A DNA stretch of 64,000 nt from Lentimicrobium sp. L6 (GTDB taxonomy: Bacteria > Bacteroidota > Bacteroidia > Bacteroidales > UBA12170): NCBI RefSeq assembly GCF_013166655.1, contig NZ_JABKCA010000009.1:1-64000 (forward strand). Direction: 5' to 3'. Under the pieces are notes generated by a model, which was not told where the DNA came from, did not search any database, and saw only the letters and a list, made by a program, of their open reading frames with translations. Positions 1 through 64,000 of this stretch are shown one piece after another. Position numbers and translations under genes: made by a program. Each line of letters starts with the position of its first letter. Position 1 is the first letter of the stretch.

Positions 1-3000
1 CCATTGAGAGTGCTCAAGTCGGTGAAATCTACTGGTGTGCCAAGGGCCACTTCTGTATTACTGAAGTTTGATATAGGATGAGGGTTGATAAAGATAGTTT
101 TGCTAAATGTTTCTTCGCAACCATTCTTAATAGCAGATAATTCTATCAATTGGTTTCCTGAACTTGTAAAACTATGGCTCACTACTTGTCCAACTCCTGT
201 TTGTCCATCCTCAAAACTCCATGACCATGAATCAGGATTTAATATAGGATTTATTACATTTGCACTTAATAAAGCTTCAGAGTTATCGCATAAATTGTTA
301 GAGATAAAGTCTAATTGGAAATCTGGAGTGATATAATAAGTTTGTTCACTTGTATCTTGGCAATTTCTGGAATCAGTGATGATTAATTGAATGGTTTTAT
401 CTCCATCTGTAGTATAATCATTACTTGGGTTCTGAGATGTTGAAACATGACCATCGCCAAAGTTCCATGACCAATTTGTTAAAGGTTGATCTACTCCAGT
501 GCTTAGGTCTAAGAACTGAGTAGTTTCTCCAAAACAAAGTGAGTTTACATTAAAATCGGCAACTGGGCTTTGGGCAATATTGACTGTTTCGGTTAGAATA
601 TTTTTACATCCTTTTAAATCTTCTACTTCTAAAGTAATGGTAAAGTCACCAGAACTGCCATACTCATGCTTTGGATTCTGAAGGGTAGATGTGTTTTCAA
701 CTCCAGAACTGGCTTCTCCAAAATTCCAATTCCATTGGTGAATGGTGGCATCGCCATTGGTGCTAATATCAAAGAATTCTGTGAGGTTCTCTATACATGC
801 ACTATTATTATTAAAATTGGCAATAGGGTTCTCCCAAACATCAACATCTTGTGATATGGTATTTGAACAACCATAATTGTCTACAATTGTATATTCCACG
901 GTGAACTGACCGCCATTAGAATATAAATGTTGTGGGGATGCTGAAACAGCTACATTTCCATCTCCAAAATCCCAAGACCAAGCAGCAATTGGTGCATCTC
1001 CGAGGGTTTCGGTACTTGTGAATAAGACATTATCGCCTTCACAAGGAGTAGTGAAGTTATAGCTTGCAATAGGGTTGTTATAAACGGTAACTTCTTTTAC
1101 TATTGTATCATCACCATAGGCTTTGGCAACCAATTGAACTTCGTAAATTCCAGGCCCAGAGAAAGTGTGACTTGGGTTTTTAGTGGTGCTAGCATTATTG
1201 ACACCGCTGGCTGGGTCCCCAAAATCCCACCACCAATTGGTGATGCTTCCATTTAATGTTGAACTTTCATCAGTAAATTGTACAAGATCACCATCGCAGC
1301 TGGCTCCCCAAGAATAATCAACTACAGGTGGAGCATAGACGTCAAGAGTTTGGTTGAAATTACTCAAACAGCCATTGGCATCTTCTAAGGATAGATTTAC
1401 TGTATAGCTTCCTAATTGGTAGAAGTTATGACTAGGGTTTTGAAGGTTTGAAGTATTGTCAGGGCCACTTGTAGGGTCATTGAAATCCCAAGTCCATGTG
1501 CTTAAAGAGCCTCCTCCATTGGTATAGCTAAGGTCTGAGAAATCAACAGGATCATTTTGTGCGACTTCAGAATTACTAAACTCAGCAGTAGGAGCAGGGT
1601 TTACATTAAATGATTTTGTGATGGTTTCTTCACATCCATTTTTACTTGCATTCAGAATAACATCATGTGATCCAGCACCATTGAAGAGATATGAAGTACT
1701 TTGGCCGGTGGCAGTTTGCCCATTATCAAAACTCCATGACCAATCGTTTGGAGTAACTACGGATCCGATAACTTCGCCATTTAATGTGGAAGCAATATTG
1801 TCACAGAGCCCCAAATCAGTAATGTCAAGACTAAAGTCGGGTGTGATACTGATGGTATTGGTGATGCTTGTACTACATAGCCACTCATCAATAACTGTTA
1901 GTTCAATATTTTGATCTCCAGAATTGGTGAATATATGATTGGCAGATTCAGTTGTATAGACTCCTCCATCACCCATATCCCATGAATAACCAGAGAAATT
2001 TCCAATAGAAGTACTGGTATTATTAAAACTGATGTCTACTCCTTCGCAATAGGGAGCCTGTGGACTAAAACTAGCAATAGGGAGTGGATTGATATTGATA
2101 TTTTGAGTACTTGAATTTACACAGTTGTTTTCATCTGTTACAGAAAGATTGATTGAATAATTTCCTATTGAAGAATAGGTGATACTAGGATTGGTTTCTG
2201 TTGAGGTGTTTCCATCACCGAAATCCCATGACCATGAAGTGATAGCTACTCCATCACCAGTGCTTTGGTCGCTTAGGTTAATAGGAGAGTTTAGGCAAAG
2301 CCCTTCCGATAAGAAACTAGAAGTTGGTAGTTCGTAAACTTCAACTTCAACTGTTTTACCAGCTTCACAAGTACCAAACGTACCAATTAAGTCTACTGTA
2401 AATGTTCCTGAATTAGAGAAGTTGTAATTGGTGATTTTACCATGTGTTTCGCTACCATCAGGGAACACCCATTTATAATCGTCGATAGGAAGAAAATCAG
2501 GAATGGGATCACCTTCAAAACTAGCCATTTCTCCTGCGCATAAAGGGCTGGTGGTGATTCCAACTTCAAATGTGGGACTAACAATGATATTATCTTGATT
2601 TAATTCATGTGAACAGCCATTGATATCGGTAACTGTTAAAGTGATTTCATAAATTCCAGCGACTGGATAAATATAAGTAAGATCTTCATCAGTAGAAAAA
2701 TCACCATTATTAAAATCCCATAGGTAGGAATCTATTGTGCTTCCTGTAGATGGCAATGAATTATTGGTGAGTTCTACCACATTGGATTGACAAGGGTTAA
2801 GATATTCAAAAGCAGATTCGGGTCTTGGCCATACCTCAATATCAGTATTAATAATATTGGAACATCCATTATTAGTTTCCACTTCAAGAATCACATTAAA
2901 TGTACCCTCAGAAGGGAAGTTGTATAAAACCTCATTTGTATTAAAAGATTGACTATCAAATTGCCATGAATAGGAATCAATGCTACTAATGGGACTAGTA

Positions 3001-4330
3001 GAGGTGCTAGTTAGTTTGGTTTCAACGCCAAAACAATTTTCATCCATTGTGAAATTGGCTGTTGGATTATCAAAAACTTCAATGGCTTGTATGATGTTGT
3101 CAGAGCAACCATTGGTGGTTGTTGTTGTTAAACTGATATCATAGTTTCCATAATTTGAATAGGATGGGCTTGGCGATTCTTCAGTTGAAGATGTTCCATC
3201 ACCAAAATCCCAACTCCATTCATCAATGGCATCCACAAGAGAAGAGGAATTATTAATAATTGAAATGGCTTCTTCCTGACAAACATTGGATACTGTAAAA
3301 TCAGCGATGGGGCTTGTGTGAACTGTGATAACTATACTTTGGGCAGGAGAGTTTCCGCAATTAATACTTTCGCTTCTGGCAAAATACTCTGATGTTTCAG
3401 TTGGAGCTGTTATCGTCAGTGTTTTGGAATTACCAATAGCGGTGCCATTAAGGTCTCCTTTATACCATATGTATTGGTCATCAATACCTTCTACTGTGAG
3501 TGTTATTTCATCTGGAATTTCATTGCTACAATATTCCGTTTGATCTGCACTGATATCAGTTGGAGGGTTTGCTGCTGGGAACACCTCTATGGTTTCTGTA
3601 TGAGTATCTTCACAAGAGGCATTAGTTGAAGCTGTAAGTGAAACCGTAAATGTTCCTGTTTGTGTATAGATATGACTTGGGTTTTTAACGAAGGATGTTC
3701 CTCCATCGCCAAAATTCCAATCCCATGTTTTTGCAACTGAAGAAGAAGAATTAGTGAATGTTTGACTTACCCCTTGGCAAGTATTGGCAGCAGAAAACTG
3801 GGCCACTGGGCTAGGGTTAATGGTAACTGTTGTCATTAAAGTTGCAGAGTTGCCACAATCAGTGCCGCTTTCACTTCTAACGTAATATTTTGTTGTAGCA
3901 TTAGGTGGGTTGATGGAAATGGTTTTATTATTGCCAATTGGTGAGCCTGATGTATTATTTGCATACCAAAAATAATGATCGGCATCATCAAGTCCTGTGC
4001 AGGAAAGGCTAATTTGACTTGGTGTTTCAGCAGAGCAAAATTCCATTGATGGTGTGATGCTTAATGGTGGTTTGGGAGAGGCGCCGATATTAATATCTTG
4101 CTGATGTGTTGTGCTACAAGTTCCGTTAGATACTTGCAAAGAAATGGTGTAAGTACCGCTTTGGGTATAAGTATAGCTTGGGTTTTGAAGGGTTGAAGAG
4201 TTTCCGTTACCAAAATTCCAATTCCAAGAAGTTATTGGAACACCATTGTTGTTGGATTCATCGGTGAAAGAGATGTTTACACCGTCACAAACATCTAAAG
4301 TTTCAAAATAGGATTCTGGACTTGGATCTA
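1..4330 (-). repeat. Tandem PKD-domain coding repeats
   Basis: At least 15 PKD-like units of roughly 80-95 codons are strung together, each with a W-x-W/F-x-F core and a C-x-x-x or N-x-P spacer. The DNA copies are diverged, indicating old duplications. Confidence 0.8.
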
Positions 4331-6302
4331 CATGTACCGTGATGCTTTTTTCGTTGGAATTGCCACAGCTGGTTTCGCTTCGTACTAGATAGGTGGTTGT
4401 TTCGGTAGGTGCGGGAATCGTTAATATTTTACTATTTCCGATACTTGTGCCTGTATAATCATTGGCATACCAGAAATAGGTATCATCCGGGCCTGTACAC
4501 TCCAAAGTTAAATCGGTGGGAGCTTCTGCACTACAATAGGTGATTTGACTTGCACTGATGCTTATAGGATCTTGAGGGCCAGATATGATTTCTATGGTTT
4601 GGTAATCTATATTATCGCAGCCATTGGCATCGGTATAGGTGTAATTAACATTATAGACACCCAAAGCAATACTTGAGTTAAACCAACCCAAACCGTTTAT
4701 ATTTGTTCCAGCATAAGTTCCACCGGAGGGGCTACCTTGATCAATATAGGCAATCCCAGTATTTTGACACACAGGAGGAACAGCATCAAATACTACATTG
4801 GGCAAATCATTAATGGTGATACTTGAGCTGGCTGAATTTGAACAACCCTGAGGGTCTTCATAAAAATAATCTATAGTATGACTCCCGACCCCATATGTGG
4901 CTGGGTTAAATGTTGTTTCAGGATTTCCATTATATGAGTATATTCCATTAGGAGGTGCCCCTCCTGATAAGTTTATGGTTGAAGCATCCACACATAGGGC
5001 AGGAATTCCAGGAGAATAAGTAACCACGGGAGTGGCATATCTATTGACAGTAATGGTTTTGTCGGCAGCACAATCACTGGCATCTATTATTTCATAATGT
5101 ATATTTGTTATCCCACCTGCAGGGATTAAGCTGGGGTCTAAGGTATAATTCCCTCCGATTTCGCTTACTCCTAGTCCTGTAAATACTCCTCCTGCAGGAC
5201 TAGCTTTGTCATTTAAAGAAATTAGACCTGTTTCCACTTCACAAAAATTATCTATATCAAGAGAAATGCTGGTTTCGTCTTTAACAATTAAAGTGGCAGT
5301 TCTGGTGGTAGGGCATTCGAAGAAATTTTCTACAGTAACACTAATTTCTCCACTAGCAGAATATTCACCAGATGTAGTAGTTGTAGAGCCATCATTCCAA
5401 TCGGTGGTCCAAAAGGCAGGAATTCCTTGAGCTTTAAACTGAATGCTTTCTCCATAACAAATTTCATAGGTACTTTGTTGGTTACCATCCAGATCTGTTA
5501 TGTCAAAGTCGGTTCCTTCAATAAAGATTACATTGGTATTATAGGTAGCGGTTACATCATCTAGGGTTACTTCTAAGAAATACAGACCTCCCATGTTAGC
5601 TAACATATTAGGGATGGTTGGGTTTTGTTCATTAGAGCTATATCCATTTGGTCCCGTCCAATGATAGGAGGCCCCTTCAACTGTTTCGGCCGTTAATTCT
5701 AAAGTTTCTCCAGTACATAAAGGGCCATTATTCTCTGCTTGGGTATTGATGATGGTTTCGTCTGTTTCGCCTTCTCCTCCGATTTTTTCAAAAGAAATGT
5801 TACAAGGATCATTTGAGTAATTTGTTATCACTAAAATATAATACTCACCCACAATACCATTTGGAATTACACAAGTTTCTATTGGGCCTGGGGAAAAGCT
5901 ACAGTCAACAAATTTATCACTGGTTAACTCTGCTGTACATGGAGTATGAGGATCGTTAAAAGGACCCCATAAATTAAAATCAATATCGTTACCCTCATTT
6001 GAATTTGTCCCATCATTAGTCATTTGGATGATAATATCACCAGCCACGCTAATTCTCATATAATACCAGGCGGGATTTCTAACCCACCCTAGACAATCAT
6101 AATTAGGGCCATCTTCACCATCTGGAGTATTAACTCCTGCAGGAAATGTAGCAGTTGTTGAAGTAGAAAATGGTTGGGATAAATAGCAAGAATCCCCTTG
6201 TGCATTTGTTGTCTTTAACAAAAAAAATAAAATAAAAAGAATACTAAAAGCAATAAGTATTTGCTTGGATAGCTTAAACGAAAAAATGGTTGCCCCCCGC
6301 AT
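1..6302 (-). CDS. Giant secreted PKD-repeat protein, 3' end cut by the window edge
   Basis: The minus strand is open from ATG at 6302 to the window edge, about 2100 codons, without a stop in my reading. Residues 1-35 form a signal peptide (basic start, long hydrophobic run, ending TTNAQG). Residues about 36-175 look like the Cys-containing beta-sandwich often found at the N-terminus of such Bacteroidota proteins. Ig/HYR-like segments follow (for example ELTAETVEGASYHWTGPNGY). From about 4330 down to the edge at least 15 PKD-type units are visible by their W-x-W-x-F-G-D-G core (WNWNFGNGN, WDWNFGDGG, WSWDFGDGT, WWWDFGDPA and others). The C-terminus, where a gliding or T9SS sorting domain (type A or B) would be expected, lies outside the window. 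PKD modules are known as extracellular spacers or glycan/protein-binding domains. A cell-surface adhesin or secreted polymer-binding protein is likely, but the ligand is unknown. Confidence 0.9.
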   Translation of the reverse strand, partial: MRGATIFSFKLSKQILIAFSILFILFFLLKTTNAQGDSCYLSQPFSTSTTATFPAGVNTPDGEDGPNYDCLGWVRNPAWYYMRISVAGDIIIQMTNDGTNSNEGNDIDFNLWGPFNDPHTPCTAELTSDKFVDCSFSPGPIETCVIPNGIVGEYYILVITNYSNDPCNISFEKIGGEGETDETIINTQAENNGPLCTGETLELTAETVEGASYHWTGPNGYSSNEQNPTIPNMLANMGGLYFLEVTLDDVTATYNTNVIFIEGTDFDITDLDGNQQSTYEICYGESIQFKAQGIPAFWTTDWNDGSTTTTSGEYSASGEISVTVENFFECPTTRTATLIVKDETSISLDIDNFCEVETGLISLNDKASPAGGVFTGLGVSEIGGNYTLDPSLIPAGGITNIHYEIIDASDCAADKTITVNRYATPVVTYSPGIPALCVDASTINLSGGAPPNGIYSYNGNPETTFNPATYGVGSHTIDYFYEDPQGCSNSASSSITINDLPNVVFDAVPPVCQNTGIAYIDQGSPSGGTYAGTNINGLGWFNSSIALGVYNVNYTYTDANGCDNIDYQTIEIISGPQDPISISASQITYCSAEAPTDLTLECTGPDDTYFWYANDYTGTSIGNSKILTIPAPTETTTYLVRSETSCGNSNEKSITVHVDPSPESYFETLDVCDGVNISFTDESNNNGVPITSWNWNFGNGNSSTLQNPSYTYTQSGTYTISLQVSNGTCSTTHQQDINIGASPKPPLSITPSMEFCSAETPSQISLSCTGLDDADHYFWYANNTSGSPIGNNKTISINPPNATTKYYVRSESGTDCGNSATLMTTVTINPSPVAQFSAANTCQGVSQTFTNSSSSVAKTWDWNFGDGGTSFVKNPSHIYTQTGTFTVSLTASTNASCEDTHTETIEVFPAANPPTDISADQTEYCSNEIPDEITLTVEGIDDQYIWYKGDLNGTAIGNSKTLTITAPTETSEYFARSESINCGNSPAQSIVITVHTSPIADFTVSNVCQEEAISIINNSSSLVDAIDEWSWDFGDGTSSTEESPSPSYSNYGNYDISLTTTTTNGCSDNIIQAIEVFDNPTANFTMDENCFGVETKLTSTSTSPISSIDSYSWQFDSQSFNTNEVLYNFPSEGTFNVILEVETNNGCSNIINTDIEVWPRPESAFEYLNPCQSNVVELTNNSLPSTGSTIDSYLWDFNNGDFSTDEDLTYIYPVAGIYEITLTVTDINGCSHELNQDNIIVSPTFEVGITTSPLCAGEMASFEGDPIPDFLPIDDYKWVFPDGSETHGKITNYNFSNSGTFTVDLIGTFGTCEAGKTVEVEVYELPTSSFLSEGLCLNSPINLSDQSTGDGVAITSWSWDFGDGNTSTETNPSITYSSIGNYSINLSVTDENNCVNSSTQNININPLPIASFSPQAPYCEGVDISFNNTSTSIGNFSGYSWDMGDGGVYTTESANHIFTNSGDQNIELTVIDEWLCSTSITNTISITPDFSLDITDLGLCDNIASTLNGEVIGSVVTPNDWSWSFDNGQTATGQSTSYLFNGAGSHDVILNASKNGCEETITKSFNVNPAPTAEFSNSEVAQNDPVDFSDLSYTNGGGSLSTWTWDFNDPTSGPDNTSNLQNPSHNFYQLGSYTVNLSLEDANGCLSNFNQTLDVYAPPVVDYSWGASCDGDLVQFTDESSTLNGSITNWWWDFGDPASGVNNASTTKNPSHTFSGPGIYEVQLVAKAYGDDTIVKEVTVYNNPIASYNFTTPCEGDNVLFTSTETLGDAPIAAWSWDFGDGNVAVSASPQHLYSNGGQFTVEYTIVDNYGCSNTISQDVDVWENPIANFNNNSACIENLTEFFDISTNGDATIHQWNWNFGEASSGVENTSTLQNPKHEYGSSGDFTITLEVEDLKGCKNILTETVNIAQSPVADFNVNSLCFGETTQFLDLSTGVDQPLTNWSWNFGDGHVSTSQNPSNDYTTDGDKTIQLIITDSRNCQDTSEQTYYITPDFQLDFISNNLCDNSEALLSANVINPILNPDSWSWSFEDGQTGVGQVVSHSFTSSGNQLIELSAIKNGCEETFSKTIFINPHPISNFSNTEVALGTPVDFTDLSTLN

Positions 6303-6531
6303 ATTGTGATTGTTGGTTTGTGTACTGGTTTTACAATTTTATCAACAGTAAATTGTGAACGCTAAAGTAAATAAAATACTGTTAATAAGGTAATAATCAT
6401 CAAGACCAAGAGAAAATGCAAATGGTTGTCTGATTTTAAAAAGTCGGAGCACTACATATAATGCAAATAGTAGCTAATACGTGGATTTACGGATTTTTAG
6501 GTATGGAAATTTTTATAAAGTTTTTTATGAA

Positions 6532-6565
6532 AAAAGCGGATTTCGATAATACGAAATCCGCTTTT
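6532..6565. terminator. Bidirectional hairpin terminator
   Basis: A perfect 14-bp inverted repeat (AAAAGCGGATTTCG / CGAAATCCGCTTTT, 6-nt loop) has an A run on its left, giving a U run on the minus strand. It lies 45 nt past the stop of the beta-helix gene and ends that transcript. The rest of the 307-nt gap 6303-6609 is the AT-rich upstream region of the PKD gene; I see no clear promoter or ORF in it. Confidence 0.85.
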
Positions 6566-6609
6566 GAAGAATAGTATTTGGTCCTATTTTAAACCTTGTA
6601 AAAAAAAAA

Positions 6610-9600
6610 CTAGTTGATGACTATTTTTTTGGTTGTTATTTTATTTTGCAATTTAATTTTTGCCAAGTATATCCCTTTTGGAAGTTGTGAACTGTATTCT
6701 GAATTTCCATCCCAATTGATTTGGTTTTGGCCTTCTCTTATTTGCGATGAAATTGATTTTACTTGTTGTCCTGAACTGTTGTAAATATAGATTTCTAGAT
6801 TAGAATCCTCGGTTGAAGTAATATTGAAATTCATATTTTCTGAGAATGGGTTTGGTGAAATTGATATTTCGGAATTTGAAATACTCTCATTTAGTGCCGC
6901 ATTGGCTGATTTTGTTTCCTTATTTGAAACACATGGGTTTGCTGCGAACTCTGTATTCCCATATATTCCCATATTCACTCTTGAATTATTTCCATTTGAT
7001 GGTTCATTATCATATGGAGAAGAAGGGTTTCCAGCATCAATACAAGGGCTACACTCATTAGATAACAATGGTGTACCAAAAGAAGAAAATGAATTTGTTT
7101 GAAGATGAAAATCATTATTCGAAGCATTCACAAAGAAAGGATCTGTGTTTATATTTTCGGTTCCTGGGAATGTAACAAGTGGATCATTATTTAATAATTG
7201 AACATCTGAATATTTTACTGTATATTCCTCTTGTGAACCATGAAGTTGCTCCGTTGCTGTTGGATTCCAAAAAATCGAGTTTTTTATGATACATTCCTCA
7301 TCTTTGAAATCGTCATTCCAAATTGCATTGCCATTACCGTTTTTCCCAATATTATTATAGAATGTACAGTGGTCTAATTCAAATTTACAAGTGCTATTGA
7401 TTATTGCTCCACCAAAACCATCAGCAATGTTATTTGCAAAGATAGTATGGTTAATTTTAATATTGTTTAATGGAAGTTGACTTATATCATTATCTCCCCA
7501 CAAACGGAGTGCTCCACCTCCATCTTCACTATAATTATGTTCAAATTTACAATTTGAAATCAATACATTACTTCTGTAAATTCTTAATCCTGCTCCTATT
7601 CCATGGTAATTATTGTAGTTGATAATAGAGTTTTGGATTGTTAAATTGCTAGCACTGTGACAACCTATACCAGTAGTATAATTATTAGTAATTTTACAAT
7701 TATTGATGAACAAATTTGCTCCAAAAAAGCGTATGCTTCCTGCGTCCTGATTAAATCTGCAAGCATCGCTAATAGTTAAACCATCAATAAGAGGTGTTGA
7801 ATTATCATTATAAATACTTACAACACTATAGCAATTGTCTAAATGAGAATTTTGGTTATCAATATTCCCACTTAGGATTGTTTCATTGGCATATTGGTTT
7901 CTTTCATCAATACTGATTTCGTCACCATAAAAACCTCCATAAATAGCTATTGATTTATCTAGTCTAAATGTATTTCTTCTTGGATCCTCCATTAATTCGC
8001 CTATTGGAATTTGATTTGATTTGATCTGAGAGAATATTTCTGGTTCAAATAAGTCCAAGTGTTTCAAAAAATCTTCTTTGTTTTTTGAATACTGAGTACT
8101 TGGCTTGTATGTACCAGCAGCGATCCAAATTTGATCACCATCTTCTGCTTCATCTAGGGCTGACTGTAAATTGTCATAGGCTGAAAGCCAACCATCACCA
8201 TCTTGATATTCAGGGTCTATACCAACATCCCAATTGACATGAATTACATCACATTCTGATATAACTGTTTCATAAGCTCCCATATCAACAGCAGAACAAA
8301 TAATTCTATCATTACCATCTAGGTCAAATTCTGGTAGGTTTTCTACATAGTTATTTCCGGTGTTTAAAGATGGAGAATTCCCAGCAAGATGATAATCCAT
8401 TGTTAACTGTGGGTCATCATCTATATTCCCAATACCTTCATAATCACCTTTTATATTAGAGTAGGTAATGTCAATATTATCTGGGTTATTTGAACCAATT
8501 TGTGGGTTCGAATCTGAACCCCATAATATTGAATTTGTTATTTTTACAGGTACTGATGGGTTATCTGAATTTATAAACATGCTATTAACATTGGCACCAG
8601 TGTTATTAAAAAAAGTACAATTGTTAACTCTGTTTTTCTTTTCATATGCCCAATAGATTCTTACATATAATCCCCCTCCATCTTGTTCTGATTCGTTTCC
8701 AACAAATAGACAATTTTCTATTCGTGCTGAGCCATGAGATGAAACAGCACCTCCTGGTCCTGTTGCTTCATTACTGTAAAATTTGCAATTTGAAACAATA
8801 TATTGTGGGTAAATTTCACTTCCTGTAATTGTTGCATTTAAATCAATTGCACCACCCCATCCAATTTTTCCTGTACCAGGGTATTTGCATTTATTACCTG
8901 TAAATGTGCAATTATCTATTGTAATGGGGTTGTTTTCAGTAAGGGTAATACTGTATGCATGAATAGCCCCACCATTACCTCTAGAACTATTGTTAGTAAA
9001 GGTCGAATTTGAAATGTTTGCTTTGGATTCTTTATAAATACTAATAGCTCCACCAATGTATTCTGAATTATTATCTTCAAAAATACAATTGTTAATATTA
9101 GCATAACTAACACCATTGACTTGAATTGCGGCTCCCCAATATTCACATTTATTATTTGTGAAATAAACTTGATTTATGTAAACCGAGGACTCATTATCCA
9201 TAATTATAGCTCCCCCATTCGGAATAGTTTCATTATCGATTCTTTTGGCAAAACCATCTCTAATTGTTAATCCATCAATAATCACATTCTCAGCATTATC
9301 AACTGATACTACATGATATGAGTTTAAGTTTGTATTAATCTGTCCACTGAAGATAGTTAGTGTTGGGTCAGGGGTTCTTTGGTAGGCATAGTTTTCATTT
9401 CCAATAAATCCACCTAATAACTGTACCCCTGTTATCATATTAAAACTATCTAAAGGGTCATTACTATCAATAGTTAATCCATTGTTACTTCTTAAATCAG
9501 GATAATAAGTTCCTTGAACTACCCAAATTTCATCACCACTCACTGCAGCATCTAGCGCATCTTGTAAGTGTTTGTAAGCAGTGGGCCACGAGTTGCCATC

Positions 9601-9714
9601 ACCAATAGCTGTTAAATTACTATTAACATAAATAATACCAGCATGCCCCGAAAAGGAAGCAAATGCCATTAGAATCGAAATAAATAAGAATCTTTTGATA
9701 ATTGAATGTTTCAT
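6610..9714 (-). CDS. Secreted right-handed beta-helix protein with T9SS type A sorting domain
   Basis: A 1034-residue protein. Residues 1-26 are a signal peptide. The body is built twice: one unit opens with YVNSNLTAIGDGNSWPTAYKHLQDALDAA (split here: DGNSWPTAYKHLQDALDA) and a second near residue 490 opens with GDGWLSAYDNLQSALDEA. Each is followed by many short turns of the N-x-x-F-x-x-N / ISNCxF type typical of parallel beta-helix (Pbl/choice-of-anchor Q) proteins. Residues 951-1034 start SISPNPFSEN and end KGIYLAKIKLQNKITTKKI.., a classical Por secretion tail, so the protein should leave the cell by the type IX system and be anchored or released after tail cleavage. Beta-helix domains are often polysaccharide lyases or adhesins; no catalytic residues can be assigned here. 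A hairpin terminator follows. Confidence 0.9.
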   Translation of the reverse strand: MKHSIIKRFLFISILMAFASFSGHAGIIYVNSNLTAIGDGNSWPTAYKHLQDALDAAVSGDEIWVVQGTYYPDLRSNNGLTIDSNDPLDSFNMITGVQLLGGFIGNENYAYQRTPDPTLTIFSGQINTNLNSYHVVSVDNAENVIIDGLTIRDGFAKRIDNETIPNGGAIIMDNESSVYINQVYFTNNKCEYWGAAIQVNGVSYANINNCIFEDNNSEYIGGAISIYKESKANISNSTFTNNSSRGNGGAIHAYSITLTENNPITIDNCTFTGNKCKYPGTGKIGWGGAIDLNATITGSEIYPQYIVSNCKFYSNEATGPGGAVSSHGSARIENCLFVGNESEQDGGGLYVRIYWAYEKKNRVNNCTFFNNTGANVNSMFINSDNPSVPVKITNSILWGSDSNPQIGSNNPDNIDITYSNIKGDYEGIGNIDDDPQLTMDYHLAGNSPSLNTGNNYVENLPEFDLDGNDRIICSAVDMGAYETVISECDVIHVNWDVGIDPEYQDGDGWLSAYDNLQSALDEAEDGDQIWIAAGTYKPSTQYSKNKEDFLKHLDLFEPEIFSQIKSNQIPIGELMEDPRRNTFRLDKSIAIYGGFYGDEISIDERNQYANETILSGNIDNQNSHLDNCYSVVSIYNDNSTPLIDGLTISDACRFNQDAGSIRFFGANLFINNCKITNNYTTGIGCHSASNLTIQNSIINYNNYHGIGAGLRIYRSNVLISNCKFEHNYSEDGGGALRLWGDNDISQLPLNNIKINHTIFANNIADGFGGAIINSTCKFELDHCTFYNNIGKNGNGNAIWNDDFKDEECIIKNSIFWNPTATEQLHGSQEEYTVKYSDVQLLNNDPLVTFPGTENINTDPFFVNASNNDFHLQTNSFSSFGTPLLSNECSPCIDAGNPSSPYDNEPSNGNNSRVNMGIYGNTEFAANPCVSNKETKSANAALNESISNSEISISPNPFSENMNFNITSTEDSNLEIYIYNSSGQQVKSISSQIREGQNQINWDGNSEYSSQLPKGIYLAKIKLQNKITTKKIVIN

Positions 9715-9787
9715 GTTTTTATTTTAAGAAATTAATAAATATTAAATACATAGCAATATTAGAGAATTGATACGTATGTAATTGAAA

Positions 9788-9821
9788 CAAAAATAGGAGA
9801 TTAGTGTTTAATTATTAACAA
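9788..9821 (-). promoter_or_regulatory. Candidate Bacteroidota promoter of the beta-helix gene
   Basis: On the minus strand the box TATTTTTG (9795-9788) fits the Bacteroidota -7 consensus TAnnTTTG. A TTG at 9821-9819 could be the -33 element, but the 23-nt spacer is on the long side. This would give a leader of about 65 nt before the ATG at 9714. Confidence 0.4.
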
Positions 9822-9876
9822 GTGTTGATAACCGTTATATGAACTTTGTGTTTGACTTGATTTTATTGAGAAAACA

Positions 9877-9911
9877 AAAAACGGATTCTTTGGAGTAAGA
9901 ATCCGCTTTTT
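9877..9911 (-). terminator. Hairpin terminator after pepD
   Basis: The arms AAAAACGGATTCTT and AAGAATCCGCTTTTT pair with a 6-nt loop and one bulged base. The minus-strand RNA ends in a U run. It lies about 100 nt past the pepD stop. Its core resembles the terminator at 6532-6565. Confidence 0.8.
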
Positions 9912-10013
9912 GATGGGTTTGTTTTGTCGTATTTTGCTTGTTATGTTTTTTTGTTTGCCCCTTCCCCTAAAGGGAGCAAAAAAACCAGAGTCTGCTATAT
10001 TAGAATTTGAATT

Positions 10014-11465
10014 TTAGATATTCTTCAGCACATCCAAAGTCAAATCCCAAAACATCTTCACCGTGTCAATTTTTATTCTTTCGTCGGGGGAGTGGGCTCC
10101 TTTAATGGTTGGACCAAATGAAATCATATCCATTTTAGGATATACTTCGCCAATTAATCCACATTCTAATCCTGCATGTATGGCCAAAACCTTTGGTTTT
10201 TTGCCAAATAGCTTTTCGTAAGATGCTGAAGTTTGAGCCAATACTTTGGATTTGGTATTTGGAGTCCAGCCAGGATATCCATCGCCATGCGCTACGTAAG
10301 CTCCTATATTTCTGAAATTGGCAGCTACCATATTGGCAATATCATCTTTCGCCGATTCTACACTAGAACGTTGGCTGGTGGTGATATAGGCAGTGTTGTC
10401 ATTCATAGTAATAGAAGCCAAATTGGTAGAGGTTTCTACAAAATTAGCTATGCTCTGTGACCATGCAATAACGCCATGAGGACAAGCATAAAGTGAATTG
10501 AGGATGGCATTTTGATATTCTGCTTGCAATACCTCTGCTTTGTCTTCTGAAGTGGTAAATGTGATGTTTAGATTTTCTTCTGTGATGGCATATTCAGCTT
10601 TTATATCACTAGCTAATTTGGTAAAGAAAGTTTCGAAGTTTTCTTTTTGATCTAAAGGAATACAAGCGGTGGCAAAACCCTCACGAGCAATGGCATTTCT
10701 TAGATTTCCTGCTTTGAAATTGGCTAATCGTAACCCATGCTTATTGGTGGCTTCCCATAAAATTCGGTTCATGATCTTTACTGCATTTCCCAATCCTTTT
10801 TGAATCTCGTCGCCGCTATGTCCACCATTGAGCCCATTTACAGTCAGCTCGTAAAACTGAACTTCTCCTTCTACAGCCTCTGTCTCATATTCTATTTCAA
10901 CTAAGGTGTCGATTCCTCCGGCACAGCCGATATATAATTCACCTTCATCCTCAGAATCTAGGTTGAGCAAAATCTCACTCTTCACAAATCCTGGTTTTAA
11001 TCCAAAGGCACCTGTAAGTCCTGTTTCTTCATCTACTGTGAAAAGACACTCTATGGGTCCGTGTTCAATATTATCAGAAGCTAAAATCGCCATTTGTGCT
11101 GCTACTCCAATCCCATCATCGGCACCTAAAGTAGTTCCTGTGGCTTTTACCCATTCACCATCAATTCTAGGGATAATGGCATCTTCATCAAAATTAAATT
11201 CCACATCGGAGTTTTTCTCACACACCATGTCAATATGGCTTTGTAAAACTACAGAAGGTTTGTTTTCCATTCCTTTGGTGGCTCCTTTTCTAATCAGGAT
11301 ATTTCCGATTTCATCTTGTAGGGTTTCTAGGTTGTATTGGACTCCAAACTCTTTCAGGAAAGCAATTATTTTTTCTTCTTTTTTACTCGGGCGTGGCACT
11401 TTACAAATGTCATCAAAGAATTCCCATAGTATTTTTGGTTCAAAATTTCTGATATTATCACTCAT
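10014..11465 (-). CDS. pepD: Aminoacyl-histidine dipeptidase (M20 family)
   Basis: The 483-residue length matches the PepD/carnosinase family of M20 metallopeptidases, which split Xaa-His and other dipeptides in the cytoplasm using two zinc ions. Visible motifs are VVLQSHIDMVCEKN (first metal His and Asp), LGADDGIGVA (bridging Asp), VDEETGLTGA (catalytic base Glu and metal Glu), LNLDSEDEGE, AIHAGLECGLIGE and the late metal-binding GAHSPDERI. No signal peptide is present. It is the last gene of a minus-strand operon, 10 nt after the phosphodiesterase gene, and ends at a hairpin terminator. The family and the active-site residues look complete, so I expect an active enzyme. Confidence 0.95.
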   Translation of the reverse strand: MSDNIRNFEPKILWEFFDDICKVPRPSKKEEKIIAFLKEFGVQYNLETLQDEIGNILIRKGATKGMENKPSVVLQSHIDMVCEKNSDVEFNFDEDAIIPRIDGEWVKATGTTLGADDGIGVAAQMAILASDNIEHGPIECLFTVDEETGLTGAFGLKPGFVKSEILLNLDSEDEGELYIGCAGGIDTLVEIEYETEAVEGEVQFYELTVNGLNGGHSGDEIQKGLGNAVKIMNRILWEATNKHGLRLANFKAGNLRNAIAREGFATACIPLDQKENFETFFTKLASDIKAEYAITEENLNITFTTSEDKAEVLQAEYQNAILNSLYACPHGVIAWSQSIANFVETSTNLASITMNDNTAYITTSQRSSVESAKDDIANMVAANFRNIGAYVAHGDGYPGWTPNTKSKVLAQTSASYEKLFGKKPKVLAIHAGLECGLIGEVYPKMDMISFGPTIKGAHSPDERIKIDTVKMFWDLTLDVLKNI

Positions 11466-11475
11466 AATTTATGTT

Positions 11476-12471
11476 TTAAAATGTGTGTTTTTCACTTTGT
11501 TTAGCAAAGATGATTTCTGCTCCATAATGCTTCATCTTCATGATTTCCTTCTCTATTAATGGAAGGCTATTGTTTTCTTTTGAATAATTAGGCTTTAGGT
11601 GGGTGATGAAAATTTTTATTCCTATTAAGGCCTGTTCTTTTTCTTTCGGATTAACCAAAGAAGCTAATTTCTCTAGCTCTCCTTCTAATAGAGAAGGTTT
11701 TAGATGACCATATAGCTGCTGGTCTTTCTGCGCATTAGGAAAAGAAACTTCAATGAATATAGCTTTCAATTTTTTCTTTTGAATAAGCGGAGTGATTTCT
11801 TTAAAAATCTTCTCTAGTTTGTTTTCTCCTTCAATAATATCGCCTCCAGTATCGCCAAAGTATAAAGCATATGCATTTTTATTCTTCACCAAAAAAGCGG
11901 AAGAGGTATTGGGGCAAGAATGGCAAAGGTCGAAGCTTTTTAATTCTAATTGATTATTTGGGATTTGATACCATTCCTTATTATTCATTCTGTTGAGTTC
12001 CCATTTGCCTATGGCCCCTTTTCCTTCTGTAGTAAAATTGGCCCAAAGAGGGGAGAGGAAGATATAATTCATCAATTCATCTCCGGTTTTTGGAGAACAG
12101 AATATCTTTTTGTTATTATCAAAAGGAGCAGCAATGAGCATTCCAGTAATATGGTCGAGATGAGTATGGCTAATGGCATAGGCATCAATATTATTGTGGA
12201 GTATGTGAGCGGGAAGTTCTTCTTGATGATTTGAATGTTCTAAATGATCAAAATGACCTGCTTTGGCTGCTAAATTTAAACCATGCATTAAGGTTCCGGC
12301 ATCGAGACAAAGGTATTTATCGCTGTTTTTTGCGGCAATTAAATAGGCTGATAGATTGCTCTCATCAGTTCCTCCACCACTTCCAAGGACTATTAATTCA
12401 AAGTTATCTTGTGATTTGCCATTCATGAACAGCAAAGTTAGTAAAATGATACAGATCGTTTTCATATTCAT
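11476..12471 (-). CDS. Exported class II cyclic-nucleotide phosphodiesterase (metallo-beta-lactamase fold)
   Basis: A 331-residue protein. The N-terminus (MNMKTICIILLTLLFMNGKSQ) is a signal peptide, so it should act in the periplasm or outside. It carries LIVLGSGGGTDESNLSAYLI, then SHTHLDHITGMLIAAP, which matches the class II PDE signature HxHLDHxxG(L/M). Later come YFGDTGGD, FIEVSFPN and FITHLKP, the remaining metal ligands of this fold. Yeast PDE1 and bacterial CpdP belong to this family and hydrolyse 3',5'-cAMP. An exported bacterial member might recover phosphate or nucleosides from external cAMP; this role is inferred. It starts 2 nt after the membrane-protein gene and precedes pepD by 10 nt, so the three genes form an operon. 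Confidence 0.85.
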   Translation of the reverse strand: MNMKTICIILLTLLFMNGKSQDNFELIVLGSGGGTDESNLSAYLIAAKNSDKYLCLDAGTLMHGLNLAAKAGHFDHLEHSNHQEELPAHILHNNIDAYAISHTHLDHITGMLIAAPFDNNKKIFCSPKTGDELMNYIFLSPLWANFTTEGKGAIGKWELNRMNNKEWYQIPNNQLELKSFDLCHSCPNTSSAFLVKNKNAYALYFGDTGGDIIEGENKLEKIFKEITPLIQKKKLKAIFIEVSFPNAQKDQQLYGHLKPSLLEGELEKLASLVNPKEKEQALIGIKIFITHLKPNYSKENNSLPLIEKEIMKMKHYGAEIIFAKQSEKHTF

Positions 12472-12473
12472 AA

Positions 12474-13643
12474 TTATTCCATTCTTTCAGGTATAAACCT
12501 AAGGGTAGGGGTGAGCATTCCTATAAATGATATATAGACTAATTGTATGGTGAAGTCCCTATTATTAAATCCTATTAATAATAAAATAGAGATGCTGAGA
12601 ATTACAGGGATGTATATATACAGTATTTTGATAAAAAACTGGGGAAGAACACTCGTATAGAAAGCTCTTTGAGGAGCGAATGCAATTAACTTTTTTCCAG
12701 CTGAGAAACCAATCATCCATATCATAAATACCGAAAATATTCCTAAAGGAATTTCAATGTATTTAGGTATGTAGAGCCATCCCAGTACGTAGCCAAATCC
12801 CCTGTCCGTAAATATTCCGGCAACAAATGTTCCAAAGAAAAGAATGAAAGCTGTTAAGTTAAGCCATAAATATAATAAGGCTTTAAAGGAGCTTTTATCT
12901 TTGGTTTTATTGTGCAAGCTATTAAATACCATAGCAACTACAAAAACTAAAAAAGGTCCAATAATATAAACACTCATCACACTGGAATAGGTCCATAGTG
13001 GCGATGGGTCAGGGATATTGAATATGATTCTGCCATCTTGCCAAAGCGCTGGAATATGAAAAAATCGAGCAATACCATATTTAGCTCCTTGAATTAATAG
13101 GTAGTTAAGGCTAAATGCCAGAAGGATGGTGAAAGTGGAAGCAAACATGTTCTCTAATTCACGACTTTTGTTCCATGGTAGGATTTTCCAAGTGTCCTTC
13201 ATATGTAAATATTCATCCTTAAAGCTGAAAACTCTTTTGTCTTGATCTAAATCGAAGCTTAACGATTTTCTAATCTTTCTACTTAAGAATTTGCTTTCCT
13301 TGGCCTCCTCTTGGTTTTCTTTATACATAAGGTATAATCTCACAAAGAAATTGGGCCTCTTTTCTTTATGGAGAGATTCTTTGATTTTTCTTTCCCTTCT
13401 GATGTCGTCCATGAAATCAGCAATTGGAGCCAATAGGAAAATGAGTGTTTTCTCTCCCAAGCTAGGTTTGTATTTACTCTTTTGTGATTTTTTCCATTCA
13501 CGTTCTTCTTGCCAATTTTTATACTTTTTCCTTATTTTATATCTGATGCCAGATTTTTTTCTGCGTCGCTTTTTCTTTTGTTCTTTAGGAAAAGAATCAA
13601 TGTCAATCTTTTGTGGGAATGCTAATTTGTTTTCTTCACTCAT
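12474..13643 (-). CDS. Unrecognised polytopic membrane protein with a strongly basic N-terminal region
   Basis: I choose the ATG at 13643 (MSEENKLAFPQKID), giving 389 residues. An upstream in-frame ATG at 13745 would add a hydrophobic stretch overlapping the divergent promoter region and is unlikely. Residues about 10-170 are rich in Lys and Arg (KKKRRRKKSG, KKSQKSKYK) and probably face the cytoplasm. Six hydrophobic segments follow (LNYLLIQGAKYG; YSSVMSVYIIGPFLVFVVAM; LYLWLNLTAFILFFGTFVAG; IPLGIFSVFMIWMIGFSAG; IYIPVILSISILLLIGF; LVYISFIGMLTPTLRF), which resembles a Yip1-like or DUF3667-like membrane fold. I cannot name the family. It leads the operon with the phosphodiesterase and pepD, but no functional link is visible. 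Confidence 0.8.
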   Translation of the reverse strand: MSEENKLAFPQKIDIDSFPKEQKKKRRRKKSGIRYKIRKKYKNWQEEREWKKSQKSKYKPSLGEKTLIFLLAPIADFMDDIRRERKIKESLHKEKRPNFFVRLYLMYKENQEEAKESKFLSRKIRKSLSFDLDQDKRVFSFKDEYLHMKDTWKILPWNKSRELENMFASTFTILLAFSLNYLLIQGAKYGIARFFHIPALWQDGRIIFNIPDPSPLWTYSSVMSVYIIGPFLVFVVAMVFNSLHNKTKDKSSFKALLYLWLNLTAFILFFGTFVAGIFTDRGFGYVLGWLYIPKYIEIPLGIFSVFMIWMIGFSAGKKLIAFAPQRAFYTSVLPQFFIKILYIYIPVILSISILLLIGFNNRDFTIQLVYISFIGMLTPTLRFIPERME

Positions 13644-13666
13644 CGTTTGATAGCTAAATACTTTGA

Positions 13667-13700
13667 CAAATATAAGAAATACTGTTGATAGGTAATTAAA
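13667..13700 (-). promoter_or_regulatory. Candidate promoter of the membrane protein-PDE-pepD operon
   Basis: The minus-strand box TATATTTG (13674-13667) fits TAnnTTTG. An imperfect -33 element TTTA lies at 13700-13697. The expected transcript start is about 17 nt before ATG 13643, which supports that start codon. Confidence 0.5.
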
Positions 13701-13709
13701 AAATTGATG

Positions 13710-13738
13710 TTGAAAACTTGTATTTTTGTATACTTTTG
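13710..13738 (+). promoter_or_regulatory. Candidate promoter of the serine hydrolase gene
   Basis: TTG at 13710-13712 and TACTTTTG at 13731-13738 (18-nt spacer) match the Bacteroidota -33/-7 pattern. It is back to back with the minus-strand promoter, giving a compact divergent control region of about 135 nt. Confidence 0.55.
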
Positions 13739-13778
13739 TCGGCACAACATGCGTTAACTTTGGAGAAAGTAGTATTTA

Positions 13779-14990
13779 ATGGGGTTTACTAAGTTTATAT
13801 TTTATATTGTTACATTTTTATTTATCGCCTTTCCTATTGGGATAGGGACCACCGAGGCTGTAGAGTTAGCTCCCGAATACATTGAAAAAGAACCTCAATA
13901 CCTAAATAGAGAAGAGCTTCATCATGTTGACAGTGTGCTGCATAGGAGGTTGGAAATAAATGGTTTTAGAGGAACTGCTTTGGTCGCTTATAAAGGTCAG
14001 ATATTGATGACCTACGCCAATGGATATAGTAATTATAGAACCAAGGATAAGATAGAGGTAGCATCTAGCTTTCAGTTGGCATCGGTGAGCAAGTCATTTA
14101 CAGCAACCGCTGTTATGCTACTTAAAGACCAAGGGAAGCTTTCTTTTCAAGATACAGTAACAAAATTTATACCTGAATTTCCTTATGAAGATATTACTGT
14201 GAAGCAGCTTTTGCAACATACTGCAGGACTTCAGAATTATATGTATTTGGTAGATAATTATTGGGATAATGATAGCTTAATTAGTAATGAGGATATTTTA
14301 AACCTTTTGATTAAGCATGACCTTCCTTTGAATAATCGGCCAGGTAGGAAGTTTATTTATTCTAATACAGGATATGCCATTTTAGCCCTTTTAGTTGAGC
14401 GTGTGAGTGGGCAAGATTTTAATGAATTTTTAGCCGAAGAGGTTTTTAAACCAGCAAAGATGAATCATACTTTTACTTATAGCCATGATATTATGGATAC
14501 CCTAGGAAATAGAGTAATGGGCTATAATAGAAAGGGGAGGAGGCTTTATCGTTATGATTTTGAACCTAACGATATGGTTTTGGGCGATAAATCGGTTTAT
14601 TCAAATGTGGTAGATTTGTTTAATTATCAACGCGCATTAAATGATGGCCAATTGGTAAAATCAGAAACTCTAGAGGAGGCTTATACTAAAGGTAAAACCA
14701 ATTCAAGATATTCTCGATCCTTCAATTACGGCTATGGATGGCGATTTAAAAATGATAATGGACGTAACCTGATATACCATAATGGTTTATGGCATGGTTT
14801 TTCCACTACTTTAACTCGTGAAATAGACCATGATATCACAGTTGTGCTGTTGAATAATACAACCGCTTCCATTTCATCTATTCGAAATGATTTGATTAAT
14901 CTTTCCATCTCAGAGCTCTCCAAATTCGATCTTCAACCCGATGAAATCGACCCCATTGAGCCTAAAAGACTGCAGGCATTAGATATATAA
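13779..14990 (+). CDS. Exported serine hydrolase of the class C beta-lactamase / penicillin-binding family
   Basis: A 403-residue protein with a signal peptide in the first 27 residues. The active-site set of the family is present: S102-V-S-K105 (SxxK with the nucleophile Ser and general-base Lys), Y194-S-N196 (YxN) and HNG within IYHNGLWHG (position of the KTG/HxG motif). LLQHTAGLQNY is the usual sequence between them. Family members are beta-lactamases, D-amino-acid peptidases or esterases, and the sequence alone does not decide which. It is transcribed alone on the plus strand, divergent from the membrane protein-PDE-pepD operon. The last 60 residues are probably a linker. A role in cell-wall peptide or ester hydrolysis in the periplasm is inferred. 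Confidence 0.9.
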   Translation: MGFTKFIFYIVTFLFIAFPIGIGTTEAVELAPEYIEKEPQYLNREELHHVDSVLHRRLEINGFRGTALVAYKGQILMTYANGYSNYRTKDKIEVASSFQLASVSKSFTATAVMLLKDQGKLSFQDTVTKFIPEFPYEDITVKQLLQHTAGLQNYMYLVDNYWDNDSLISNEDILNLLIKHDLPLNNRPGRKFIYSNTGYAILALLVERVSGQDFNEFLAEEVFKPAKMNHTFTYSHDIMDTLGNRVMGYNRKGRRLYRYDFEPNDMVLGDKSVYSNVVDLFNYQRALNDGQLVKSETLEEAYTKGKTNSRYSRSFNYGYGWRFKNDNGRNLIYHNGLWHGFSTTLTREIDHDITVVLLNNTTASISSIRNDLINLSISELSKFDLQPDEIDPIEPKRLQALDI

Positions 14991-15033
14991 TATCATTTGG
15001 AATAATTCTCTTCATAGTTTTTTTTCATATTCC

Positions 15034-15063
15034 TTTATAGACAATATTTTATTTTTATCTTTG
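15034..15063 (+). promoter_or_regulatory. Candidate promoter of the universal stress gene
   Basis: TATCTTTG at 15056-15063 is an exact TAnnTTTG -7 box. The -33 position holds TTTA (15034-15037), 18 nt upstream. The leader to the ATG would be about 40 nt. Confidence 0.5.
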
Positions 15064-15108
15064 TTTCCAATAAACGAATCAAATTGAAATACAATAAATA
15101 AGCTACCT

Positions 15109-15948
15109 ATGGAAGATAAGATGAATAATATTATTCTGGTACCAGTAGATTTTTCAGAAGCTACAGATAATGCAAGTAATCAGGCTGCTGAAGCCGCCGC
15201 TTCTATTAATTATGAAGTAAGATTACTTCATGTTATCGATAAAAATACCAAAGCATTTTTAAAGCAAGAGAATTTACAAGCTGAAAGCATTGATATTAGA
15301 ATGCAAGCTATTGCCAATGAATTGAATGCGAAATTTGGTGTTACAGTAAGCTTTTTAACTAAAGAAGGCGATATTTTTACCACCATTGCTGATGTTGCCA
15401 GAGAAATTGGAGCCAACCTTGTTTATTTAGGAACTCATGGTAAAGTAGGTATTCAGAAGTTGACCGGTAGTTTTGCTTTAAAAGTGATTACCAGCTCTCC
15501 TGTCCCTGTAGTTGTGGTTCAAAAACGTAAATTCGAAAAAGGATTTAGTAAAATTGTTCTACCAATTACCAGCGATGCCGGACCATGGGAGAAAACAAAA
15601 TGGGCCACGTTTATTGCTAAAGAATTTAAAGCTTCCATTGAAATTTATCAAATAGAAGGTGAAGCCATAGAAGCTGCTGTGCAGACCATGACAAAGCATT
15701 TTGAAGAAGAAGGTGTGAAATATTCAGTGAATGTGGCTCCTAAGAGTGGCGATTTCTCACAGAAAGTAATTGATTATGCTACTTCTATCAACTCAGATTT
15801 AATCATGATTATGACTAATCCTGATACTAATTGGACTAATTATCTTTTAGGTTCTTATGATGAAGATATGATTTTCAATACCTCTCAAATTCCAACCATG
15901 TGTATCAATCCTAGAAAATTTAACTGGGAAAAGATAGTACAGTACTAA
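15109..15948 (+). CDS. Tandem-domain universal stress protein (UspA family)
   Basis: A 279-residue cytoplasmic protein with two Usp domains. Domain 1 (residues about 6-140) starts NIILVPVDFSEATDNA and has a nucleotide-binding loop G108-TH-G111-...-G120-S121, with eight residues instead of the usual nine between the second and third glycine. Domain 2 (about 143-275) starts KIVLPITSDAGP and lacks a clear G-loop, so ATP binding is probably confined to the first half. A start at Met5 (15121) is also possible. Usp proteins bind ATP or act as stress adaptors. A terminator follows directly. Confidence 0.9.
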   Translation: MEDKMNNIILVPVDFSEATDNASNQAAEAAASINYEVRLLHVIDKNTKAFLKQENLQAESIDIRMQAIANELNAKFGVTVSFLTKEGDIFTTIADVAREIGANLVYLGTHGKVGIQKLTGSFALKVITSSPVPVVVVQKRKFEKGFSKIVLPITSDAGPWEKTKWATFIAKEFKASIEIYQIEGEAIEAAVQTMTKHFEEEGVKYSVNVAPKSGDFSQKVIDYATSINSDLIMIMTNPDTNWTNYLLGSYDEDMIFNTSQIPTMCINPRKFNWEKIVQY

Positions 15949-15973
15949 GGTTAATATTTAAATAAAAAATATA

Positions 15974-16000
15974 GGGGGCGTTTTATTCGGCCCCTTTTTT
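15974..16000 (+). terminator. Terminator of the universal stress gene, touching the next start codon
   Basis: The G-rich arm at 15974-15980 pairs with GGCCCC at 15989-15994, followed by TTTTTT (15995-16000). The ATG of the HD-domain gene begins only 5 nt further on. Confidence 0.75.
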
Positions 16001-16004
16001 CTAT

Positions 16005-16601
16005 ATGATAGATTTCTCTCGCGCCAAGCAATATATACTCAATGAATTGGGTTCAGATCTCAGTAAGGATTTTTTATATCACGATTTAGCCCATACCTTA
16101 GACGTTGTTCAAGCAGCGGTTAATTATGGTAAAATGCATGGCTTAGCGGAGCATGAATTAACCTTGTTGAAAACAGCAGCATTATACCACGATGTGGGAT
16201 TGATAGATGTTTTTGATGGCCATGAAGATAGGAGTATAGAGATAGTAAGAAAAGTATTGCCTGGGTTTGGTTATTCTTCTGAAGATGTCGAAATGGTGGC
16301 TAATATGATTCAAGCTACTAAATTGCCACAATCACCAAAAACTGTTTTAGAGGAGTTTTTATGTGATGCTGATTTAGATTATTTAGGTCGTGATGATTTC
16401 TTTATTTTGGCTTCCAAGTTGCAATTAGAATGGAGGAGGTTAGGAGTTAAAGATATTGCTTTTGATGAATGGATAGGCTTCGAAAAAGGATTTCTAAAGT
16501 CACATCAGTATTTTTCAAGAGAAGCACGAGAACTTAGGGATGCTGGGAAGTTAGATAATTTAGAGCAATTGAAAAATATTTGCAAGAAAAATTTAGAGTA
16601 G
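16005..16601 (+). CDS. HD-domain phosphohydrolase-like protein
   Basis: A 198-residue protein. The HD-domain metal site is visible as H26/H30 in YHDLAHTLDVV, H62-D63 in LYHDVGLID, and a later Asp in LCDADLDYLG. The family includes nucleotide and phosphate-ester hydrolases; the substrate cannot be read from sequence. The chosen ATG lies 5 nt after the U run of the preceding terminator and has no visible ribosome binding site. The next in-frame candidates are inside the domain, so the start is probably right even though its transcription is unclear. It converges with the acyltransferase gene, with a 91-nt gap. Confidence 0.8.
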   Translation: MIDFSRAKQYILNELGSDLSKDFLYHDLAHTLDVVQAAVNYGKMHGLAEHELTLLKTAALYHDVGLIDVFDGHEDRSIEIVRKVLPGFGYSSEDVEMVANMIQATKLPQSPKTVLEEFLCDADLDYLGRDDFFILASKLQLEWRRLGVKDIAFDEWIGFEKGFLKSHQYFSREARELRDAGKLDNLEQLKNICKKNLE

Positions 16602-16692
16602 TGTTCTACTATTCTCGCCCTGTGCACTAGCCTATAAATATTGCTTAAAGCAGCAGTATTCAATATATATGTAAAAATGGGTATGAAAAGGT

Positions 16693-17310
16693 TTAAGCTT
16701 TTTCCCATTCATTAGTTTCATGATTAAATTTCTTAATCACTCTTGCTGGGTTTCCTACAGCAACACTGTATGGTGGAATATCTTTAGTAACCACACTGCC
16801 TGCGCCCACCTGACATCTTTTACCAATGGTAACTCCTGCTACAATCACTGAATTGGCTCCAATATGAGCATCCTCTTCAATGGTGATTCCTCTCACATCT
16901 AAATCTTGAGTTGAAGAGTTTTGGGTCCCATCTTTATAGCCATGATTAAAGCCAGCCATAAAAACATGTTGACCAGTTCCAGAGCCACTTTTCATGGTGA
17001 CAGGTCCAATGATAACTGTTCCAATACCAACTCGGCATCTATCACCAATAATCACATCTCCTGACCCGTTATTGACAGTGGTAAAGCTTTCCACCGTAGA
17101 GTAGGCTCCAACATCAAACTTATTATAAGGCATCACATCGATTCTTGATTGTCGTCTTCTGATTAAGGCATGTTTGCCTTTTTTATGAAAGAAAGGATTC
17201 ACAAATAATCGAATCCACAACCTAGGCCGAGGACGACGAGGAGGATGAATCATCCACATCACCAATCTTTTTAATCTGGGGTCAGATTTTAGTTTTTCTT
17301 TTAGTCCCAT
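16693..17310 (-). CDS. Left-handed beta-helix acyltransferase (hexapeptide repeat)
   Basis: A 205-residue protein with a basic N-terminal region (RLKRLVMWMIHPPRRPRPR) and then hexapeptide turns such as VIIGDRCRVGIGTVIIG and ITIEEDAHIGANSVIVAGVTI. It closes with the family ending VVTKDIPPYSVAVGNPARVI. The fold belongs to trimeric acetyl/acyltransferases of the WbbJ/LacA type that decorate glycans with acetyl groups from acetyl-CoA. The His in FNHGYKDG may be the catalytic base (inference). It is the last gene of the four-gene glycan operon, 11 nt after the preceding glycosyltransferase, and probably O-acetylates the glycan made there. Confidence 0.88.
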   Translation of the reverse strand: MGLKEKLKSDPRLKRLVMWMIHPPRRPRPRLWIRLFVNPFFHKKGKHALIRRRQSRIDVMPYNKFDVGAYSTVESFTTVNNGSGDVIIGDRCRVGIGTVIIGPVTMKSGSGTGQHVFMAGFNHGYKDGTQNSSTQDLDVRGITIEEDAHIGANSVIVAGVTIGKRCQVGAGSVVTKDIPPYSVAVGNPARVIKKFNHETNEWEKA

Positions 17311-17321
17311 AGTCTTATCAT

Positions 17322-18530
17322 TTAAAGGTCTTTCCAGCCATTTTCAAAAGCAGTTACATATTTGAATATCTCTTTTACATTATTTTCCCAAGAGTGACTT
17401 GTGCCACAAGATATGCGCTCCTTTTGTAGTTCTTTAGAATCCTCATTTAAGGCTTTGTCAATGACGGCGACCCATTCTTCATGAGTAGAAGCCAAATAGG
17501 TATGGTCTTTAAAATAATCCATGGCTTTAGTTGCGGAGCCAATGGTTGGTTTTCCCATGGCCAAATATTCATCTATTTTTCTAGGGTAGTTTCCAATGGT
17601 AGCATCATTAATCAACTGAGGGTTCATGGCTATATCAAAAGCTTTAATATAGGATGGAAGCTGGCTACTATCGCGGCTTCCCAAGAAATGCACATTCTCT
17701 AATTTATGTAATTCTGAAGCTTCAAATTTCTCATCTTCCGGCCCTACTAAAACGATACTCCACTTTGGCCTTTTTTTGGCCATAAAGACTAATAAATCAA
17801 TATCTAATCTTCTACTCGATAAGAAACCAACATATCCTATTACAGGACTTTTAAATTCTTTCATATCCTCAGGAATAGGAATACTTCCATCTGCATCTCT
17901 AAAAAGACTCACGTCGCAGCCTTGTCCAACCATATAACTATGCTTGTTAAACTGGCGGCCATATTCTGCATAGAGGGTAGAGTTGTTCACAACCACATCC
18001 GCTTTTTCAACCAATTTAGGCTCAATCCTTAAACCATGCTTCCTCCAATAGGGATTCTTGGTGAGGTAATCCCGCATATAATAAACGTAGGTTTTGGGCT
18101 TCAAAAGCTCTTTTTGATGTAAGCCTGTAAACATGTTGCTATCATTAAAGATGATAAAGTCTTTAAATCCAAGATGGTCTATAGCTTCTTGAATATCTGC
18201 AGCAAATTTTCTATTGTTCCTTTTATTGATAAAGTCGTAAAGTTTGCCATCAGGAAGCCAATTGATGGATTCTATCATACGGTGTGGATATAAGTTCCAC
18301 ATGTTGGTAGAAAGTTGTACTAGATTATCTTCTTTTCCTTCACAAATTCGGATTCTTTTTTGAGTTCTTTCATCCGAGGCTTTGTTTTTTTTCGTGTTTC
18401 TGTCTAAAGGAGAATTTACATAAAGTACTCGGTTGTACTTTGACATTTCCTCAGCAATATTTTTACAATTGCTACCGATTTCAATGTCCCAAGGTTGAAT
18501 CCCTATGACAATAATGTCTCGTCCAATCAT
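17322..18530 (-). CDS. Glycosyltransferase, GT-B fold (group 1 / GT4-like)
   Basis: A 402-residue cytoplasmic protein without membrane segments. The N-terminal half begins MIGRDIIVIGIQPWDIEIGSNC.. and contains YVNSPLDRN. The C-terminal half has VIGYVGFLSSRRLDIDLLVF, VHFLGSRDSSQLPSYIKAFD and KIDEYLAMGKPTIG, the usual donor-binding segments of GT-B enzymes, with the second E of the EX7E motif in the DEYLAMGKP stretch. It begins 1 nt after the stop of the GT2 gene and ends 11 nt before the acyltransferase. It likely adds one sugar to the product of this operon; donor and acceptor are unknown. Confidence 0.85.
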   Translation of the reverse strand: MIGRDIIVIGIQPWDIEIGSNCKNIAEEMSKYNRVLYVNSPLDRNTKKNKASDERTQKRIRICEGKEDNLVQLSTNMWNLYPHRMIESINWLPDGKLYDFINKRNNRKFAADIQEAIDHLGFKDFIIFNDSNMFTGLHQKELLKPKTYVYYMRDYLTKNPYWRKHGLRIEPKLVEKADVVVNNSTLYAEYGRQFNKHSYMVGQGCDVSLFRDADGSIPIPEDMKEFKSPVIGYVGFLSSRRLDIDLLVFMAKKRPKWSIVLVGPEDEKFEASELHKLENVHFLGSRDSSQLPSYIKAFDIAMNPQLINDATIGNYPRKIDEYLAMGKPTIGSATKAMDYFKDHTYLASTHEEWVAVIDKALNEDSKELQKERISCGTSHSWENNVKEIFKYVTAFENGWKDL

Positions 18531-18531
18531 T

Positions 18532-19746
18532 TTATTTTTTTTGGTTCTTAATATTTTTAATATTTGTTCCGGTACTCGTATGCTTAGTATGTAAGAATTT
18601 TTGGTTGGCTCCTCTAACTTTCAATAATGATAAAAACATGAGGAAAAATCCTTTTGGTAGTGAAATAATCGCTTTTAAAGTTTGTTTATTATAGAATTTC
18701 CTAGGTACAGAAATCACAAAAGTGATAAATACCAAAGCAAATAGTTTGATCCAAAGTATGGCCATTGGGTGGGGGTAGAAAAACAGAGAGATGAAGAATA
18801 TTATTCCCATGAATCCTAATAAGAGAATACGGGGAGGCAAGAAAGTATGAAAGGCCTTATTAAAGAAGTCTATGTTTCCTTTAGTGATTAATGCCAAGAA
18901 AGATTTAAAGAAAAATCTTTTGAAGTAAACGATTTGAGCGCTAAGCCACCTTCTTCTTTGGTTTTGAAAAACTTCGGCTTTTTGCACTTTCTCATCATAG
19001 CAATAGGCATCTTCTATATATTCAATGGTAATGCCGTCTCTACACATCTTTAAATCTATTTCTTTATCAAAACCACCAATGGCATGTACTTCACTCATCA
19101 TCTTCTTAAAAAAGGTGTATTCAAAAGCCATTCCAGAACCGATGATGGCACTGGAAACGCCCATGATTCTGGAGCCTTTTCTAAAGATGTGGTTATTTAT
19201 ATCCTCACTTACGGCATCGAGAATGGCGAAGTTCGAATCTGTATTCTTTGCAACTCTATGTCCTTGTACTGCTTTAAATCCAGCTCTGAAAGCTTCATCC
19301 ATTTTAGTAATGAAATCTTCTTCCATAAGGTTGTCGGCATCTAGAATTAAAGCCACATCGTAGTCGTCGCCTAAAACTTCCATGGTTTTGTTCAGAGCTT
19401 TTGACTTTGTGCTTTTATCGAAAGATACTTCGATCACTTTGATGGGTAGCTTTTTTAAGGCAACAATGGTTTCTGGTTGATAGGAATCACAAATAGCTAT
19501 TACATCGTATAATTCTTTAGGATAATCTTGATGTAGCGCATCCTCACAAACTTCTACAATAACTTCATCCTCTTTATAACCAGGAATCATAACAGCATAT
19601 TTACGCTTTTTATCATCAATGGGTTTGGGTTTTTTATATTTAAATAAACCTGCCAAAGCAAAGATGAAGATATACAAGGTTGTGATGAGTAGATAGACGA
19701 AAAATACCCATTGGATGATGTTTAATATTGTTAAGATAATGTCCAT
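18532..19746 (-). CDS. Membrane-bound GT2 glycosyltransferase with QxxRW motif
   Basis: A 404-residue protein. It has one N-terminal membrane helix (LTILNIIQWVFFVYLLITTLYIF), a GT-A catalytic domain (residues about 45-290) and two to three C-terminal helices (PPRILLLGFMGIIFFISLFF; LWIKLFALVFITFVISV; FFLMFLSLLKV). Catalytic features are CDSYQP, ILDADNLMEEDF (DxD-type metal site) and QRRRW, the QxxRW motif of processive and chain-extending GT2 enzymes. It sits 7 nt after the WbbL-like gene. With QxxRW and flanking helices it could polymerise a glycan chain at the inner membrane; alternatively it transfers one sugar to a lipid carrier. Confidence 0.87.
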   Translation of the reverse strand: MDIILTILNIIQWVFFVYLLITTLYIFIFALAGLFKYKKPKPIDDKKRKYAVMIPGYKEDEVIVEVCEDALHQDYPKELYDVIAICDSYQPETIVALKKLPIKVIEVSFDKSTKSKALNKTMEVLGDDYDVALILDADNLMEEDFITKMDEAFRAGFKAVQGHRVAKNTDSNFAILDAVSEDINNHIFRKGSRIMGVSSAIIGSGMAFEYTFFKKMMSEVHAIGGFDKEIDLKMCRDGITIEYIEDAYCYDEKVQKAEVFQNQRRRWLSAQIVYFKRFFFKSFLALITKGNIDFFNKAFHTFLPPRILLLGFMGIIFFISLFFYPHPMAILWIKLFALVFITFVISVPRKFYNKQTLKAIISLPKGFFLMFLSLLKVRGANQKFLHTKHTSTGTNIKNIKNQKK

Positions 19747-19753
19747 AGCCGTA

Positions 19754-20707
19754 TTATTTTGATTCTTCTAAGCGAGGGCTTAGTTTTATTTTCTTATCAA
19801 ATAGGTGTGCTAGATGCCATAATACCCCCTTATTATAGGCTCTAATATATTTCGGATTTCCTTTGATAGCAATCATCAACGAGTTTTTTGGTACTGCCAC
19901 GAAAAGCTGGTACAAGATAGCTAAAAAATAAGTCATACCAGAAAAATTTCGTCTTAAATATAGAATTCTATTTCGAGTCATATAATAAGCTCGTAAAGGG
20001 CTCACTCTTCCTCCAGTAGAAATAGATTCCTTGTGATATATTAATGAATTATGAACGTAATATATTTTATATCCAGCGTCTTTGATTCTATGTGCCCAAT
20101 CCAGTTCTTCATAATAGAGGAAAAAGATATCAGCCATCAGTCCAACTTTATTTATGGCTTCCATGGATACCATCATTGCGGCGCCATGTCCATAGCTAGC
20201 TTCACAATCCTCTTCATATTGTCCTACATCCTTTTCTCCAAAACCTTTAGCTCCTCCCCGTTGTGTGATGGGGTTAATAGGTTCGTATCCCACATACTGC
20301 AAGGTGTCGGGTGAATGGAAAAATCTAATTTTTGGACCAACAATTCCAATACTTGGATCGCTCTCCATTTTGGCTACTAATGGTTCTAAGAAGTCTGGTT
20401 CCACTTCTGTATCATTATTTAGCATCAAAATATACTTCCCTTTAGCCACATTGATTCCTAAATTATTTCCGCCAGCAAAGCCCAAATTTTCTTTACTTTC
20501 AATATAGATAATTTCAGGGCATTCTTCTTTTACTTGTTTCGGATTTTCGTCGGGGCTTGCATTGTCAACAATGATGATTTCTATATTGGGATAGGTGATT
20601 TTTCTCAATGATTTAACCATTTCAATAGTCACGTCTGCATGACCATATTGCACAGAAACAATGCTTACAAGAGGAAGGTTATTTTGTGAATTGTTCGAAT
20701 TCTCCAT
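19754..20707 (-). CDS. GT2 glycosyltransferase, rhamnosyltransferase (WbbL)-like
   Basis: A 317-residue protein. The GT-A domain starts LVSIVSVQYGHADVTIEMVKSL and includes IIIVDNASPDENP, ENLGFAGGNNLGIN and MLNNDTEVEPDFL (the DxD equivalent is NNDTE), which are characteristic of the WbbL/RfbN group. FFLYYEELDWAHRIKDAGY carries the expected catalytic acidic residues. A short hydrophobic region (MTYFLAILYQLFVAVP) near the C-terminus may dip into the membrane. It is the first gene of the glycan operon, with a candidate promoter about 30-60 nt upstream. Confidence 0.88.
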   Translation of the reverse strand: MENSNNSQNNLPLVSIVSVQYGHADVTIEMVKSLRKITYPNIEIIIVDNASPDENPKQVKEECPEIIYIESKENLGFAGGNNLGINVAKGKYILMLNNDTEVEPDFLEPLVAKMESDPSIGIVGPKIRFFHSPDTLQYVGYEPINPITQRGGAKGFGEKDVGQYEEDCEASYGHGAAMMVSMEAINKVGLMADIFFLYYEELDWAHRIKDAGYKIYYVHNSLIYHKESISTGGRVSPLRAYYMTRNRILYLRRNFSGMTYFLAILYQLFVAVPKNSLMIAIKGNPKYIRAYNKGVLWHLAHLFDKKIKLSPRLEESK

Positions 20708-20734
20708 TAGATTAGATTTAATTGTTTCTAATTA

Positions 20735-20765
20735 TAAAAATAGTAAAAATTAGAGCCAAATCAAA
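20735..20765 (-). promoter_or_regulatory. Promoter of the glycan operon
   Basis: On the minus strand TTTG (20765-20762), a 19-nt spacer and TATTTTTA (20742-20735) match the Bacteroidota -33/-7 pattern with one mismatch in the -7 box. The leader would be about 20 nt. Confidence 0.55.
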
Positions 20766-20833
20766 GTTTTGTTTAAATATTTCAGAATTTGGACAAAATA
20801 AAATTGATATCATGAAATGAGTTGGATCAAAAA

Positions 20834-20852
20834 AAGCGGCCGTAAGCCGCTT
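20834..20852 (-). terminator. Terminator of the SGNH/FadL operon
   Basis: AAGCGGC / GCCGCTT with a 5-nt loop is preceded on the plus strand by an A run, so the minus-strand RNA ends in U residues. It lies 25 nt past the stop of the SGNH gene. Confidence 0.8.
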
Positions 20853-20876
20853 CATTATTCTTTGTTAAAATTCATT

Positions 20877-22325
20877 TTAAGGAAATTCAACGCCATTATA
20901 CGCTGAAATATTTACAGTGGAAATGGCTGAATTATACTTTTTATTGATGGCCTGTATAAAGTAATTGCTGACCATGGCATTCCCACGAGGGGAAAGGTGA
21001 ATTCCATCTAAGCTGAATACACCACCTGATACAAAATCAGCATTTAGGTTGATTCCATCAACAGTAATTCCATCTTTAACTTCATTAAAAATACTGTTAA
21101 CATCTACCAAGGCCCAATCGTATTGTTCGGCTGTGTTTTTAATTACTGTGTTGTAGGAATTTATTGTTGTGGCTACCAAATGCATTTCATCAGCATCTAA
21201 AACATATTTATTTGGAATGCCGAAAGGCAAAGGTAGAGCAATTCCATCAACAGCCATGAAGCTTCCCATTCCCATGGCTAAACTATCTTGTGGTGTTCTT
21301 AATGTTAAAAGTTCACTGGCAGTCATTTGTCTGAACTGAACTCTTTGCATCAATAGCTTGTTAAGTGGGTCAGTAGTTGTATCAGCAATAGCATCAAGGA
21401 GGTCTCCGTATATAAAGTTATTGTCTTCGATAAGAAAGAGGTTGGCTCCAGGTTTAAATTCGATATTATAGGAAAATTCAGGTAAGCCAGCCTGTGAGAG
21501 GATAGCGTTCATTTGCCCCTCGATAAAACTCAATCCTAGATTCATTTGGGCAGCAGTAGTTGCATCAATTTCCAAGGCATTATTGGGGACGGTATTAAAA
21601 TAGGCTGCACTAGTTATTTCTGGAATATTAGCTAAAACACCTTTAGCTCCTGTTGAAGCTAAGGTTTGGGCTAAAGCACCATAATAATTAGTGAAGTCTG
21701 CAAGAGGAGTGATAAAATCACCGGCTCCACCAGAGCTGGCATACCCTAGAACATCATTATTTCCTATCCATAAAGAAAAGAAAGTGGGGTTCATTGCGAG
21801 AGCTTGTTCAATAACAGTGGTATTTGGTGTTGTGGCAAAACGGATATAATAAGGATTAGCTAAGCCAGCTGCTAAATTCTCTATGTTTCCATAACCTGGG
21901 GCTAAGAGATGACTCACTTTAGCACCTGGAACACCAAGGTTATTAACTGTATAATTTAAGGGTGGAAAGAAAGCTTCTAAGTCACCATCTTCGGCAGGAA
22001 CTGGAGCTAGACTTCCATTTACCACTGCTAATTTGAGTTTCCCCGGTAAAATACCTTGTTCACTCATAACAGCTGGTTGAACAAATTCTCCACCACCAAC
22101 TTCTTTAAATTGAGTAGCCAATAAATTAGTCCACGATTGCTCTTGTGCTCTGCGGTATAAAGCGCCATCGGCATAACCTGCCGTTAGTGAATTTCCTAGT
22201 GCCACATAATTTGAAAAGTCTGCTTTTCCGGCACTGGGTTCAAATCCATCGTTAATTTCTGGCTTACAAGACAATAGGCCTAAGGCTATTGCAGCCAAGA
22301 ATATATATTTATTTTTCATCTTCAT
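20877..22325 (-). CDS. SGNH/GDSL-family esterase lipoprotein
   Basis: A 482-residue protein. The N-terminus (YIFLAAIALGLLSC) ends in a lipobox with Cys20, so it is a lipoprotein. Block I of SGNH hydrolases is YVALGNSLTAGYADGALY (nucleophile Ser in GNSL), block III is LWIGNNDVLGYA (GxND) and block V is DGIHLSPRG (DxxH, giving the catalytic Asp and His). All four catalytic positions are thus present. The protein is longer than a minimal GDSL esterase because of insertions. It starts 8 nt after the FadL-like gene, and this pairing suggests that it hydrolyses a lipid or acyl ester whose product is taken up through the channel (inference). Confidence 0.88.
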   Translation of the reverse strand: MKMKNKYIFLAAIALGLLSCKPEINDGFEPSAGKADFSNYVALGNSLTAGYADGALYRRAQEQSWTNLLATQFKEVGGGEFVQPAVMSEQGILPGKLKLAVVNGSLAPVPAEDGDLEAFFPPLNYTVNNLGVPGAKVSHLLAPGYGNIENLAAGLANPYYIRFATTPNTTVIEQALAMNPTFFSLWIGNNDVLGYASSGGAGDFITPLADFTNYYGALAQTLASTGAKGVLANIPEITSAAYFNTVPNNALEIDATTAAQMNLGLSFIEGQMNAILSQAGLPEFSYNIEFKPGANLFLIEDNNFIYGDLLDAIADTTTDPLNKLLMQRVQFRQMTASELLTLRTPQDSLAMGMGSFMAVDGIALPLPFGIPNKYVLDADEMHLVATTINSYNTVIKNTAEQYDWALVDVNSIFNEVKDGITVDGINLNADFVSGGVFSLDGIHLSPRGNAMVSNYFIQAINKKYNSAISTVNISAYNGVEFP

Positions 22326-22333
22326 TCCTTTCC

Positions 22334-23548
22334 TTAAAAGTTATAATTGATTCCAATACCAAATATGGAAGCTGCTGTTTTGTATCTGCCTTCAAAATTA
22401 TCGGGCTCATACATTTTTACGCTTTCTTTTCCATGAGTTCCTAGGTAAGTTAAATCGACACTAAGGTTCTTATAGGCCATGATGCTGAGGCCAAAAGTAT
22501 AGGCCCAAGTATCGAGGCTTACGGTTTCTGGAGTAAAATATTTTTCGTTGGTAGGAGTAGGGTCGAAATATCCACCAGCTCTAAAAATAAACATGTTGTT
22601 AAGTTTATATTCTAGACCCAATCTAGGAATCAAAGTATTAGAGTATTCTCTAGTGTTGATATTGTTAAGTATATCTCCATCTTCTTCAAATGTGAAGCTA
22701 AGTTCTTTATAGCTTCCCCAAAATACATAGTTTATTTCCAAGGCTGCCAAAAATTTCTCTGTCACTTGATAACTGATTCCAAAGTCTAAATTAGCTGGCA
22801 GAGGAAGTTCTGCACTAAATTTATTATTGGGAGCCACTATGGATTCTAGGCTCTCTGGAATACGGAAAATGGCTGTTCCTCCATCCACTTTCATGGTAAT
22901 TTGACTGCGGTAGGCGATACCGATATTCAATTTTTGAGTGGCATGATAATAGACTCCAATATTAAAACCGGCACCAAAATCACTACCTTTTAATCTTGTA
23001 TATGACTGTTCGCTATAGGGTAAAGCTTTTTGCAGATCTACATTTCCTTGTACTAAGACCAATCCCGCTCCAATACCAAGCTTATCGTTGATTTTATAAG
23101 AAAGGGTTGGTTGAATATAGAAAGCTTGTAAAGAGATTTCTTGGATTAAGTTTTTACCTGCCCAATCTTTATCCCATTTGGCTGAGGATCCATAAGGGGT
23201 GTAAAATCCAACTCCTAGAGTTAATTTGTCGCTTAATTTTGCAGCACCATAAAGGTAAGCTGGAGTGCTTAAGGGATTATCGGTTTCCGCGGTGTAGCTA
23301 GAGGTGGTAGATTGATAAATCACATTACTATTGATGAAATTGGCGCCTACTTGGAAGCTGTATTCTGTTTTCATCATGGACAGGGCTCCAGGATTATAGA
23401 AAATACTACTGGCTCCAAAATTTGTTGAAGTTCCAATCAGGCCCATTCCTGTTTGTTTTTGTCCTTGCAATCGAACTTGATATCCTCCTGCGAATAAAGA
23501 TATACTCATTCCTATCAGAAAGATACTGATGATTATTATATTTCTCAT
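22334..23548 (-). CDS. FadL/OmpP1/TodX-type outer-membrane channel
   Basis: A 404-residue protein with a signal peptide (IIIISIFLIGMSISLFA) followed by the family's opening GGYQVRLQGQKQTGMGLIG and FGASSIFYNPGALSMM, including the conserved NPA/NPG region. Alternating aromatic beta strands run to the end, which closes in FGIGINYNF, a terminal Phe as expected for BAM-assembled barrels. FadL channels move long-chain fatty acids or other hydrophobic compounds across the outer membrane by lateral diffusion. It heads a two-gene operon with the SGNH lipoprotein. Confidence 0.9.
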   Translation of the reverse strand: MRNIIIISIFLIGMSISLFAGGYQVRLQGQKQTGMGLIGTSTNFGASSIFYNPGALSMMKTEYSFQVGANFINSNVIYQSTTSSYTAETDNPLSTPAYLYGAAKLSDKLTLGVGFYTPYGSSAKWDKDWAGKNLIQEISLQAFYIQPTLSYKINDKLGIGAGLVLVQGNVDLQKALPYSEQSYTRLKGSDFGAGFNIGVYYHATQKLNIGIAYRSQITMKVDGGTAIFRIPESLESIVAPNNKFSAELPLPANLDFGISYQVTEKFLAALEINYVFWGSYKELSFTFEEDGDILNNINTREYSNTLIPRLGLEYKLNNMFIFRAGGYFDPTPTNEKYFTPETVSLDTWAYTFGLSIMAYKNLSVDLTYLGTHGKESVKMYEPDNFEGRYKTAASIFGIGINYNF

Positions 23549-23569
23549 AAATTGATGTATTTGTTACTG

Positions 23570-23600
23570 CAAAGGTAACATTCTAAATTTCAGCGTGAAA
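23570..23600 (-). promoter_or_regulatory. Candidate promoter of the FadL-SGNH operon
   Basis: TACCTTTG on the minus strand (23577-23570) is an exact -7 box. TTTC at 23600-23597, 19 nt upstream, is a near match to the -33 TTTG. The leader would be about 15 nt. Confidence 0.5.
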
Positions 23601-23632
23601 TTGTGATTTCTTAGTAATTAGTTAAAAATAAA

Positions 23633-23662
23633 AAGGGTGTTACATTTAACTGCAACACCCTT
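23633..23662 (-). terminator. Terminator of the tricorn-like gene
   Basis: AAGGGTGTT / AACACCCTT with a 12-nt loop, followed on the minus strand by a U-rich tract. It is 30 nt past the stop of the protease gene. Confidence 0.8.
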
Positions 23663-23691
23663 ATTATTATTATTATTTATGACTTAGATTT

Positions 23692-26600
23692 CTATTGAAT
23701 CTGCTCCAAAAGAATTTCTACAGCTTTCTCCAATTGCTCGTCTTTCCCATTCGCTCGCGAATCGGGTTTTATATCAACGATGATATCTGGAGTAGCAGGA
23801 ACCAACTCCATATTGGCATCACTTTCTTTTACATACCATCCCCTAAATGGCAATCTGATATAGCCACCATCAATTAAGCCTTTACCTCCAGTTGAGATAA
23901 CTGCACCAAATGTTGGTGTTCCAACTAAAGTACCAAGGTTATTGCTTTTATAGGCATGTGAAAAGATTTCTGCATTGGAATACGAGTTCTGATTACATAA
24001 TGCAATACTTGGCTTAGTCCAGCTGGCAAAAGGAAGTCTTTCACCAAATGCATAATGCTCTCTGAAGTTTTTATGCTCTTTTTCTAGATCTTTTGTAGCG
24101 CCTCTAGGTACTGTGTAAGCATGTTGTTTCACCGTTAAAACAGCCATTAAGTAGTCTGTAGTCCATCCACCACCATTATATCTAACATCAATTAATATAC
24201 CTTTTTTACCATATCCTGCAGCCATTAAATCTCTTTCGAAAAGCTCGAAACTGGGCCAACCCATGGCTTTAATATGGAGATATCCTAATTCACCATTGGA
24301 CAATTCGTCCACTAAATTTCTATTGAATTCTACCCAATCATTATATTTCTCGGTGTTTAGGTCTGATGTTGGACGGATGACGATTTCTTTATCATTGCCC
24401 TCTCTATCTACATTAAGAATAGTGGCTTGGTTGGTTTTGTTGGCAAGTATTTCATAAAGATTAGATTCCTCAGAAAGTTCTTCTTGGTTGATGGCTGTGA
24501 TGATATCACCTGGCATTAATTGGCTTTCTTCTTTATCTGCAGGGCTTCCTTTGAGGATTCTGTCAATTTGAATTCCATTATTATTAGAGCTGAATTCTAT
24601 ACCTAATAAAGCAGCACTTTCCGCTTTTTTCTCTTTGCTTCTAGGTCCATATAAGCCCATATGGCTGGCATTAATTTCACCCAACATCCAATTGAATATT
24701 TCTCTGAAATCCTCATCGGTGCTAGCACTTAAAGCTATGGATTGGTAAATGTCTTTTATTTGATTCCAATCTCTTCTGTGGAATTTAGGGTCGTAGAAAC
24801 CTTGGTTGATGGCTTTCCATCCTTGTTCAAAAACTTGTGCTCTCTGGGCTTGTAAATCTACATCCACAACTGCTTTAACAGGAATGTTTTCCATCTTATC
24901 ACCTGTGAGTTTTAGTCTCCCTGGTTTTCCTCCTTTATTCAATAAATAAAGATATTTGCCATCTGGACTTAATTGCATTCCTCTTCCAGCCTTCCCTTTT
25001 TGGGTAATGGCTTTCACTTCTTTTTTGTCCCAACGGATTTTGTAAAGGTCGGTTTTGCCATCTTCATTGCTATTAGAGGTGAAATAGATGAAATCACTAT
25101 CTTCAGAAAATATAGGGCTTCCTTCGTTTCCAGGAAGAGAGGTTAATTGAAACAATCGATTATAAATTTGATCGAAATCTATTTTTACTTCTACTTTATC
25201 TTCGTCTTTTTTCTTATCATCGTCTTCAGAATCCTCTAATTTCCATTCTGTCATGGTTTTTTCATAGTCTTTCTTTTGCAACCAAACATACCAAATATCA
25301 TAATTGCCATAGTTTCTGATGGAGGAGAAGGCTAGCTTTTTACCATCAGGACTCCAAGACGGACTGGCATCTGTTCTGGGGTGCATACTCACATTTACTG
25401 GGGCCATGCTGTTGTCAGCTTTGTGAATGTAAATTTCTCTATTAAAATCCAAGTCAGATTTTGAATAAGCTAAGTATTGATCGTCAGGACTCCAGCAAAC
25501 TCCTGAAGGCTCTGCCCAAGTATCTAGTAGTGTAATTTCGTTTTTGGTCGATCCCTTTTCATTGATGTCGGCTACAACTAATTGGCCATCTCCGATAAGG
25601 TAGGCTACTTTGGTCTTTTCATTAGATAGAACGAGTTTATTTATGTCTTCCTCAGCTGAGATGACTTTCTTAATTTCGTGCTTCAAAGATTTAAATAAGT
25701 TTACTTCTTTTTCATCAGAGGATGCTAAAGAGAAAACTTCATTTACACCATTTCTATTGCTGATAAATAGTAAGCAAGTATCATTTAACCATACAGGATC
25801 AGAATTAATAAATGAATCGTTGCTTAATGTTTTGGTGAAGTTGTCTTTATCTTTGGCTTGTGTGATAAAGATATTTCCTTTGATACTGGATGCTAAATAT
25901 TTTCCATTTGGAGATACTTGATAAGCATTTACTTCGCCAGTAAATGTTTCGTGTTTAATATTGTTTTTTCTGTTTTCAAAATCCATTTTCAAATTTAAAG
26001 CCATGGCTTTAGTGGAATTGCTTTCTTGCAGATAAATATGGTTTCCGCTTTCCAATGCCAATAATTTTTTCTCTGGTGCATAAGAGAAGTAGCGTAAACC
26101 AAAGTCTTTAAATGAAGTTTTGGTTTCTATTTTCATTGTTGGAAGGAAAATGTGGTTGAGTTGGTAAATCTGAGCTCCGTTGCTACTGATGTAGAATAAG
26201 CTTTCGTCATTTTCCCAAATAGGATAAAACTCATTATAGTTCTCTGCGGTGATTTGAGTATAGCTCTTGTCTTTTTTATTGAAAATCCAAATGTCTCTGT
26301 TAGCAGATCCTTGATAAGCCTGACGAGCTATTCTGCAACTACCTCTTACAAAAGCTACTTGTTTACCATCTGGAGATTCAATAGCATTACTTCCTAATGC
26401 TTCCATCAGTTTTGTTGGATTTCCTCCTTCTGGTGAAACATAGAATATTTCTTGATCTCTTTCTACCTGAGCTGAAATTCTTCTAGTCTCGAATACAATT
26501 CTATCGGCTATAGCCCAAGAATTTACTTTATCATTTGAAGGGTGAAATGTCAAACGTTTTAATCCGGAGCCATTTTTGTTGATGACGAAGACATCCTCCG

Positions 26601-26850
26601 AGCCATATCTATTAGATGAGAAGGCAATTTGATTACCATCAGGAGACCATGTTGGATAAGCGTCGTAGGCTTCGTGGATACTAATCCTGACGGGGATTTC
26701 ATTTTTTAAATTCATTACCCAGATATCACCTTGATAGGTGAACGCTATGTTTTCGCCACTGGGATCTAAAGCGGGAAAGCGAAGTAAGCTGCTTTGGGCA
26801 AAGGTAAAAGTTGTAATAAAAAGTAATGCTAATAATGACCATTTCTTCAT
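23692..26850 (-). CDS. Tricorn-like protease (S41 family) with beta-propeller and PDZ domains
   Basis: A 1052-residue protein, close to the length of archaeal tricorn (about 1070). Unlike archaeal tricorn it starts with a signal peptide (LLALLFITTFTFAQ). Residues about 25-520 hold WD40/PD40-type propeller blades (YPTWSPDGNQIAFSSNRYG, ASPSWSPDGKKLAFSS). A Lys/Asp-rich insert (SEDDDKKKDEDK) lies near residue 545. A PDZ domain follows (GIQIDRILKGSPADKEES..MPGDIITAIN), then the S41 catalytic domain: LIDVRYNGGG and NQNSYSNAEIFSHAYK, with Ser958 the likely nucleophile. It probably degrades oligopeptides in the periplasm or at the surface. Transcribed alone, with a terminator after it and a -7-like box TAGCTTTG about 70-77 nt before the start. 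Confidence 0.9.
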   Translation of the reverse strand: MKKWSLLALLFITTFTFAQSSLLRFPALDPSGENIAFTYQGDIWVMNLKNEIPVRISIHEAYDAYPTWSPDGNQIAFSSNRYGSEDVFVINKNGSGLKRLTFHPSNDKVNSWAIADRIVFETRRISAQVERDQEIFYVSPEGGNPTKLMEALGSNAIESPDGKQVAFVRGSCRIARQAYQGSANRDIWIFNKKDKSYTQITAENYNEFYPIWENDESLFYISSNGAQIYQLNHIFLPTMKIETKTSFKDFGLRYFSYAPEKKLLALESGNHIYLQESNSTKAMALNLKMDFENRKNNIKHETFTGEVNAYQVSPNGKYLASSIKGNIFITQAKDKDNFTKTLSNDSFINSDPVWLNDTCLLFISNRNGVNEVFSLASSDEKEVNLFKSLKHEIKKVISAEEDINKLVLSNEKTKVAYLIGDGQLVVADINEKGSTKNEITLLDTWAEPSGVCWSPDDQYLAYSKSDLDFNREIYIHKADNSMAPVNVSMHPRTDASPSWSPDGKKLAFSSIRNYGNYDIWYVWLQKKDYEKTMTEWKLEDSEDDDKKKDEDKVEVKIDFDQIYNRLFQLTSLPGNEGSPIFSEDSDFIYFTSNSNEDGKTDLYKIRWDKKEVKAITQKGKAGRGMQLSPDGKYLYLLNKGGKPGRLKLTGDKMENIPVKAVVDVDLQAQRAQVFEQGWKAINQGFYDPKFHRRDWNQIKDIYQSIALSASTDEDFREIFNWMLGEINASHMGLYGPRSKEKKAESAALLGIEFSSNNNGIQIDRILKGSPADKEESQLMPGDIITAINQEELSEESNLYEILANKTNQATILNVDREGNDKEIVIRPTSDLNTEKYNDWVEFNRNLVDELSNGELGYLHIKAMGWPSFELFERDLMAAGYGKKGILIDVRYNGGGWTTDYLMAVLTVKQHAYTVPRGATKDLEKEHKNFREHYAFGERLPFASWTKPSIALCNQNSYSNAEIFSHAYKSNNLGTLVGTPTFGAVISTGGKGLIDGGYIRLPFRGWYVKESDANMELVPATPDIIVDIKPDSRANGKDEQLEKAVEILLEQIQ

Positions 26851-26985
26851 GATAAGAAAGATTAAATTTTTGAATTGATTTTTGCGGCTTATTCCGGCTT
26901 ATGATCATCAAATGAGCTCAAAGCTATTTCATGATATATTTGGTTTTACAGGAAATCTCATTTTGAAGCTTCAAAAATAGTAATT

Positions 26986-27996
26986 TTATAATCCCTCCGA
27001 GCAATTTTTGCAAATTTCAATGGTTGAACGATTAGAAAAAACTTGATTTCTGAAGTTTGTGTATTTTTTATTGCTTTTGATGTTTTGGAAAGAATCCTCT
27101 AATAGGTTGCCCATTTGATGGTCCGCATCTTTATCAAAGCAACAGGGTACCACTTGTCCATCCCAGGTGATAACGCTAGCTCGCCACATCCTTTTGCATT
27201 TATTGGGTAGTTTCTTCTTGATGGCCCATGTTCCATCTTTATTTTGCTGGTATCTTCTGTGTTTGGAATCCTTTGGAATCAAATGGTTTTTATCTTCTTT
27301 TGAATAAACTTGAGCGGTTTTGATTTCAATTTTGTCGGCATCTATATCAGCTTTGAATTGCTGAAGAAGCTTTAATTGATGCTCATTGGTTTTAAAAACA
27401 ATAAACTGAAGCACGATAAAAGGAGTGGCAGATTTGAGTTCTTCTTTAGCTTGGACTAGATTTTTTATGCCTTGGATAACTTGTTTAAACTGTCCGCCAA
27501 CTCTATATTTTTCGTAGGTTTCTTGGTCGAGGCCATCCAATGAAATAATGATTCTGTTTAATCCCGAATTTACGGTTTTTATGGCATTATCATGATTTAA
27601 GAAATGGCCATTGGTAGAGGTGGAGGTGAATATTCTTTGTGAATGAGCATATTCCACCATTTTAAAAAACTGCTTATTCAAATATGGTTCGCCTTGAAAA
27701 TAGAGGATAAGCCATATTAGATATTTCTTTTGCTTTTCGATGATGGATTTATAATCATCATAATTCATAGTGCCTGTTGGACGAGTAAATTGTTTTTGTC
27801 CGGATGGGCATTCCAAGCAGGAAAGGTTGCAGAAAGTGCCAGTTTCTAGGGATAAACTCCAGGGTTCTCCTTTATGAATTGGGGTTTTCTTTAATAGGGA
27901 AATATAATAGCTAGAATATAAGACGGCTAAGTTTTTAATTTTGGCAAAACTTAATACGCTTATAAAACCAAAATAATAGGCTATTTTTTTTCTCAC
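26986..27996 (-). CDS. Radical SAM protein with SPASM-like C-terminus
   Basis: A 336-residue protein starting at GTG (27996), whose first bases overlap the stop of the holin-like gene (GTGA). The radical SAM [4Fe-4S] motif is CNLSCLECPSG (CxxxCxxC). EPYLNKQFFKMVEYA and IISLDGLDQETYEKYR are typical of the SPASM/twitch subfamily. C-terminal cysteines in WDGQVVPCCFDKD and TIEICKNCSEG probably bind auxiliary cluster iron. Many relatives mature peptides or modify sugars. No precursor peptide gene is visible nearby, so the substrate is unknown. The N-terminus has a weakly hydrophobic stretch. Confidence 0.88.
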   Translation of the reverse strand: MRKKIAYYFGFISVLSFAKIKNLAVLYSSYYISLLKKTPIHKGEPWSLSLETGTFCNLSCLECPSGQKQFTRPTGTMNYDDYKSIIEKQKKYLIWLILYFQGEPYLNKQFFKMVEYAHSQRIFTSTSTNGHFLNHDNAIKTVNSGLNRIIISLDGLDQETYEKYRVGGQFKQVIQGIKNLVQAKEELKSATPFIVLQFIVFKTNEHQLKLLQQFKADIDADKIEIKTAQVYSKEDKNHLIPKDSKHRRYQQNKDGTWAIKKKLPNKCKRMWRASVITWDGQVVPCCFDKDADHQMGNLLEDSFQNIKSNKKYTNFRNQVFSNRSTIEICKNCSEGL

Positions 27997-28574
27997 TTCT
28001 TTCTTTTGCGATTAACAATAATTTCTCGCAAAATTAGCAGGCCATTTAAGATATTCTGAGGATTTGATGTTATGGAAGTGATAAATCTATCTTTCAATTG
28101 CTCAAAAGAATAATAATCCTTAATGTCTACAATGTTTTGATCGAAAGAGGATTCTGTATCTCTTAAATTTTGTTTTAGATGCTCTAGGGTTCCTTCTAAG
28201 CCTAGATCTTCTTGAATAGCACTGGCACTATTTAAATCACTCATATCTACCAAGCCTCCTATATTCTTATGGATGGGATCTAAAATCAATGGCTTCTTAA
28301 AGATGAAGAGAATGAATCCAAGAATGATATAAAAAAGACTGACGATGAGGTTTCCCATGCCGGGCATGTTCAGAACGTCTGCTAACCATTCAGAAAGGCT
28401 TAAAGATAAAAATAGACTTACAAATAACGCTAAAAAACCCATGATGATAGCGAATACAAAGTATCCCGCAGCATGACTCATTTTATTACTTATAGCAAGA
28501 AGAGTAATGTCAATCCTAAGATTCACATAATTCTTCATTAAATCGGCAGTTTTAAAAGCAGGATTATTGTCCAT
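27993..28574 (-). CDS. Small membrane protein, phage-holin-3-like (Holin-X) family
   Basis: A 193-residue protein. Two hydrophobic segments (YFVFAIIMGFLALFVSLFLSL and NLIVSLFYIILGFILFIF) lie between a short N-terminal region and a C-terminal soluble tail with coiled-coil character. This layout matches the family annotated as phage holin or Actinobacterial Holin-X, which in Bacteroidota is chromosomal and not phage-borne. It overlaps the YtxH gene by 11 nt and the radical SAM gene by 4 nt, so translational coupling is likely. A cell-envelope stress or structural role is inferred from the YtxH partner. Confidence 0.7.
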   Translation of the reverse strand: MDNNPAFKTADLMKNYVNLRIDITLLAISNKMSHAAGYFVFAIIMGFLALFVSLFLSLSLSEWLADVLNMPGMGNLIVSLFYIILGFILFIFKKPLILDPIHKNIGGLVDMSDLNSASAIQEDLGLEGTLEHLKQNLRDTESSFDQNIVDIKDYYSFEQLKDRFITSITSNPQNILNGLLILREIIVNRKRKK

Positions 28575-28824
28575 CTTCAGCTGGTTTTTCAGTTTGACTT
28601 TTGGTCAATTCTTCAATCCCGTCCTCTATTTCATCCATAATGCTTTCGGCAGTTTCATGAAAATCAGAAGACATTTGATTGATTTTATTCTTTAGCTTTT
28701 TTCTATTGGTTTTACCATCGTTTGGGGTCAATAATAAAGCTGCTCCCGCTCCTATTGCTGCACCAATTCCCGCTCCTGCCAATAGGGCTAGTAATACTTT
28801 TGTTGTTGAAGAATTTTCGCTCAT
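28564..28824 (-). CDS. YtxH-domain protein
   Basis: An 86-residue protein. A Gly/Ala-rich membrane segment (LLALLAGAGIGAAIGAGAALLL) with GxxxG-type packing is followed by TPNDGKTNRKKLKNKI and a charged helical tail, the standard YtxH (GvpP-like) layout. These small envelope proteins are often linked to general stress in other bacteria. The start codon lies inside a stem formed with the end of the AI-2E permease gene (see the hairpin at 28823-28869). Confidence 0.85.
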   Translation of the reverse strand: MSENSSTTKVLLALLAGAGIGAAIGAGAALLLTPNDGKTNRKKLKNKINQMSSDFHETAESIMDEIEDGIEELTKSQTEKPAEDGQ

Positions 28825-28869
28825 AACTTCGGTTTTGACTTTTATACGCAGAAAACCAAAATAAGTTAT
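28823..28869 (-). promoter_or_regulatory. Hairpin joining the permease stop codon and the ytxH start codon
   Basis: On the minus-strand RNA ATAACTT (28869-28863) pairs with AAGTTAT (28829-28823), and GGTTTT (28857-28852) pairs with AAAACC (28836-28831). The UAA of the permease gene lies in the 5' arm and the AU of the YtxH AUG lies in the 3' arm. The fold could limit YtxH translation or couple it to the upstream gene. There is no U run, so it is not a terminator. Confidence 0.5.
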
Positions 28870-29960
28870 ATTTTTTTTGTGAGGCTTTGTACCAGCCTAA
28901 ATTCACCTAAAAATTCACCTGCAATAATACGAAGCACGGTATAGGTTGGGATGGCTAAAATCATTCCTATGGCACCACCTAAAGAACCAGCCATCATAAT
29001 TACGATAAAGATTTCGAGAGGATGGGCCTTCACTGAGTTGGAATAGATGAGTGGCTGTAGAATAATATTGTCTATTAAGTTGGCGGCCAAGAAAACCAAA
29101 ACTACTTTTCCGCTTACCAAATAAAAGTCTAAGTAATTACCCGCACCCAGTTCGCCTAAAACGCCTAATACTGTTCCTATTGATGCTCCAATCACTGGTC
29201 CTAAATAGGGGATGACATTCATGGTGCCTCCAAAAAATCCAATTAACACAGAGCTTGGAACTCCTAGGAAGGTAAGTCCTAAGATGAGGAGTGTAATCAT
29301 AGACGCTATTTCTATCATTAACCCAATGAAGTATCGAGCTAGCAATTCTCTAGTTTTTCGGAGTATGTTTTTTATCTTTTTAGAGTGTTGAGAGGGAGTG
29401 AGAACTAAAACCATATTAACGAAGAGATTTTCATCTTTTAGGAAGAAGAAAGTCATAAACAATACAGAAAAGGATCCAATGAAAAAGTTTCCCGTAAAGC
29501 TCAATAGGTTTTTGATGATATTAGAAAAAGTGGCCACATTTACTATTTGTGTAATCTTTTCATCAATAAGTAGCTCCAATTGTTCGTCGGGTTGGATAAG
29601 ACCATATTCCAATAGTCTCTTATCGATATTGTGTATGGTTTTGTTCAAATTATTGGATACTCTTTTGTTGTCAATATTGGAGATTACTGTGGCTTGGTAA
29701 CTTACTATAGGTATGAAAATGAGAATGATAGAAACCATGAGAACGACTTGTGTGATTAGGGTCATAACCGCAGCTAAAGCATTTGATATTCGATGTTTTC
29801 CGATTTTTACTTTCCTTAGGGCTCTCACTAATGGTCTTCCAATGAGTGATAATACTAGTGAAATAATTAAAGATGTCACTAAACTACTAAAATACCAAAG
29901 AGATAGTGCCAAGAGTAGGGTGAAAACAACAGTAACGACGATACGAGTAATTTTGCTCAT
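28866..29960 (-). CDS. AI-2E family transporter (TqsA/PerM-like permease)
   Basis: A 364-residue polytopic protein. N-terminal helices (IVVTVVFTLLLALSLWYFSSL; LIISLVLSLIGRPLVRALR) are followed by a soluble region (residues about 95-150). The family signature region then appears: SFTGNFFIGSFSVLFMTFFFLKDE, GLMIEIASMITLLILGLTFLGVPSSVLIGFFGG.MNVIPYLGPVIGA and the final LGGAIGMILAIPTYTVLRI. Members export small molecules or ions; the AI-2 link applies to only a few of them. It is the first gene of the cluster and lies divergent from ligA, with the YtxH start 42 nt downstream. Confidence 0.9.
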   Translation of the reverse strand: MSKITRIVVTVVFTLLLALSLWYFSSLVTSLIISLVLSLIGRPLVRALRKVKIGKHRISNALAAVMTLITQVVLMVSIILIFIPIVSYQATVISNIDNKRVSNNLNKTIHNIDKRLLEYGLIQPDEQLELLIDEKITQIVNVATFSNIIKNLLSFTGNFFIGSFSVLFMTFFFLKDENLFVNMVLVLTPSQHSKKIKNILRKTRELLARYFIGLMIEIASMITLLILGLTFLGVPSSVLIGFFGGTMNVIPYLGPVIGASIGTVLGVLGELGAGNYLDFYLVSGKVVLVFLAANLIDNIILQPLIYSNSVKAHPLEIFIVIMMAGSLGGAIGMILAIPTYTVLRIIAGEFLGEFRLVQSLTKKI

Positions 29961-30015
29961 AGAATTAATTGTTCTTATTAAAAGAAAGCTAATTTATAAA
30001 TAATACTGATAGTAG

Positions 30016-33356
<3,341 letters not shown>

Positions 33357-33591
33357 TTGCCTTTATTTTGGTCCAAATTTACTAATAATTTTGATTAAAT
33401 TATATTTAAGAATGTACTAATTAAATCTATTTGTAGATTGGCTAATAGTCACTTATGCTTGTTGATGTTGAATAGTGAAAAATGTTAAAAAATATGTAAA
33501 GGCCATAAAATCAGCCATATAGCCTATTTCTGTGTTTAAAACTTTGTTAATACTCTATTGAAGATTCTTTAATGCTAAGAAATGGAATAAG

Positions 33592-33599
33592 TAGATTTG
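33592..33599 (+). promoter_or_regulatory. Candidate -7 box of the exopolysaccharide operon
   Basis: TAGATTTG fits TAnnTTTG. A weak -33 (TTTA at 33568-33571) lies 20 nt upstream. Transcription would begin near 33606, placing the stem-loop 33616-33640 in a leader of about 50 nt. The rest of the gap 33357-33591 is AT-rich with no other element that I can support. Confidence 0.4.
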
Positions 33600-33615
33600 A
33601 TACATGCGAAATAGT

Positions 33616-33640
33616 ACCATCTAGTAAACAAATAGATGGT
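33616..33640 (+). promoter_or_regulatory. Stem-loop in the leader of the exopolysaccharide operon
   Basis: ACCATCTA and TAGATGGT form a perfect 8-bp stem around a 9-nt loop, ending 15 nt before the ATG at 33656. It could be a protein-binding operator or an RNA hairpin that controls translation. There is no U run after it. Confidence 0.55.
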
Positions 33641-33655
33641 AAGAAAACTGAAGCT

Positions 33656-36163
33656 ATGATTGAGTTGAAAAAATATATTATTTTGGTTGTTCTGTTAACC
33701 TTTGTTTCTATTCAAGGAACATGGGCTAAGGAATCAGATTTTGATAAGGATCCAAACCTTGAGAGCCTGATGCCAGATGATGGTGATTTTCTTCCAGATA
33801 CTGTTAATGTCTTTCATATTGCAAAAGACGTAAGCGAAATATTTATGAATGCGATCAATGGCTCAGTTTATCATGATGTTCATGGCGATGTAACTCTATT
33901 AAATTCAATTTTTATTTCAAATTATACTTCCAATGATGTAGGGCAGGCTTATCAGGAAGCTTTGAATCAGCAGATTAAAGCCAAGAGAGGTGATGTGGGC
34001 TTAAATATGAGAGGTGATTATACTGAAAATTTTACTCCAGGGATATCCGTTGACGAAGATCTTACCTTTAAAAGAAGGTTTTATGTAGGTTTGGAATGGG
34101 ATATTATAAAAGGTGGTTTATTCGATGCCAATAATCAAATACATCAAATGAAGATGCAAGCCATTCTTAAGGAGTATGAAACTTTGGAATATGCTGAGCA
34201 AGAAAACTACCGCTACCTATTTAATTATATCAACTATATATTTAATGTTAGAAAAGTAAAGGTGCTTGAGGAGAGAAAAAACCTAGTGAAGAAACAGTTG
34301 GAGTTTACTAAGGAATTATATCATTTGCGCTATGTGGGTTGGGAAAAAGTACTCCAATATCAGGCTAAGTTAGAAGATATAGATCAACAGGTTTTTCAAT
34401 TGCAGAATTTTAATAAACATATCCCAGCAAATATTCCTGATACTTTATTAGCGAATCCTATGACCGCTGATGATTTGCCTTTGTTTGATGTTAACCTGGA
34501 TAGTTTGATGAGAATATATTATAATCATCATGCGGAAGATACAGTGACTCAAATTAAACTGGCCATATATAAGGATAATCTAAAATGGTGGAAAGATATT
34601 ACACTTAAACCATTTGTTAGATACAATATGTATATGGATGAGTTTAATACTTTTAAGAATTATGGTTCCGCTGGAGTTACCTTAAGGGTGCCTTTGCGAT
34701 TTCATAATAAAGGTAAGCTCATTAAAGCTCAACAGAATGTTTATCAGTCTGAGCAAATGAAGGAATTAGAAGGTGGCGATAATGAGTTAGTTAATATTTA
34801 TGCTGAATTTGGATTTAAACTTAAGCAAATCAAAGACCTTTATTATAGAAAGATGGTTAATGATGAGTTGATTCGTAAAGAGTTAGTGAAGAAAGAATAT
34901 AGAGATGTAGCTTTTAATCCGGTTATTACTTTGGGATTAATTGATGACAAGAAAGCTATTGAAGCAGAAATCATTGATTTAAAAAAACGAATGTACATTA
35001 ATTTGGTGCGCTTATCTTTTTATCTTGAAGACCGAACTCCAACAGATTTTATTACGGTACTAACACCTCAAGATTTCACTGGAAGATATAATGGCAATGT
35101 AAAAATGTTTGTTACTACAAAAGATGTTGAAAAGCACAGCCCAGTTGCTATCGCCAATTACCTTTGGAAAAACGAGTTTGTTGATGTGATGATAGAATCT
35201 GAACAGGACACTATCCCTTTATACCTTACAACATTACTAGAGAAGACTCAACTGGCCAATACATTTTTCTCTGTTATGAAAAGAGTTCCTCTTAATAGCG
35301 AATACCCAAATGTCAACCAGGATGTTAATCGAATATTAGAATGGAACCATCCTCGTATTATTGGTTTGCATTACGAAATGGAATTACTGCAAGACAGTTT
35401 AAACGAGATTAGCGAAGTAGCTGTGAGTGATTGGGTAAATAGTATTACTCCCCAAGCAAGTAGTGGACAAGTAAGATTAAGTATTGGTATTCCATCTGGT
35501 TTAAATGTGAGTTTACTGAATAGGATTTTCGATAAATTCGATTTAGTTTATGTTCATGAATTAGGCGTTCCAAATAGAAATAGAGTAGAGCAGAGTTATG
35601 CTTCAGAATTGAATCTTGATAAAAACAGGTTGGTACTTTCTTTAAGGGGAAATGATTTTGTTGACCGAATGCATTTGGAGAATTATATGGCTGATTTATT
35701 TGAAAATACAGGTATTACTAATTTTGCATTCTCTGATTATGAAAGTATGATGAGTGTTGATTTTAAAACATTCGAAAAAGGATATGAAATAGACTTGCAA
35801 CCTGAGGAATTAGTTGCGAGTGTTAGAGCTCAAATTTACCATATAGAAGATAAGGAAGTGATAGCAAAACAAGAATTGCAGTTGAAATCCAAAAGCCAAG
35901 TATTAGCTGGTACTGAAGAAGAAAAAACACAAGATAAAAATGAGGCTATCAATTTTTATCGCATACAGATAGCAGCAAGTAAAGTAAAACTTACTGAAAG
36001 CAAATTGGAGAAATTCAAAGCTAAAGATATTCGAGAAATAGCAATAAATGGTTATTATAAATACACAATTGGTAGCTATACATCGGAAGATGATGCAACA
36101 AAAGCTCTAGACAGATATAGATCTGAATCGGGCAATGTTGGAGCATTTATAGTTACTTATTAA
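33656..36163 (+). CDS. TolC-like outer-membrane factor with extra periplasmic region and C-terminal SPOR-like domain
   Basis: I choose ATG 33656 (MIELKKYIILVVLL..), which gives a normal signal peptide and 835 residues; a longer frame from 33572 crosses the candidate promoter. Residues about 85-480 resemble an outer-membrane efflux (TolC/OEP) protein: long helices (YEQENYRYLF.., KVKVLEERKNLVKKQLEFTK) alternate with beta strands (RFYVGLEWDIIKGG, GSAGVTLRVPLRFHN). Residues about 500-760 are an alpha/beta region with alternating strands and helices (VRLSIGIPSGLNVSLLNRIF, FDLVYVHELGVPN, NRLVLSLRGNDFVDRMHL) that may be a TIM-barrel-like domain. The C-terminus (FYRIQIAASKVKL...YKYTIGSYTSEDDATKAL) fits a SPOR peptidoglycan-binding domain. 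It is probably the outer-membrane exit channel of the system. The boundaries are approximate. Confidence 0.75.
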   Translation: MIELKKYIILVVLLTFVSIQGTWAKESDFDKDPNLESLMPDDGDFLPDTVNVFHIAKDVSEIFMNAINGSVYHDVHGDVTLLNSIFISNYTSNDVGQAYQEALNQQIKAKRGDVGLNMRGDYTENFTPGISVDEDLTFKRRFYVGLEWDIIKGGLFDANNQIHQMKMQAILKEYETLEYAEQENYRYLFNYINYIFNVRKVKVLEERKNLVKKQLEFTKELYHLRYVGWEKVLQYQAKLEDIDQQVFQLQNFNKHIPANIPDTLLANPMTADDLPLFDVNLDSLMRIYYNHHAEDTVTQIKLAIYKDNLKWWKDITLKPFVRYNMYMDEFNTFKNYGSAGVTLRVPLRFHNKGKLIKAQQNVYQSEQMKELEGGDNELVNIYAEFGFKLKQIKDLYYRKMVNDELIRKELVKKEYRDVAFNPVITLGLIDDKKAIEAEIIDLKKRMYINLVRLSFYLEDRTPTDFITVLTPQDFTGRYNGNVKMFVTTKDVEKHSPVAIANYLWKNEFVDVMIESEQDTIPLYLTTLLEKTQLANTFFSVMKRVPLNSEYPNVNQDVNRILEWNHPRIIGLHYEMELLQDSLNEISEVAVSDWVNSITPQASSGQVRLSIGIPSGLNVSLLNRIFDKFDLVYVHELGVPNRNRVEQSYASELNLDKNRLVLSLRGNDFVDRMHLENYMADLFENTGITNFAFSDYESMMSVDFKTFEKGYEIDLQPEELVASVRAQIYHIEDKEVIAKQELQLKSKSQVLAGTEEEKTQDKNEAINFYRIQIAASKVKLTESKLEKFKAKDIREIAINGYYKYTIGSYTSEDDATKALDRYRSESGNVGAFIVTY

Positions 36164-36179
36164 ATTAAAACCTAGCCGC

Positions 36180-37238
36180 ATGAAGCCGTTTAAATTTAAA
36201 ACGAAAGCAACAGTTCTTAAAGGGGTTAAAGAAGAAGCACCTAAAAAAAGAATAAATTGGGATAGAATTATATATTTAATTCTGTTTATCGTCATACTCA
36301 TTTCAATAATTTACTATGCCATTAGTAAAAGTTTTTATGTGAATGTGTTGGGCCATGTTCACACTGAACAGTTTAGTGTGGGATTTCCTGAAGATGTTTC
36401 AGTTTTTGATTATTTTGTTCAAGAACATGATACAGTTGATAAGGGAGATACCTTGTTTTATTATCGCTTGAATCTTTTAGAAGATGATAATGCTAATGCA
36501 GCAGTTGCTGCTGTTATTACTAATAACAGTGCTGACTGGTATTTGAAAGAGCGGCTTCAAACCCAGAAAAAGATCAACCTAAGCTATATTGAAATTGGCG
36601 ATTTTAAAAATAATATCGCAAGAATTGAGAAAGAATTAGAAAAAACCCGAAAAGAAGTTTATCTAGATGTTTATCCTCAAGCAGAATTGAAGAAATCAAT
36701 TTTGGAGATAGACAAGCTTTATGTGAATATTGAAAAAACAGAGGGTGAAATTACCTATTTGAAGAAATATTTAAGTCTCCTAAATTATTATGAGCAGCAA
36801 GCTAAATTGAATCAACCAATTATAAATACTGGTGATGGTGATGTTCTGCTTTGGAATTATTATGAAAGTCCTGTGGATGGTGTAGTAAGCAAGATCTATC
36901 AAGATGCGGAGGAGGTTACCTATAAGAAAGATATAGTCATGCTGATCAACGATTTTGAAGAAATTTTTATTCTAGGATATATAGACCAAAAAGACATTAA
37001 ATATTTTGAACTTGGGGAGTCTTTAACAGTTAACTTTGCAGATGGAGACATGAGTGAAGGAATCATAGATAAATTTTATATAAATACAGAAGAGTTACCG
37101 CTAGATTTTGTGGAAGATAAGGCTAGATTTTCAAGAAAAGTAGTGGTTCGTCTGGTACCAGAGAATGAAGAAGTAGCAGATGAGTGGAAAAAACGCCATC
37201 TTTATGAAGTACGGATTTCTAAAACCAGATACTTCTAG
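36180..37238 (+). CDS. HlyD-like membrane fusion (adaptor) protein
   Basis: A 352-residue protein starting 16 nt after the TolC-like gene. One N-terminal membrane helix (IIYLILFIVILISIIYYAI) anchors it in the inner membrane. A split lipoyl/barrel-sandwich domain is visible: the first half includes FVQEHDTVDKGDTLFYY and the second half YYESPVDGVVSKIYQDAEEVT. Between them lies a helical hairpin (residues about 115-215, EKELEKTRKEVYLD.. and EKTEGEITYLKKYLSLL). A beta-barrel segment follows (EIFILGYIDQKDIKYFELGESLTVNFAD). The layout matches HlyD/EmrA adaptors and also Alg44-type polysaccharide adaptors, but it has no PilZ domain. It probably bridges the GT2 synthase and the outer-membrane channel. 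Confidence 0.88.
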   Translation: MKPFKFKTKATVLKGVKEEAPKKRINWDRIIYLILFIVILISIIYYAISKSFYVNVLGHVHTEQFSVGFPEDVSVFDYFVQEHDTVDKGDTLFYYRLNLLEDDNANAAVAAVITNNSADWYLKERLQTQKKINLSYIEIGDFKNNIARIEKELEKTRKEVYLDVYPQAELKKSILEIDKLYVNIEKTEGEITYLKKYLSLLNYYEQQAKLNQPIINTGDGDVLLWNYYESPVDGVVSKIYQDAEEVTYKKDIVMLINDFEEIFILGYIDQKDIKYFELGESLTVNFADGDMSEGIIDKFYINTEELPLDFVEDKARFSRKVVVRLVPENEEVADEWKKRHLYEVRISKTRYF

Positions 37239-37282
37239 ATGCTTTTTTAAGTATATTTCTATCACTCTCAAATTAATGAATT

Positions 37283-38683
37283 ATGGCTAACGATCAATTT
37301 GGAAAAAAGGTACAAACGCAGAGTAATAAAGAAGTTTTCTTTATTTCGGATTTCTCAAATCTGGATATTAAGAAAGTGGTGATTACTGATGTGATTATTT
37401 TGGATTACTCGAATAAAGAGGGTTGCAGAGGGTTTTTAAATCAGATACGTTCTTCTTTTGTTGAATCTATTTATTTAACGCCTGTTTTTATCCTGTCCAT
37501 TAACGAAGATGTTGATTCTTTTACGAAATCTTTGACTGATGGAACAGTTCATAGTCTTCAAGAAGAAGCTTTTATTGGTCCTTTTCAAGCCATTGAGCAG
37601 AGAATTAGACAACTACAATCCACAAATAATCAAGATCAAGAGATAAAAATTCTAAATAAAATACTACGTTATTATTATACACGACAAAGTAGAATGAAGC
37701 CTATTATTTCTGCTAAATCACACACTGGGTATTCATTTCCATTACTTTCTCTGCATTATCAAAATGTAAATACTGAGGAAAAGTTTTCAATACTCGATAA
37801 GTTGGTGAGTAAAGAATTTTTACGACCACGTTACGAAGATTTAGTGCATCTCTGTAATAATTGCTACTCTGGTTTTTTAAATTATAGAGAAGTATGTCCA
37901 AAATGTAGTACTTCAGATTTATATACCGAGAATTTGATTCATCACTTTGTCTGTGCAAACGTGGCTCCCGAAAGCGATTTTATCAATGGTGATCAAATGG
38001 TTTGCAATAAATGTAATAGGATGCTGCGCCATATTGGAGTTGATTATGACAAGCCAAGTCTAATATATACTTGTAATAATTGTGGACATCATTTTCAAGA
38101 ATCCGTAATGCAGGCTCTCTGTATGAGTTGTGAGTCTGTTCATAATGTAGATAGTCTTCTCGAAAGAAAGATATATAATTATGAGTTAACAGCTTTAGGT
38201 GAAGAATCTGCAATAGGAGGTCTAGTTCCAAGTGAAAAGCAAGATGCTGAAATGGCTGGGTTTATAGGATTCTCAACTTTTAATATCTTTTTAAAATACG
38301 AAATTGAGAGAATCAAAAACAGTGGTAAAACTAGTAGTGCAGGTAGTTTGAGTTTAAGAACTCCTGCAGCGCTCAGCAATTCTTTGGGAGTGAAATATAA
38401 TACGGTTGTTACAGAAGTGGCTGAGTTTATTAAAAATGCAACTTTAGCTACTGATATACTTACTTTCATCAATAGTAATACTTTTTTAATTATTTCTCCT
38501 GACAATGATAAATTTCGTTTGGAAAGTTTGTTAAACAATATACGCCATTCTGTTCAGAAGCTGATAGATAGTAATATTGATGAAGCCAATATCATGGTGA
38601 AGATTAAAGCTGAAAACATAGACAGTACTAAAAACCATAATGACCTTATAAATAGCTTATTAACTAATAATGGGGCTGGCTGA
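37283..38683 (+). CDS. Zinc-ribbon (TackOD1-like) protein with receiver-like N-terminus and degenerate GGDEF domain
   Basis: A 466-residue soluble protein. Residues about 15-110 look like a divergent receiver domain (VIILDYSNKEG with D41 at the acceptor position). Residues 191-283 contain eleven cysteines, most in CxxC pairs (C191/C194, C205/C208, C241/C244, C264/C267, C280/C283), suggesting two or three zinc ribbons. The arrangement recalls the TackOD1 output domain, recognised from memory and not searched. Residues about 325-445 align with a GGDEF fold (GFSTFNIFLKYEIERI, NTVVTEVAEFIKNATLATDIL, FLIISPDND, LNNIRHSVQKL), but the active-site loop reads N397-S-N-T-F401 in place of GGDEF, so cyclase activity is not expected. 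It lies between adaptor and synthase, and its stop overlaps the synthase ATG (TGATG). A regulatory sensor, possibly of c-di-GMP or another nucleotide, is inferred. Confidence 0.75.
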   Translation: MANDQFGKKVQTQSNKEVFFISDFSNLDIKKVVITDVIILDYSNKEGCRGFLNQIRSSFVESIYLTPVFILSINEDVDSFTKSLTDGTVHSLQEEAFIGPFQAIEQRIRQLQSTNNQDQEIKILNKILRYYYTRQSRMKPIISAKSHTGYSFPLLSLHYQNVNTEEKFSILDKLVSKEFLRPRYEDLVHLCNNCYSGFLNYREVCPKCSTSDLYTENLIHHFVCANVAPESDFINGDQMVCNKCNRMLRHIGVDYDKPSLIYTCNNCGHHFQESVMQALCMSCESVHNVDSLLERKIYNYELTALGEESAIGGLVPSEKQDAEMAGFIGFSTFNIFLKYEIERIKNSGKTSSAGSLSLRTPAALSNSLGVKYNTVVTEVAEFIKNATLATDILTFINSNTFLIISPDNDKFRLESLLNNIRHSVQKLIDSNIDEANIMVKIKAENIDSTKNHNDLINSLLTNNGAG

Positions 38684-39993
38684 TGATTTATACCTTTTGG
38701 GATGAGTTTTTTTGGTATTGGTACTCAAATGGTTTTGAGAAAGTTTTCAATATCTTCTGGTATTTCTTTTTATTGGAAGCACCTCGGTTTTTATTGATGG
38801 ACTTTGTTGTGCTTTTTGTTTATTTGCGAAAACGCAGTTCCATGAAGGTGGCCAGAGAAAATGCCCGAAGGGAATTTTTAATGGAAAATCCATTAATTTC
38901 TGTTATTGCTCCTGGCAAGAATGAAGGTAAGCACATCTACAAGTTAGTGAACTCTCTAAATGAACAGACATATAGAAATATTCAAATTGTAATTGTGGAT
39001 GATGGCTCCGATGATGATACCTATCTCATTTGTAAAAGTTTATACGAAAATGGGTATATTGATATCTTTTTACGAAATGATGATAGAGGTGGTAAAGCTT
39101 CTGCTGCGAATTTGGCACTGCGTTATGCCACTGGTAAATTTATAGTGCATTTAGATGCGGACTCCTCCTTTGATTCTGCTGCAATCGAAAATATAATTCT
39201 TCCTTTTTATTTGGATAAAAAAGTAGGAGCGGTAGGAGGAAATATTAAGGTTCGAAATTATAATACCAATATATGTACCTCAGTTCAGGCTATCGAATAC
39301 CTTCAAACCATTTCTATTGGACGAATGGTTACTTCTTATTTAGGTATCTACAAAATTATCTCTGGTGCTTTTGGTGCCTTTAGAAAAGATATCCTTGATA
39401 GAATTGGAGGATGGGATATTGGACCAGGATTGGATGGGGATATTACTGTTAAGATTAGAAAGCTTGGTTATAAGATCGACTTTGAACATACTGCAATTGG
39501 CTTAACAAATGTTCCTGAAAAATTCAAAATACTATCCAAGCAAAGACTTAGATGGAATAAATCATTAATCCGTTTTAGGTTGAGGAAGCATAAGGATGTT
39601 TTTATGCCAGATGCTCGGTTTAATTTCAGTGATTTCTTTGCACTCTTTGAGAATATCTTTTTTAACCTAATTCTTGATATTGTATGGTTCTTTTATATCA
39701 TCAATATAATTGTTGTGAATGCAGAGTTTCTGGCTTTCATCATTCCATTGAAAATTATGCTTTATGGTACTGCTAGTTTGCTTCAGTTCTTTGTGGTTTT
39801 AATTTTGTCAGAGCGATGGCGACAAGAAATTAAACTGATTGTATTTATTCCATTAATGATGATTTATAATGGATATTATATGAGAATTATTAGAACTATG
39901 GCATATATTAAAGAAATATTCTTCCTTTCATCATATAAAGACCCATGGAATCCGAGCAAGTCTTCTCAGAAGGCTCAGGAGTTTGGATTGTAA
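38683..39993 (+). CDS. Processive family 2 glycosyltransferase (polysaccharide synthase)
   Basis: A 436-residue inner-membrane protein. One or two N-terminal hydrophobic segments (FNIFWYFFLLEAPRFLLMDFVV) precede a GT-A domain with SVIAPGKNEG, IVIVDDGSDDDTY, HLDADSSFD (DxD), LDGDITVKI (TED/base region) and KQRLRWNK, the QxxRW motif of processive synthases. Three or more C-terminal helices follow (FFNLILDIVWFFYIINIIVV; ASLLQFFVVLILS; LIVFIPLMMIYNGYYM). This fits the PgaC/Alg8/BcsA-like class that polymerises and translocates a beta-linked glycan from a nucleotide sugar. The substrate is unknown. It is the last gene of the four-gene operon. After its stop, the convergent six-PAS kinase gene ends 83 nt away. 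Confidence 0.9.
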   Translation: MIYTFWDEFFWYWYSNGFEKVFNIFWYFFLLEAPRFLLMDFVVLFVYLRKRSSMKVARENARREFLMENPLISVIAPGKNEGKHIYKLVNSLNEQTYRNIQIVIVDDGSDDDTYLICKSLYENGYIDIFLRNDDRGGKASAANLALRYATGKFIVHLDADSSFDSAAIENIILPFYLDKKVGAVGGNIKVRNYNTNICTSVQAIEYLQTISIGRMVTSYLGIYKIISGAFGAFRKDILDRIGGWDIGPGLDGDITVKIRKLGYKIDFEHTAIGLTNVPEKFKILSKQRLRWNKSLIRFRLRKHKDVFMPDARFNFSDFFALFENIFFNLILDIVWFFYIINIIVVNAEFLAFIIPLKIMLYGTASLLQFFVVLILSERWRQEIKLIVFIPLMMIYNGYYMRIIRTMAYIKEIFFLSSYKDPWNPSKSSQKAQEFGL

Positions 39994-40076
39994 CATTTTC
40001 AATAAGCGGTTAATAATTCTAATATCTTACATTTGATTACAGAAACTAATTAAACAATTCTCAATACGGAAGATAG

Positions 40077-43073
40077 TTACTTAGTGATATATGGAATACT
40101 AAAACTCATTTTGGTGCCAATTCCCAACTCAGATTCTAGCCAGATTTCTCCGCCCAATAGTTCTGTGCAAGCCTTTGAAATAGCCAGGCCAAGTCCAGTT
40201 CCTCCAAACTCTCGGCCAATGGATGTATCTGCTTGCATAAATCTCTCAAAGATGATTTCTCTTTGTTTTTGATCTATTCCAATTCCTGTATCAGTAACGC
40301 TGAAAATGATTTCTTGGTCTATTAACTCATAACATATAGTGATCTTGCCTTTATGGGTAAACTTAATCGAATTGCCTATGATATTGTTTAATATTTGTTC
40401 CAATCTATTGGTATCAGTAATCACTAAATCATTTTCATTTGTCAGCCCAAACTGTAGTTCAAGTTTTATGTCTTTGTTTTTTAGTAAATCCAAATCACTT
40501 CTAAAAGAGATGTATTTCTCATGAAGTAAAGCATTTAAGTGACATTGGTTATGATTAATTTTTAATTGATTGGCATGAATCTTAGAAATATCTACTATAT
40601 CGTTAATTAGGTGCAATAGGTGATGAGAGCTTTTGTTGATGATGTTTAGGAATTGGGTTCTCTCGTTTTCATCGGTACTTGGGTCTTTTACAAGTTCAGA
40701 AAAACCAAGTATGGCATTCATTGGAGTTCTGATTTCGTGGCTCATATTGGCTAAGAAAGATGATTTTAATTTGTCATTCTCTTCTGCTTTGTTTTTGGCC
40801 TCAGTTAACTCATTGGTAATTTTAATATGCTCACTCACATCTCTTGACACCGCAATGGTAACCTTTTCACCGAAGAATTGCCCAGGAGATAGAACTACTT
40901 CTTTTGGGAATATGGTTTTGTTTTTTCTTAGTCCCCAAAAACTAATGGTGTTTTGTTCACCATTAAAAGCTTTCTCTATTGCATTTTGTACCATATTCAG
41001 GTCATTCATTCCGGGAGCCGATAAAAAGGCAGGTGACTTCCCAATAAAATAGGAGAATTCATAACCATAAGTTTTAATGGCCGAGTCATTAACATATTTG
41101 AAATTCCCATCCTCATCTAAAATGTATATCATCTCCGAAATGCTCGCTAATATGTTTCTATAGGTATTATGCGATTCTATTAGTTTGTTTTTATTTGTGA
41201 CCTCCTCACTGATGTCATGGATAATTTGTAATAAACTTGGTTCTTGATTGGAAATGATGAAACTTTGGTTGATATGTACATTGATCTCCGAGCCATATTT
41301 TGTCCTATGTACAAAACTATGTTCTTCCGATTCAATTACAGAAACGCTATTTATTTTTTCATCAAGCTCGGCTTTACTAAGTGTATTAATGTCGTATATT
41401 TTCATCTCCATTAATTCCTGCCTATTATATTTGTAGAGTTTTGCAGCAGCATAATTGGCAAAGGTGATGTTTTTTGTAATAGGTTCTATGGCCAACATGG
41501 CGGCTGAATTCTGTTCCAGATAATCTCTAAATTGTTTCTCTGAGTAAATTACTTTCTGACGCTCAATGGTCAACTTGTCAATATTCGTTTTTAATTCTAT
41601 CTCTAAGTTTTTCCTTTCTGTAATATCAAACGCGGAACCAATAGCGGCAGGTTCTCCCATATAATTAATCGGGGAGGCTGCAAATTCCACCCACTTTTCA
41701 ATTCCAGATTTGGTAATGATTTTAAATTCATAACTATCAGATGGAGAGCTGTTTTCAAGTCGATTAAGACCTCGATTTCTAACCACTTCAATATGCTCAG
41801 GAGAGACCAAAAACCAAAATGCTTTGTTCTTAACTTCTGCAAAAGAATAACCCGTAATTTTCTCGAAAGAATGATTAGTGTATAAATACTTGTGGCTATA
41901 GATAAATATGGCTGCAGTAGCTGAGTTTGTTAATGCTTTGAAAGTTTGTTCCGATTCTTCTAATCTTGACTTGATCCAATTAGAGTTGGTAATATCTATG
42001 GAGCTTACGATTAAACTTTCACTTTTGCTATCGAAATTAGAAAGGTTTGCAGAGGCTTTTATCGTTTTGTACTTGTCTCCAACAGATCTTAATCTATAGA
42101 TAAATTCAAAAACTTTTCCTGTTTTTCTTAGTTCATCAAACCCTTGATTTATTTTAGTAACATCTTCAGGGTGAATCAGATTTAACCAATCTTCTAATTT
42201 ATTATTCTCTTTTGTAGATTTCTCAAAAATCTCTTTCATTTCATCATTGAAACGTATGTTGAGTGTTGAAGTATTAATATCAATAATTCCTATTCTATCC
42301 ATTTGAGTAACAAAAAGCAGTCTGTTTTTAAGTTCCTTTAAGGTGTTTTCTGCATTCTTTCTATCCTGAATATCACGCATGATACTGATATATCCCTTGT
42401 TGGTTTTATTTGAAACCATTTCAATGGTTAGAGGTTCTTGGTTTTTCCTATTGATCAGCCTCTCCTTTTTAACATCCTCTCCTTTGTTTACCTTGTGAAA
42501 AAGAAGCGGATTTTTTTCTAGTTGATGTTGATCAAATAAGAAGCTAATGTGATGGCCCAATAATTCGGAAGCTTGATAACCTGTCATTTCATAGGCTTTT
42601 TGATTGGCCTTTATGATTTCTGCTTGATGATTGCCTATGATGATGCCATCTCCCGCCAAATCAAATAGATCGGTTTCATTAATACTTGAATTGTTTTCAG
42701 AGGATTCTAATATTTCTAAGTTATCGATTTGATGGCCAATAATCATCCATTCTGAATGATGACCTGAACATCCCTCAATTTTATTTATTTCAAGTTCAAA
42801 ATCGTTTTTAGGATGTTTAAGAACAAGTTGAATTGGAATTTCTTTATCAAGTAGAAACTGTTGGATATTCTCAATGAGGATATTGTTTTTATCCGCATTT
42901 ATTAGTTCTGAAAATGTATATGGATTTAAAAGGTCGGAGCAATTTGGTAGATCGAAAAGCTTACGGAACTTTTGATTATAAGACTTTATAATCATTTCTT
43001 GATTTAGAGTGAAGAATAGTATACTCTTTGATTTCTCTAAAGTTCTTTGAAGTTGCTTGTTAGAATTTGGCAT
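40077..43073 (-). CDS. Soluble sensor histidine kinase with six PAS-like domains
   Basis: I choose the ATG at 43073 (MPNSNKQLQRTLEKS), 998 residues; the frame is also open from a TTG at 43100. There is no signal peptide or membrane segment, so it should sense cytoplasmic or diffusible signals. Six PAS-like modules can be followed by their openings: KSILFFTLNQEMII, DLFDLAGDGIIIGNHQ, VTQMDRIGIIDINT, FKALTNSATAAIFIYS, YLEQNSAAMLAIEP and ILASISEMIYILDED. The kinase core has the HisKA motif ANMSHEIRTPMNAIL, an N-box (LNNIIGNSIKFTH), DTGIGIDQKQ and GTGLGLAIS. No receiver domain follows, so it must pass phosphate to a separate regulator. It is not within obvious operon distance of one: the next gene upstream (ntrY-like) starts its own set. 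Confidence 0.93.
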   Translation of the reverse strand: MPNSNKQLQRTLEKSKSILFFTLNQEMIIKSYNQKFRKLFDLPNCSDLLNPYTFSELINADKNNILIENIQQFLLDKEIPIQLVLKHPKNDFELEINKIEGCSGHHSEWMIIGHQIDNLEILESSENNSSINETDLFDLAGDGIIIGNHQAEIIKANQKAYEMTGYQASELLGHHISFLFDQHQLEKNPLLFHKVNKGEDVKKERLINRKNQEPLTIEMVSNKTNKGYISIMRDIQDRKNAENTLKELKNRLLFVTQMDRIGIIDINTSTLNIRFNDEMKEIFEKSTKENNKLEDWLNLIHPEDVTKINQGFDELRKTGKVFEFIYRLRSVGDKYKTIKASANLSNFDSKSESLIVSSIDITNSNWIKSRLEESEQTFKALTNSATAAIFIYSHKYLYTNHSFEKITGYSFAEVKNKAFWFLVSPEHIEVVRNRGLNRLENSSPSDSYEFKIITKSGIEKWVEFAASPINYMGEPAAIGSAFDITERKNLEIELKTNIDKLTIERQKVIYSEKQFRDYLEQNSAAMLAIEPITKNITFANYAAAKLYKYNRQELMEMKIYDINTLSKAELDEKINSVSVIESEEHSFVHRTKYGSEINVHINQSFIISNQEPSLLQIIHDISEEVTNKNKLIESHNTYRNILASISEMIYILDEDGNFKYVNDSAIKTYGYEFSYFIGKSPAFLSAPGMNDLNMVQNAIEKAFNGEQNTISFWGLRKNKTIFPKEVVLSPGQFFGEKVTIAVSRDVSEHIKITNELTEAKNKAEENDKLKSSFLANMSHEIRTPMNAILGFSELVKDPSTDENERTQFLNIINKSSHHLLHLINDIVDISKIHANQLKINHNQCHLNALLHEKYISFRSDLDLLKNKDIKLELQFGLTNENDLVITDTNRLEQILNNIIGNSIKFTHKGKITICYELIDQEIIFSVTDTGIGIDQKQREIIFERFMQADTSIGREFGGTGLGLAISKACTELLGGEIWLESELGIGTKMSFSIPYITK

Positions 43074-43134
43074 TATTAGTATTCTTTGATTAATTTGCAA
43101 TCATGAAGATACGAAAAAAATCAATAAATACAAT

Positions 43135-44472
43135 TTAGAAAACTAGTGTAAAGACACTTCCTTTGTCTTGAATGGATTTCACAAAAATATTTCCCTTATG
43201 CAAATGCATGATTTGTCGGCTTAAGCTTAATCCAATTCCTGAGCCTTCTTTTTTCGATGTAAAGAAAGGCATAAATATTTTGTCCAAAATATCGGGCTTT
43301 ATACCTTTCCCATTATCCGCCACTTCAATAATAATATGTTCGTTTTTATTGAATCGAGAAGTGAGGATGATTTGCGGATTTTCTTGATATTCAAGAGCAT
43401 GAAAAGCATTAATGAGGAGGTTTATTAAAACCTGTTCAATCAAATTGGGATCTGCCATGATACCAATGTTTTCAGGTGTAGTTTCTATTTGAATGTCAAT
43501 ATTAGCATTTTTCGTTTTGTGGAGTAGCATAAGCTTGGCTTCAAAGAGTAAGTCTTTTACTACCACTCTTTGGAAGTTAGGCATAGGAATTCGAGTTAAG
43601 TCCCGATAAACCTCAACAAAGCCTAATAAACCACTACTTCTGCGGCTTATTGTACTTAAGGCTTGATGCATGCTATCTAAATCATCCTCGTCCATGGCAT
43701 GGTCAACTCGCTCTGGAAGTAATTCTTGTACTGTAGAAGCCAAAGATGAAATAGGAGTGATGGAATTCATGATCTCATGTGTTAATACTCGTATCAGCTT
43801 CTGCCAACTTTCTATCTCTTTCCTCTCTAATTCTGAGTGAATATTCTTTACGCTGACTAATAAATATTCCTCCCCTTTTTTCTTAAATTCTGTAGCCTGA
43901 ATCGACAATTGCATCAATTCATCTTCTTGGTAGATTTTGATCAGTTTGCTATCATCCTGACGAAGTTGCAGCAGTTTCTCTGGTAAATCTGGATCAATAG
44001 ATCCCAACTCTTTTATATGTTTTAAATTATTGATTTTGAAGAGCTGTTTTACCGCATTATTATAGATATCGATGGTGCCATCAGTTCGGTAGGTAATAAT
44101 TCCAATACTGATATGCTGGACAATAGTTTGAAGCTGATTGTGATGTTCTTCTTTTTCGGCTCTAGTTTTTACAAATTGTTGAATAACCTGATTAAAACTC
44201 TCATTAAGTTTATTAAAACTTTCTCCCTTATTCTCAGAAACAAAGCTACTGGTGAAATCATTATATTTTACATTATCGAAAAATCGCGTCAGCTTTCTAT
44301 TGGTTTGTTCTACGTATTTTATCAATAATACCATTTGTATTATCATCACCACAAAACTAATAGTAGAAGTGATGTAATTATGGCTTTCAAAAAGCCAAAT
44401 AAATAGAAAGGTATTAATAACGATGAATACCAATCGAATAACTACTGAAGTTCGAAAAGTATTAGAGATCAT
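43135..44472 (-). CDS. NtrY-like membrane sensor histidine kinase
   Basis: A 445-residue protein. Two N-terminal membrane helices (VIRLVFIVINTFLFIWLF and ISFVVMIIQMVLLIKYV) leave almost no periplasmic loop, so it probably senses the membrane or cytoplasm. A HAMP-like/coiled region and a PAS domain (residues about 112-210, ISIGIITYRTDGTIDIYNNA) precede the HisKA-like site H232 in LTHEIMNSITP, the variant typical of NtrY/AtoS-type partners of NtrC regulators. The HATPase domain has NLLINAFHAL, DNGKGIKPD and GSGIGLSLS. Its start overlaps the end of the NtrC-type gene by 11 nt, so the two form a cognate pair. Confidence 0.93.
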   Translation of the reverse strand: MISNTFRTSVVIRLVFIVINTFLFIWLFESHNYITSTISFVVMIIQMVLLIKYVEQTNRKLTRFFDNVKYNDFTSSFVSENKGESFNKLNESFNQVIQQFVKTRAEKEEHHNQLQTIVQHISIGIITYRTDGTIDIYNNAVKQLFKINNLKHIKELGSIDPDLPEKLLQLRQDDSKLIKIYQEDELMQLSIQATEFKKKGEEYLLVSVKNIHSELERKEIESWQKLIRVLTHEIMNSITPISSLASTVQELLPERVDHAMDEDDLDSMHQALSTISRRSSGLLGFVEVYRDLTRIPMPNFQRVVVKDLLFEAKLMLLHKTKNANIDIQIETTPENIGIMADPNLIEQVLINLLINAFHALEYQENPQIILTSRFNKNEHIIIEVADNGKGIKPDILDKIFMPFFTSKKEGSGIGLSLSRQIMHLHKGNIFVKSIQDKGSVFTLVF

Positions 44473-45838
44473 ATTTTTCTATTCTTCTGTATAATGAAGC
44501 TCGAGTAAGTCCAAGTTCATGTGCTGCCTTAGTAATATTTCCTCCATGCTTGTCAATCACTTTTCTGATCAGGATTTTTTCTGTGTCTTCTAAATTTAAG
44601 TTATCCGCATTCAGAAGTGCATTCTTATGAATAGGCTTGCTTAAAAAGAAATCGTGAGCTTGTAGGGTGTTTCCTTCACTCATTATCACTGCTCTTTCAA
44701 CTGTATGTTGCAATTCTCTTATGTTTCCTGGCCAGCTGTGCTTTTTTAATCTTTTTGCTGCGGCAACACTTAGCCTTTTTGTATCGAGTTTGTATTTTTT
44801 ACAATACATTTTTAAGAAATGATCTACCAAATCAGGAATATCGTCAGTTCTATCTCTAAGTGGTGGAATTTGAATCTCAACTGTGTTTACTCTGTATAAT
44901 AAATCTTGACGAAATTTCCCTTCTTCTACCATTTGATATAATGGCATATTTGTGGCACATATTACTCTCACATCAATATCTGTTTCTTTGTGTGAGCCTA
45001 ACCTGACTACTTTTCGGCTTTGTAATACAGAAAGTAGTTTTGATTGTAAATTATAGGATAGATTTCCGATCTCATCTAGGAAAAGACTTCCCTGATTAGC
45101 AGCTTCAAACCTTCCTGCTCTATCTTCCTTCGCATCAGTAAAAGCACCTTTTTTATACCCGAATAATTCACTCTCGAATAAGGTTTCAGTAAGAGCACCT
45201 AAATCTACGGTCACAAATACTTCTGATTGGCGCATAGAAGCGCGATGTATGGCTCTAGCTATCATCTCCTTTCCTGTTCCATTTTCGCCCAATAAAAGGA
45301 TGTTGGCATCTGTTTTAGCCACTTTTTGAACGGTATTTAAAACCTGACGAATTGCTGATGAGTTTCCTATAATTTCACCAAATAAAGAATCGGCATCAGA
45401 GATTAATAGTTGTTGTTTATTCTTTAGGTTTTCTAGCTCTTTTTTGGATTCTCTAATTTGAATATTGGCAGTGATTTCCGCCAATAATTTTTTATTATCC
45501 CATGGCTTTAATATAAAATTAGTAGCGCCTTCCTTAATACCTTGAACAGCTAATTCAATGTCTCCATATCCTGTGATAAAGATAACTACCGCCGCAGGGT
45601 CTATTTCCAAAATCTTATTTAACCACATGAATCCTTCTCTACCACTAGTGGCGTCTTTAGAAAAATTCATATCCAATAAAAATATATCGTAGTTCTCATT
45701 CCTCATTAAATCAGGAATGCGTTCAGGGTTGCTTTCTGTGTGGACAATGGTGAAGTGTTGACGTAAAAATAGCTTTGCTGCTAATAGAACATCTCTATCG
45801 TCGTCTACTACTAAAAGTTTGGCTTCTGATTTTGTCAT
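44462..45838 (-). CDS. NtrC-family sigma-54 response regulator
   Basis: A 458-residue protein. The receiver domain (residues 5-125) has D12-D14, phospho-acceptor D56 in DIFLLDMNFS, T89 in FITGYGD and K111 in ILKPWD. The AAA+ domain (about 150-390) has Walker A GENGTGKE, the sigma-54 contact loop GAFTDA (canonical GAFTGA, with Asp for Gly), Walker B LFLDEIGNL and arginine fingers in the RVICATNMPL..RQDLLYR region. The C-terminus has a Fis-type helix-turn-helix (GGNITKAAHELGLTRASLYRR). It activates sigma-54 promoters when phosphorylated by the adjacent kinase. The ABC operon at 46085 lies divergent, behind a candidate -24/-12 site. The gene starts first in the operon, followed by the kinase. 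Confidence 0.95.
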   Translation of the reverse strand: MTKSEAKLLVVDDDRDVLLAAKLFLRQHFTIVHTESNPERIPDLMRNENYDIFLLDMNFSKDATSGREGFMWLNKILEIDPAAVVIFITGYGDIELAVQGIKEGATNFILKPWDNKKLLAEITANIQIRESKKELENLKNKQQLLISDADSLFGEIIGNSSAIRQVLNTVQKVAKTDANILLLGENGTGKEMIARAIHRASMRQSEVFVTVDLGALTETLFESELFGYKKGAFTDAKEDRAGRFEAANQGSLFLDEIGNLSYNLQSKLLSVLQSRKVVRLGSHKETDIDVRVICATNMPLYQMVEEGKFRQDLLYRVNTVEIQIPPLRDRTDDIPDLVDHFLKMYCKKYKLDTKRLSVAAAKRLKKHSWPGNIRELQHTVERAVIMSEGNTLQAHDFFLSKPIHKNALLNADNLNLEDTEKILIRKVIDKHGGNITKAAHELGLTRASLYRRIEKYDL

Positions 45839-45883
45839 ACTAATTATTTTGTTCGTAAATGTACAAAAAAATGAACGCCAGCG

Positions 45884-45930
45884 AACAATATTTATTGTTA
45901 TATTCTGAATAAATATTCTATGATATTCAG
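45884..45930. promoter_or_regulatory. Two inverted repeats, possible upstream activator sites
   Basis: AACAAT-4 nt-ATTGTT (45884-45899) and CTGAATA-12 nt-TATTCAG (45905-45930) lie in the 246-nt divergent gap, 23-70 nt upstream of the candidate -24 element. The position suits binding sites of an NtrC-type activator; the link is inferred. Confidence 0.4.
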
Positions 45931-45952
45931 CTAATCAGACTTTTATATCTAC

Positions 45953-45968
45953 TGGCATTACTTTTGAG
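45953..45968 (+). promoter_or_regulatory. Candidate sigma-54 (-24/-12) promoter of the ABC operon
   Basis: TGGCATTACTTTTGAG keeps the -24 GG and the correct 10-nt distance to the -12 element, but the -12 dinucleotide is GA instead of GC. It lies 117 nt before the ABC ATPase ATG. Confidence 0.45.
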
Positions 45969-46084
45969 CAAAATTTCATACTGAATGTTTCATGTTTAAT
46001 TAATTTATTATCAATTTCTTAAAAATGACTAATTGATTATCTTAGCCAAATGAGACGGTTCAATATTATTAAGACGCCCAAATT

Positions 46085-46771
46085 ATGATAAAGTTACGAA
46101 ACTTAACAAAAGTCTATAGAAGTAGTGAGGTGGAAACCTTGGCGCTGTTGAATGTGAATTTAGAAGTGAAAAAAGGCGAGTTTGTAGCTATCATGGGACC
46201 TTCGGGTTGTGGAAAAACGACTTTATTAAACTTGCTTGGTCTATTGGATGAACCTTCCGATGGAGAGTATGCTTTTATGGAAATCGCTGTAGCAAAGTTG
46301 TCCGAGAAGGAGCGCTCAAAAATCAGAAAGCATAATATGGGTTTTGTTTTTCAGAATTATAACTTAATTGAGGAACTTAATGTTTATGAAAATGTAGAGC
46401 TTCCATTAATTTATATGGGAGTAAAAACCGAGGAGCGTAAAGAAAGAGTTCACGAGATTTTGGAAAAAATGCAAATTCTTCATCGTAAATTTAATTTTCC
46501 AACCCAGTTGAGTGGTGGGCAACAACAACGTGTAGCAGTTGCTAGAGCTGTTGTTGGTAAGCCTAGAATTGTCTTTGCAGATGAGCCAACAGGAAATCTA
46601 GATTCAGCTCATGGCGAAGAAGTGATGAGATTATTAGATGAGGTGAACAAGTCTGGTACTACAGTTATTATGGTGACCCATTCCCAAAGAGATGCTTCCT
46701 ATTCTAATAGGGTTTTGCGTTTGTTCGACGGACAGATTATTAATGAAAACATCCTCCAAAAATTTTCCTAA
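46085..46771 (+). CDS. ABC transporter ATP-binding protein (MacB/LolD type)
   Basis: A 228-residue protein with all ABC ATPase motifs: Walker A GPSGCGKTT, Q-loop VFQNYNL, signature LSGGQQQR, Walker B IVFADEPTGNLDS and H-loop VTHSQ. Length and the NLIEELNVYENVELPL stretch place it with the MacB/LolD/FtsE-like group that powers FtsX-type permeases. It is the first gene of the three-gene operon and serves the permease at 47059. These exporters are known to work by mechanotransmission on periplasmic substrates such as lipoproteins, peptides or antibiotics. A candidate sigma-54 promoter lies upstream. Confidence 0.95.
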   Translation: MIKLRNLTKVYRSSEVETLALLNVNLEVKKGEFVAIMGPSGCGKTTLLNLLGLLDEPSDGEYAFMEIAVAKLSEKERSKIRKHNMGFVFQNYNLIEELNVYENVELPLIYMGVKTEERKERVHEILEKMQILHRKFNFPTQLSGGQQQRVAVARAVVGKPRIVFADEPTGNLDSAHGEEVMRLLDEVNKSGTTVIMVTHSQRDASYSNRVLRLFDGQIINENILQKFS

Positions 46772-46773
46772 TC

Positions 46774-47028
46774 ATGAGAGAAGTTAAAATTTTGATACCA
46801 GATACCGATAACAACGAAAGTGTAGACATTAAAGTGGTTTCCCAAGGAGAAGAGATGGTGACCTACCGTTTAGAGGTTTTTGTGTACCCCAAAGGTGCAA
46901 CAAAAAGTACAAGGGCAGAGTTTGTAAAAGAAAGCATAGAAAATATAGACCCACAATTTGAAGTATTAGAAGTAGGACTGGAAGGGGAAGTGAAAATTCC
47001 TGTGTTGCTGCGAAGAAAAAGACAATAG
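46774..47028 (+). CDS. Small unrecognised protein inside the ABC operon
   Basis: An 84-residue protein of predicted alternating strands (REVKILIPDTD, DIKVVSQGEEMVTYRLEVFVYPKG) with a central helix (RAEFVKESIENID) and a final strand set (VLEVGLEGEVKIPVLLRRKRQ). It begins 2 nt after the ATPase stop and 30 nt before the permease start, so it is almost certainly co-expressed and translated. No signal peptide or membrane segment is present. I do not recognise the family; a small cytoplasmic accessory or regulator of the exporter is possible. Confidence 0.7.
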   Translation: MREVKILIPDTDNNESVDIKVVSQGEEMVTYRLEVFVYPKGATKSTRAEFVKESIENIDPQFEVLEVGLEGEVKIPVLLRRKRQ

Positions 47029-47058
47029 AGATTAAATTAGGAGAGAATTATACAAGAT

Positions 47059-49503
47059 ATGCTGAAAAATATTGTAAAAACTAGTTTTAGGTTTTTAAGC
47101 AAGAATAGGGTTTATACATTAATTAATGTATTGGGCCTTGCACTTGGTTTAGCCACTAGTATACTTATATTTTTGTATATCACCGATGAACTAAGCTACG
47201 ATAAGTTTCATGAAGATTATGAGCATATTTATCGGGTTCAAGAAAAATACGATTGGGGCGATTATACCCAGTTTTGGGCTACATGTGATGGAAATATTGC
47301 CTTGCGTATGGCCCATGGGCCAGAGGATGTTTCAACCTGTAGAATCATGAGTTATTATAATCCTCCCTTTCTGTTTGCCAATGCTCGCTCCGCTGAAAAT
47401 AGTCAGGTGATTTTTGCCGACTCCACTTTCTTCGATGTATTTTCTTTTCCCGTAGTGGAAAGAGTGACAGGGAGCGTTTTGGGTTCTGCCAACCAGATTA
47501 TGATCTCCGAAAATATAGCCAAGGAATTATATGGAGAGGTTTCTCCTTTAGGTAAACAGATAGAAGCTGATGGTGAACAATTTGAGATTTCCGCCATATT
47601 TGAACAGGTTCCAGCCAATTCACATTTAAATTTTGATGTGGTCTTTTCCGTGGAGTTAATGAGAGAGTCTTATGCTAGAATTGATTCATCAGGACCGATG
47701 GTATTTTATACCTATGTGCGAACCCATGACTTGAACTCAAAAATACGATTGCAAAAATACCTTCAGGATGATTTGCAGAATGAGATTCAAAAACTCATGG
47801 CAAAAAGTGAAGAGACTAAAGAAAAGTTTACCAAATTAAAAGCAGAGATTGCTTTTGTTCCATTAGCAGACATCCATTTGAAAAGCGATGCTGAAAAAGA
47901 ATATCAGACCAATGGGAATTACGAATATATCCTCATTTATCTTACCATAGCAATATTTATTCTACTTCTGGCCAGTATCAATTATATTAATTTGGCGACC
48001 GCTAGTTCTGTAATCAGAGCTCGGGAAATTGGAGTCAGAAAAGTGCTTGGAGCACATCAGAAAAATATTTTCTTCCACTTTATTAGTGAAGCTTTTATAT
48101 TAGTACTCACTTCAACCATTACGGCTCTAGTAATTGTGGAACTAGGATTCCCTACTTTTAACGCTTTTGTGGGAAAGAGTTTGTCTATTAATATGATTTG
48201 GTCATACGAGATTCTTAGTTTTCTTATGGTAACCACCATTTCACTCACCCTCCTTTCAGGGCTTTATCCTAGTTTGTTAATGTCTACATTTAACCCTTTA
48301 ACAGTATTGTCAAATCGCTTGAATGCGCAAAAAAACAATAAAATTAACTTGATTCTGAGACGGTTTTTAGTGATTTCACAATTTAGTATAGCAGTATTTC
48401 TTTCCATTGCATCTATAATCGTAGCTCAACAACTTCGTTTTATTCAGAATCGTGATGTGGGTTTCAATAGGGATAAAGTAGTAGTGGTTCCATTGAGTGG
48501 TGATAGTGGTCTCGAACATTTAGTGGACTTGAAGGAGGATTTCTTGAAAATCCCAGGAGTGGTTTCTGTAACTGGAAGTTCCAATGTTCCTGGTGAGCGA
48601 TTTGGATATTATGGAATAAACATGCCTTCGTTGAATAGCGATAATGATAGTTTGCCAGACGAGAAGAAACATAAGGTATGGTTAGGGGTAAGAATGTTAT
48701 GTGCCGATCATGATTTCTTAGGTTCTTTTGGGTTTGAGATCAAACAAGGGAGAACTTTTTCTTTTGATGTGTATTCTGACAGCAATGCTTTTATATTGAA
48801 TGAAGCCGCTGTTAGAAAATACCAAATTGAGGATCCTATAGGAAGAGAAGTGGTGTTTAATTATGCTGTAAAGGAGCCTAAGGTTGGTAAGATTATTGGA
48901 GTGGTTAAAGATTTTCATTTCGCTTCATTACACCAAGAGGTTGACCCTTTAATGATACACATATTTCCTCCATTTTATCGCTATGTCATTATAAAAATTG
49001 AAAGGCAGCAACATGCCAGTCTTATTTCTGAGGTGGAGCGAAAATGGCATAAACATTTGCCTCGTACTCCATTTAATTATTATTTCCTCGATGATGCTTA
49101 TGAATCAATGTATCGCTCCGATAATAGGTTAGGTAGGATATTCTATTTCTTCACTTTTATTGCGCTATTTTTAGCAGCTTTAGGATTGTATGGTTTGGTG
49201 GCATTTATTTCAGAGCAAAGAAAAGCGGAAATAGGAATTAGAAAAGTTTTGGGCGCCTCCATTGGCCGATTGATGTTCACCATGTCTAAAGAATTTGTGT
49301 TATTAATCCTATTCTCTAATGTATTGGCTTGGATTCCAGCTTGGTATTTTATCAATACTTGGCTAGAGGATTTTGCCTTCACTATTGATGTTTCTATTTG
49401 GCCATTTATCTCTACTGCCATTATTTCTGTTTTAATAGGTTTATTCACTATCAGCATAAAAACATGGGTCGCTACCAAATCCAATCCGGCAGATATTTTG
49501 TAG
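47059..49503 (+). CDS. ABC transporter permease, MacB/FtsX type with two FtsX units
   Basis: An 814-residue membrane protein. It opens with the family pattern LKNIVKTSFRFLSKNRVYTLINVLGLALGLATSILIFLYI (first helix), then a MacB periplasmic core domain (residues about 40-280). A first FtsX unit follows (IYLTIAIFILLLASINYINLATASS, EIGVRKVLGAHQ, ILSFLMVTTISLTLLSGLYPSLL). A second core domain starts at QFSIAVFLSIASIIVAQQL (residues about 450-690), and a second FtsX unit (FFTFIALFLAALGLYGLVAF, EIGIRKVLGASIG, ending TKSNPADIL) completes it. The duplicated layout means a single chain can form the whole permease. It pairs with the ATPase at 46085. The substrate is unknown. Confidence 0.93.
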   Translation: MLKNIVKTSFRFLSKNRVYTLINVLGLALGLATSILIFLYITDELSYDKFHEDYEHIYRVQEKYDWGDYTQFWATCDGNIALRMAHGPEDVSTCRIMSYYNPPFLFANARSAENSQVIFADSTFFDVFSFPVVERVTGSVLGSANQIMISENIAKELYGEVSPLGKQIEADGEQFEISAIFEQVPANSHLNFDVVFSVELMRESYARIDSSGPMVFYTYVRTHDLNSKIRLQKYLQDDLQNEIQKLMAKSEETKEKFTKLKAEIAFVPLADIHLKSDAEKEYQTNGNYEYILIYLTIAIFILLLASINYINLATASSVIRAREIGVRKVLGAHQKNIFFHFISEAFILVLTSTITALVIVELGFPTFNAFVGKSLSINMIWSYEILSFLMVTTISLTLLSGLYPSLLMSTFNPLTVLSNRLNAQKNNKINLILRRFLVISQFSIAVFLSIASIIVAQQLRFIQNRDVGFNRDKVVVVPLSGDSGLEHLVDLKEDFLKIPGVVSVTGSSNVPGERFGYYGINMPSLNSDNDSLPDEKKHKVWLGVRMLCADHDFLGSFGFEIKQGRTFSFDVYSDSNAFILNEAAVRKYQIEDPIGREVVFNYAVKEPKVGKIIGVVKDFHFASLHQEVDPLMIHIFPPFYRYVIIKIERQQHASLISEVERKWHKHLPRTPFNYYFLDDAYESMYRSDNRLGRIFYFFTFIALFLAALGLYGLVAFISEQRKAEIGIRKVLGASIGRLMFTMSKEFVLLILFSNVLAWIPAWYFINTWLEDFAFTIDVSIWPFISTAIISVLIGLFTISIKTWVATKSNPADIL

Positions 49504-49743
49504 TGAAAGTTGAGACCTTAAGAAATGATAAGCTTGATTTTGTTTTACTTCGTTCAACAATGCTGATCTTAGCTGGGTTAATCCGTTTCCAACTTCAAAC
49601 TTCATTCTTCCTAATCTCGGTTCGATAATTAACCCTTCTATTTATGTAATTCAATGAGATACCCGAAATATTTTCGTTAATTTATGTCATATATGAGCTA
49701 ATTATCTGAAGCTGTGGCCTAATTTAATGTCAAACTGAGGTTC

Positions 49744-52206
49744 CTACTCCACAGCCTTGAAAGCAGGTTTAATGGGAAAAGTCAAACTAATTTTCACAGA
49801 AAGATTATCTTCTACTAGCCTATTTGAATAAGCACCATAACGATAGGTGGCTCCAATTCCGATATTATAAAGATAGAGATTTACCAAATCATTGATGAGG
49901 ATCCCGCTTTCAAAATAACCATGCTCCATAGTTTTAAAACCAATGTTTAAATGTTGTTCTGGGTGATTGAGCCAACCAAAACCAATATTTGTAACTAAAA
50001 CCACTTCGGGTTTAAACTTTTTTCCCTGAAAAATGAGGTTGCCAAAGTTATGGCTAAGAAAAGCAGAAACATAGCGGTCGGATAAAAACTCGTTGGCACT
50101 CATGCTTCCAAAACTTCCCGGAGCAAAAACAGTAATCACTCCATAAGTACCTTGTCCTCGATAGAGGTTAGAATAGGGGAGGTCTCCGATGATGAGTCCA
50201 CCAATTAAATCTACCGAAGTTTCTCCTAAATATTTGGTGTAGAAGCTCTTCTTAATACGTAAATCGAATCTATGAAAATCATAATCACCATTGAGTATAC
50301 CTTTCAATCCTTTTGAATAATTAAACCAGGCAATAGGATATTTTGTTCCCATGGATAGAAGCATTCTGCTATTGTCGAAATATCGCTCTTTAAAAGCAAA
50401 GCGAAGTCCCAGCCTGATTTCAGTAAAATCAAAAGTGTATCCTGGAATGATGGCTTCTTGTCCTTGGTAAGAATAATCGTAGGCAGCCTCCTTATGATCT
50501 ACTCTCATTCCAATGCTGGCATGAATATATCTTAGGGTCCTAATTCGGAAGGCTATCTCTTTTCTATCAGTATAATTGGAACGAGAAATAAAGAAGTTCT
50601 TAAATCGCTCAGGGCTAAATGTAGTTTCATGATTATCATAAAAATCTACTCCAGCAGCTTCTTGGTAATCTTTAGAATAAGCAGCATAAAGCTTCAAGGA
50701 AAAAGGTTTGTATAGAAGGATTTGCCCATTGATACCATATTTTGCTTTCTGAGCTCTAAAAGCATAGGCTCCATAAATCCCGATATCCCATTTGGTACTC
50801 AGCCTTTTATTTGTTCTCAATCCAGCTCCAAGCCAGAGGCCTTCATAATTATTATATCCAGCAAATTTGTCTAATGGGATATCAAACTTTCCCCATGGAA
50901 TCCTACCAGTGAAAAGCGTCTCAGCTTGTTTTATGGTCTTATCAAAATTTTCAGCCTTGCCCACACTATCCATAAAAGCGTAGGTGTTTTTGTCTCTTTG
51001 CGAAAGTGAATCTTTTCGGTACCGATTCCAAAATTCCTCTTTTTGATAGCCTGCATTTGGATCCAGTTCCACTTCAATATGCGAAAATTGTTGTTTCACA
51101 AGCTCCGGATTCAGAATGACATCTTTATGATAACTCTTTCCAATACCGATAAATTTTGCTTGTTCTCCATTTGTTGTGGCTATGGTATTATTAAAAATAA
51201 TATTGGTGTTTAGTTGGGTCGGAAACCAATGTCCATCCACAAAACCATAAAGTTGTTGTATTTCAATATTAAAGCCTTGTTCATCACTGTTTAAGGGTTT
51301 TGCTCTAACATTTACTATAGCCCATTTTTTTGTACTGATGCTTAATACCCCTTGTAAACCATCGAAATTCTTATCGGAATAAGGAGAATAGCTAATAGAA
51401 AAAATGGTGTCCCCTTGGCTAGAGTATGTCGTATCTTCCATTTGAAAATAATACTTGCTTAAACTTCCCTTGCTGATGGGATTGATATAATGATTATTCA
51501 CCATGTGGATGATTTCATCGTAGAAGGAGGTGGATTGAATCTGTGAAACCACGAAAACAATCAATGGATCCTGAAGGCCGGAAACTTTGGAAGCTATAAT
51601 TTTCTCATGATTACGCTCTGGAGCCATAAATTTTTTCTCCACTACGTTTTCCATCAAGAGGATGTCTTTGTCTTTTATAAAGGAGCTAATGTTACTAATG
51701 CTATCAGGAAGCAGCAATACTGAATCACTCATGGTCTTATTTTCCAAATCTAGGGTGATTACCATTTTGTCGTAGGAAGTATAGGAGAAGCTTTGAAGTT
51801 TTTTTGGGTCGTTAGTATCGCGATATTGCAGGACATTATTAATGATTCTGTGTGTGGGATTAATTCCAGGTGTTACCTCATACTCAGAAAGCAAATAAGC
51901 CAAAGGCTTCATTTTAAAAATAAACTGGCTCTTTTGATAGGAAATATCGACACTTTTCTTCTCATAACCCACGTAGGAAAGTGTGAGGCTTTTTGTTTTC
52001 TTGGGAATTTTCATCTGAAATAATCCATCGATATCAGTGGATGTTCCATATTTATCATCCTCTGTAACTATGTTTACAAATGCCAAAGGTTCACGAGATT
52101 CCTCATCGATAATAATTCCTGTAATTACTTTATTTTGAGCAAAAGTATTGATTGATAATGCGATGAGTAAAATGGATAACAAAGAAATATAAAAAGGACC
52201 TTTCAT
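49744..52206 (-). CDS. Outer-membrane protein with CarboxypepD_reg domain and DUF5686-type barrel
   Basis: I choose ATG 52206 (MKGPFYISLLSILLIALSINTFAQ), a normal signal peptide, giving 820 residues; the frame reaches back to 52290. Residues about 25-110 form a carboxypeptidase-regulatory-like beta-sandwich (VITGIIIDEESREPLAFVNIV, GTSTDIDGLFQMKIP, LTLSYVGYEKK). The long remainder has the DUF5686 pattern and ends in many barrel-like strands (FELRLGLRFAFKERYFDNSRML, YLYNIGIGATYRYGAYSN). The family lacks a proven role. A candidate -7 box TATCTTTG at 52239-52232 supports the chosen start. The genes on both sides are not in an operon with it. Confidence 0.88.
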   Translation of the reverse strand: MKGPFYISLLSILLIALSINTFAQNKVITGIIIDEESREPLAFVNIVTEDDKYGTSTDIDGLFQMKIPKKTKSLTLSYVGYEKKSVDISYQKSQFIFKMKPLAYLLSEYEVTPGINPTHRIINNVLQYRDTNDPKKLQSFSYTSYDKMVITLDLENKTMSDSVLLLPDSISNISSFIKDKDILLMENVVEKKFMAPERNHEKIIASKVSGLQDPLIVFVVSQIQSTSFYDEIIHMVNNHYINPISKGSLSKYYFQMEDTTYSSQGDTIFSISYSPYSDKNFDGLQGVLSISTKKWAIVNVRAKPLNSDEQGFNIEIQQLYGFVDGHWFPTQLNTNIIFNNTIATTNGEQAKFIGIGKSYHKDVILNPELVKQQFSHIEVELDPNAGYQKEEFWNRYRKDSLSQRDKNTYAFMDSVGKAENFDKTIKQAETLFTGRIPWGKFDIPLDKFAGYNNYEGLWLGAGLRTNKRLSTKWDIGIYGAYAFRAQKAKYGINGQILLYKPFSLKLYAAYSKDYQEAAGVDFYDNHETTFSPERFKNFFISRSNYTDRKEIAFRIRTLRYIHASIGMRVDHKEAAYDYSYQGQEAIIPGYTFDFTEIRLGLRFAFKERYFDNSRMLLSMGTKYPIAWFNYSKGLKGILNGDYDFHRFDLRIKKSFYTKYLGETSVDLIGGLIIGDLPYSNLYRGQGTYGVITVFAPGSFGSMSANEFLSDRYVSAFLSHNFGNLIFQGKKFKPEVVLVTNIGFGWLNHPEQHLNIGFKTMEHGYFESGILINDLVNLYLYNIGIGATYRYGAYSNRLVEDNLSVKISLTFPIKPAFKAVE

Positions 52207-52593
52207 TTTATATAGTGGGGTTTTATGCCAACAAAGATAGAGGATTCTGAATAATGGATTTGTGAAAAAACATAAAAAAACCAAGCACAAGGGAAAAACT
52301 TTGGGCTTATTTACTTGCGTTGAGTGTTTAATTAACGCATACTAGAGGGGGCTCCCTTGCCTTGGTTCTGTAATATCTTATTTAAATACGGTAAAATCCA
52401 TTTAAGATGACTTTTCGAACTGCTATAGGAAGCAAAAAGAGAATTGTACAAAGTACATGATATTGGTTTGGTCTTTTCTAGGCAGTAAATTTACTAGTTT
52501 CCTAATAATTGTTCGATTGTAAAGTTACGACTATGAAAAAGGCATTTCAAGGGTTTTTGAAAAAATATTCAATTATTTCAAAATTGTAAATCA
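52207..52593 (-). other. 387-nt gap with promoter and long-arm hairpin structure
   Basis: The gap between the DUF5686 start and the purM stop holds no convincing ORF. It contains the -7 box TATCTTTG (52239-52232) and an imperfect inverted repeat: AACCAAGCACAAGGG (52279-52293) against CCCTTGCCTTGGTT (52354-52367), with a smaller nested 6-bp stem TGCGTT/AACGCA (52316-52321/52334-52339). On the minus strand the closing arm runs into U7. The whole could be a purM terminator, an attenuator or a small RNA ending in its own terminator. Confidence 0.5.
52279..52367 (-). terminator. Long imperfect hairpin followed by a U run
   Basis: Minus-strand RNA: AACCAAG-GC-AAGGG pairs with CCCUUGUGCUUGGUU across a roughly 60-nt branched loop that itself contains a 6-bp stem, then UUUUU. 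It lies about 230 nt downstream of purM, which is far for an ordinary terminator. Confidence 0.5.
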
Positions 52594-53769
52594 TTATGCT
52601 TGTTCGTAGATGAATTTACCATACTCACTTGTTATGGTTAGTTTTTTGTTATCACTACTTTCTACTCTACCAATAATTTGCGCATCTACCTTAAAGCTTT
52701 CAGAAATATTTATAATATCTTCGGCTAAATCTTCAGGAATATATAATTCCATTCTGTGGCCCATATTGAATACTTTATACATTTCTTCCCATGGCGTTTT
52801 AGATTGTTCCTGTATGAGCTTAAAAAGAGGAGGAACGTCAAACATATTGTCTTTTATGATGTGAAGGTTGTCGATAAAATGAAGAACCTTAGTTTGAGCT
52901 CCACCACTACAATGCACCATACCATGGATTTGATTGCGATGATTGTCCAATATCTTTTTAATAATAGGAGCGTAGGTGCGAGTTGGAGAGAGAACGAGTT
53001 TCCCTGCGTCCACACCCTCCACTTCTGTGGGATCTGTGAGTCTCATGCCACCAGAATAAACCAAATCACAAGGGACAGCATGGTCATAGCTTTCTGGATA
53101 TTTCTTGGTGAGGTATTTAGAGAAAACATCGTGGCGTGCACTTGTTAAACCATTGCTTCCCATTCCTCCATTATATTCGGTTTCGTATATGGCTTGGCCT
53201 GAACTGCTCAATCCAACTATCACATCACCAGCTTTTATATTGGCATTGTCAATAATGTCGGAGCGTTTCATTCTGGCTGTTACTGTACTGTCCACTATGA
53301 TAGTGCGCACTAAATCGCCAACATCTGCAGTTTCTCCACCAGTAGAGTGGATATTAACGCCCCATTTTTTTAATTCTGCCAATAGTTCTTCAGAACCATT
53401 GATTAAAGCAGAAATCACATCGCCAGTGATGAGGTTTTTATTGCGACCGATAGTAGAAGAAAGCAAAATGTCATCTGTGGCGCCAACGCAAAGTAAATCA
53501 TCTAAATTCATTACCAAAGCATCTTGGGCTATTCCTTTCCAAACAGAAATATCGCCCGTTTCTTTCCAGTACATATATCCTAAAGATGATTTTGTTCCAG
53601 CACCATCGGCATGCATAATGATACAATACTCATCATCATTGGTAAGTAAGTCAGGGATGACTTTGCAAAATGCTTTAGGAAACAATCCCTTATCAATATT
53701 TTTAATAGCTGCATGCACGTCTTCTTTTGAAGCCGATACACCTCTTTGGTTATATTTTAAATCGCTCAT
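52594..53769 (-). CDS. purM: Phosphoribosylformylglycinamidine cyclo-ligase (AIR synthase)
   Basis: I choose ATG 53769 (MSDLKYNQRGVSASKEDVHAAI), 391 residues; a longer frame from 53826 would overlap the upstream gene. The PurM fold is recognised by IMHADGAGTKSSLGYMYW (ATP/FGAR-binding loop), DALVMNLDDLLCVGATDD, GGETADVGDLVRT and SSSGQAIYETEYNGGMGSNG. The late glycine-rich HCSGGAQTKVLHF and FNMGHRMELYI are the second-half motifs. The enzyme makes AIR from FGAM in purine synthesis. It lies 7 nt after the OmpA-family gene, so the two are probably co-transcribed. The protein is longer than E. coli PurM (about 345). Confidence 0.93.
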   Translation of the reverse strand: MSDLKYNQRGVSASKEDVHAAIKNIDKGLFPKAFCKVIPDLLTNDDEYCIIMHADGAGTKSSLGYMYWKETGDISVWKGIAQDALVMNLDDLLCVGATDDILLSSTIGRNKNLITGDVISALINGSEELLAELKKWGVNIHSTGGETADVGDLVRTIIVDSTVTARMKRSDIIDNANIKAGDVIVGLSSSGQAIYETEYNGGMGSNGLTSARHDVFSKYLTKKYPESYDHAVPCDLVYSGGMRLTDPTEVEGVDAGKLVLSPTRTYAPIIKKILDNHRNQIHGMVHCSGGAQTKVLHFIDNLHIIKDNMFDVPPLFKLIQEQSKTPWEEMYKVFNMGHRMELYIPEDLAEDIINISESFKVDAQIIGRVESSDNKKLTITSEYGKFIYEQA

Positions 53770-53776
53770 GTTGTTT

Positions 53777-56236
53777 TTATTCGAAAGTGATGCTTCTCTT
53801 TTTTTCATCAATAACAGGGGTTCCAAATTTCTTCAAAGTCACTTCATTGATAAAGAAAGGGTAGAGGCTACCATGCCAAACATATACATCTAAGTTTCTG
53901 ATGGTTTTACTTCCTATTCTAAAATCTTTCAGGGTGAACACCGATTTGTGCTCAATATTTCCAGTGCTAATAATATCGTCTGGGTTTCCTTTGAAGTCTT
54001 CTTTCTTAATAATTCCTTGTTTCAATAATTCTAAAGCAAAATCAACAGAACAAGTAACCAGTTTAGTAAGTGGTGTATAGATGACTTCGTTGGTATAACC
54101 ATTTATTGCACATTCAAATTTATACATTTGTTTGTCAGGCATGTTGAAGAAAACTCTATTTGTTCTTTCTCGCATCTGAATCCAAACATCACTGGTGTCA
54201 CCTTGTTCGGCTAATGCTCTTTCTTGGTAATCTTTTCCTACTATTTTAAACTCAATTCTACGGTTCAAGCTATGGGCTGTTTCCTGCTGGGATTTTGGTA
54301 ATGAATCAATGTAAACTTGGGTTAAGGTAACTCCTTCTGGGAAAGTGATACCGTTTTTCTTTACCTCTGTTGCTAATCTACGAGGTTCTCTTTCTCCATA
54401 TCCTTTGGCAAATAAACGACCAGGGTCAATACCTCTAAGAATAAGATAATTTACAACAGATTCAGCACGTTTTTGTGAGAGAATATCGTTGGATTCATCC
54501 TGACCTCTATTGTCGGTATGAGCACCAAGTTCAACTATGACGTGTGGGTTGGCATCCATGGTTTCAATTAACCCTTGTAAACTATCCTCAAACTGTGGTT
54601 TCAGATCCCATTTTGCTAAATCGAAAAGGATTTCAGGCAGTAGTATGGGCTCCTCTGGAATTCTTTGTAATTCCACTTCCATTTGTATGTCTTTACTATG
54701 ATCTAAACCTACAGTGGTTTCTTTCAATACCAATCTAAAATAGCCTTCTCTTTCAAAAACTAATTCGTATTCAGTATCTGGTAATACTTGTTTTGTATTG
54801 AAGGTAAAGGTACCATCTTCAATAGTTCTCACTTTTTTCTCACTGCCATCGGAACCCAATAATAATACATCTAATCCATCCACTGCTTGAAAGGTATAAT
54901 CATCGGTCACAGCACCTGTAATGGTATATTCTAGAGGAGGAAGGATAAAAGAATAAATATCTGCTCCACCACGACCCCCAGGGCGGTTGGAAGACATGTA
55001 GCCTGCTTCTTGTTGCTCTGGGTCAAAAATGATACCAAAATCATCGGCAGCTGAGTTTATGGGAAAGCCCATATTGATTGGATCTCCCGATATGGTATCT
55101 GCATAAAAAAACACCTTGTAAATATCTAAGCCTCCTAATCTCACAAGGCCATTTGAAGAGAAATAAAGGGTGCTGTCATCTCTTATTAATGGAAACATTT
55201 CATCACGTTTGGTATTAACAAGTGGACCTAAGTTGGTTGGATACCCAAAAGGATCTTGTATGCTTTCCCTTGTAGCTATATATAAATCTTTTCCACCATA
55301 GCCTCTTTCAAAATCAGCTGCAAAAATGATAGTTTTCTCATCATCGCTTATAGCAGGATGGCCCACTACGTGACTACTATCGCTACCTAATTCTACTACT
55401 TCAGGATCTCCCCAATCTCGACCAGAACGTTTAGATTGGAGAATTAAACATCCACAAGGTCTGCTTGGGCTTACAAAACATCGTGTAAAATACATCCTAT
55501 TAAACCGGCTATTGAATGTGGATTGACCTTCGTTACCTTTGGTATTAATGATATCTTCCTCGTCAACTAACTCGGGTTTACTCCACTCGCCTTTTCTATC
55601 GAGTTTAGCATAAAATAAATCGGAGAACTTTTCTCCTGTCCAACCATCTAAGTTTTTACCAAGAGCCTCCTCACGAGAAGAGGTGAAGTATAAACTTTGA
55701 TAGTTATTATCTTGATAGCTTGGGCTAAAGTCATCAAATTTGGAATTAATTCTTTTGATGTTTTCTAAAGTATAGTTTTTTGGATTCTCTAAAGCACGGC
55801 GAGCAAACTTAATAGATGCGACAGCCATTTTTGCTTGAGGATCGTCTCCCACTAAAGTATCATAAATGGCAAATTGTGCTTCTGCTTCTTTAAACTCTTC
55901 GAGCATGAGAAGGGATTGTCCATAACGTAATACAATTTCCGGGGTTTGCTGGTGTGCATTCAGTCGGATAAGTCTTTTGTATTGAGCTTTAGCTCTGCGA
56001 AGGTCATTAGTCTTACGATAAGATTCAGCCATTTTGAAGGCAACATTCAACTTGTCTTCTTTATTTTTTAGTTTGTTGTATCCCTTTTTGTACTTTTCCG
56101 CAGCTACTTTATAGAGTTGGTCTTGGTAAGCTTCATCACCAGCCCTGATGTGTCGGTTTTGAGCATTAAGAATGGGCTGAAATAATAAGCCAATTGAAAG
56201 TAAAAGTATATATGATATTTTATTCATTAGGTTCAT
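53777..56236 (-). CDS. PorE-like OmpA-family lipoprotein-type protein with TPR, PD40, CRD and degenerate retropepsin-like domain
   Basis: An 819-residue protein with a signal peptide (ISYILLLSIGLLFQPILNAQ). Domains in order: TPR repeats (residues about 25-150, AEKYKKGYNKLKNKEDKLN), a PD40/WD40-like propeller (about 165-440, SPSYQDNNYQSLYFTSSRE, GHPAISDDEKTIIFAADF), a CarboxypepD_reg-like sandwich (ITGAVTDDYTFQAVDGLDVL), an OmpA peptidoglycan-binding domain (ILFDLAKWDLKPQFEDSL, VIVELGAHTDNRG, FAKGYGEREPR), and a C-terminal domain of about 125 residues. The first four match the PorE architecture of the type IX machinery. The last resembles retropepsin-like aspartic proteases (ISTGNIEHKSVFTLKDFRIG, LKKFGTPVID), but the DTG loop reads YTP, so it is not expected to be a protease. 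Co-transcribed with purM. Confidence 0.85.
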   Translation of the reverse strand: MNLMNKISYILLLSIGLLFQPILNAQNRHIRAGDEAYQDQLYKVAAEKYKKGYNKLKNKEDKLNVAFKMAESYRKTNDLRRAKAQYKRLIRLNAHQQTPEIVLRYGQSLLMLEEFKEAEAQFAIYDTLVGDDPQAKMAVASIKFARRALENPKNYTLENIKRINSKFDDFSPSYQDNNYQSLYFTSSREEALGKNLDGWTGEKFSDLFYAKLDRKGEWSKPELVDEEDIINTKGNEGQSTFNSRFNRMYFTRCFVSPSRPCGCLILQSKRSGRDWGDPEVVELGSDSSHVVGHPAISDDEKTIIFAADFERGYGGKDLYIATRESIQDPFGYPTNLGPLVNTKRDEMFPLIRDDSTLYFSSNGLVRLGGLDIYKVFFYADTISGDPINMGFPINSAADDFGIIFDPEQQEAGYMSSNRPGGRGGADIYSFILPPLEYTITGAVTDDYTFQAVDGLDVLLLGSDGSEKKVRTIEDGTFTFNTKQVLPDTEYELVFEREGYFRLVLKETTVGLDHSKDIQMEVELQRIPEEPILLPEILFDLAKWDLKPQFEDSLQGLIETMDANPHVIVELGAHTDNRGQDESNDILSQKRAESVVNYLILRGIDPGRLFAKGYGEREPRRLATEVKKNGITFPEGVTLTQVYIDSLPKSQQETAHSLNRRIEFKIVGKDYQERALAEQGDTSDVWIQMRERTNRVFFNMPDKQMYKFECAINGYTNEVIYTPLTKLVTCSVDFALELLKQGIIKKEDFKGNPDDIISTGNIEHKSVFTLKDFRIGSKTIRNLDVYVWHGSLYPFFINEVTLKKFGTPVIDEKKRSITFE

Positions 56237-56265
56237 GTTTCTGAATAAACAAATCTTTTTGCAAT

Positions 56266-56637
56266 TTATTGTTTTTCTGTTGATTTCGTATCCTTTTTTG
56301 TGACTTTTTCATCACTTTCATTTGTCTCAGTATCTTTGGCCTGATTCTCTTCTTGATTTAAATCGTCAAGAGTAGATTTCATGGCTTTGTGAGCATTTTC
56401 GCTAAAGGCAGTAGCCGAATTATAAGCCGATTTAAAAGGTTTTTGAATTTCGCCAGTTTCCTTATTGATTTCTCTTTTGATATCGTCAGTAGCATTTCTA
56501 ATATATCGCATGACTTGTCCAGCTTTTTTAGCGAATTCTGGAATCTTTTTCGGACCAAGAACTATCAATATCACCAATAAGATGATAAGAATTTCTCCTC
56601 CTCCAAAATCTAAAAATAAAAGTGCACTTGGCATCAT
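56266..56637 (-). CDS. tatA: Sec-independent translocase subunit TatA/TatB-like
   Basis: A 123-residue protein. The first 20-30 residues hold the TatA hallmark: a short hydrophobic helix (LLFLDFGGGEILIILLVILIVLGPKKIPEFAKKAG) with the hinge GPKK and then an amphipathic helix (RYIRNATDDIKREINKE). The C-terminal region is acidic and low-complexity. Start could be Met1 or Met2 (56634). TatA multimers form the pore that exports folded proteins with twin-arginine signals. TatC is not in the window. It sits 29 nt before the OmpA gene start (co-directional), and after the secDF terminator. Confidence 0.9.
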   Translation of the reverse strand: MMPSALLFLDFGGGEILIILLVILIVLGPKKIPEFAKKAGQVMRYIRNATDDIKREINKETGEIQKPFKSAYNSATAFSENAHKAMKSTLDDLNQEENQAKDTETNESDEKVTKKDTKSTEKQ

Positions 56638-56663
56638 TGTTTCAAATGTTTTTGCAAAAATAG

Positions 56664-56695
56664 AAAAAGTCCCGACAAACAGCCGGGACTTTTTT
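56664..56695. terminator. Bidirectional hairpin terminator between secDF and tatA
   Basis: AAAAAGTCCCG / CGGGACTTTTT is a strong 11-bp hairpin with U runs on both strands. It lies about 20 nt past the secDF stop. Confidence 0.9.
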
Positions 56696-56716
56696 ATATA
56701 TCAAATAGCAATTTGA

Positions 56717-59700
56717 TTATTTTTTCGTTTTGCTATCTTTTTCTGCTATTAATTTATCTCCACCTAATAAATCATAAGAGATAGGACTAGCTGTGAAAAG
56801 AGAAGAGTATGTACCTACTAGAACCCCTACAAGAAGAGCAAAGGTAAATCCTCTAATAATTTCACCACCAAAGATAAAGATAGCCAATAATACTAATAAT
56901 GTAGTACCAGAAGTATTAATGGTACGAGCTAAAGTACTATTCAAGGCATCGTTAATATTATCTTTGAGAGGAGTCTTTTTGTGTAGTCCAACGAACTCAC
57001 GAATACGGTCAAAGATAATTACGGTATCGTTAATTGAGTAACCAATGATAGTAAGAATCGCCGCGATGAATGCTTGGTCCATTTCCATACTAAATGGTAG
57101 TAATCCCCAGAACATAGAGAATATACCTAAAGTAATAATAGTATCGTGGAAAAGAGCAGCAACACCACCTAGACCATATTGCCATTTCTTAAATCTGATA
57201 GCAATATATCCGAAGATAATGATTAATGAGAAGATAATAGCCATGAATGCTCCACGGATAATCTCATCAACAATAGTAGGTCCTACTTTTTGAGAACTTA
57301 AAATACCTACCATTTGTTCACTATCAGTATCACCTGCAAATTGTGCATATGTAATTTCGTGCCCAATAAATCCTTTTAAAGCTGTATATAATTTGTTCTG
57401 AATAATTTCATCAACGTTGTCACTGTTATCATCAATTAAATATTGAGTAGTAATCTTAACTTGGCTATCAGCACCGAATGTTTTAACTTCTGGAGTTTGT
57501 TCAAACTCTGTAGCTAAAGATTCGCGAATGTCAGTTGTGTTTACTGATTGGTCGAAACGCACGATATAAGTTCTACCTCCAGCAAAATCAACACCATAAC
57601 TTAATCCACGTACTCCTAATGAACCAATACTTAATACAATTAAGATACCAGAAATAACATATGCAATTTTTCTTTTAGCTAAGAAGTCAATCTTAGTATT
57701 CTTAAGGAAGTCTTTAGTTGCTTTAGTACTGAACTTAACCACTTGGTTTTTATCTAATAAATTAGCAAAAACAATTCGAGTGATAAAGATTGCTGAGAAT
57801 AAAGACGCAAAGATACCAATGATAAGAGTGGTTGCGAAACCTTGAATAGGACCAGAACCAAATGTATATAAAACAAAAGCAGTAAGCAATGTGGTTACGT
57901 TACCATCAATGATCGCAGAATAAGCATTTTTATATCCATCTGTGATAGCTAAACGAATTCCTTTTCCAAGATTTACCTCTTCTTTAATACGTTCGAAGAT
58001 AATCACGTTCGCATCCACAGCCATACCAATTGTTAGAACAATACCGGCAATACCAGGAAGTGTTAATACTGCTCCAAGAGAAGCCAAAACCCCGAAGATG
58101 AATAGAAGATTAATGATTAGGGCTAAATCCGCTACCCAACCAGCTCTGCTATAAAAGAAAATCATATAAGCCAATACAAGCATAAAGGCAATCACGAATG
58201 ACCAAAGACCCGAGCTAATAGCTTCTTGACCTAAAGAAGGACCTACTACTTCTTCCTGAACAATACGAGCAGGAGCAGGTAATTTACCAGCTTTAAGAAT
58301 GTTTGCAATATCCTGTGCTTCATCTACTGTCATTCCACCACCAGAGATAGAAGAGCGTCCACCCGCGATTTCAGAATTAACATTAGGGAAACTATAAATA
58401 AATCCGTCAAGCGCAATTGCAATCTGACGTCCAATATTTTCACCAGTTAATCTTTTCCATGTTAAAGCACCTTCAGCATTCATACTCATTGAAACTTCAA
58501 CTTGTCCGGTTGGACTAAAGTCTTGAGAAGCATCAACAATTACGTCACCACCAAGAGCAGGTTCTCCATCGCGAGATGTTACTTTAATAGCAACCAATCG
58601 GTGAATGTCAGAACCTTTTTCAACTGGATTGATAGTCCACATGAAACGTACATTATTTGGGAAAATGCTTTTTGTCATTTTCAACATGGCGTTTACACGA
58701 GAAGTATCTTTAACTGAAGCATAACCAACACTAGCACCTTTGGCAGGATAAACCTGACCAGAATTAGGGTCTTGTTGGAAGTTAGGCTGTAGATATTCGT
58801 AAATTGGATTGTTTTCGTAGAACTGATTTGCAGCTAATTCTTCGTCAATAGCTGTTGTATCTGATTCAATCTCGTCCATTAAAGAATTACCTTCAGCAGC
58901 ATCAGCAGTGGCTGTTTCAACCTCAGCAGCTGTTTCAGCTGCAGTTTCTTCATTAACGATTTCGGCAGCTTTATCTTCAGCTACTTTTTCTAAAACTTTA
59001 TTAGCAGCATTCTTTTGGGCTAATGTTTGGTTAGCTTGAGCAAAATAAGCAACTACTTCAGAAAATTCCCAAGTTTCCCAGAACTCTAGTTGAGCAGTAC
59101 CCTGAAGAAGTTTTCTTACACGGTCTGGATCTTTAATGCCAGGAAGTTCAACTAAGATACGGCCTTTGGTTGCTAATTGCTGGATATTAGGTTGAGAAAC
59201 ACCGAATCTGTTGATACGAGTGTTTAAGATGTTGAAAGTACGGTCGATTGCACCGTCAACTTCACCTTCTAAAACAGCAAATACTTCGTCGTTAGTTGAG
59301 TTATAATTGATTTTGTCTTTTAAATCAATTGTACTAAATACTGTAGCAAGGCTAAAGTTTGGATCTACTTCGTTAATAGATTGACGAAATAAATTCAAGA
59401 AAGCGTCATCAGTACTTTTTTGCATTTCACGAGCCATATCAATGGCTTTTCTAAAAGTAACGTTTTTACTTTTACCCGATAAAGCAACAATGATGTCTGG
59501 AACAGAAACTTCTAAAGTTACGTTCATACCACCTTTAAGGTCAAGACCTAAGTTGATTTCTCTTTCTTTTACTTCCTTGTAGGTGTATTCTCTTATTAAA
59601 ATATTGAATACTACCTCGTTTTGTAGAGAGTCAAGGTAAAATTTCTCTCTTGCTTTTGAGATAGAATCAAAAAGCATCCCTTCTTTCAGGGCGTTCCCGT

Positions 59701-59857
59701 TTGCTAAAACATTTGCCATTTCAACGGCTTCTGGTGCGCTAGCGTATTCAACAGCATTGCTTTCAGCTTTTCTTGCGAAGAAGGTAAAAGACAACTGGAA
59801 TATACAAACTGCGGCAAAAACGATGGCAAATAGACGTATAGCTCCTTTGTTTTGCAT
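56717..59857 (-). CDS. secDF: SecD-SecF fusion protein translocase subunit
   Basis: A 1046-residue inner-membrane protein, the one-chain form usual in Bacteroidota. The SecD half has the first helix (IRLFAIVFAAVCIFQLSFTFF), the P1 domain (REINLGLDLKGGMNVTLEV, ILVELPGIKDPDRVRKLL), an Ala/Glu-rich insert (residues about 285-325, AAEIVNEETAAETAAEVETATADA), P1 second part, and the membrane motif GMAVDANVIIFERIKEE. The SecF half starts near residue 720 with GVDFAGGRTYIVRFD and has GYSINDTVIIFDRIRE. Both conserved Asp residues in the D-x-N-x-I-I-F segments are present. The protein uses proton motive force to pull preproteins across. It ends at a hairpin terminator. Confidence 0.97.
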   Translation of the reverse strand: MQNKGAIRLFAIVFAAVCIFQLSFTFFARKAESNAVEYASAPEAVEMANVLANGNALKEGMLFDSISKAREKFYLDSLQNEVVFNILIREYTYKEVKEREINLGLDLKGGMNVTLEVSVPDIIVALSGKSKNVTFRKAIDMAREMQKSTDDAFLNLFRQSINEVDPNFSLATVFSTIDLKDKINYNSTNDEVFAVLEGEVDGAIDRTFNILNTRINRFGVSQPNIQQLATKGRILVELPGIKDPDRVRKLLQGTAQLEFWETWEFSEVVAYFAQANQTLAQKNAANKVLEKVAEDKAAEIVNEETAAETAAEVETATADAAEGNSLMDEIESDTTAIDEELAANQFYENNPIYEYLQPNFQQDPNSGQVYPAKGASVGYASVKDTSRVNAMLKMTKSIFPNNVRFMWTINPVEKGSDIHRLVAIKVTSRDGEPALGGDVIVDASQDFSPTGQVEVSMSMNAEGALTWKRLTGENIGRQIAIALDGFIYSFPNVNSEIAGGRSSISGGGMTVDEAQDIANILKAGKLPAPARIVQEEVVGPSLGQEAISSGLWSFVIAFMLVLAYMIFFYSRAGWVADLALIINLLFIFGVLASLGAVLTLPGIAGIVLTIGMAVDANVIIFERIKEEVNLGKGIRLAITDGYKNAYSAIIDGNVTTLLTAFVLYTFGSGPIQGFATTLIIGIFASLFSAIFITRIVFANLLDKNQVVKFSTKATKDFLKNTKIDFLAKRKIAYVISGILIVLSIGSLGVRGLSYGVDFAGGRTYIVRFDQSVNTTDIRESLATEFEQTPEVKTFGADSQVKITTQYLIDDNSDNVDEIIQNKLYTALKGFIGHEITYAQFAGDTDSEQMVGILSSQKVGPTIVDEIIRGAFMAIIFSLIIIFGYIAIRFKKWQYGLGGVAALFHDTIITLGIFSMFWGLLPFSMEMDQAFIAAILTIIGYSINDTVIIFDRIREFVGLHKKTPLKDNINDALNSTLARTINTSGTTLLVLLAIFIFGGEIIRGFTFALLVGVLVGTYSSLFTASPISYDLLGGDKLIAEKDSKTKK

Positions 59858-59896
59858 GTGTTTAGAGTTTTATTATAATCCTAATTTTTCAAGGCG

Positions 59897-59925
59897 CAAA
59901 AATAGGATAATATTTTGTCTTTAAA
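59897..59925 (-). promoter_or_regulatory. Candidate promoter of secDF
   Basis: TATTTTTG on the minus strand (59904-59897) is an exact -7 box. TTTA at 59925-59922 may be the -33 element, 17 nt upstream. The leader would be about 35 nt. Confidence 0.5.
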
Positions 59926-60073
59926 AAATTAATTAGAGAAAGAAATTAACAGTGCTTAAAATGAGTGTGTTATTTGATTTTTAAAGGCTTGATTTGGGTC
60001 TTGATTCATTTTTTTTCGCTATTTTTTCTGTCGCTAACCTATGGTATGTGTATCTTGAGAATTAGTATTAAAA

Positions 60074-60101
60074 AATGCCGGAATTGAATTATTCCGGCAT
60101 T
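60074..60101 (-). terminator. Hairpin terminator after the T9SS-tail gene
   Basis: AATGCCGGAAT / ATTCCGGCATT with a 6-nt loop and a U run on the minus strand, 21 nt past the stop at 60122. Confidence 0.88.
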
Positions 60102-60121
60102 AAAAACTCAATATAATAATG

Positions 60122-61681
60122 CTATTTAAGTTTGATGATTTTTTGTTGGAAGCTTTGCTTGGTGTAAATACATTCTATGATTAAAATTTGATTTTGAAAT
60201 GGGTTTTTAATTATAGTTTCTGGCTCAGCTGCTGAGTTTTGCTGAGATAATAAGCGCCCATTAATATCAAAGATTTTGACCTGTTTCGTTTGGTTTTTAA
60301 GCACCCCTTTAGAATTGATATAGATTTGTTTATCCCATGAGTATATCTGAACATTTGATAGTTCAGAACCAAGGTCGTTGGTATTCACTGTTTGGTTGAT
60401 ATGAAGCAGAAACCTTAAAGATTCATCCTCTGGACTGCTCTGGAATTCAACACTGGAGAAATCTTCTATTGGATACCAAATTCCAGTGAGTAAATCCTCG
60501 AGTAGTAAATCTTTATCCCCAAATCCTTGGAATTCGACTAATGATAGTTCATGTGTTCCGGCTATTCCAGCTAAAAAATGTATAGGGATAATTTTTGCTG
60601 TTTCCAGAGGTTCCTCTATCATATTTATGCTTAATTGGTCCTCGTTTTGCACAGAATAAAATTGAGGAACTTCTTCGAAATGGAAGAGTTTTGAAACATC
60701 AATTCCATTATCAAAGTCATCGGAGGAATCCCATTGGTAACCTAGCCAAATCTCATCTTCTAGGGTGTCTTGTTTGACATGGAAAACCAAATAACTCACT
60801 TCGCTATCTATTGCATTTTCTGATTTGTAAAATTCGTTTGCGGCATGTCTTCTAGCTTGCTTGGGAATTGTAATGCTAGCCTCCTCCGTTCGTGTTTTAA
60901 TTAAAAACCCTTGTCCCATTGGAATAATCCCTTCTGTAAGTGAACCATAACCAGAAGAATTTCTATACCTGAATCTTCTTTTTCTACCATCATAAACCCA
61001 AACGCTGTGTTCCATATTAGATACTTCAATACTCTCATCGTCCCAATCAATGGCTGATGCGTAGGGATTGGCAATTAAATTGAAGCCTCTATGTTGATGT
61101 TGTAAAGCTGGAATTGAATTATGATCCAATTCAAGATCCTCGGCAAAAAGCTCACCTTGAAAACTTGGTGTTACTCCTTGGCTTGAACTGGAACCAATAT
61201 AATATCGATATCCTGCACCATTTATCAACTCATGGTTGCCGTCATTAATAATTTGATAATTTGAGGAGGCTTCATTAAAAGAATAGACTTGGGTAAAAGG
61301 GTCTCCTCCGAAATCTAATACTTCTCTGAGTTCACCAGTAACTGGAGCTCCAATAAAGTGTGTGCTTCGGTTTCTCATAAACCTGTTCACGGTAGCTGGA
61401 GCATTACCCATTTCTTGTATGAGAGAGCCTGTGTTGTCTAAATCCGAAGTGATGATAATACCTTGATAGCTATTCTCATTTGATAATTCTCCATCGATGC
61501 TTAACATACCTTCAATAATGACTGAGGCGTTATTTTGAATTTGTAAATCATTTTTTACAATAAGATGAGTTCCTTTTTTGAGCTTTAGTTTAGCTCCGTT
61601 TTTTATGACTCCATCGGCAGAGACGGTGCTCCAAAAGAGGAGTAGACTCATAGCCAAGAGGGTTTTTGTTGTGCTTTTCAT
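60122..61681 (-). CDS. Secreted protein with putative T9SS-type C-terminal domain
   Basis: A 519-residue protein with a signal peptide (LLAMSLLLFWSTVSA). The N-terminal region (residues about 25-110) has short strand repeats (IKNGAKLKLKKGTHLIVKNDLQIQNNASVIIEGMLSID) that look like a G8/beta-solenoid-like start, followed by a long beta-rich body with SLTEGIIPMGQGFLIKT. The last 75 residues (YSWDKQIYINSKGVLKNQTKQVKIFDINGRLL..IIKL) fit a type A sorting domain, although the classical PNP motif is not clear. It begins 14 nt after the YadA-head gene, so both are in one operon and both products are probably exported. Function unknown. Confidence 0.75.
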   Translation of the reverse strand: MKSTTKTLLAMSLLLFWSTVSADGVIKNGAKLKLKKGTHLIVKNDLQIQNNASVIIEGMLSIDGELSNENSYQGIIITSDLDNTGSLIQEMGNAPATVNRFMRNRSTHFIGAPVTGELREVLDFGGDPFTQVYSFNEASSNYQIINDGNHELINGAGYRYYIGSSSSQGVTPSFQGELFAEDLELDHNSIPALQHQHRGFNLIANPYASAIDWDDESIEVSNMEHSVWVYDGRKRRFRYRNSSGYGSLTEGIIPMGQGFLIKTRTEEASITIPKQARRHAANEFYKSENAIDSEVSYLVFHVKQDTLEDEIWLGYQWDSSDDFDNGIDVSKLFHFEEVPQFYSVQNEDQLSINMIEEPLETAKIIPIHFLAGIAGTHELSLVEFQGFGDKDLLLEDLLTGIWYPIEDFSSVEFQSSPEDESLRFLLHINQTVNTNDLGSELSNVQIYSWDKQIYINSKGVLKNQTKQVKIFDINGRLLSQQNSAAEPETIIKNPFQNQILIIECIYTKQSFQQKIIKLK

Positions 61682-61695
61682 GATGGCTCCTTTGT

Positions 61696-64000
61696 TTAGT
61701 AATTTAATGATTGGTACTCATATTCTAAAGTGACAGTTAGTACTCCAAGTCCTCCCCAATTAGTTTCCTCCGGTGTCGTAATCATCCCTCGAAATCGTAT
61801 AAAGTATACATAATCATTATCAATGGTAGGGTAATCAAAGTTATAAATGGAATAACTTGTTAACTCATTAGTATTGAAAGTAAAATTTGTCATACTTAGC
61901 TCGTCTCCTTCACCTATTAATTGAGTTGGCGTTTTTCGCATAAGTATGATATCAACATTTGTAGTAATACTGCCAGATATGTGAGTAGTCATTTTTGTGA
62001 TGGTCACATTCTGAGGGAGCTTCACAGGAGCATATAAATTAGCGTAGAGATAATCCACATAATGGGTTTCAATATATACTCCGCCGGCTCCGTAATTAAC
62101 AGTAACACCATAGTCCTCGTTAAATGAAGTTTGAAAATCTAAACCACTAAGTTGTAATTTCCCTGTTCTTACATTTTCGTAAGTTATGTTTTTGTTATCG
62201 CTGATAATGATATCATCGTGTGCTTCAATAGCCTTGTTTGCGATTATTTTCTCATTAGCAATTATATTTACACTCGTTTCTAGTTTATTATCATTAACCT
62301 TTAGAATATTGAAACTTCCATTTGCTACTTTAAATTCACCATTTACTTCTAATTGATTTTGATCAAAATCACCATAGACTAGAGGAAAGTAGGTATTGCT
62401 ATTATCGATATAAAGCTTGTTGCTTCCTGTTTCATTATAACCGGCTTGATATCCTAAAAATACATTCCCTGAAGAGTTTGAACCGTAACTTCCGAAACCA
62501 GCTTCATATCCAATAGCAGTATTATTTGAACCAGACCCCGTATTGTATAATGCTCCTGAACCCATGGCTGTATTTCGAACACCATTGGTGTTTAATTCCA
62601 TGCTCCCAGCTCCAAAAGCAGAGTTATGACTTCCGCTATTGTTAGAGAATAGAGACAGTTTACCAAAAGCAGTGTTGTTAGCGCCAATTTGGTTGGAATT
62701 CAGAGCAGAAATACCCACCGCTGTATTATTATTACTTCCATTGTCAGCTGCACCAATGGTTCCGATATAGATACTTGAATTATCGTTTTTAGCATCGCTT
62801 AAATCATCTATAGAATTGGCTCCTGATTCCGATGTTTCCCAGCTTGCTTTACCTTCTTCATCGGAAACTAAAACTTTTCCTGGACCAGGATTACCACCGG
62901 TGATTTTCAGGGTGCCATTAATTTCAACTTCATCGGTGCTAAAATCACCACCAATAAGAGGTGTTGAAGAGGAGGTGTTTTCTATATAAAGCTTGTTGCT
63001 TTCTGTTTCGTTATAACCCGCCTTCTGACCAATGAAAACACTTCCTGAGATATTGGTATTCTCGGTTCCTTTTCCTGCTTGATATCCTATTACTGTATTA
63101 TAATTTCCTAAGCTATTATGGTAAAGGGCAGAGCCACCAATGGCGATATTATTACTGCCTTGAGTGTTAGAATATAGGGATTTTAGACCCATGGCAGTGT
63201 TATTATCCCCGTAGGAATTATTCAGCATAGCTTCTTTACCAAAGGCATTGTTTCCGCTACCGCCTGTATTACTCATTAATGATTGATAACCAAGCGCGGT
63301 ATTGTAATTATTCACGGTTTCGTTTAGTCCTGAACTCTCACCAATAAAAACACTTGAGTATATGGTTTTTGCATCTTCAAGATCGTTTAGTTCATTAGGT
63401 CCAGAATTTTCAGATTCTTGCCAAGAGGCAAGTCCATTAGCATCCGAAACTAATACTTTTCCTTCTCCAGGATTTCCACCTGAAATACGAATCTGCTCAT
63501 TTACAGTAAGGTTTGTATTGATGATGGCACTATCATTCACTATTAAATTTTCATTTATAGTTAGATCTTTATTGATGATTCCGTTATTACTAACATTTAT
63601 ATCTTGATTGACATTGAGGCTATTTAGTGTATTGATATCACCGTAACTAGTTATTTCTTCTTGGACTGTAAGCTCATCTAGAATTGTTAATTCACCATTG
63701 ATCTTAACTTGATCTGTTTCGAAATCTCCGGCGATAAGTGGATTAGATGAGCTGGAATTTTCAATATACAGTTTGTTGCTGCCTTCTTCTTCCTTTCCGG
63801 CTTCATATCCAATAAAAACATTGCCTTCGCTGCTTTGTCCTGCATTTTGTCCAGCACCTGTTCCAATTGCGGTATTGTTATTTCCTGCTGTTTGCATCAA
63901 AAGGGCTCTGCTACCAATGGCTACATTTTCGGTTCCTGAAGTATTAATGGCCATTGCAGTAAAGCCTACCGCAGTATTATTTAAACCGACAGTATTGGAA
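61696..64000 (-). CDS. YadA-head-repeat surface protein, 5' end beyond the window edge
   Basis: The frame is open from the right edge: codons before the internal Met at 63954 read SNTVGLNNTAVGFTA, still within the repeat family, so the true start lies outside. More than 750 residues are in the window. Repeats of the YadA head / Hep_Hag type (NTAIGTGAG, NTAMGLKSLYSNTQGSNN, NTAFGKLSLFSNNSGSHN) alternate with modules of the form SNKLYIENSSSS-P-L-AGDF.. GGNPGEGKVLVSDA..ASW. The last 165 residues are a beta-rich domain (KLPQNVTITKMTTHISGSI, YVYFIRFRGMIT) with no peptidase S74 or visible T9SS tail. It is likely a fibrous surface or tail-fibre-like protein. It is co-transcribed with the T9SS-tail gene 14 nt downstream. 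Confidence 0.85.
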   Translation of the reverse strand, partial: SNTVGLNNTAVGFTAMAINTSGTENVAIGSRALLMQTAGNNNTAIGTGAGQNAGQSSEGNVFIGYEAGKEEEGSNKLYIENSSSSNPLIAGDFETDQVKINGELTILDELTVQEEITSYGDINTLNSLNVNQDINVSNNGIINKDLTINENLIVNDSAIINTNLTVNEQIRISGGNPGEGKVLVSDANGLASWQESENSGPNELNDLEDAKTIYSSVFIGESSGLNETVNNYNTALGYQSLMSNTGGSGNNAFGKEAMLNNSYGDNNTAMGLKSLYSNTQGSNNIAIGGSALYHNSLGNYNTVIGYQAGKGTENTNISGSVFIGQKAGYNETESNKLYIENTSSSTPLIGGDFSTDEVEINGTLKITGGNPGPGKVLVSDEEGKASWETSESGANSIDDLSDAKNDNSSIYIGTIGAADNGSNNNTAVGISALNSNQIGANNTAFGKLSLFSNNSGSHNSAFGAGSMELNTNGVRNTAMGSGALYNTGSGSNNTAIGYEAGFGSYGSNSSGNVFLGYQAGYNETGSNKLYIDNSNTYFPLVYGDFDQNQLEVNGEFKVANGSFNILKVNDNKLETSVNIIANEKIIANKAIEAHDDIIISDNKNITYENVRTGKLQLSGLDFQTSFNEDYGVTVNYGAGGVYIETHYVDYLYANLYAPVKLPQNVTITKMTTHISGSITTNVDIILMRKTPTQLIGEGDELSMTNFTFNTNELTSYSIYNFDYPTIDNDYVYFIRFRGMITTPEETNWGGLGVLTVTLEYEYQSLNY
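62380..64000 (-). repeat. Three DNA-level repeat modules within the YadA-head gene
   Basis: Near-identical blocks recur at about 62385-62470, 62960-63040 and 63720-63800 (common core ATATAAAGCTTGTTGCT or a one- to two-base variant), and linked blocks with CTTTTCCTGGACCAGGATT-type sequence at about 62875 and 63455. They encode the SNKLYIENSSSS and KVLVSD modules. They are coding repeats from internal duplication, not mobile elements. Confidence 0.8.

Follow-up and report, generated by a model that had tools for sequence, protein, structure and literature searches.

What is made by an operon that places a glycosyltransferase beside a TolC-like channel protein and a HlyD-like adaptor, and what does the zinc-ribbon protein encoded with them control? 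The question is raised by four genes of Lentimicrobium sp. L6 lying in a 64,000-nucleotide stretch of DNA, hereafter the window (Table 1). The reading frames of the TolC-like protein, the HlyD-like protein, a three-domain control protein and a QxxRW glycosyltransferase of family GT2 all lie on the forward strand, with intergenic gaps of 16, 44 and -1 nt, just as a preliminary description of this DNA had placed them. Its identification of the parts also held, the TolC-like assignment by fold, the degenerate GGDEF by profile and fold and the QxxRW GT2 by motifs, along with the HlyD-like protein and the zinc ribbon. We consider that the operon most likely serves to synthesise and export an exopolysaccharide rich in aminosugars, under the gating of a response-regulator-like protein, and give this reading a probability of roughly 0.72. 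As in synthase-dependent secretion, an inner-membrane QxxRW GT2 is accompanied by an encoded outer-membrane exit and periplasmic part. The preliminary description had likewise proposed exopolysaccharide production by a synthase-dependent system, with exit through TolC and HlyD and control by a soluble protein; the linkage of the genes and the PgaC/IcaA-type GT2 support this.

Table 1. Positions in the window of the operon, its encoded domains and the adjoining kinase genes. Residue numbers refer to the reading frame that opens at 33572.
Feature	Position	Strand	Evidence or remark
Receiver-histidine kinase, divergent, adjoins operon; possible partner	32157..33356	-	Response_reg, HisKA, HATPase_c
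Outer-membrane channel protein: signal peptide, TolC-like domain, GH18-like TIM barrel, SPOR	33656..36163	+	
TolC-like channel domain, residues 108-492	33893..35047	+	AlphaFold2 model, fold search
GH18-like TIM barrel, residues 507-737	35090..35782	+	Fold search
SPOR domain (peptidoglycan-binding family)	35954..36157	+	PF05036, 24.9 bits, cut-off 21
HlyD-like periplasmic adaptor, single N-terminal transmembrane segment	36180..37238	+	
Control protein: receiver-like, TackOD1, degenerate GGDEF-like	37283..38683	+	
TackOD1 zinc-ribbon domain	37634..38188	+	PF18551, 182.4 bits, cut-off 32
GGDEF-like domain, active-site motif lost, LATD at RxxD I-site position	38240..38680	+	Fold, motif tables
GT2, processive-type motifs DDGS, DAD, DGD, QRLRW; best family PgaC/IcaA	38683..39993	+	
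PAS-histidine kinase, convergent; possible input	40077..43100	-	

The four genes travel together. When other Bacteroidota genomes were searched for the order TolC-HlyD-TackOD1-GT2 (the control gene being named after the Pfam family of its zinc ribbon), it was complete in 72 of the 80 closest loci, these being the best 80 of 255 genome-contig loci found by one peptide pattern that favours near relatives. The other eight miss members only close to contig ends, such absences being scored as 'edge' according to how far away the contig ended, and the order is complete in 13/13 further loci. The counts come from loci L068-L147 and L054-L066 respectively, sets that may overlap, and L044-L053 and L068-L080 are partly from the same genomes. 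Far from being unlinked in most genomes, GT2 and adaptor keep their linkage. A chance neighbourhood was rejected on the retention of the order in 72/80 and 13/13 loci. In a survey of 395 genomes of the phylum, scoring at most eight TackOD1 and four GT2 candidates per genome, TackOD1 exceeds its cut-off in 12, the window's own genome included; the GT2 profile at E<=1e-60 picks out 13, namely these 12, each with at least 690 bits, and a thirteenth (G155) at 213 bits.

The preliminary description saw a Bacteroidota-type system, a restriction that does not stand, as it is also present in Thermodesulfobacteriota, Nitrospirota, Alpha- and Gammaproteobacteria. TackOD1 occurs in 20 plasmid records (15 bacterial, 5 archaeal), from which 12 loci on 11 bacterial records and four loci on four archaeal records were taken. 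The TackOD1 protein directly precedes the GT2 in 12/12 proteobacterial plasmid loci, and the order TackOD1-GT2-HlyD recurs on these plasmids, for example in Plesiomonas and Photobacterium; the TackOD1 and GT2 genes are closely spaced or overlapping. The pairing thus recurs in several bacterial groups but is not universal: the GT2 is not beside TackOD1 in 3/8 further loci (L230, L232, L234) from the phylum of the Desulfuromonadales record, nor in 3/4 haloarchaeal plasmid loci. In Halorussus a PgaC-like glycosyltransferase and a DUF2334 gene adjoin TackOD1, and the pairing may extend to archaea; in our trees the GT2 of Halorussus stands apart from the main clade, next to another long branch, and its kinship is unsure.

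The zinc ribbon noted in the control protein is indeed present, though it belongs to an already named family, TackOD1, and sits between the receiver-like and degenerate GGDEF-like domains. In the parts of Galperin et al. 2018 that treat it, TackOD1 is recorded in response regulators of archaea, at type IV pilus loci of Thaumarchaeota and in some bacteria, and its function is called obscure (PMC5847659); our searches of an open-licence literature collection found no paper linking it to polysaccharide synthesis. Among the best 60 of 140 profile matches no solved chain matched mainly across the TackOD1 region, a result that does not argue for a new fold. The GGDEF-like domain is supported by a profile match and by fold (Z 17.4, residues 320-466). 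An active diguanylate cyclase was rejected, the GG[DE]EF active site being absent from 63/63 aligned control-protein motif stretches. Because canonical receiver residues are missing from the window's receiver-like domain and the Pfam receiver model is matched in 0/63 aligned control proteins, phosphorylation is doubtful in the window and most near relatives. Roseibium and one family of the window's phylum have TackOD1 fused to receivers that carry canonical residues.

Zinc ribbons often bind nucleic acid, and response regulators share the receiver-output layout, so the TackOD1 protein might regulate the operon at the level of transcription or RNA and not gate the synthase directly. The likening of TackOD1 cysteines to those of the PriA insert, in the part of Galperin et al. 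2018 concerned (PMC5847659), points the same way. We nevertheless think this unlikely, given a gene placed between HlyD and GT2 in Bacteroidota and immediately ahead of GT2 on proteobacterial plasmids, the tight spacing or overlap with GT2, the retained GGDEF-like fold, and the binding of c-di-GMP and CheY3 reported, in part of PMC7666153, for MxdA, its likely counterpart.

That counterpart belongs to Shewanella oneidensis mxdABCD which, in the sections of PMC3691769 and PMC7666153 that describe it, similarly groups the GT2 MxdB and the efflux-pump-like MxdC with a control protein and is proposed to serve exopolysaccharide synthesis. The same sections state that the three-dimensional biofilm requires mxdB (PMC3691769) and that MxdA is a c-di-GMP effector bound by CheY3 (PMC7666153). 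Like mxd, the window's operon has a GT2 and an efflux/HlyD-like gene beside the control gene; the likeness is drawn from gene content and published properties, not from MxdA sequence. A literature search for NVDEF, a motif of MxdA, found nothing. The window differs in its gene order, in the receiver-like domain within the control protein and in a genome where no GGDEF match (PF00990) and no PilZ match was found, the latter neither in the four operon proteins nor genome-wide. The PF00990 search speaks to recognisable GGDEF proteins only, missing as it does the window's own degenerate GGDEF. The operon thus lacks the PilZ-domain mark of alginate/Bcs-type c-di-GMP control; the earlier suggestion of a soluble sensor in place of PilZ or PelD fits such a genome and may hold.

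Could the operon simply be an Mxd system of Bacteroidota, with c-di-GMP as its switch just as in Shewanella? The gene kinds match those in the mxd descriptions cited above, the RxxD I-site motif is found in 20/63 aligned control proteins, and TackOD1 proteins of Plesiomonas, Photobacterium and Aeromonas keep an I-site-like RDTD ahead of the degenerate GGDEF. It is nonetheless quite improbable, when the window has LATD at that position in a genome of the kind just described, when a review, in its relevant part, assigns the c-di-GMP interaction to MxdB instead of MxdA (PMC8683041), and when the comparison has the basis given above. Moreover, the window's operon encodes its own channel, with extra domains, whereas no TolC gene is named for the mxd cluster in the relevant sections of PMC3691769 and PMC7666153.

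The GT2 scores 169 bits against the PgaC/IcaA poly-GlcNAc synthase family (NCBIfam TIGR03937), below its curated cut-off of 422.3, with the next family at 99.6. Profile matches extend to chondroitin and hyaluronan synthases, those to NodC, hyaluronan and chitin synthases being weaker than that to PgaC/IcaA. In the tree, TackOD1-linked GT2s form a clade separate from PgaC/IcaA with support 96/89; this second tree was built without six long-branched rows, BcsA plus five further GT2s of the window's genome, and their removal brought the clade's support up from 91/95 and freed it of its one intruder. Hydropathy gives the window's enzyme just three strong transmembrane segments, of which one is N-terminal and two are C-terminal, and many GT2 enzymes are non-processive, so that the window's enzyme might make a glycolipid or modify a lipid-linked sugar. 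With QxxRW kept, polymerising PgaC/IcaA-type enzymes rather than non-polymerising ones as its nearest relatives, and an envelope-spanning exit encoded in the same operon, we regard this as very unlikely.

As to that exit, the adaptor scores 20.8 bits against Pfam HlyD, slightly below the cut-off of 22.2, and HlyD_3 is matched in 35/41 aligned adaptors, the window's included. The longest reading frame of the channel gene opens at 33572 (863 aa), the start at 33656 being preferred because a signal-peptide-like segment, MIELKKYIILVVLLTFVSIQGTWA, stands at its beginning. No OEP match by sequence was found in the window's channel protein, while 23/55 aligned channel proteins have one; its predicted model superimposes on TolC (7ng9_A) with Z 18.8 and rmsd 5.9 over 379 residues, and matches SilC with a Foldseek E of 1.4e-13. 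The preliminary description, right about the TolC-like part, had missed the SPOR and GH18-like domains. The predicted model of the latter barrel resembles GH18 chitinase 6k7z_C (Z 16.7, rmsd 3.2, 212 residues), Pfam GH18 being matched in 2/55 aligned channel proteins, not including the window's. E604, which ends the GH18-like motif, is kept in 51/55 and absent in four same-genus proteins. Since the residues preceding this Glu are altered in the window (GLHYEME, as against GIHLDxE in most), its barrel may have lost hydrolysis.

That the operon encodes a tripartite pump for a protein or small molecule, with the glycosyltransferase incidental, is highly improbable: HlyD and TolC commonly belong to type I and RND pumps and a five-locus cluster of same-run reading frames includes one Pfam ABC ATPase (L126), but no ABC, RND or MFS gene was found in the window's operon or among scanned extra-gene representatives from inside the block, of whose four conserved genes GT2 alone encodes a multi-pass inner-membrane protein. 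A type I pump was rejected for lack of an ABC gene in the operon, and the genes directly flanking it encode no ABC transporter for a type I secretion system either. An ABC ATPase gene lies at 46085, 6 kb off, past three opposite-strand genes. With no pump gene in the operon, the PgaC-like synthase is therefore likely to be the inner-membrane motor.

In the exopolysaccharide machine that we favour, the GT2 would polymerise a nucleotide-activated sugar, for which an N-acetylhexosamine or its uronic form is the likeliest candidate, and extrude the chain via its own transmembrane part. The HlyD-like adaptor would dock on the synthase in the place of a pump, linking it to the TolC-like channel, whose GH18-like barrel might trim or grip the emerging chain and whose SPOR domain would anchor it to peptidoglycan. 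In the cytoplasm, the receiver-TackOD1-GGDEF-like protein would gate the synthase in response to a two-component signal, taking the place that PilZ or PelD, acting with c-di-GMP, has elsewhere.

Literature searches for HlyD/TolC/GT2 exopolysaccharide systems yielded no result. The novelty claimed earlier is reduced by Shewanella mxdABCD and by precedents for GT2 plus HlyD, with or without TolC, in Bgs and Xcs. The mixed-linkage glucan system Bgs of Sinorhizobium and Rhizobium joins the GT2 BgsA to the HlyD-like membrane fusion protein BgsB, but c-di-GMP binds the BgsA C-terminus, and the relevant parts of PMC9495663 and PMC7902896 describe no TackOD1 partner or TolC gene. The cyanobacterial XcsAB-TolC cellulose model, stated in part of PMC12430437 to lack experimental validation, has a GT2, a HlyD-like adaptor and TolC as one proposed path; there, the synthase bears PilZ, and XcsA, XcsB and TolC are not in one operon. 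PgaABCD/Ica offers the synthase family nearest to the window's GT2 (TIGR03937) and a PgaB annotated as deacetylase and hydrolase; the window's four genes include no PgaA or PgaD, and its exit is TolC-like.

Genes for sugar supply, detected as matches to a single query apiece at E<=1e-15 and no more than 9.5 kb away, accompany the operon in places. An NDP-sugar dehydrogenase gene lies within that distance in 9/80 and 5/13 loci, and within the same gene run as the operon in 12; two that were scanned are closest to the UDP-GlcNAc dehydrogenase TviB, below the TviB cut-off. A galE gene follows HlyD in two almost identical Rhodobacterales loci, and the dehydrogenase, deacetylase-like and galE genes are limited to some lineages. 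For signalling, histidine kinase, Hpt or H-NOX genes lie near several TackOD1 loci. By length and position only, a reading frame of 399-409 aa matches the window's receiver-histidine kinase gene in place and orientation in all seven same-genus loci that include the upstream flank, and a long one stands where the PAS-histidine kinase gene would be in L045 and also, truncated at the contig end, in L049. Kinase action on the TackOD1 protein is possible, these neighbours being possible partners.

More widely, we see an evenly balanced case for TackOD1 marking an unrecognised class of exopolysaccharide machine across bacterial phyla, with Shewanella Mxd as its sole studied member. Taken together at those odds, a receiver-zinc-ribbon protein would gate a PgaC-like synthase, the receiver being fused in some Bacteroidota and Alphaproteobacteria and supplied in trans as CheY in Shewanella, with c-di-GMP acting only where the I-site survives, and the Bacteroidota exit channel would carry its own GH18-like polymer-processing domain. 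The operon-encoded GT2-HlyD-TolC path has the layout described for cyanobacteria as an unvalidated model in part of PMC12430437. If the class is real, TackOD1, obscure in the relevant part of a 2018 paper (PMC5847659), would gain a concrete role through a polysaccharide synthase across phyla, and the receiver-TackOD1 fusion would explain the CheY3-MxdA contact in Shewanella. It would also predict that, in Bacteroidota lacking recognisable c-di-GMP proteins, signals of another kind can switch a PgaC-like synthase.

The preliminary description had placed four co-directional genes here, encoding a TolC-like channel, a HlyD-like adaptor, a control protein and a GT2 synthase, and the ORF calls bear this out, the intergenic distances being 16, 44 and -1 nt. 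The genome is a draft of 5.14 Mb in 195 contigs.

Genes of the four-gene block in the window
Feature	Position	Strand	Remark
TolC-like channel gene	33656-36163	+	ORF opens at 33572; start at 33656 begins a signal peptide
HlyD-like adaptor gene	36180-37238	+	
Control-protein gene	37283-38683	+	
GT2 gene	38683-39993	+	

The control protein is marked by its middle part, which is the zinc ribbon TackOD1 of Pfam (182.4 bits, cut-off 32). A profile of 18 aligned control proteins, when compared with solved structures, matched receiver domains at the N-terminus and GGDEF domains at the C-terminus. The latter assignment was also seen in an AlphaFold2 model (63 sequences, mean pLDDT 87.3), in which residues 320-466 fit GGDEF folds with Z 17.4 and rmsd 2.5 over 144 residues. 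No GGDEF active site was present among the 63 control-protein motif stretches inspected; the I-site position holds RxxD in 20 of 63 and LATD in the window. Across the 63 aligned proteins, Pfam recognised TackOD1 in all, GGDEF in 13 and a receiver in none. The window's N-terminal domain resembles a receiver but lacks the canonical residues, which are present in the receivers of L056, L058, L059, L060 and L066 (75.1 bits in Pfam) and, in part, of L062, these six loci all belonging to one family within the window's phylum; a TackOD1 protein of Roseibium likewise has a receiver with canonical residues (54.8 bits). Two natural truncations were observed: the L063 control protein (317 aa) is without the GGDEF-like part and that of L102, as called, is without the start of its receiver-like part.

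The channel protein, modelled with AlphaFold2 (55 sequences, mean pLDDT 81.4), combines a TolC domain (Z 18.8) with a TIM barrel whose nearest folds are GH18 chitinases (Z 16.7, rmsd 3.2, 212 residues), and in the window it additionally bears a SPOR domain (24.9 bits). Pfam matches among the 55 channel proteins were OEP in 23, SPOR in 4, LysM in 4 and Glyco_hydro_18 in 2. The GH18-like motif is mostly GIHLDxE or near it, GLHYEME in the window, and its last Glu is found in 51 of 55, the window's protein among them. HlyD_3 was matched in 35 of 41 aligned adaptors; the window's own scores 20.8 bits against the HlyD model, below the cut-off of 22.2.

For the GT2 the best family is PgaC/IcaA, at 169 bits, below the cut-off of 422.3, and its profile also matches chondroitin and hyaluronan synthases. 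The window's enzyme has the motifs DDGS, DAD, DGD and QRLRW, and D106-S109, D158-D160, D251-D253, Q287, R288, R290 and W291 are invariant across 18 aligned GT2s. In a tree of 46 GT2s, the 40 from bacteria that are linked to TackOD1 group in a single clade (96/89), separate from PgaC/IcaA and NodC, with the Halorussus glycosyltransferase outside it on a long branch; an earlier tree of 52 rows, containing more long branches, gave this clade 91/95 with one intruder inside. A second sugar cluster lies at 16693-20707 of the window (minus strand), with one acetyltransferase-like and one glycosyltransferase-like gene, so named by sequence, and two GT2 genes, of which that at 18532-19746 is distant from the operon's GT2 in the 52-row tree.

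The four-gene order was sought in other genomes, as the preliminary description had suggested, by six-frame profile searches around TackOD1 relatives on genome contigs, using the best 80 of 255 loci. The order TolC-HlyD-TackOD1-GT2 recurs in 72 of these 80, the other 8 missing members only close to a contig end, and the block is complete in all 13 further loci from the window's phylum or order. The window's nearest named relatives at the operon locus are MAGs of Bacteroidales, of which two bear the name Draconibacterium orientale. The best 80 of 255 take in Prolixibacter, Roseivirga, Tenacibaculum, Winogradskyella, Crocinitomix and Salibacter, together with one Desulfuromonadales and one Nitrospirae record. 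TackOD1 exceeds its cut-off in 12 of 395 genomes sampled from the phylum and in 12 of 60 relatives, the window's own being counted in each; the 12 relatives include 9 of 10 genomes of the same genus. Of the 395, 13 have a match to the GT2 profile at E<=1e-60: the 12 with TackOD1 at 690 bits or more, and one at 213 bits.

The linkage extends to other phyla. GT2 directly follows TackOD1 in all 12 proteobacterial plasmid loci fetched (11 records), with HlyD after the GT2 in 11, the twelfth being truncated at the record's end. The Bacteroidota TolC profile (E<=1e-5, within 9 kb) matched in none of the 12; the Methylocystis plasmid locus has a TolC-family gene downstream. Two near-identical Rhodobacterales loci have galE after HlyD. 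The Aeromonas caviae plasmid pKAM345_3 (locus L182; 29 kb, typed mobilizable) has a TackOD1 gene and then a GT2 broken by the record's end. TackOD1 exceeds the cut-off in 1 of 148 Nitrospirota genomes, namely the starting one, and in 9 of 297 from the phylum of the Desulfuromonadales record, starting genome included. The 8 other loci of the latter phylum were all fetched. In 5 a GT2 lies no more than 1.4 kb from TackOD1; four of the five also have HlyD and three a TolC match (one weak), in gene orders unlike the window's, and the fifth is truncated at its contig end. Near TackOD1 in L230, L232 and L234, the remaining three, no GT2, HlyD or TolC match was found, and there TackOD1 possibly has another role. 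Among four haloarchaeal plasmid loci, only that of Halorussus (L193:6950-9911) has a glycosyltransferase beside TackOD1, in the order TackOD1, DUF2334, PgaC-like glycosyltransferase.

Since the GT2 is the one constant member of the block that crosses the inner membrane several times, it probably occupies the place of a pump; it would polymerise the glycan, dock with the HlyD-like adaptor and export the chain through the HlyD/TolC parts. The GH18-like domain, PgaC-like synthase, TviB-like dehydrogenases and deacetylase-like archaeal neighbour jointly point to an aminosugar polymer, none of them being decisive. NDP-sugar dehydrogenase genes lie near TackOD1 in 9 of the best 80 of 255 loci and 5 of the further 13 (those scanned, L054 and L055, are nearest TviB at 459 and 453 bits, below the cut-off of 592), and two over cut-off lie elsewhere in the window's genome. 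Other neighbours among the same 80 are CotH-kinase-like genes in 15 (L102, L106, L108, L110, L114, L115, L121, L124, L128, L131, L132, L134, L138, L139, L146) and DUF4114 in 6, the latter also in 6 of the 13.

Judging from gene linkage, the receiver fusions and CheY3/MxdA of Shewanella, the receiver-TackOD1 protein may gate the synthase. Histidine kinase or Hpt-type genes lie close to several TackOD1 loci, and H-NOX genes near 6 of the best 80 of 255 (L098, L117, L119, L140, L144, L145) suggest a nitric-oxide input in some lineages. The window's genome (96.5% complete) gave no GGDEF or PilZ match at E<=0.001, although a GGDEF-like domain that has degenerated as far as the window's would also escape PF00990. 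In Shewanella, one paper has CheY3 binding MxdA and describes MxdA as the c-di-GMP effector and probable activator of the Mxd machinery (PMC7666153); in another, the function of MxdA is given as unknown and its influence on c-di-GMP as indirect, and mxdB mutants are reported to be unable to build a three-dimensional biofilm (PMC3691769); a review assigns c-di-GMP interaction to MxdB (PMC8683041).

Our literature search of open-licence articles found no paper tying TackOD1 to polysaccharide synthesis. Synthase-dependent secretion is a known kind of system, and GT2 with HlyD, with or without TolC, has precedents. What appears to be new, with MxdA compared by description only, is the TackOD1 partner, its linkage across phyla, and the GH18-like and SPOR domains fused to the channel.
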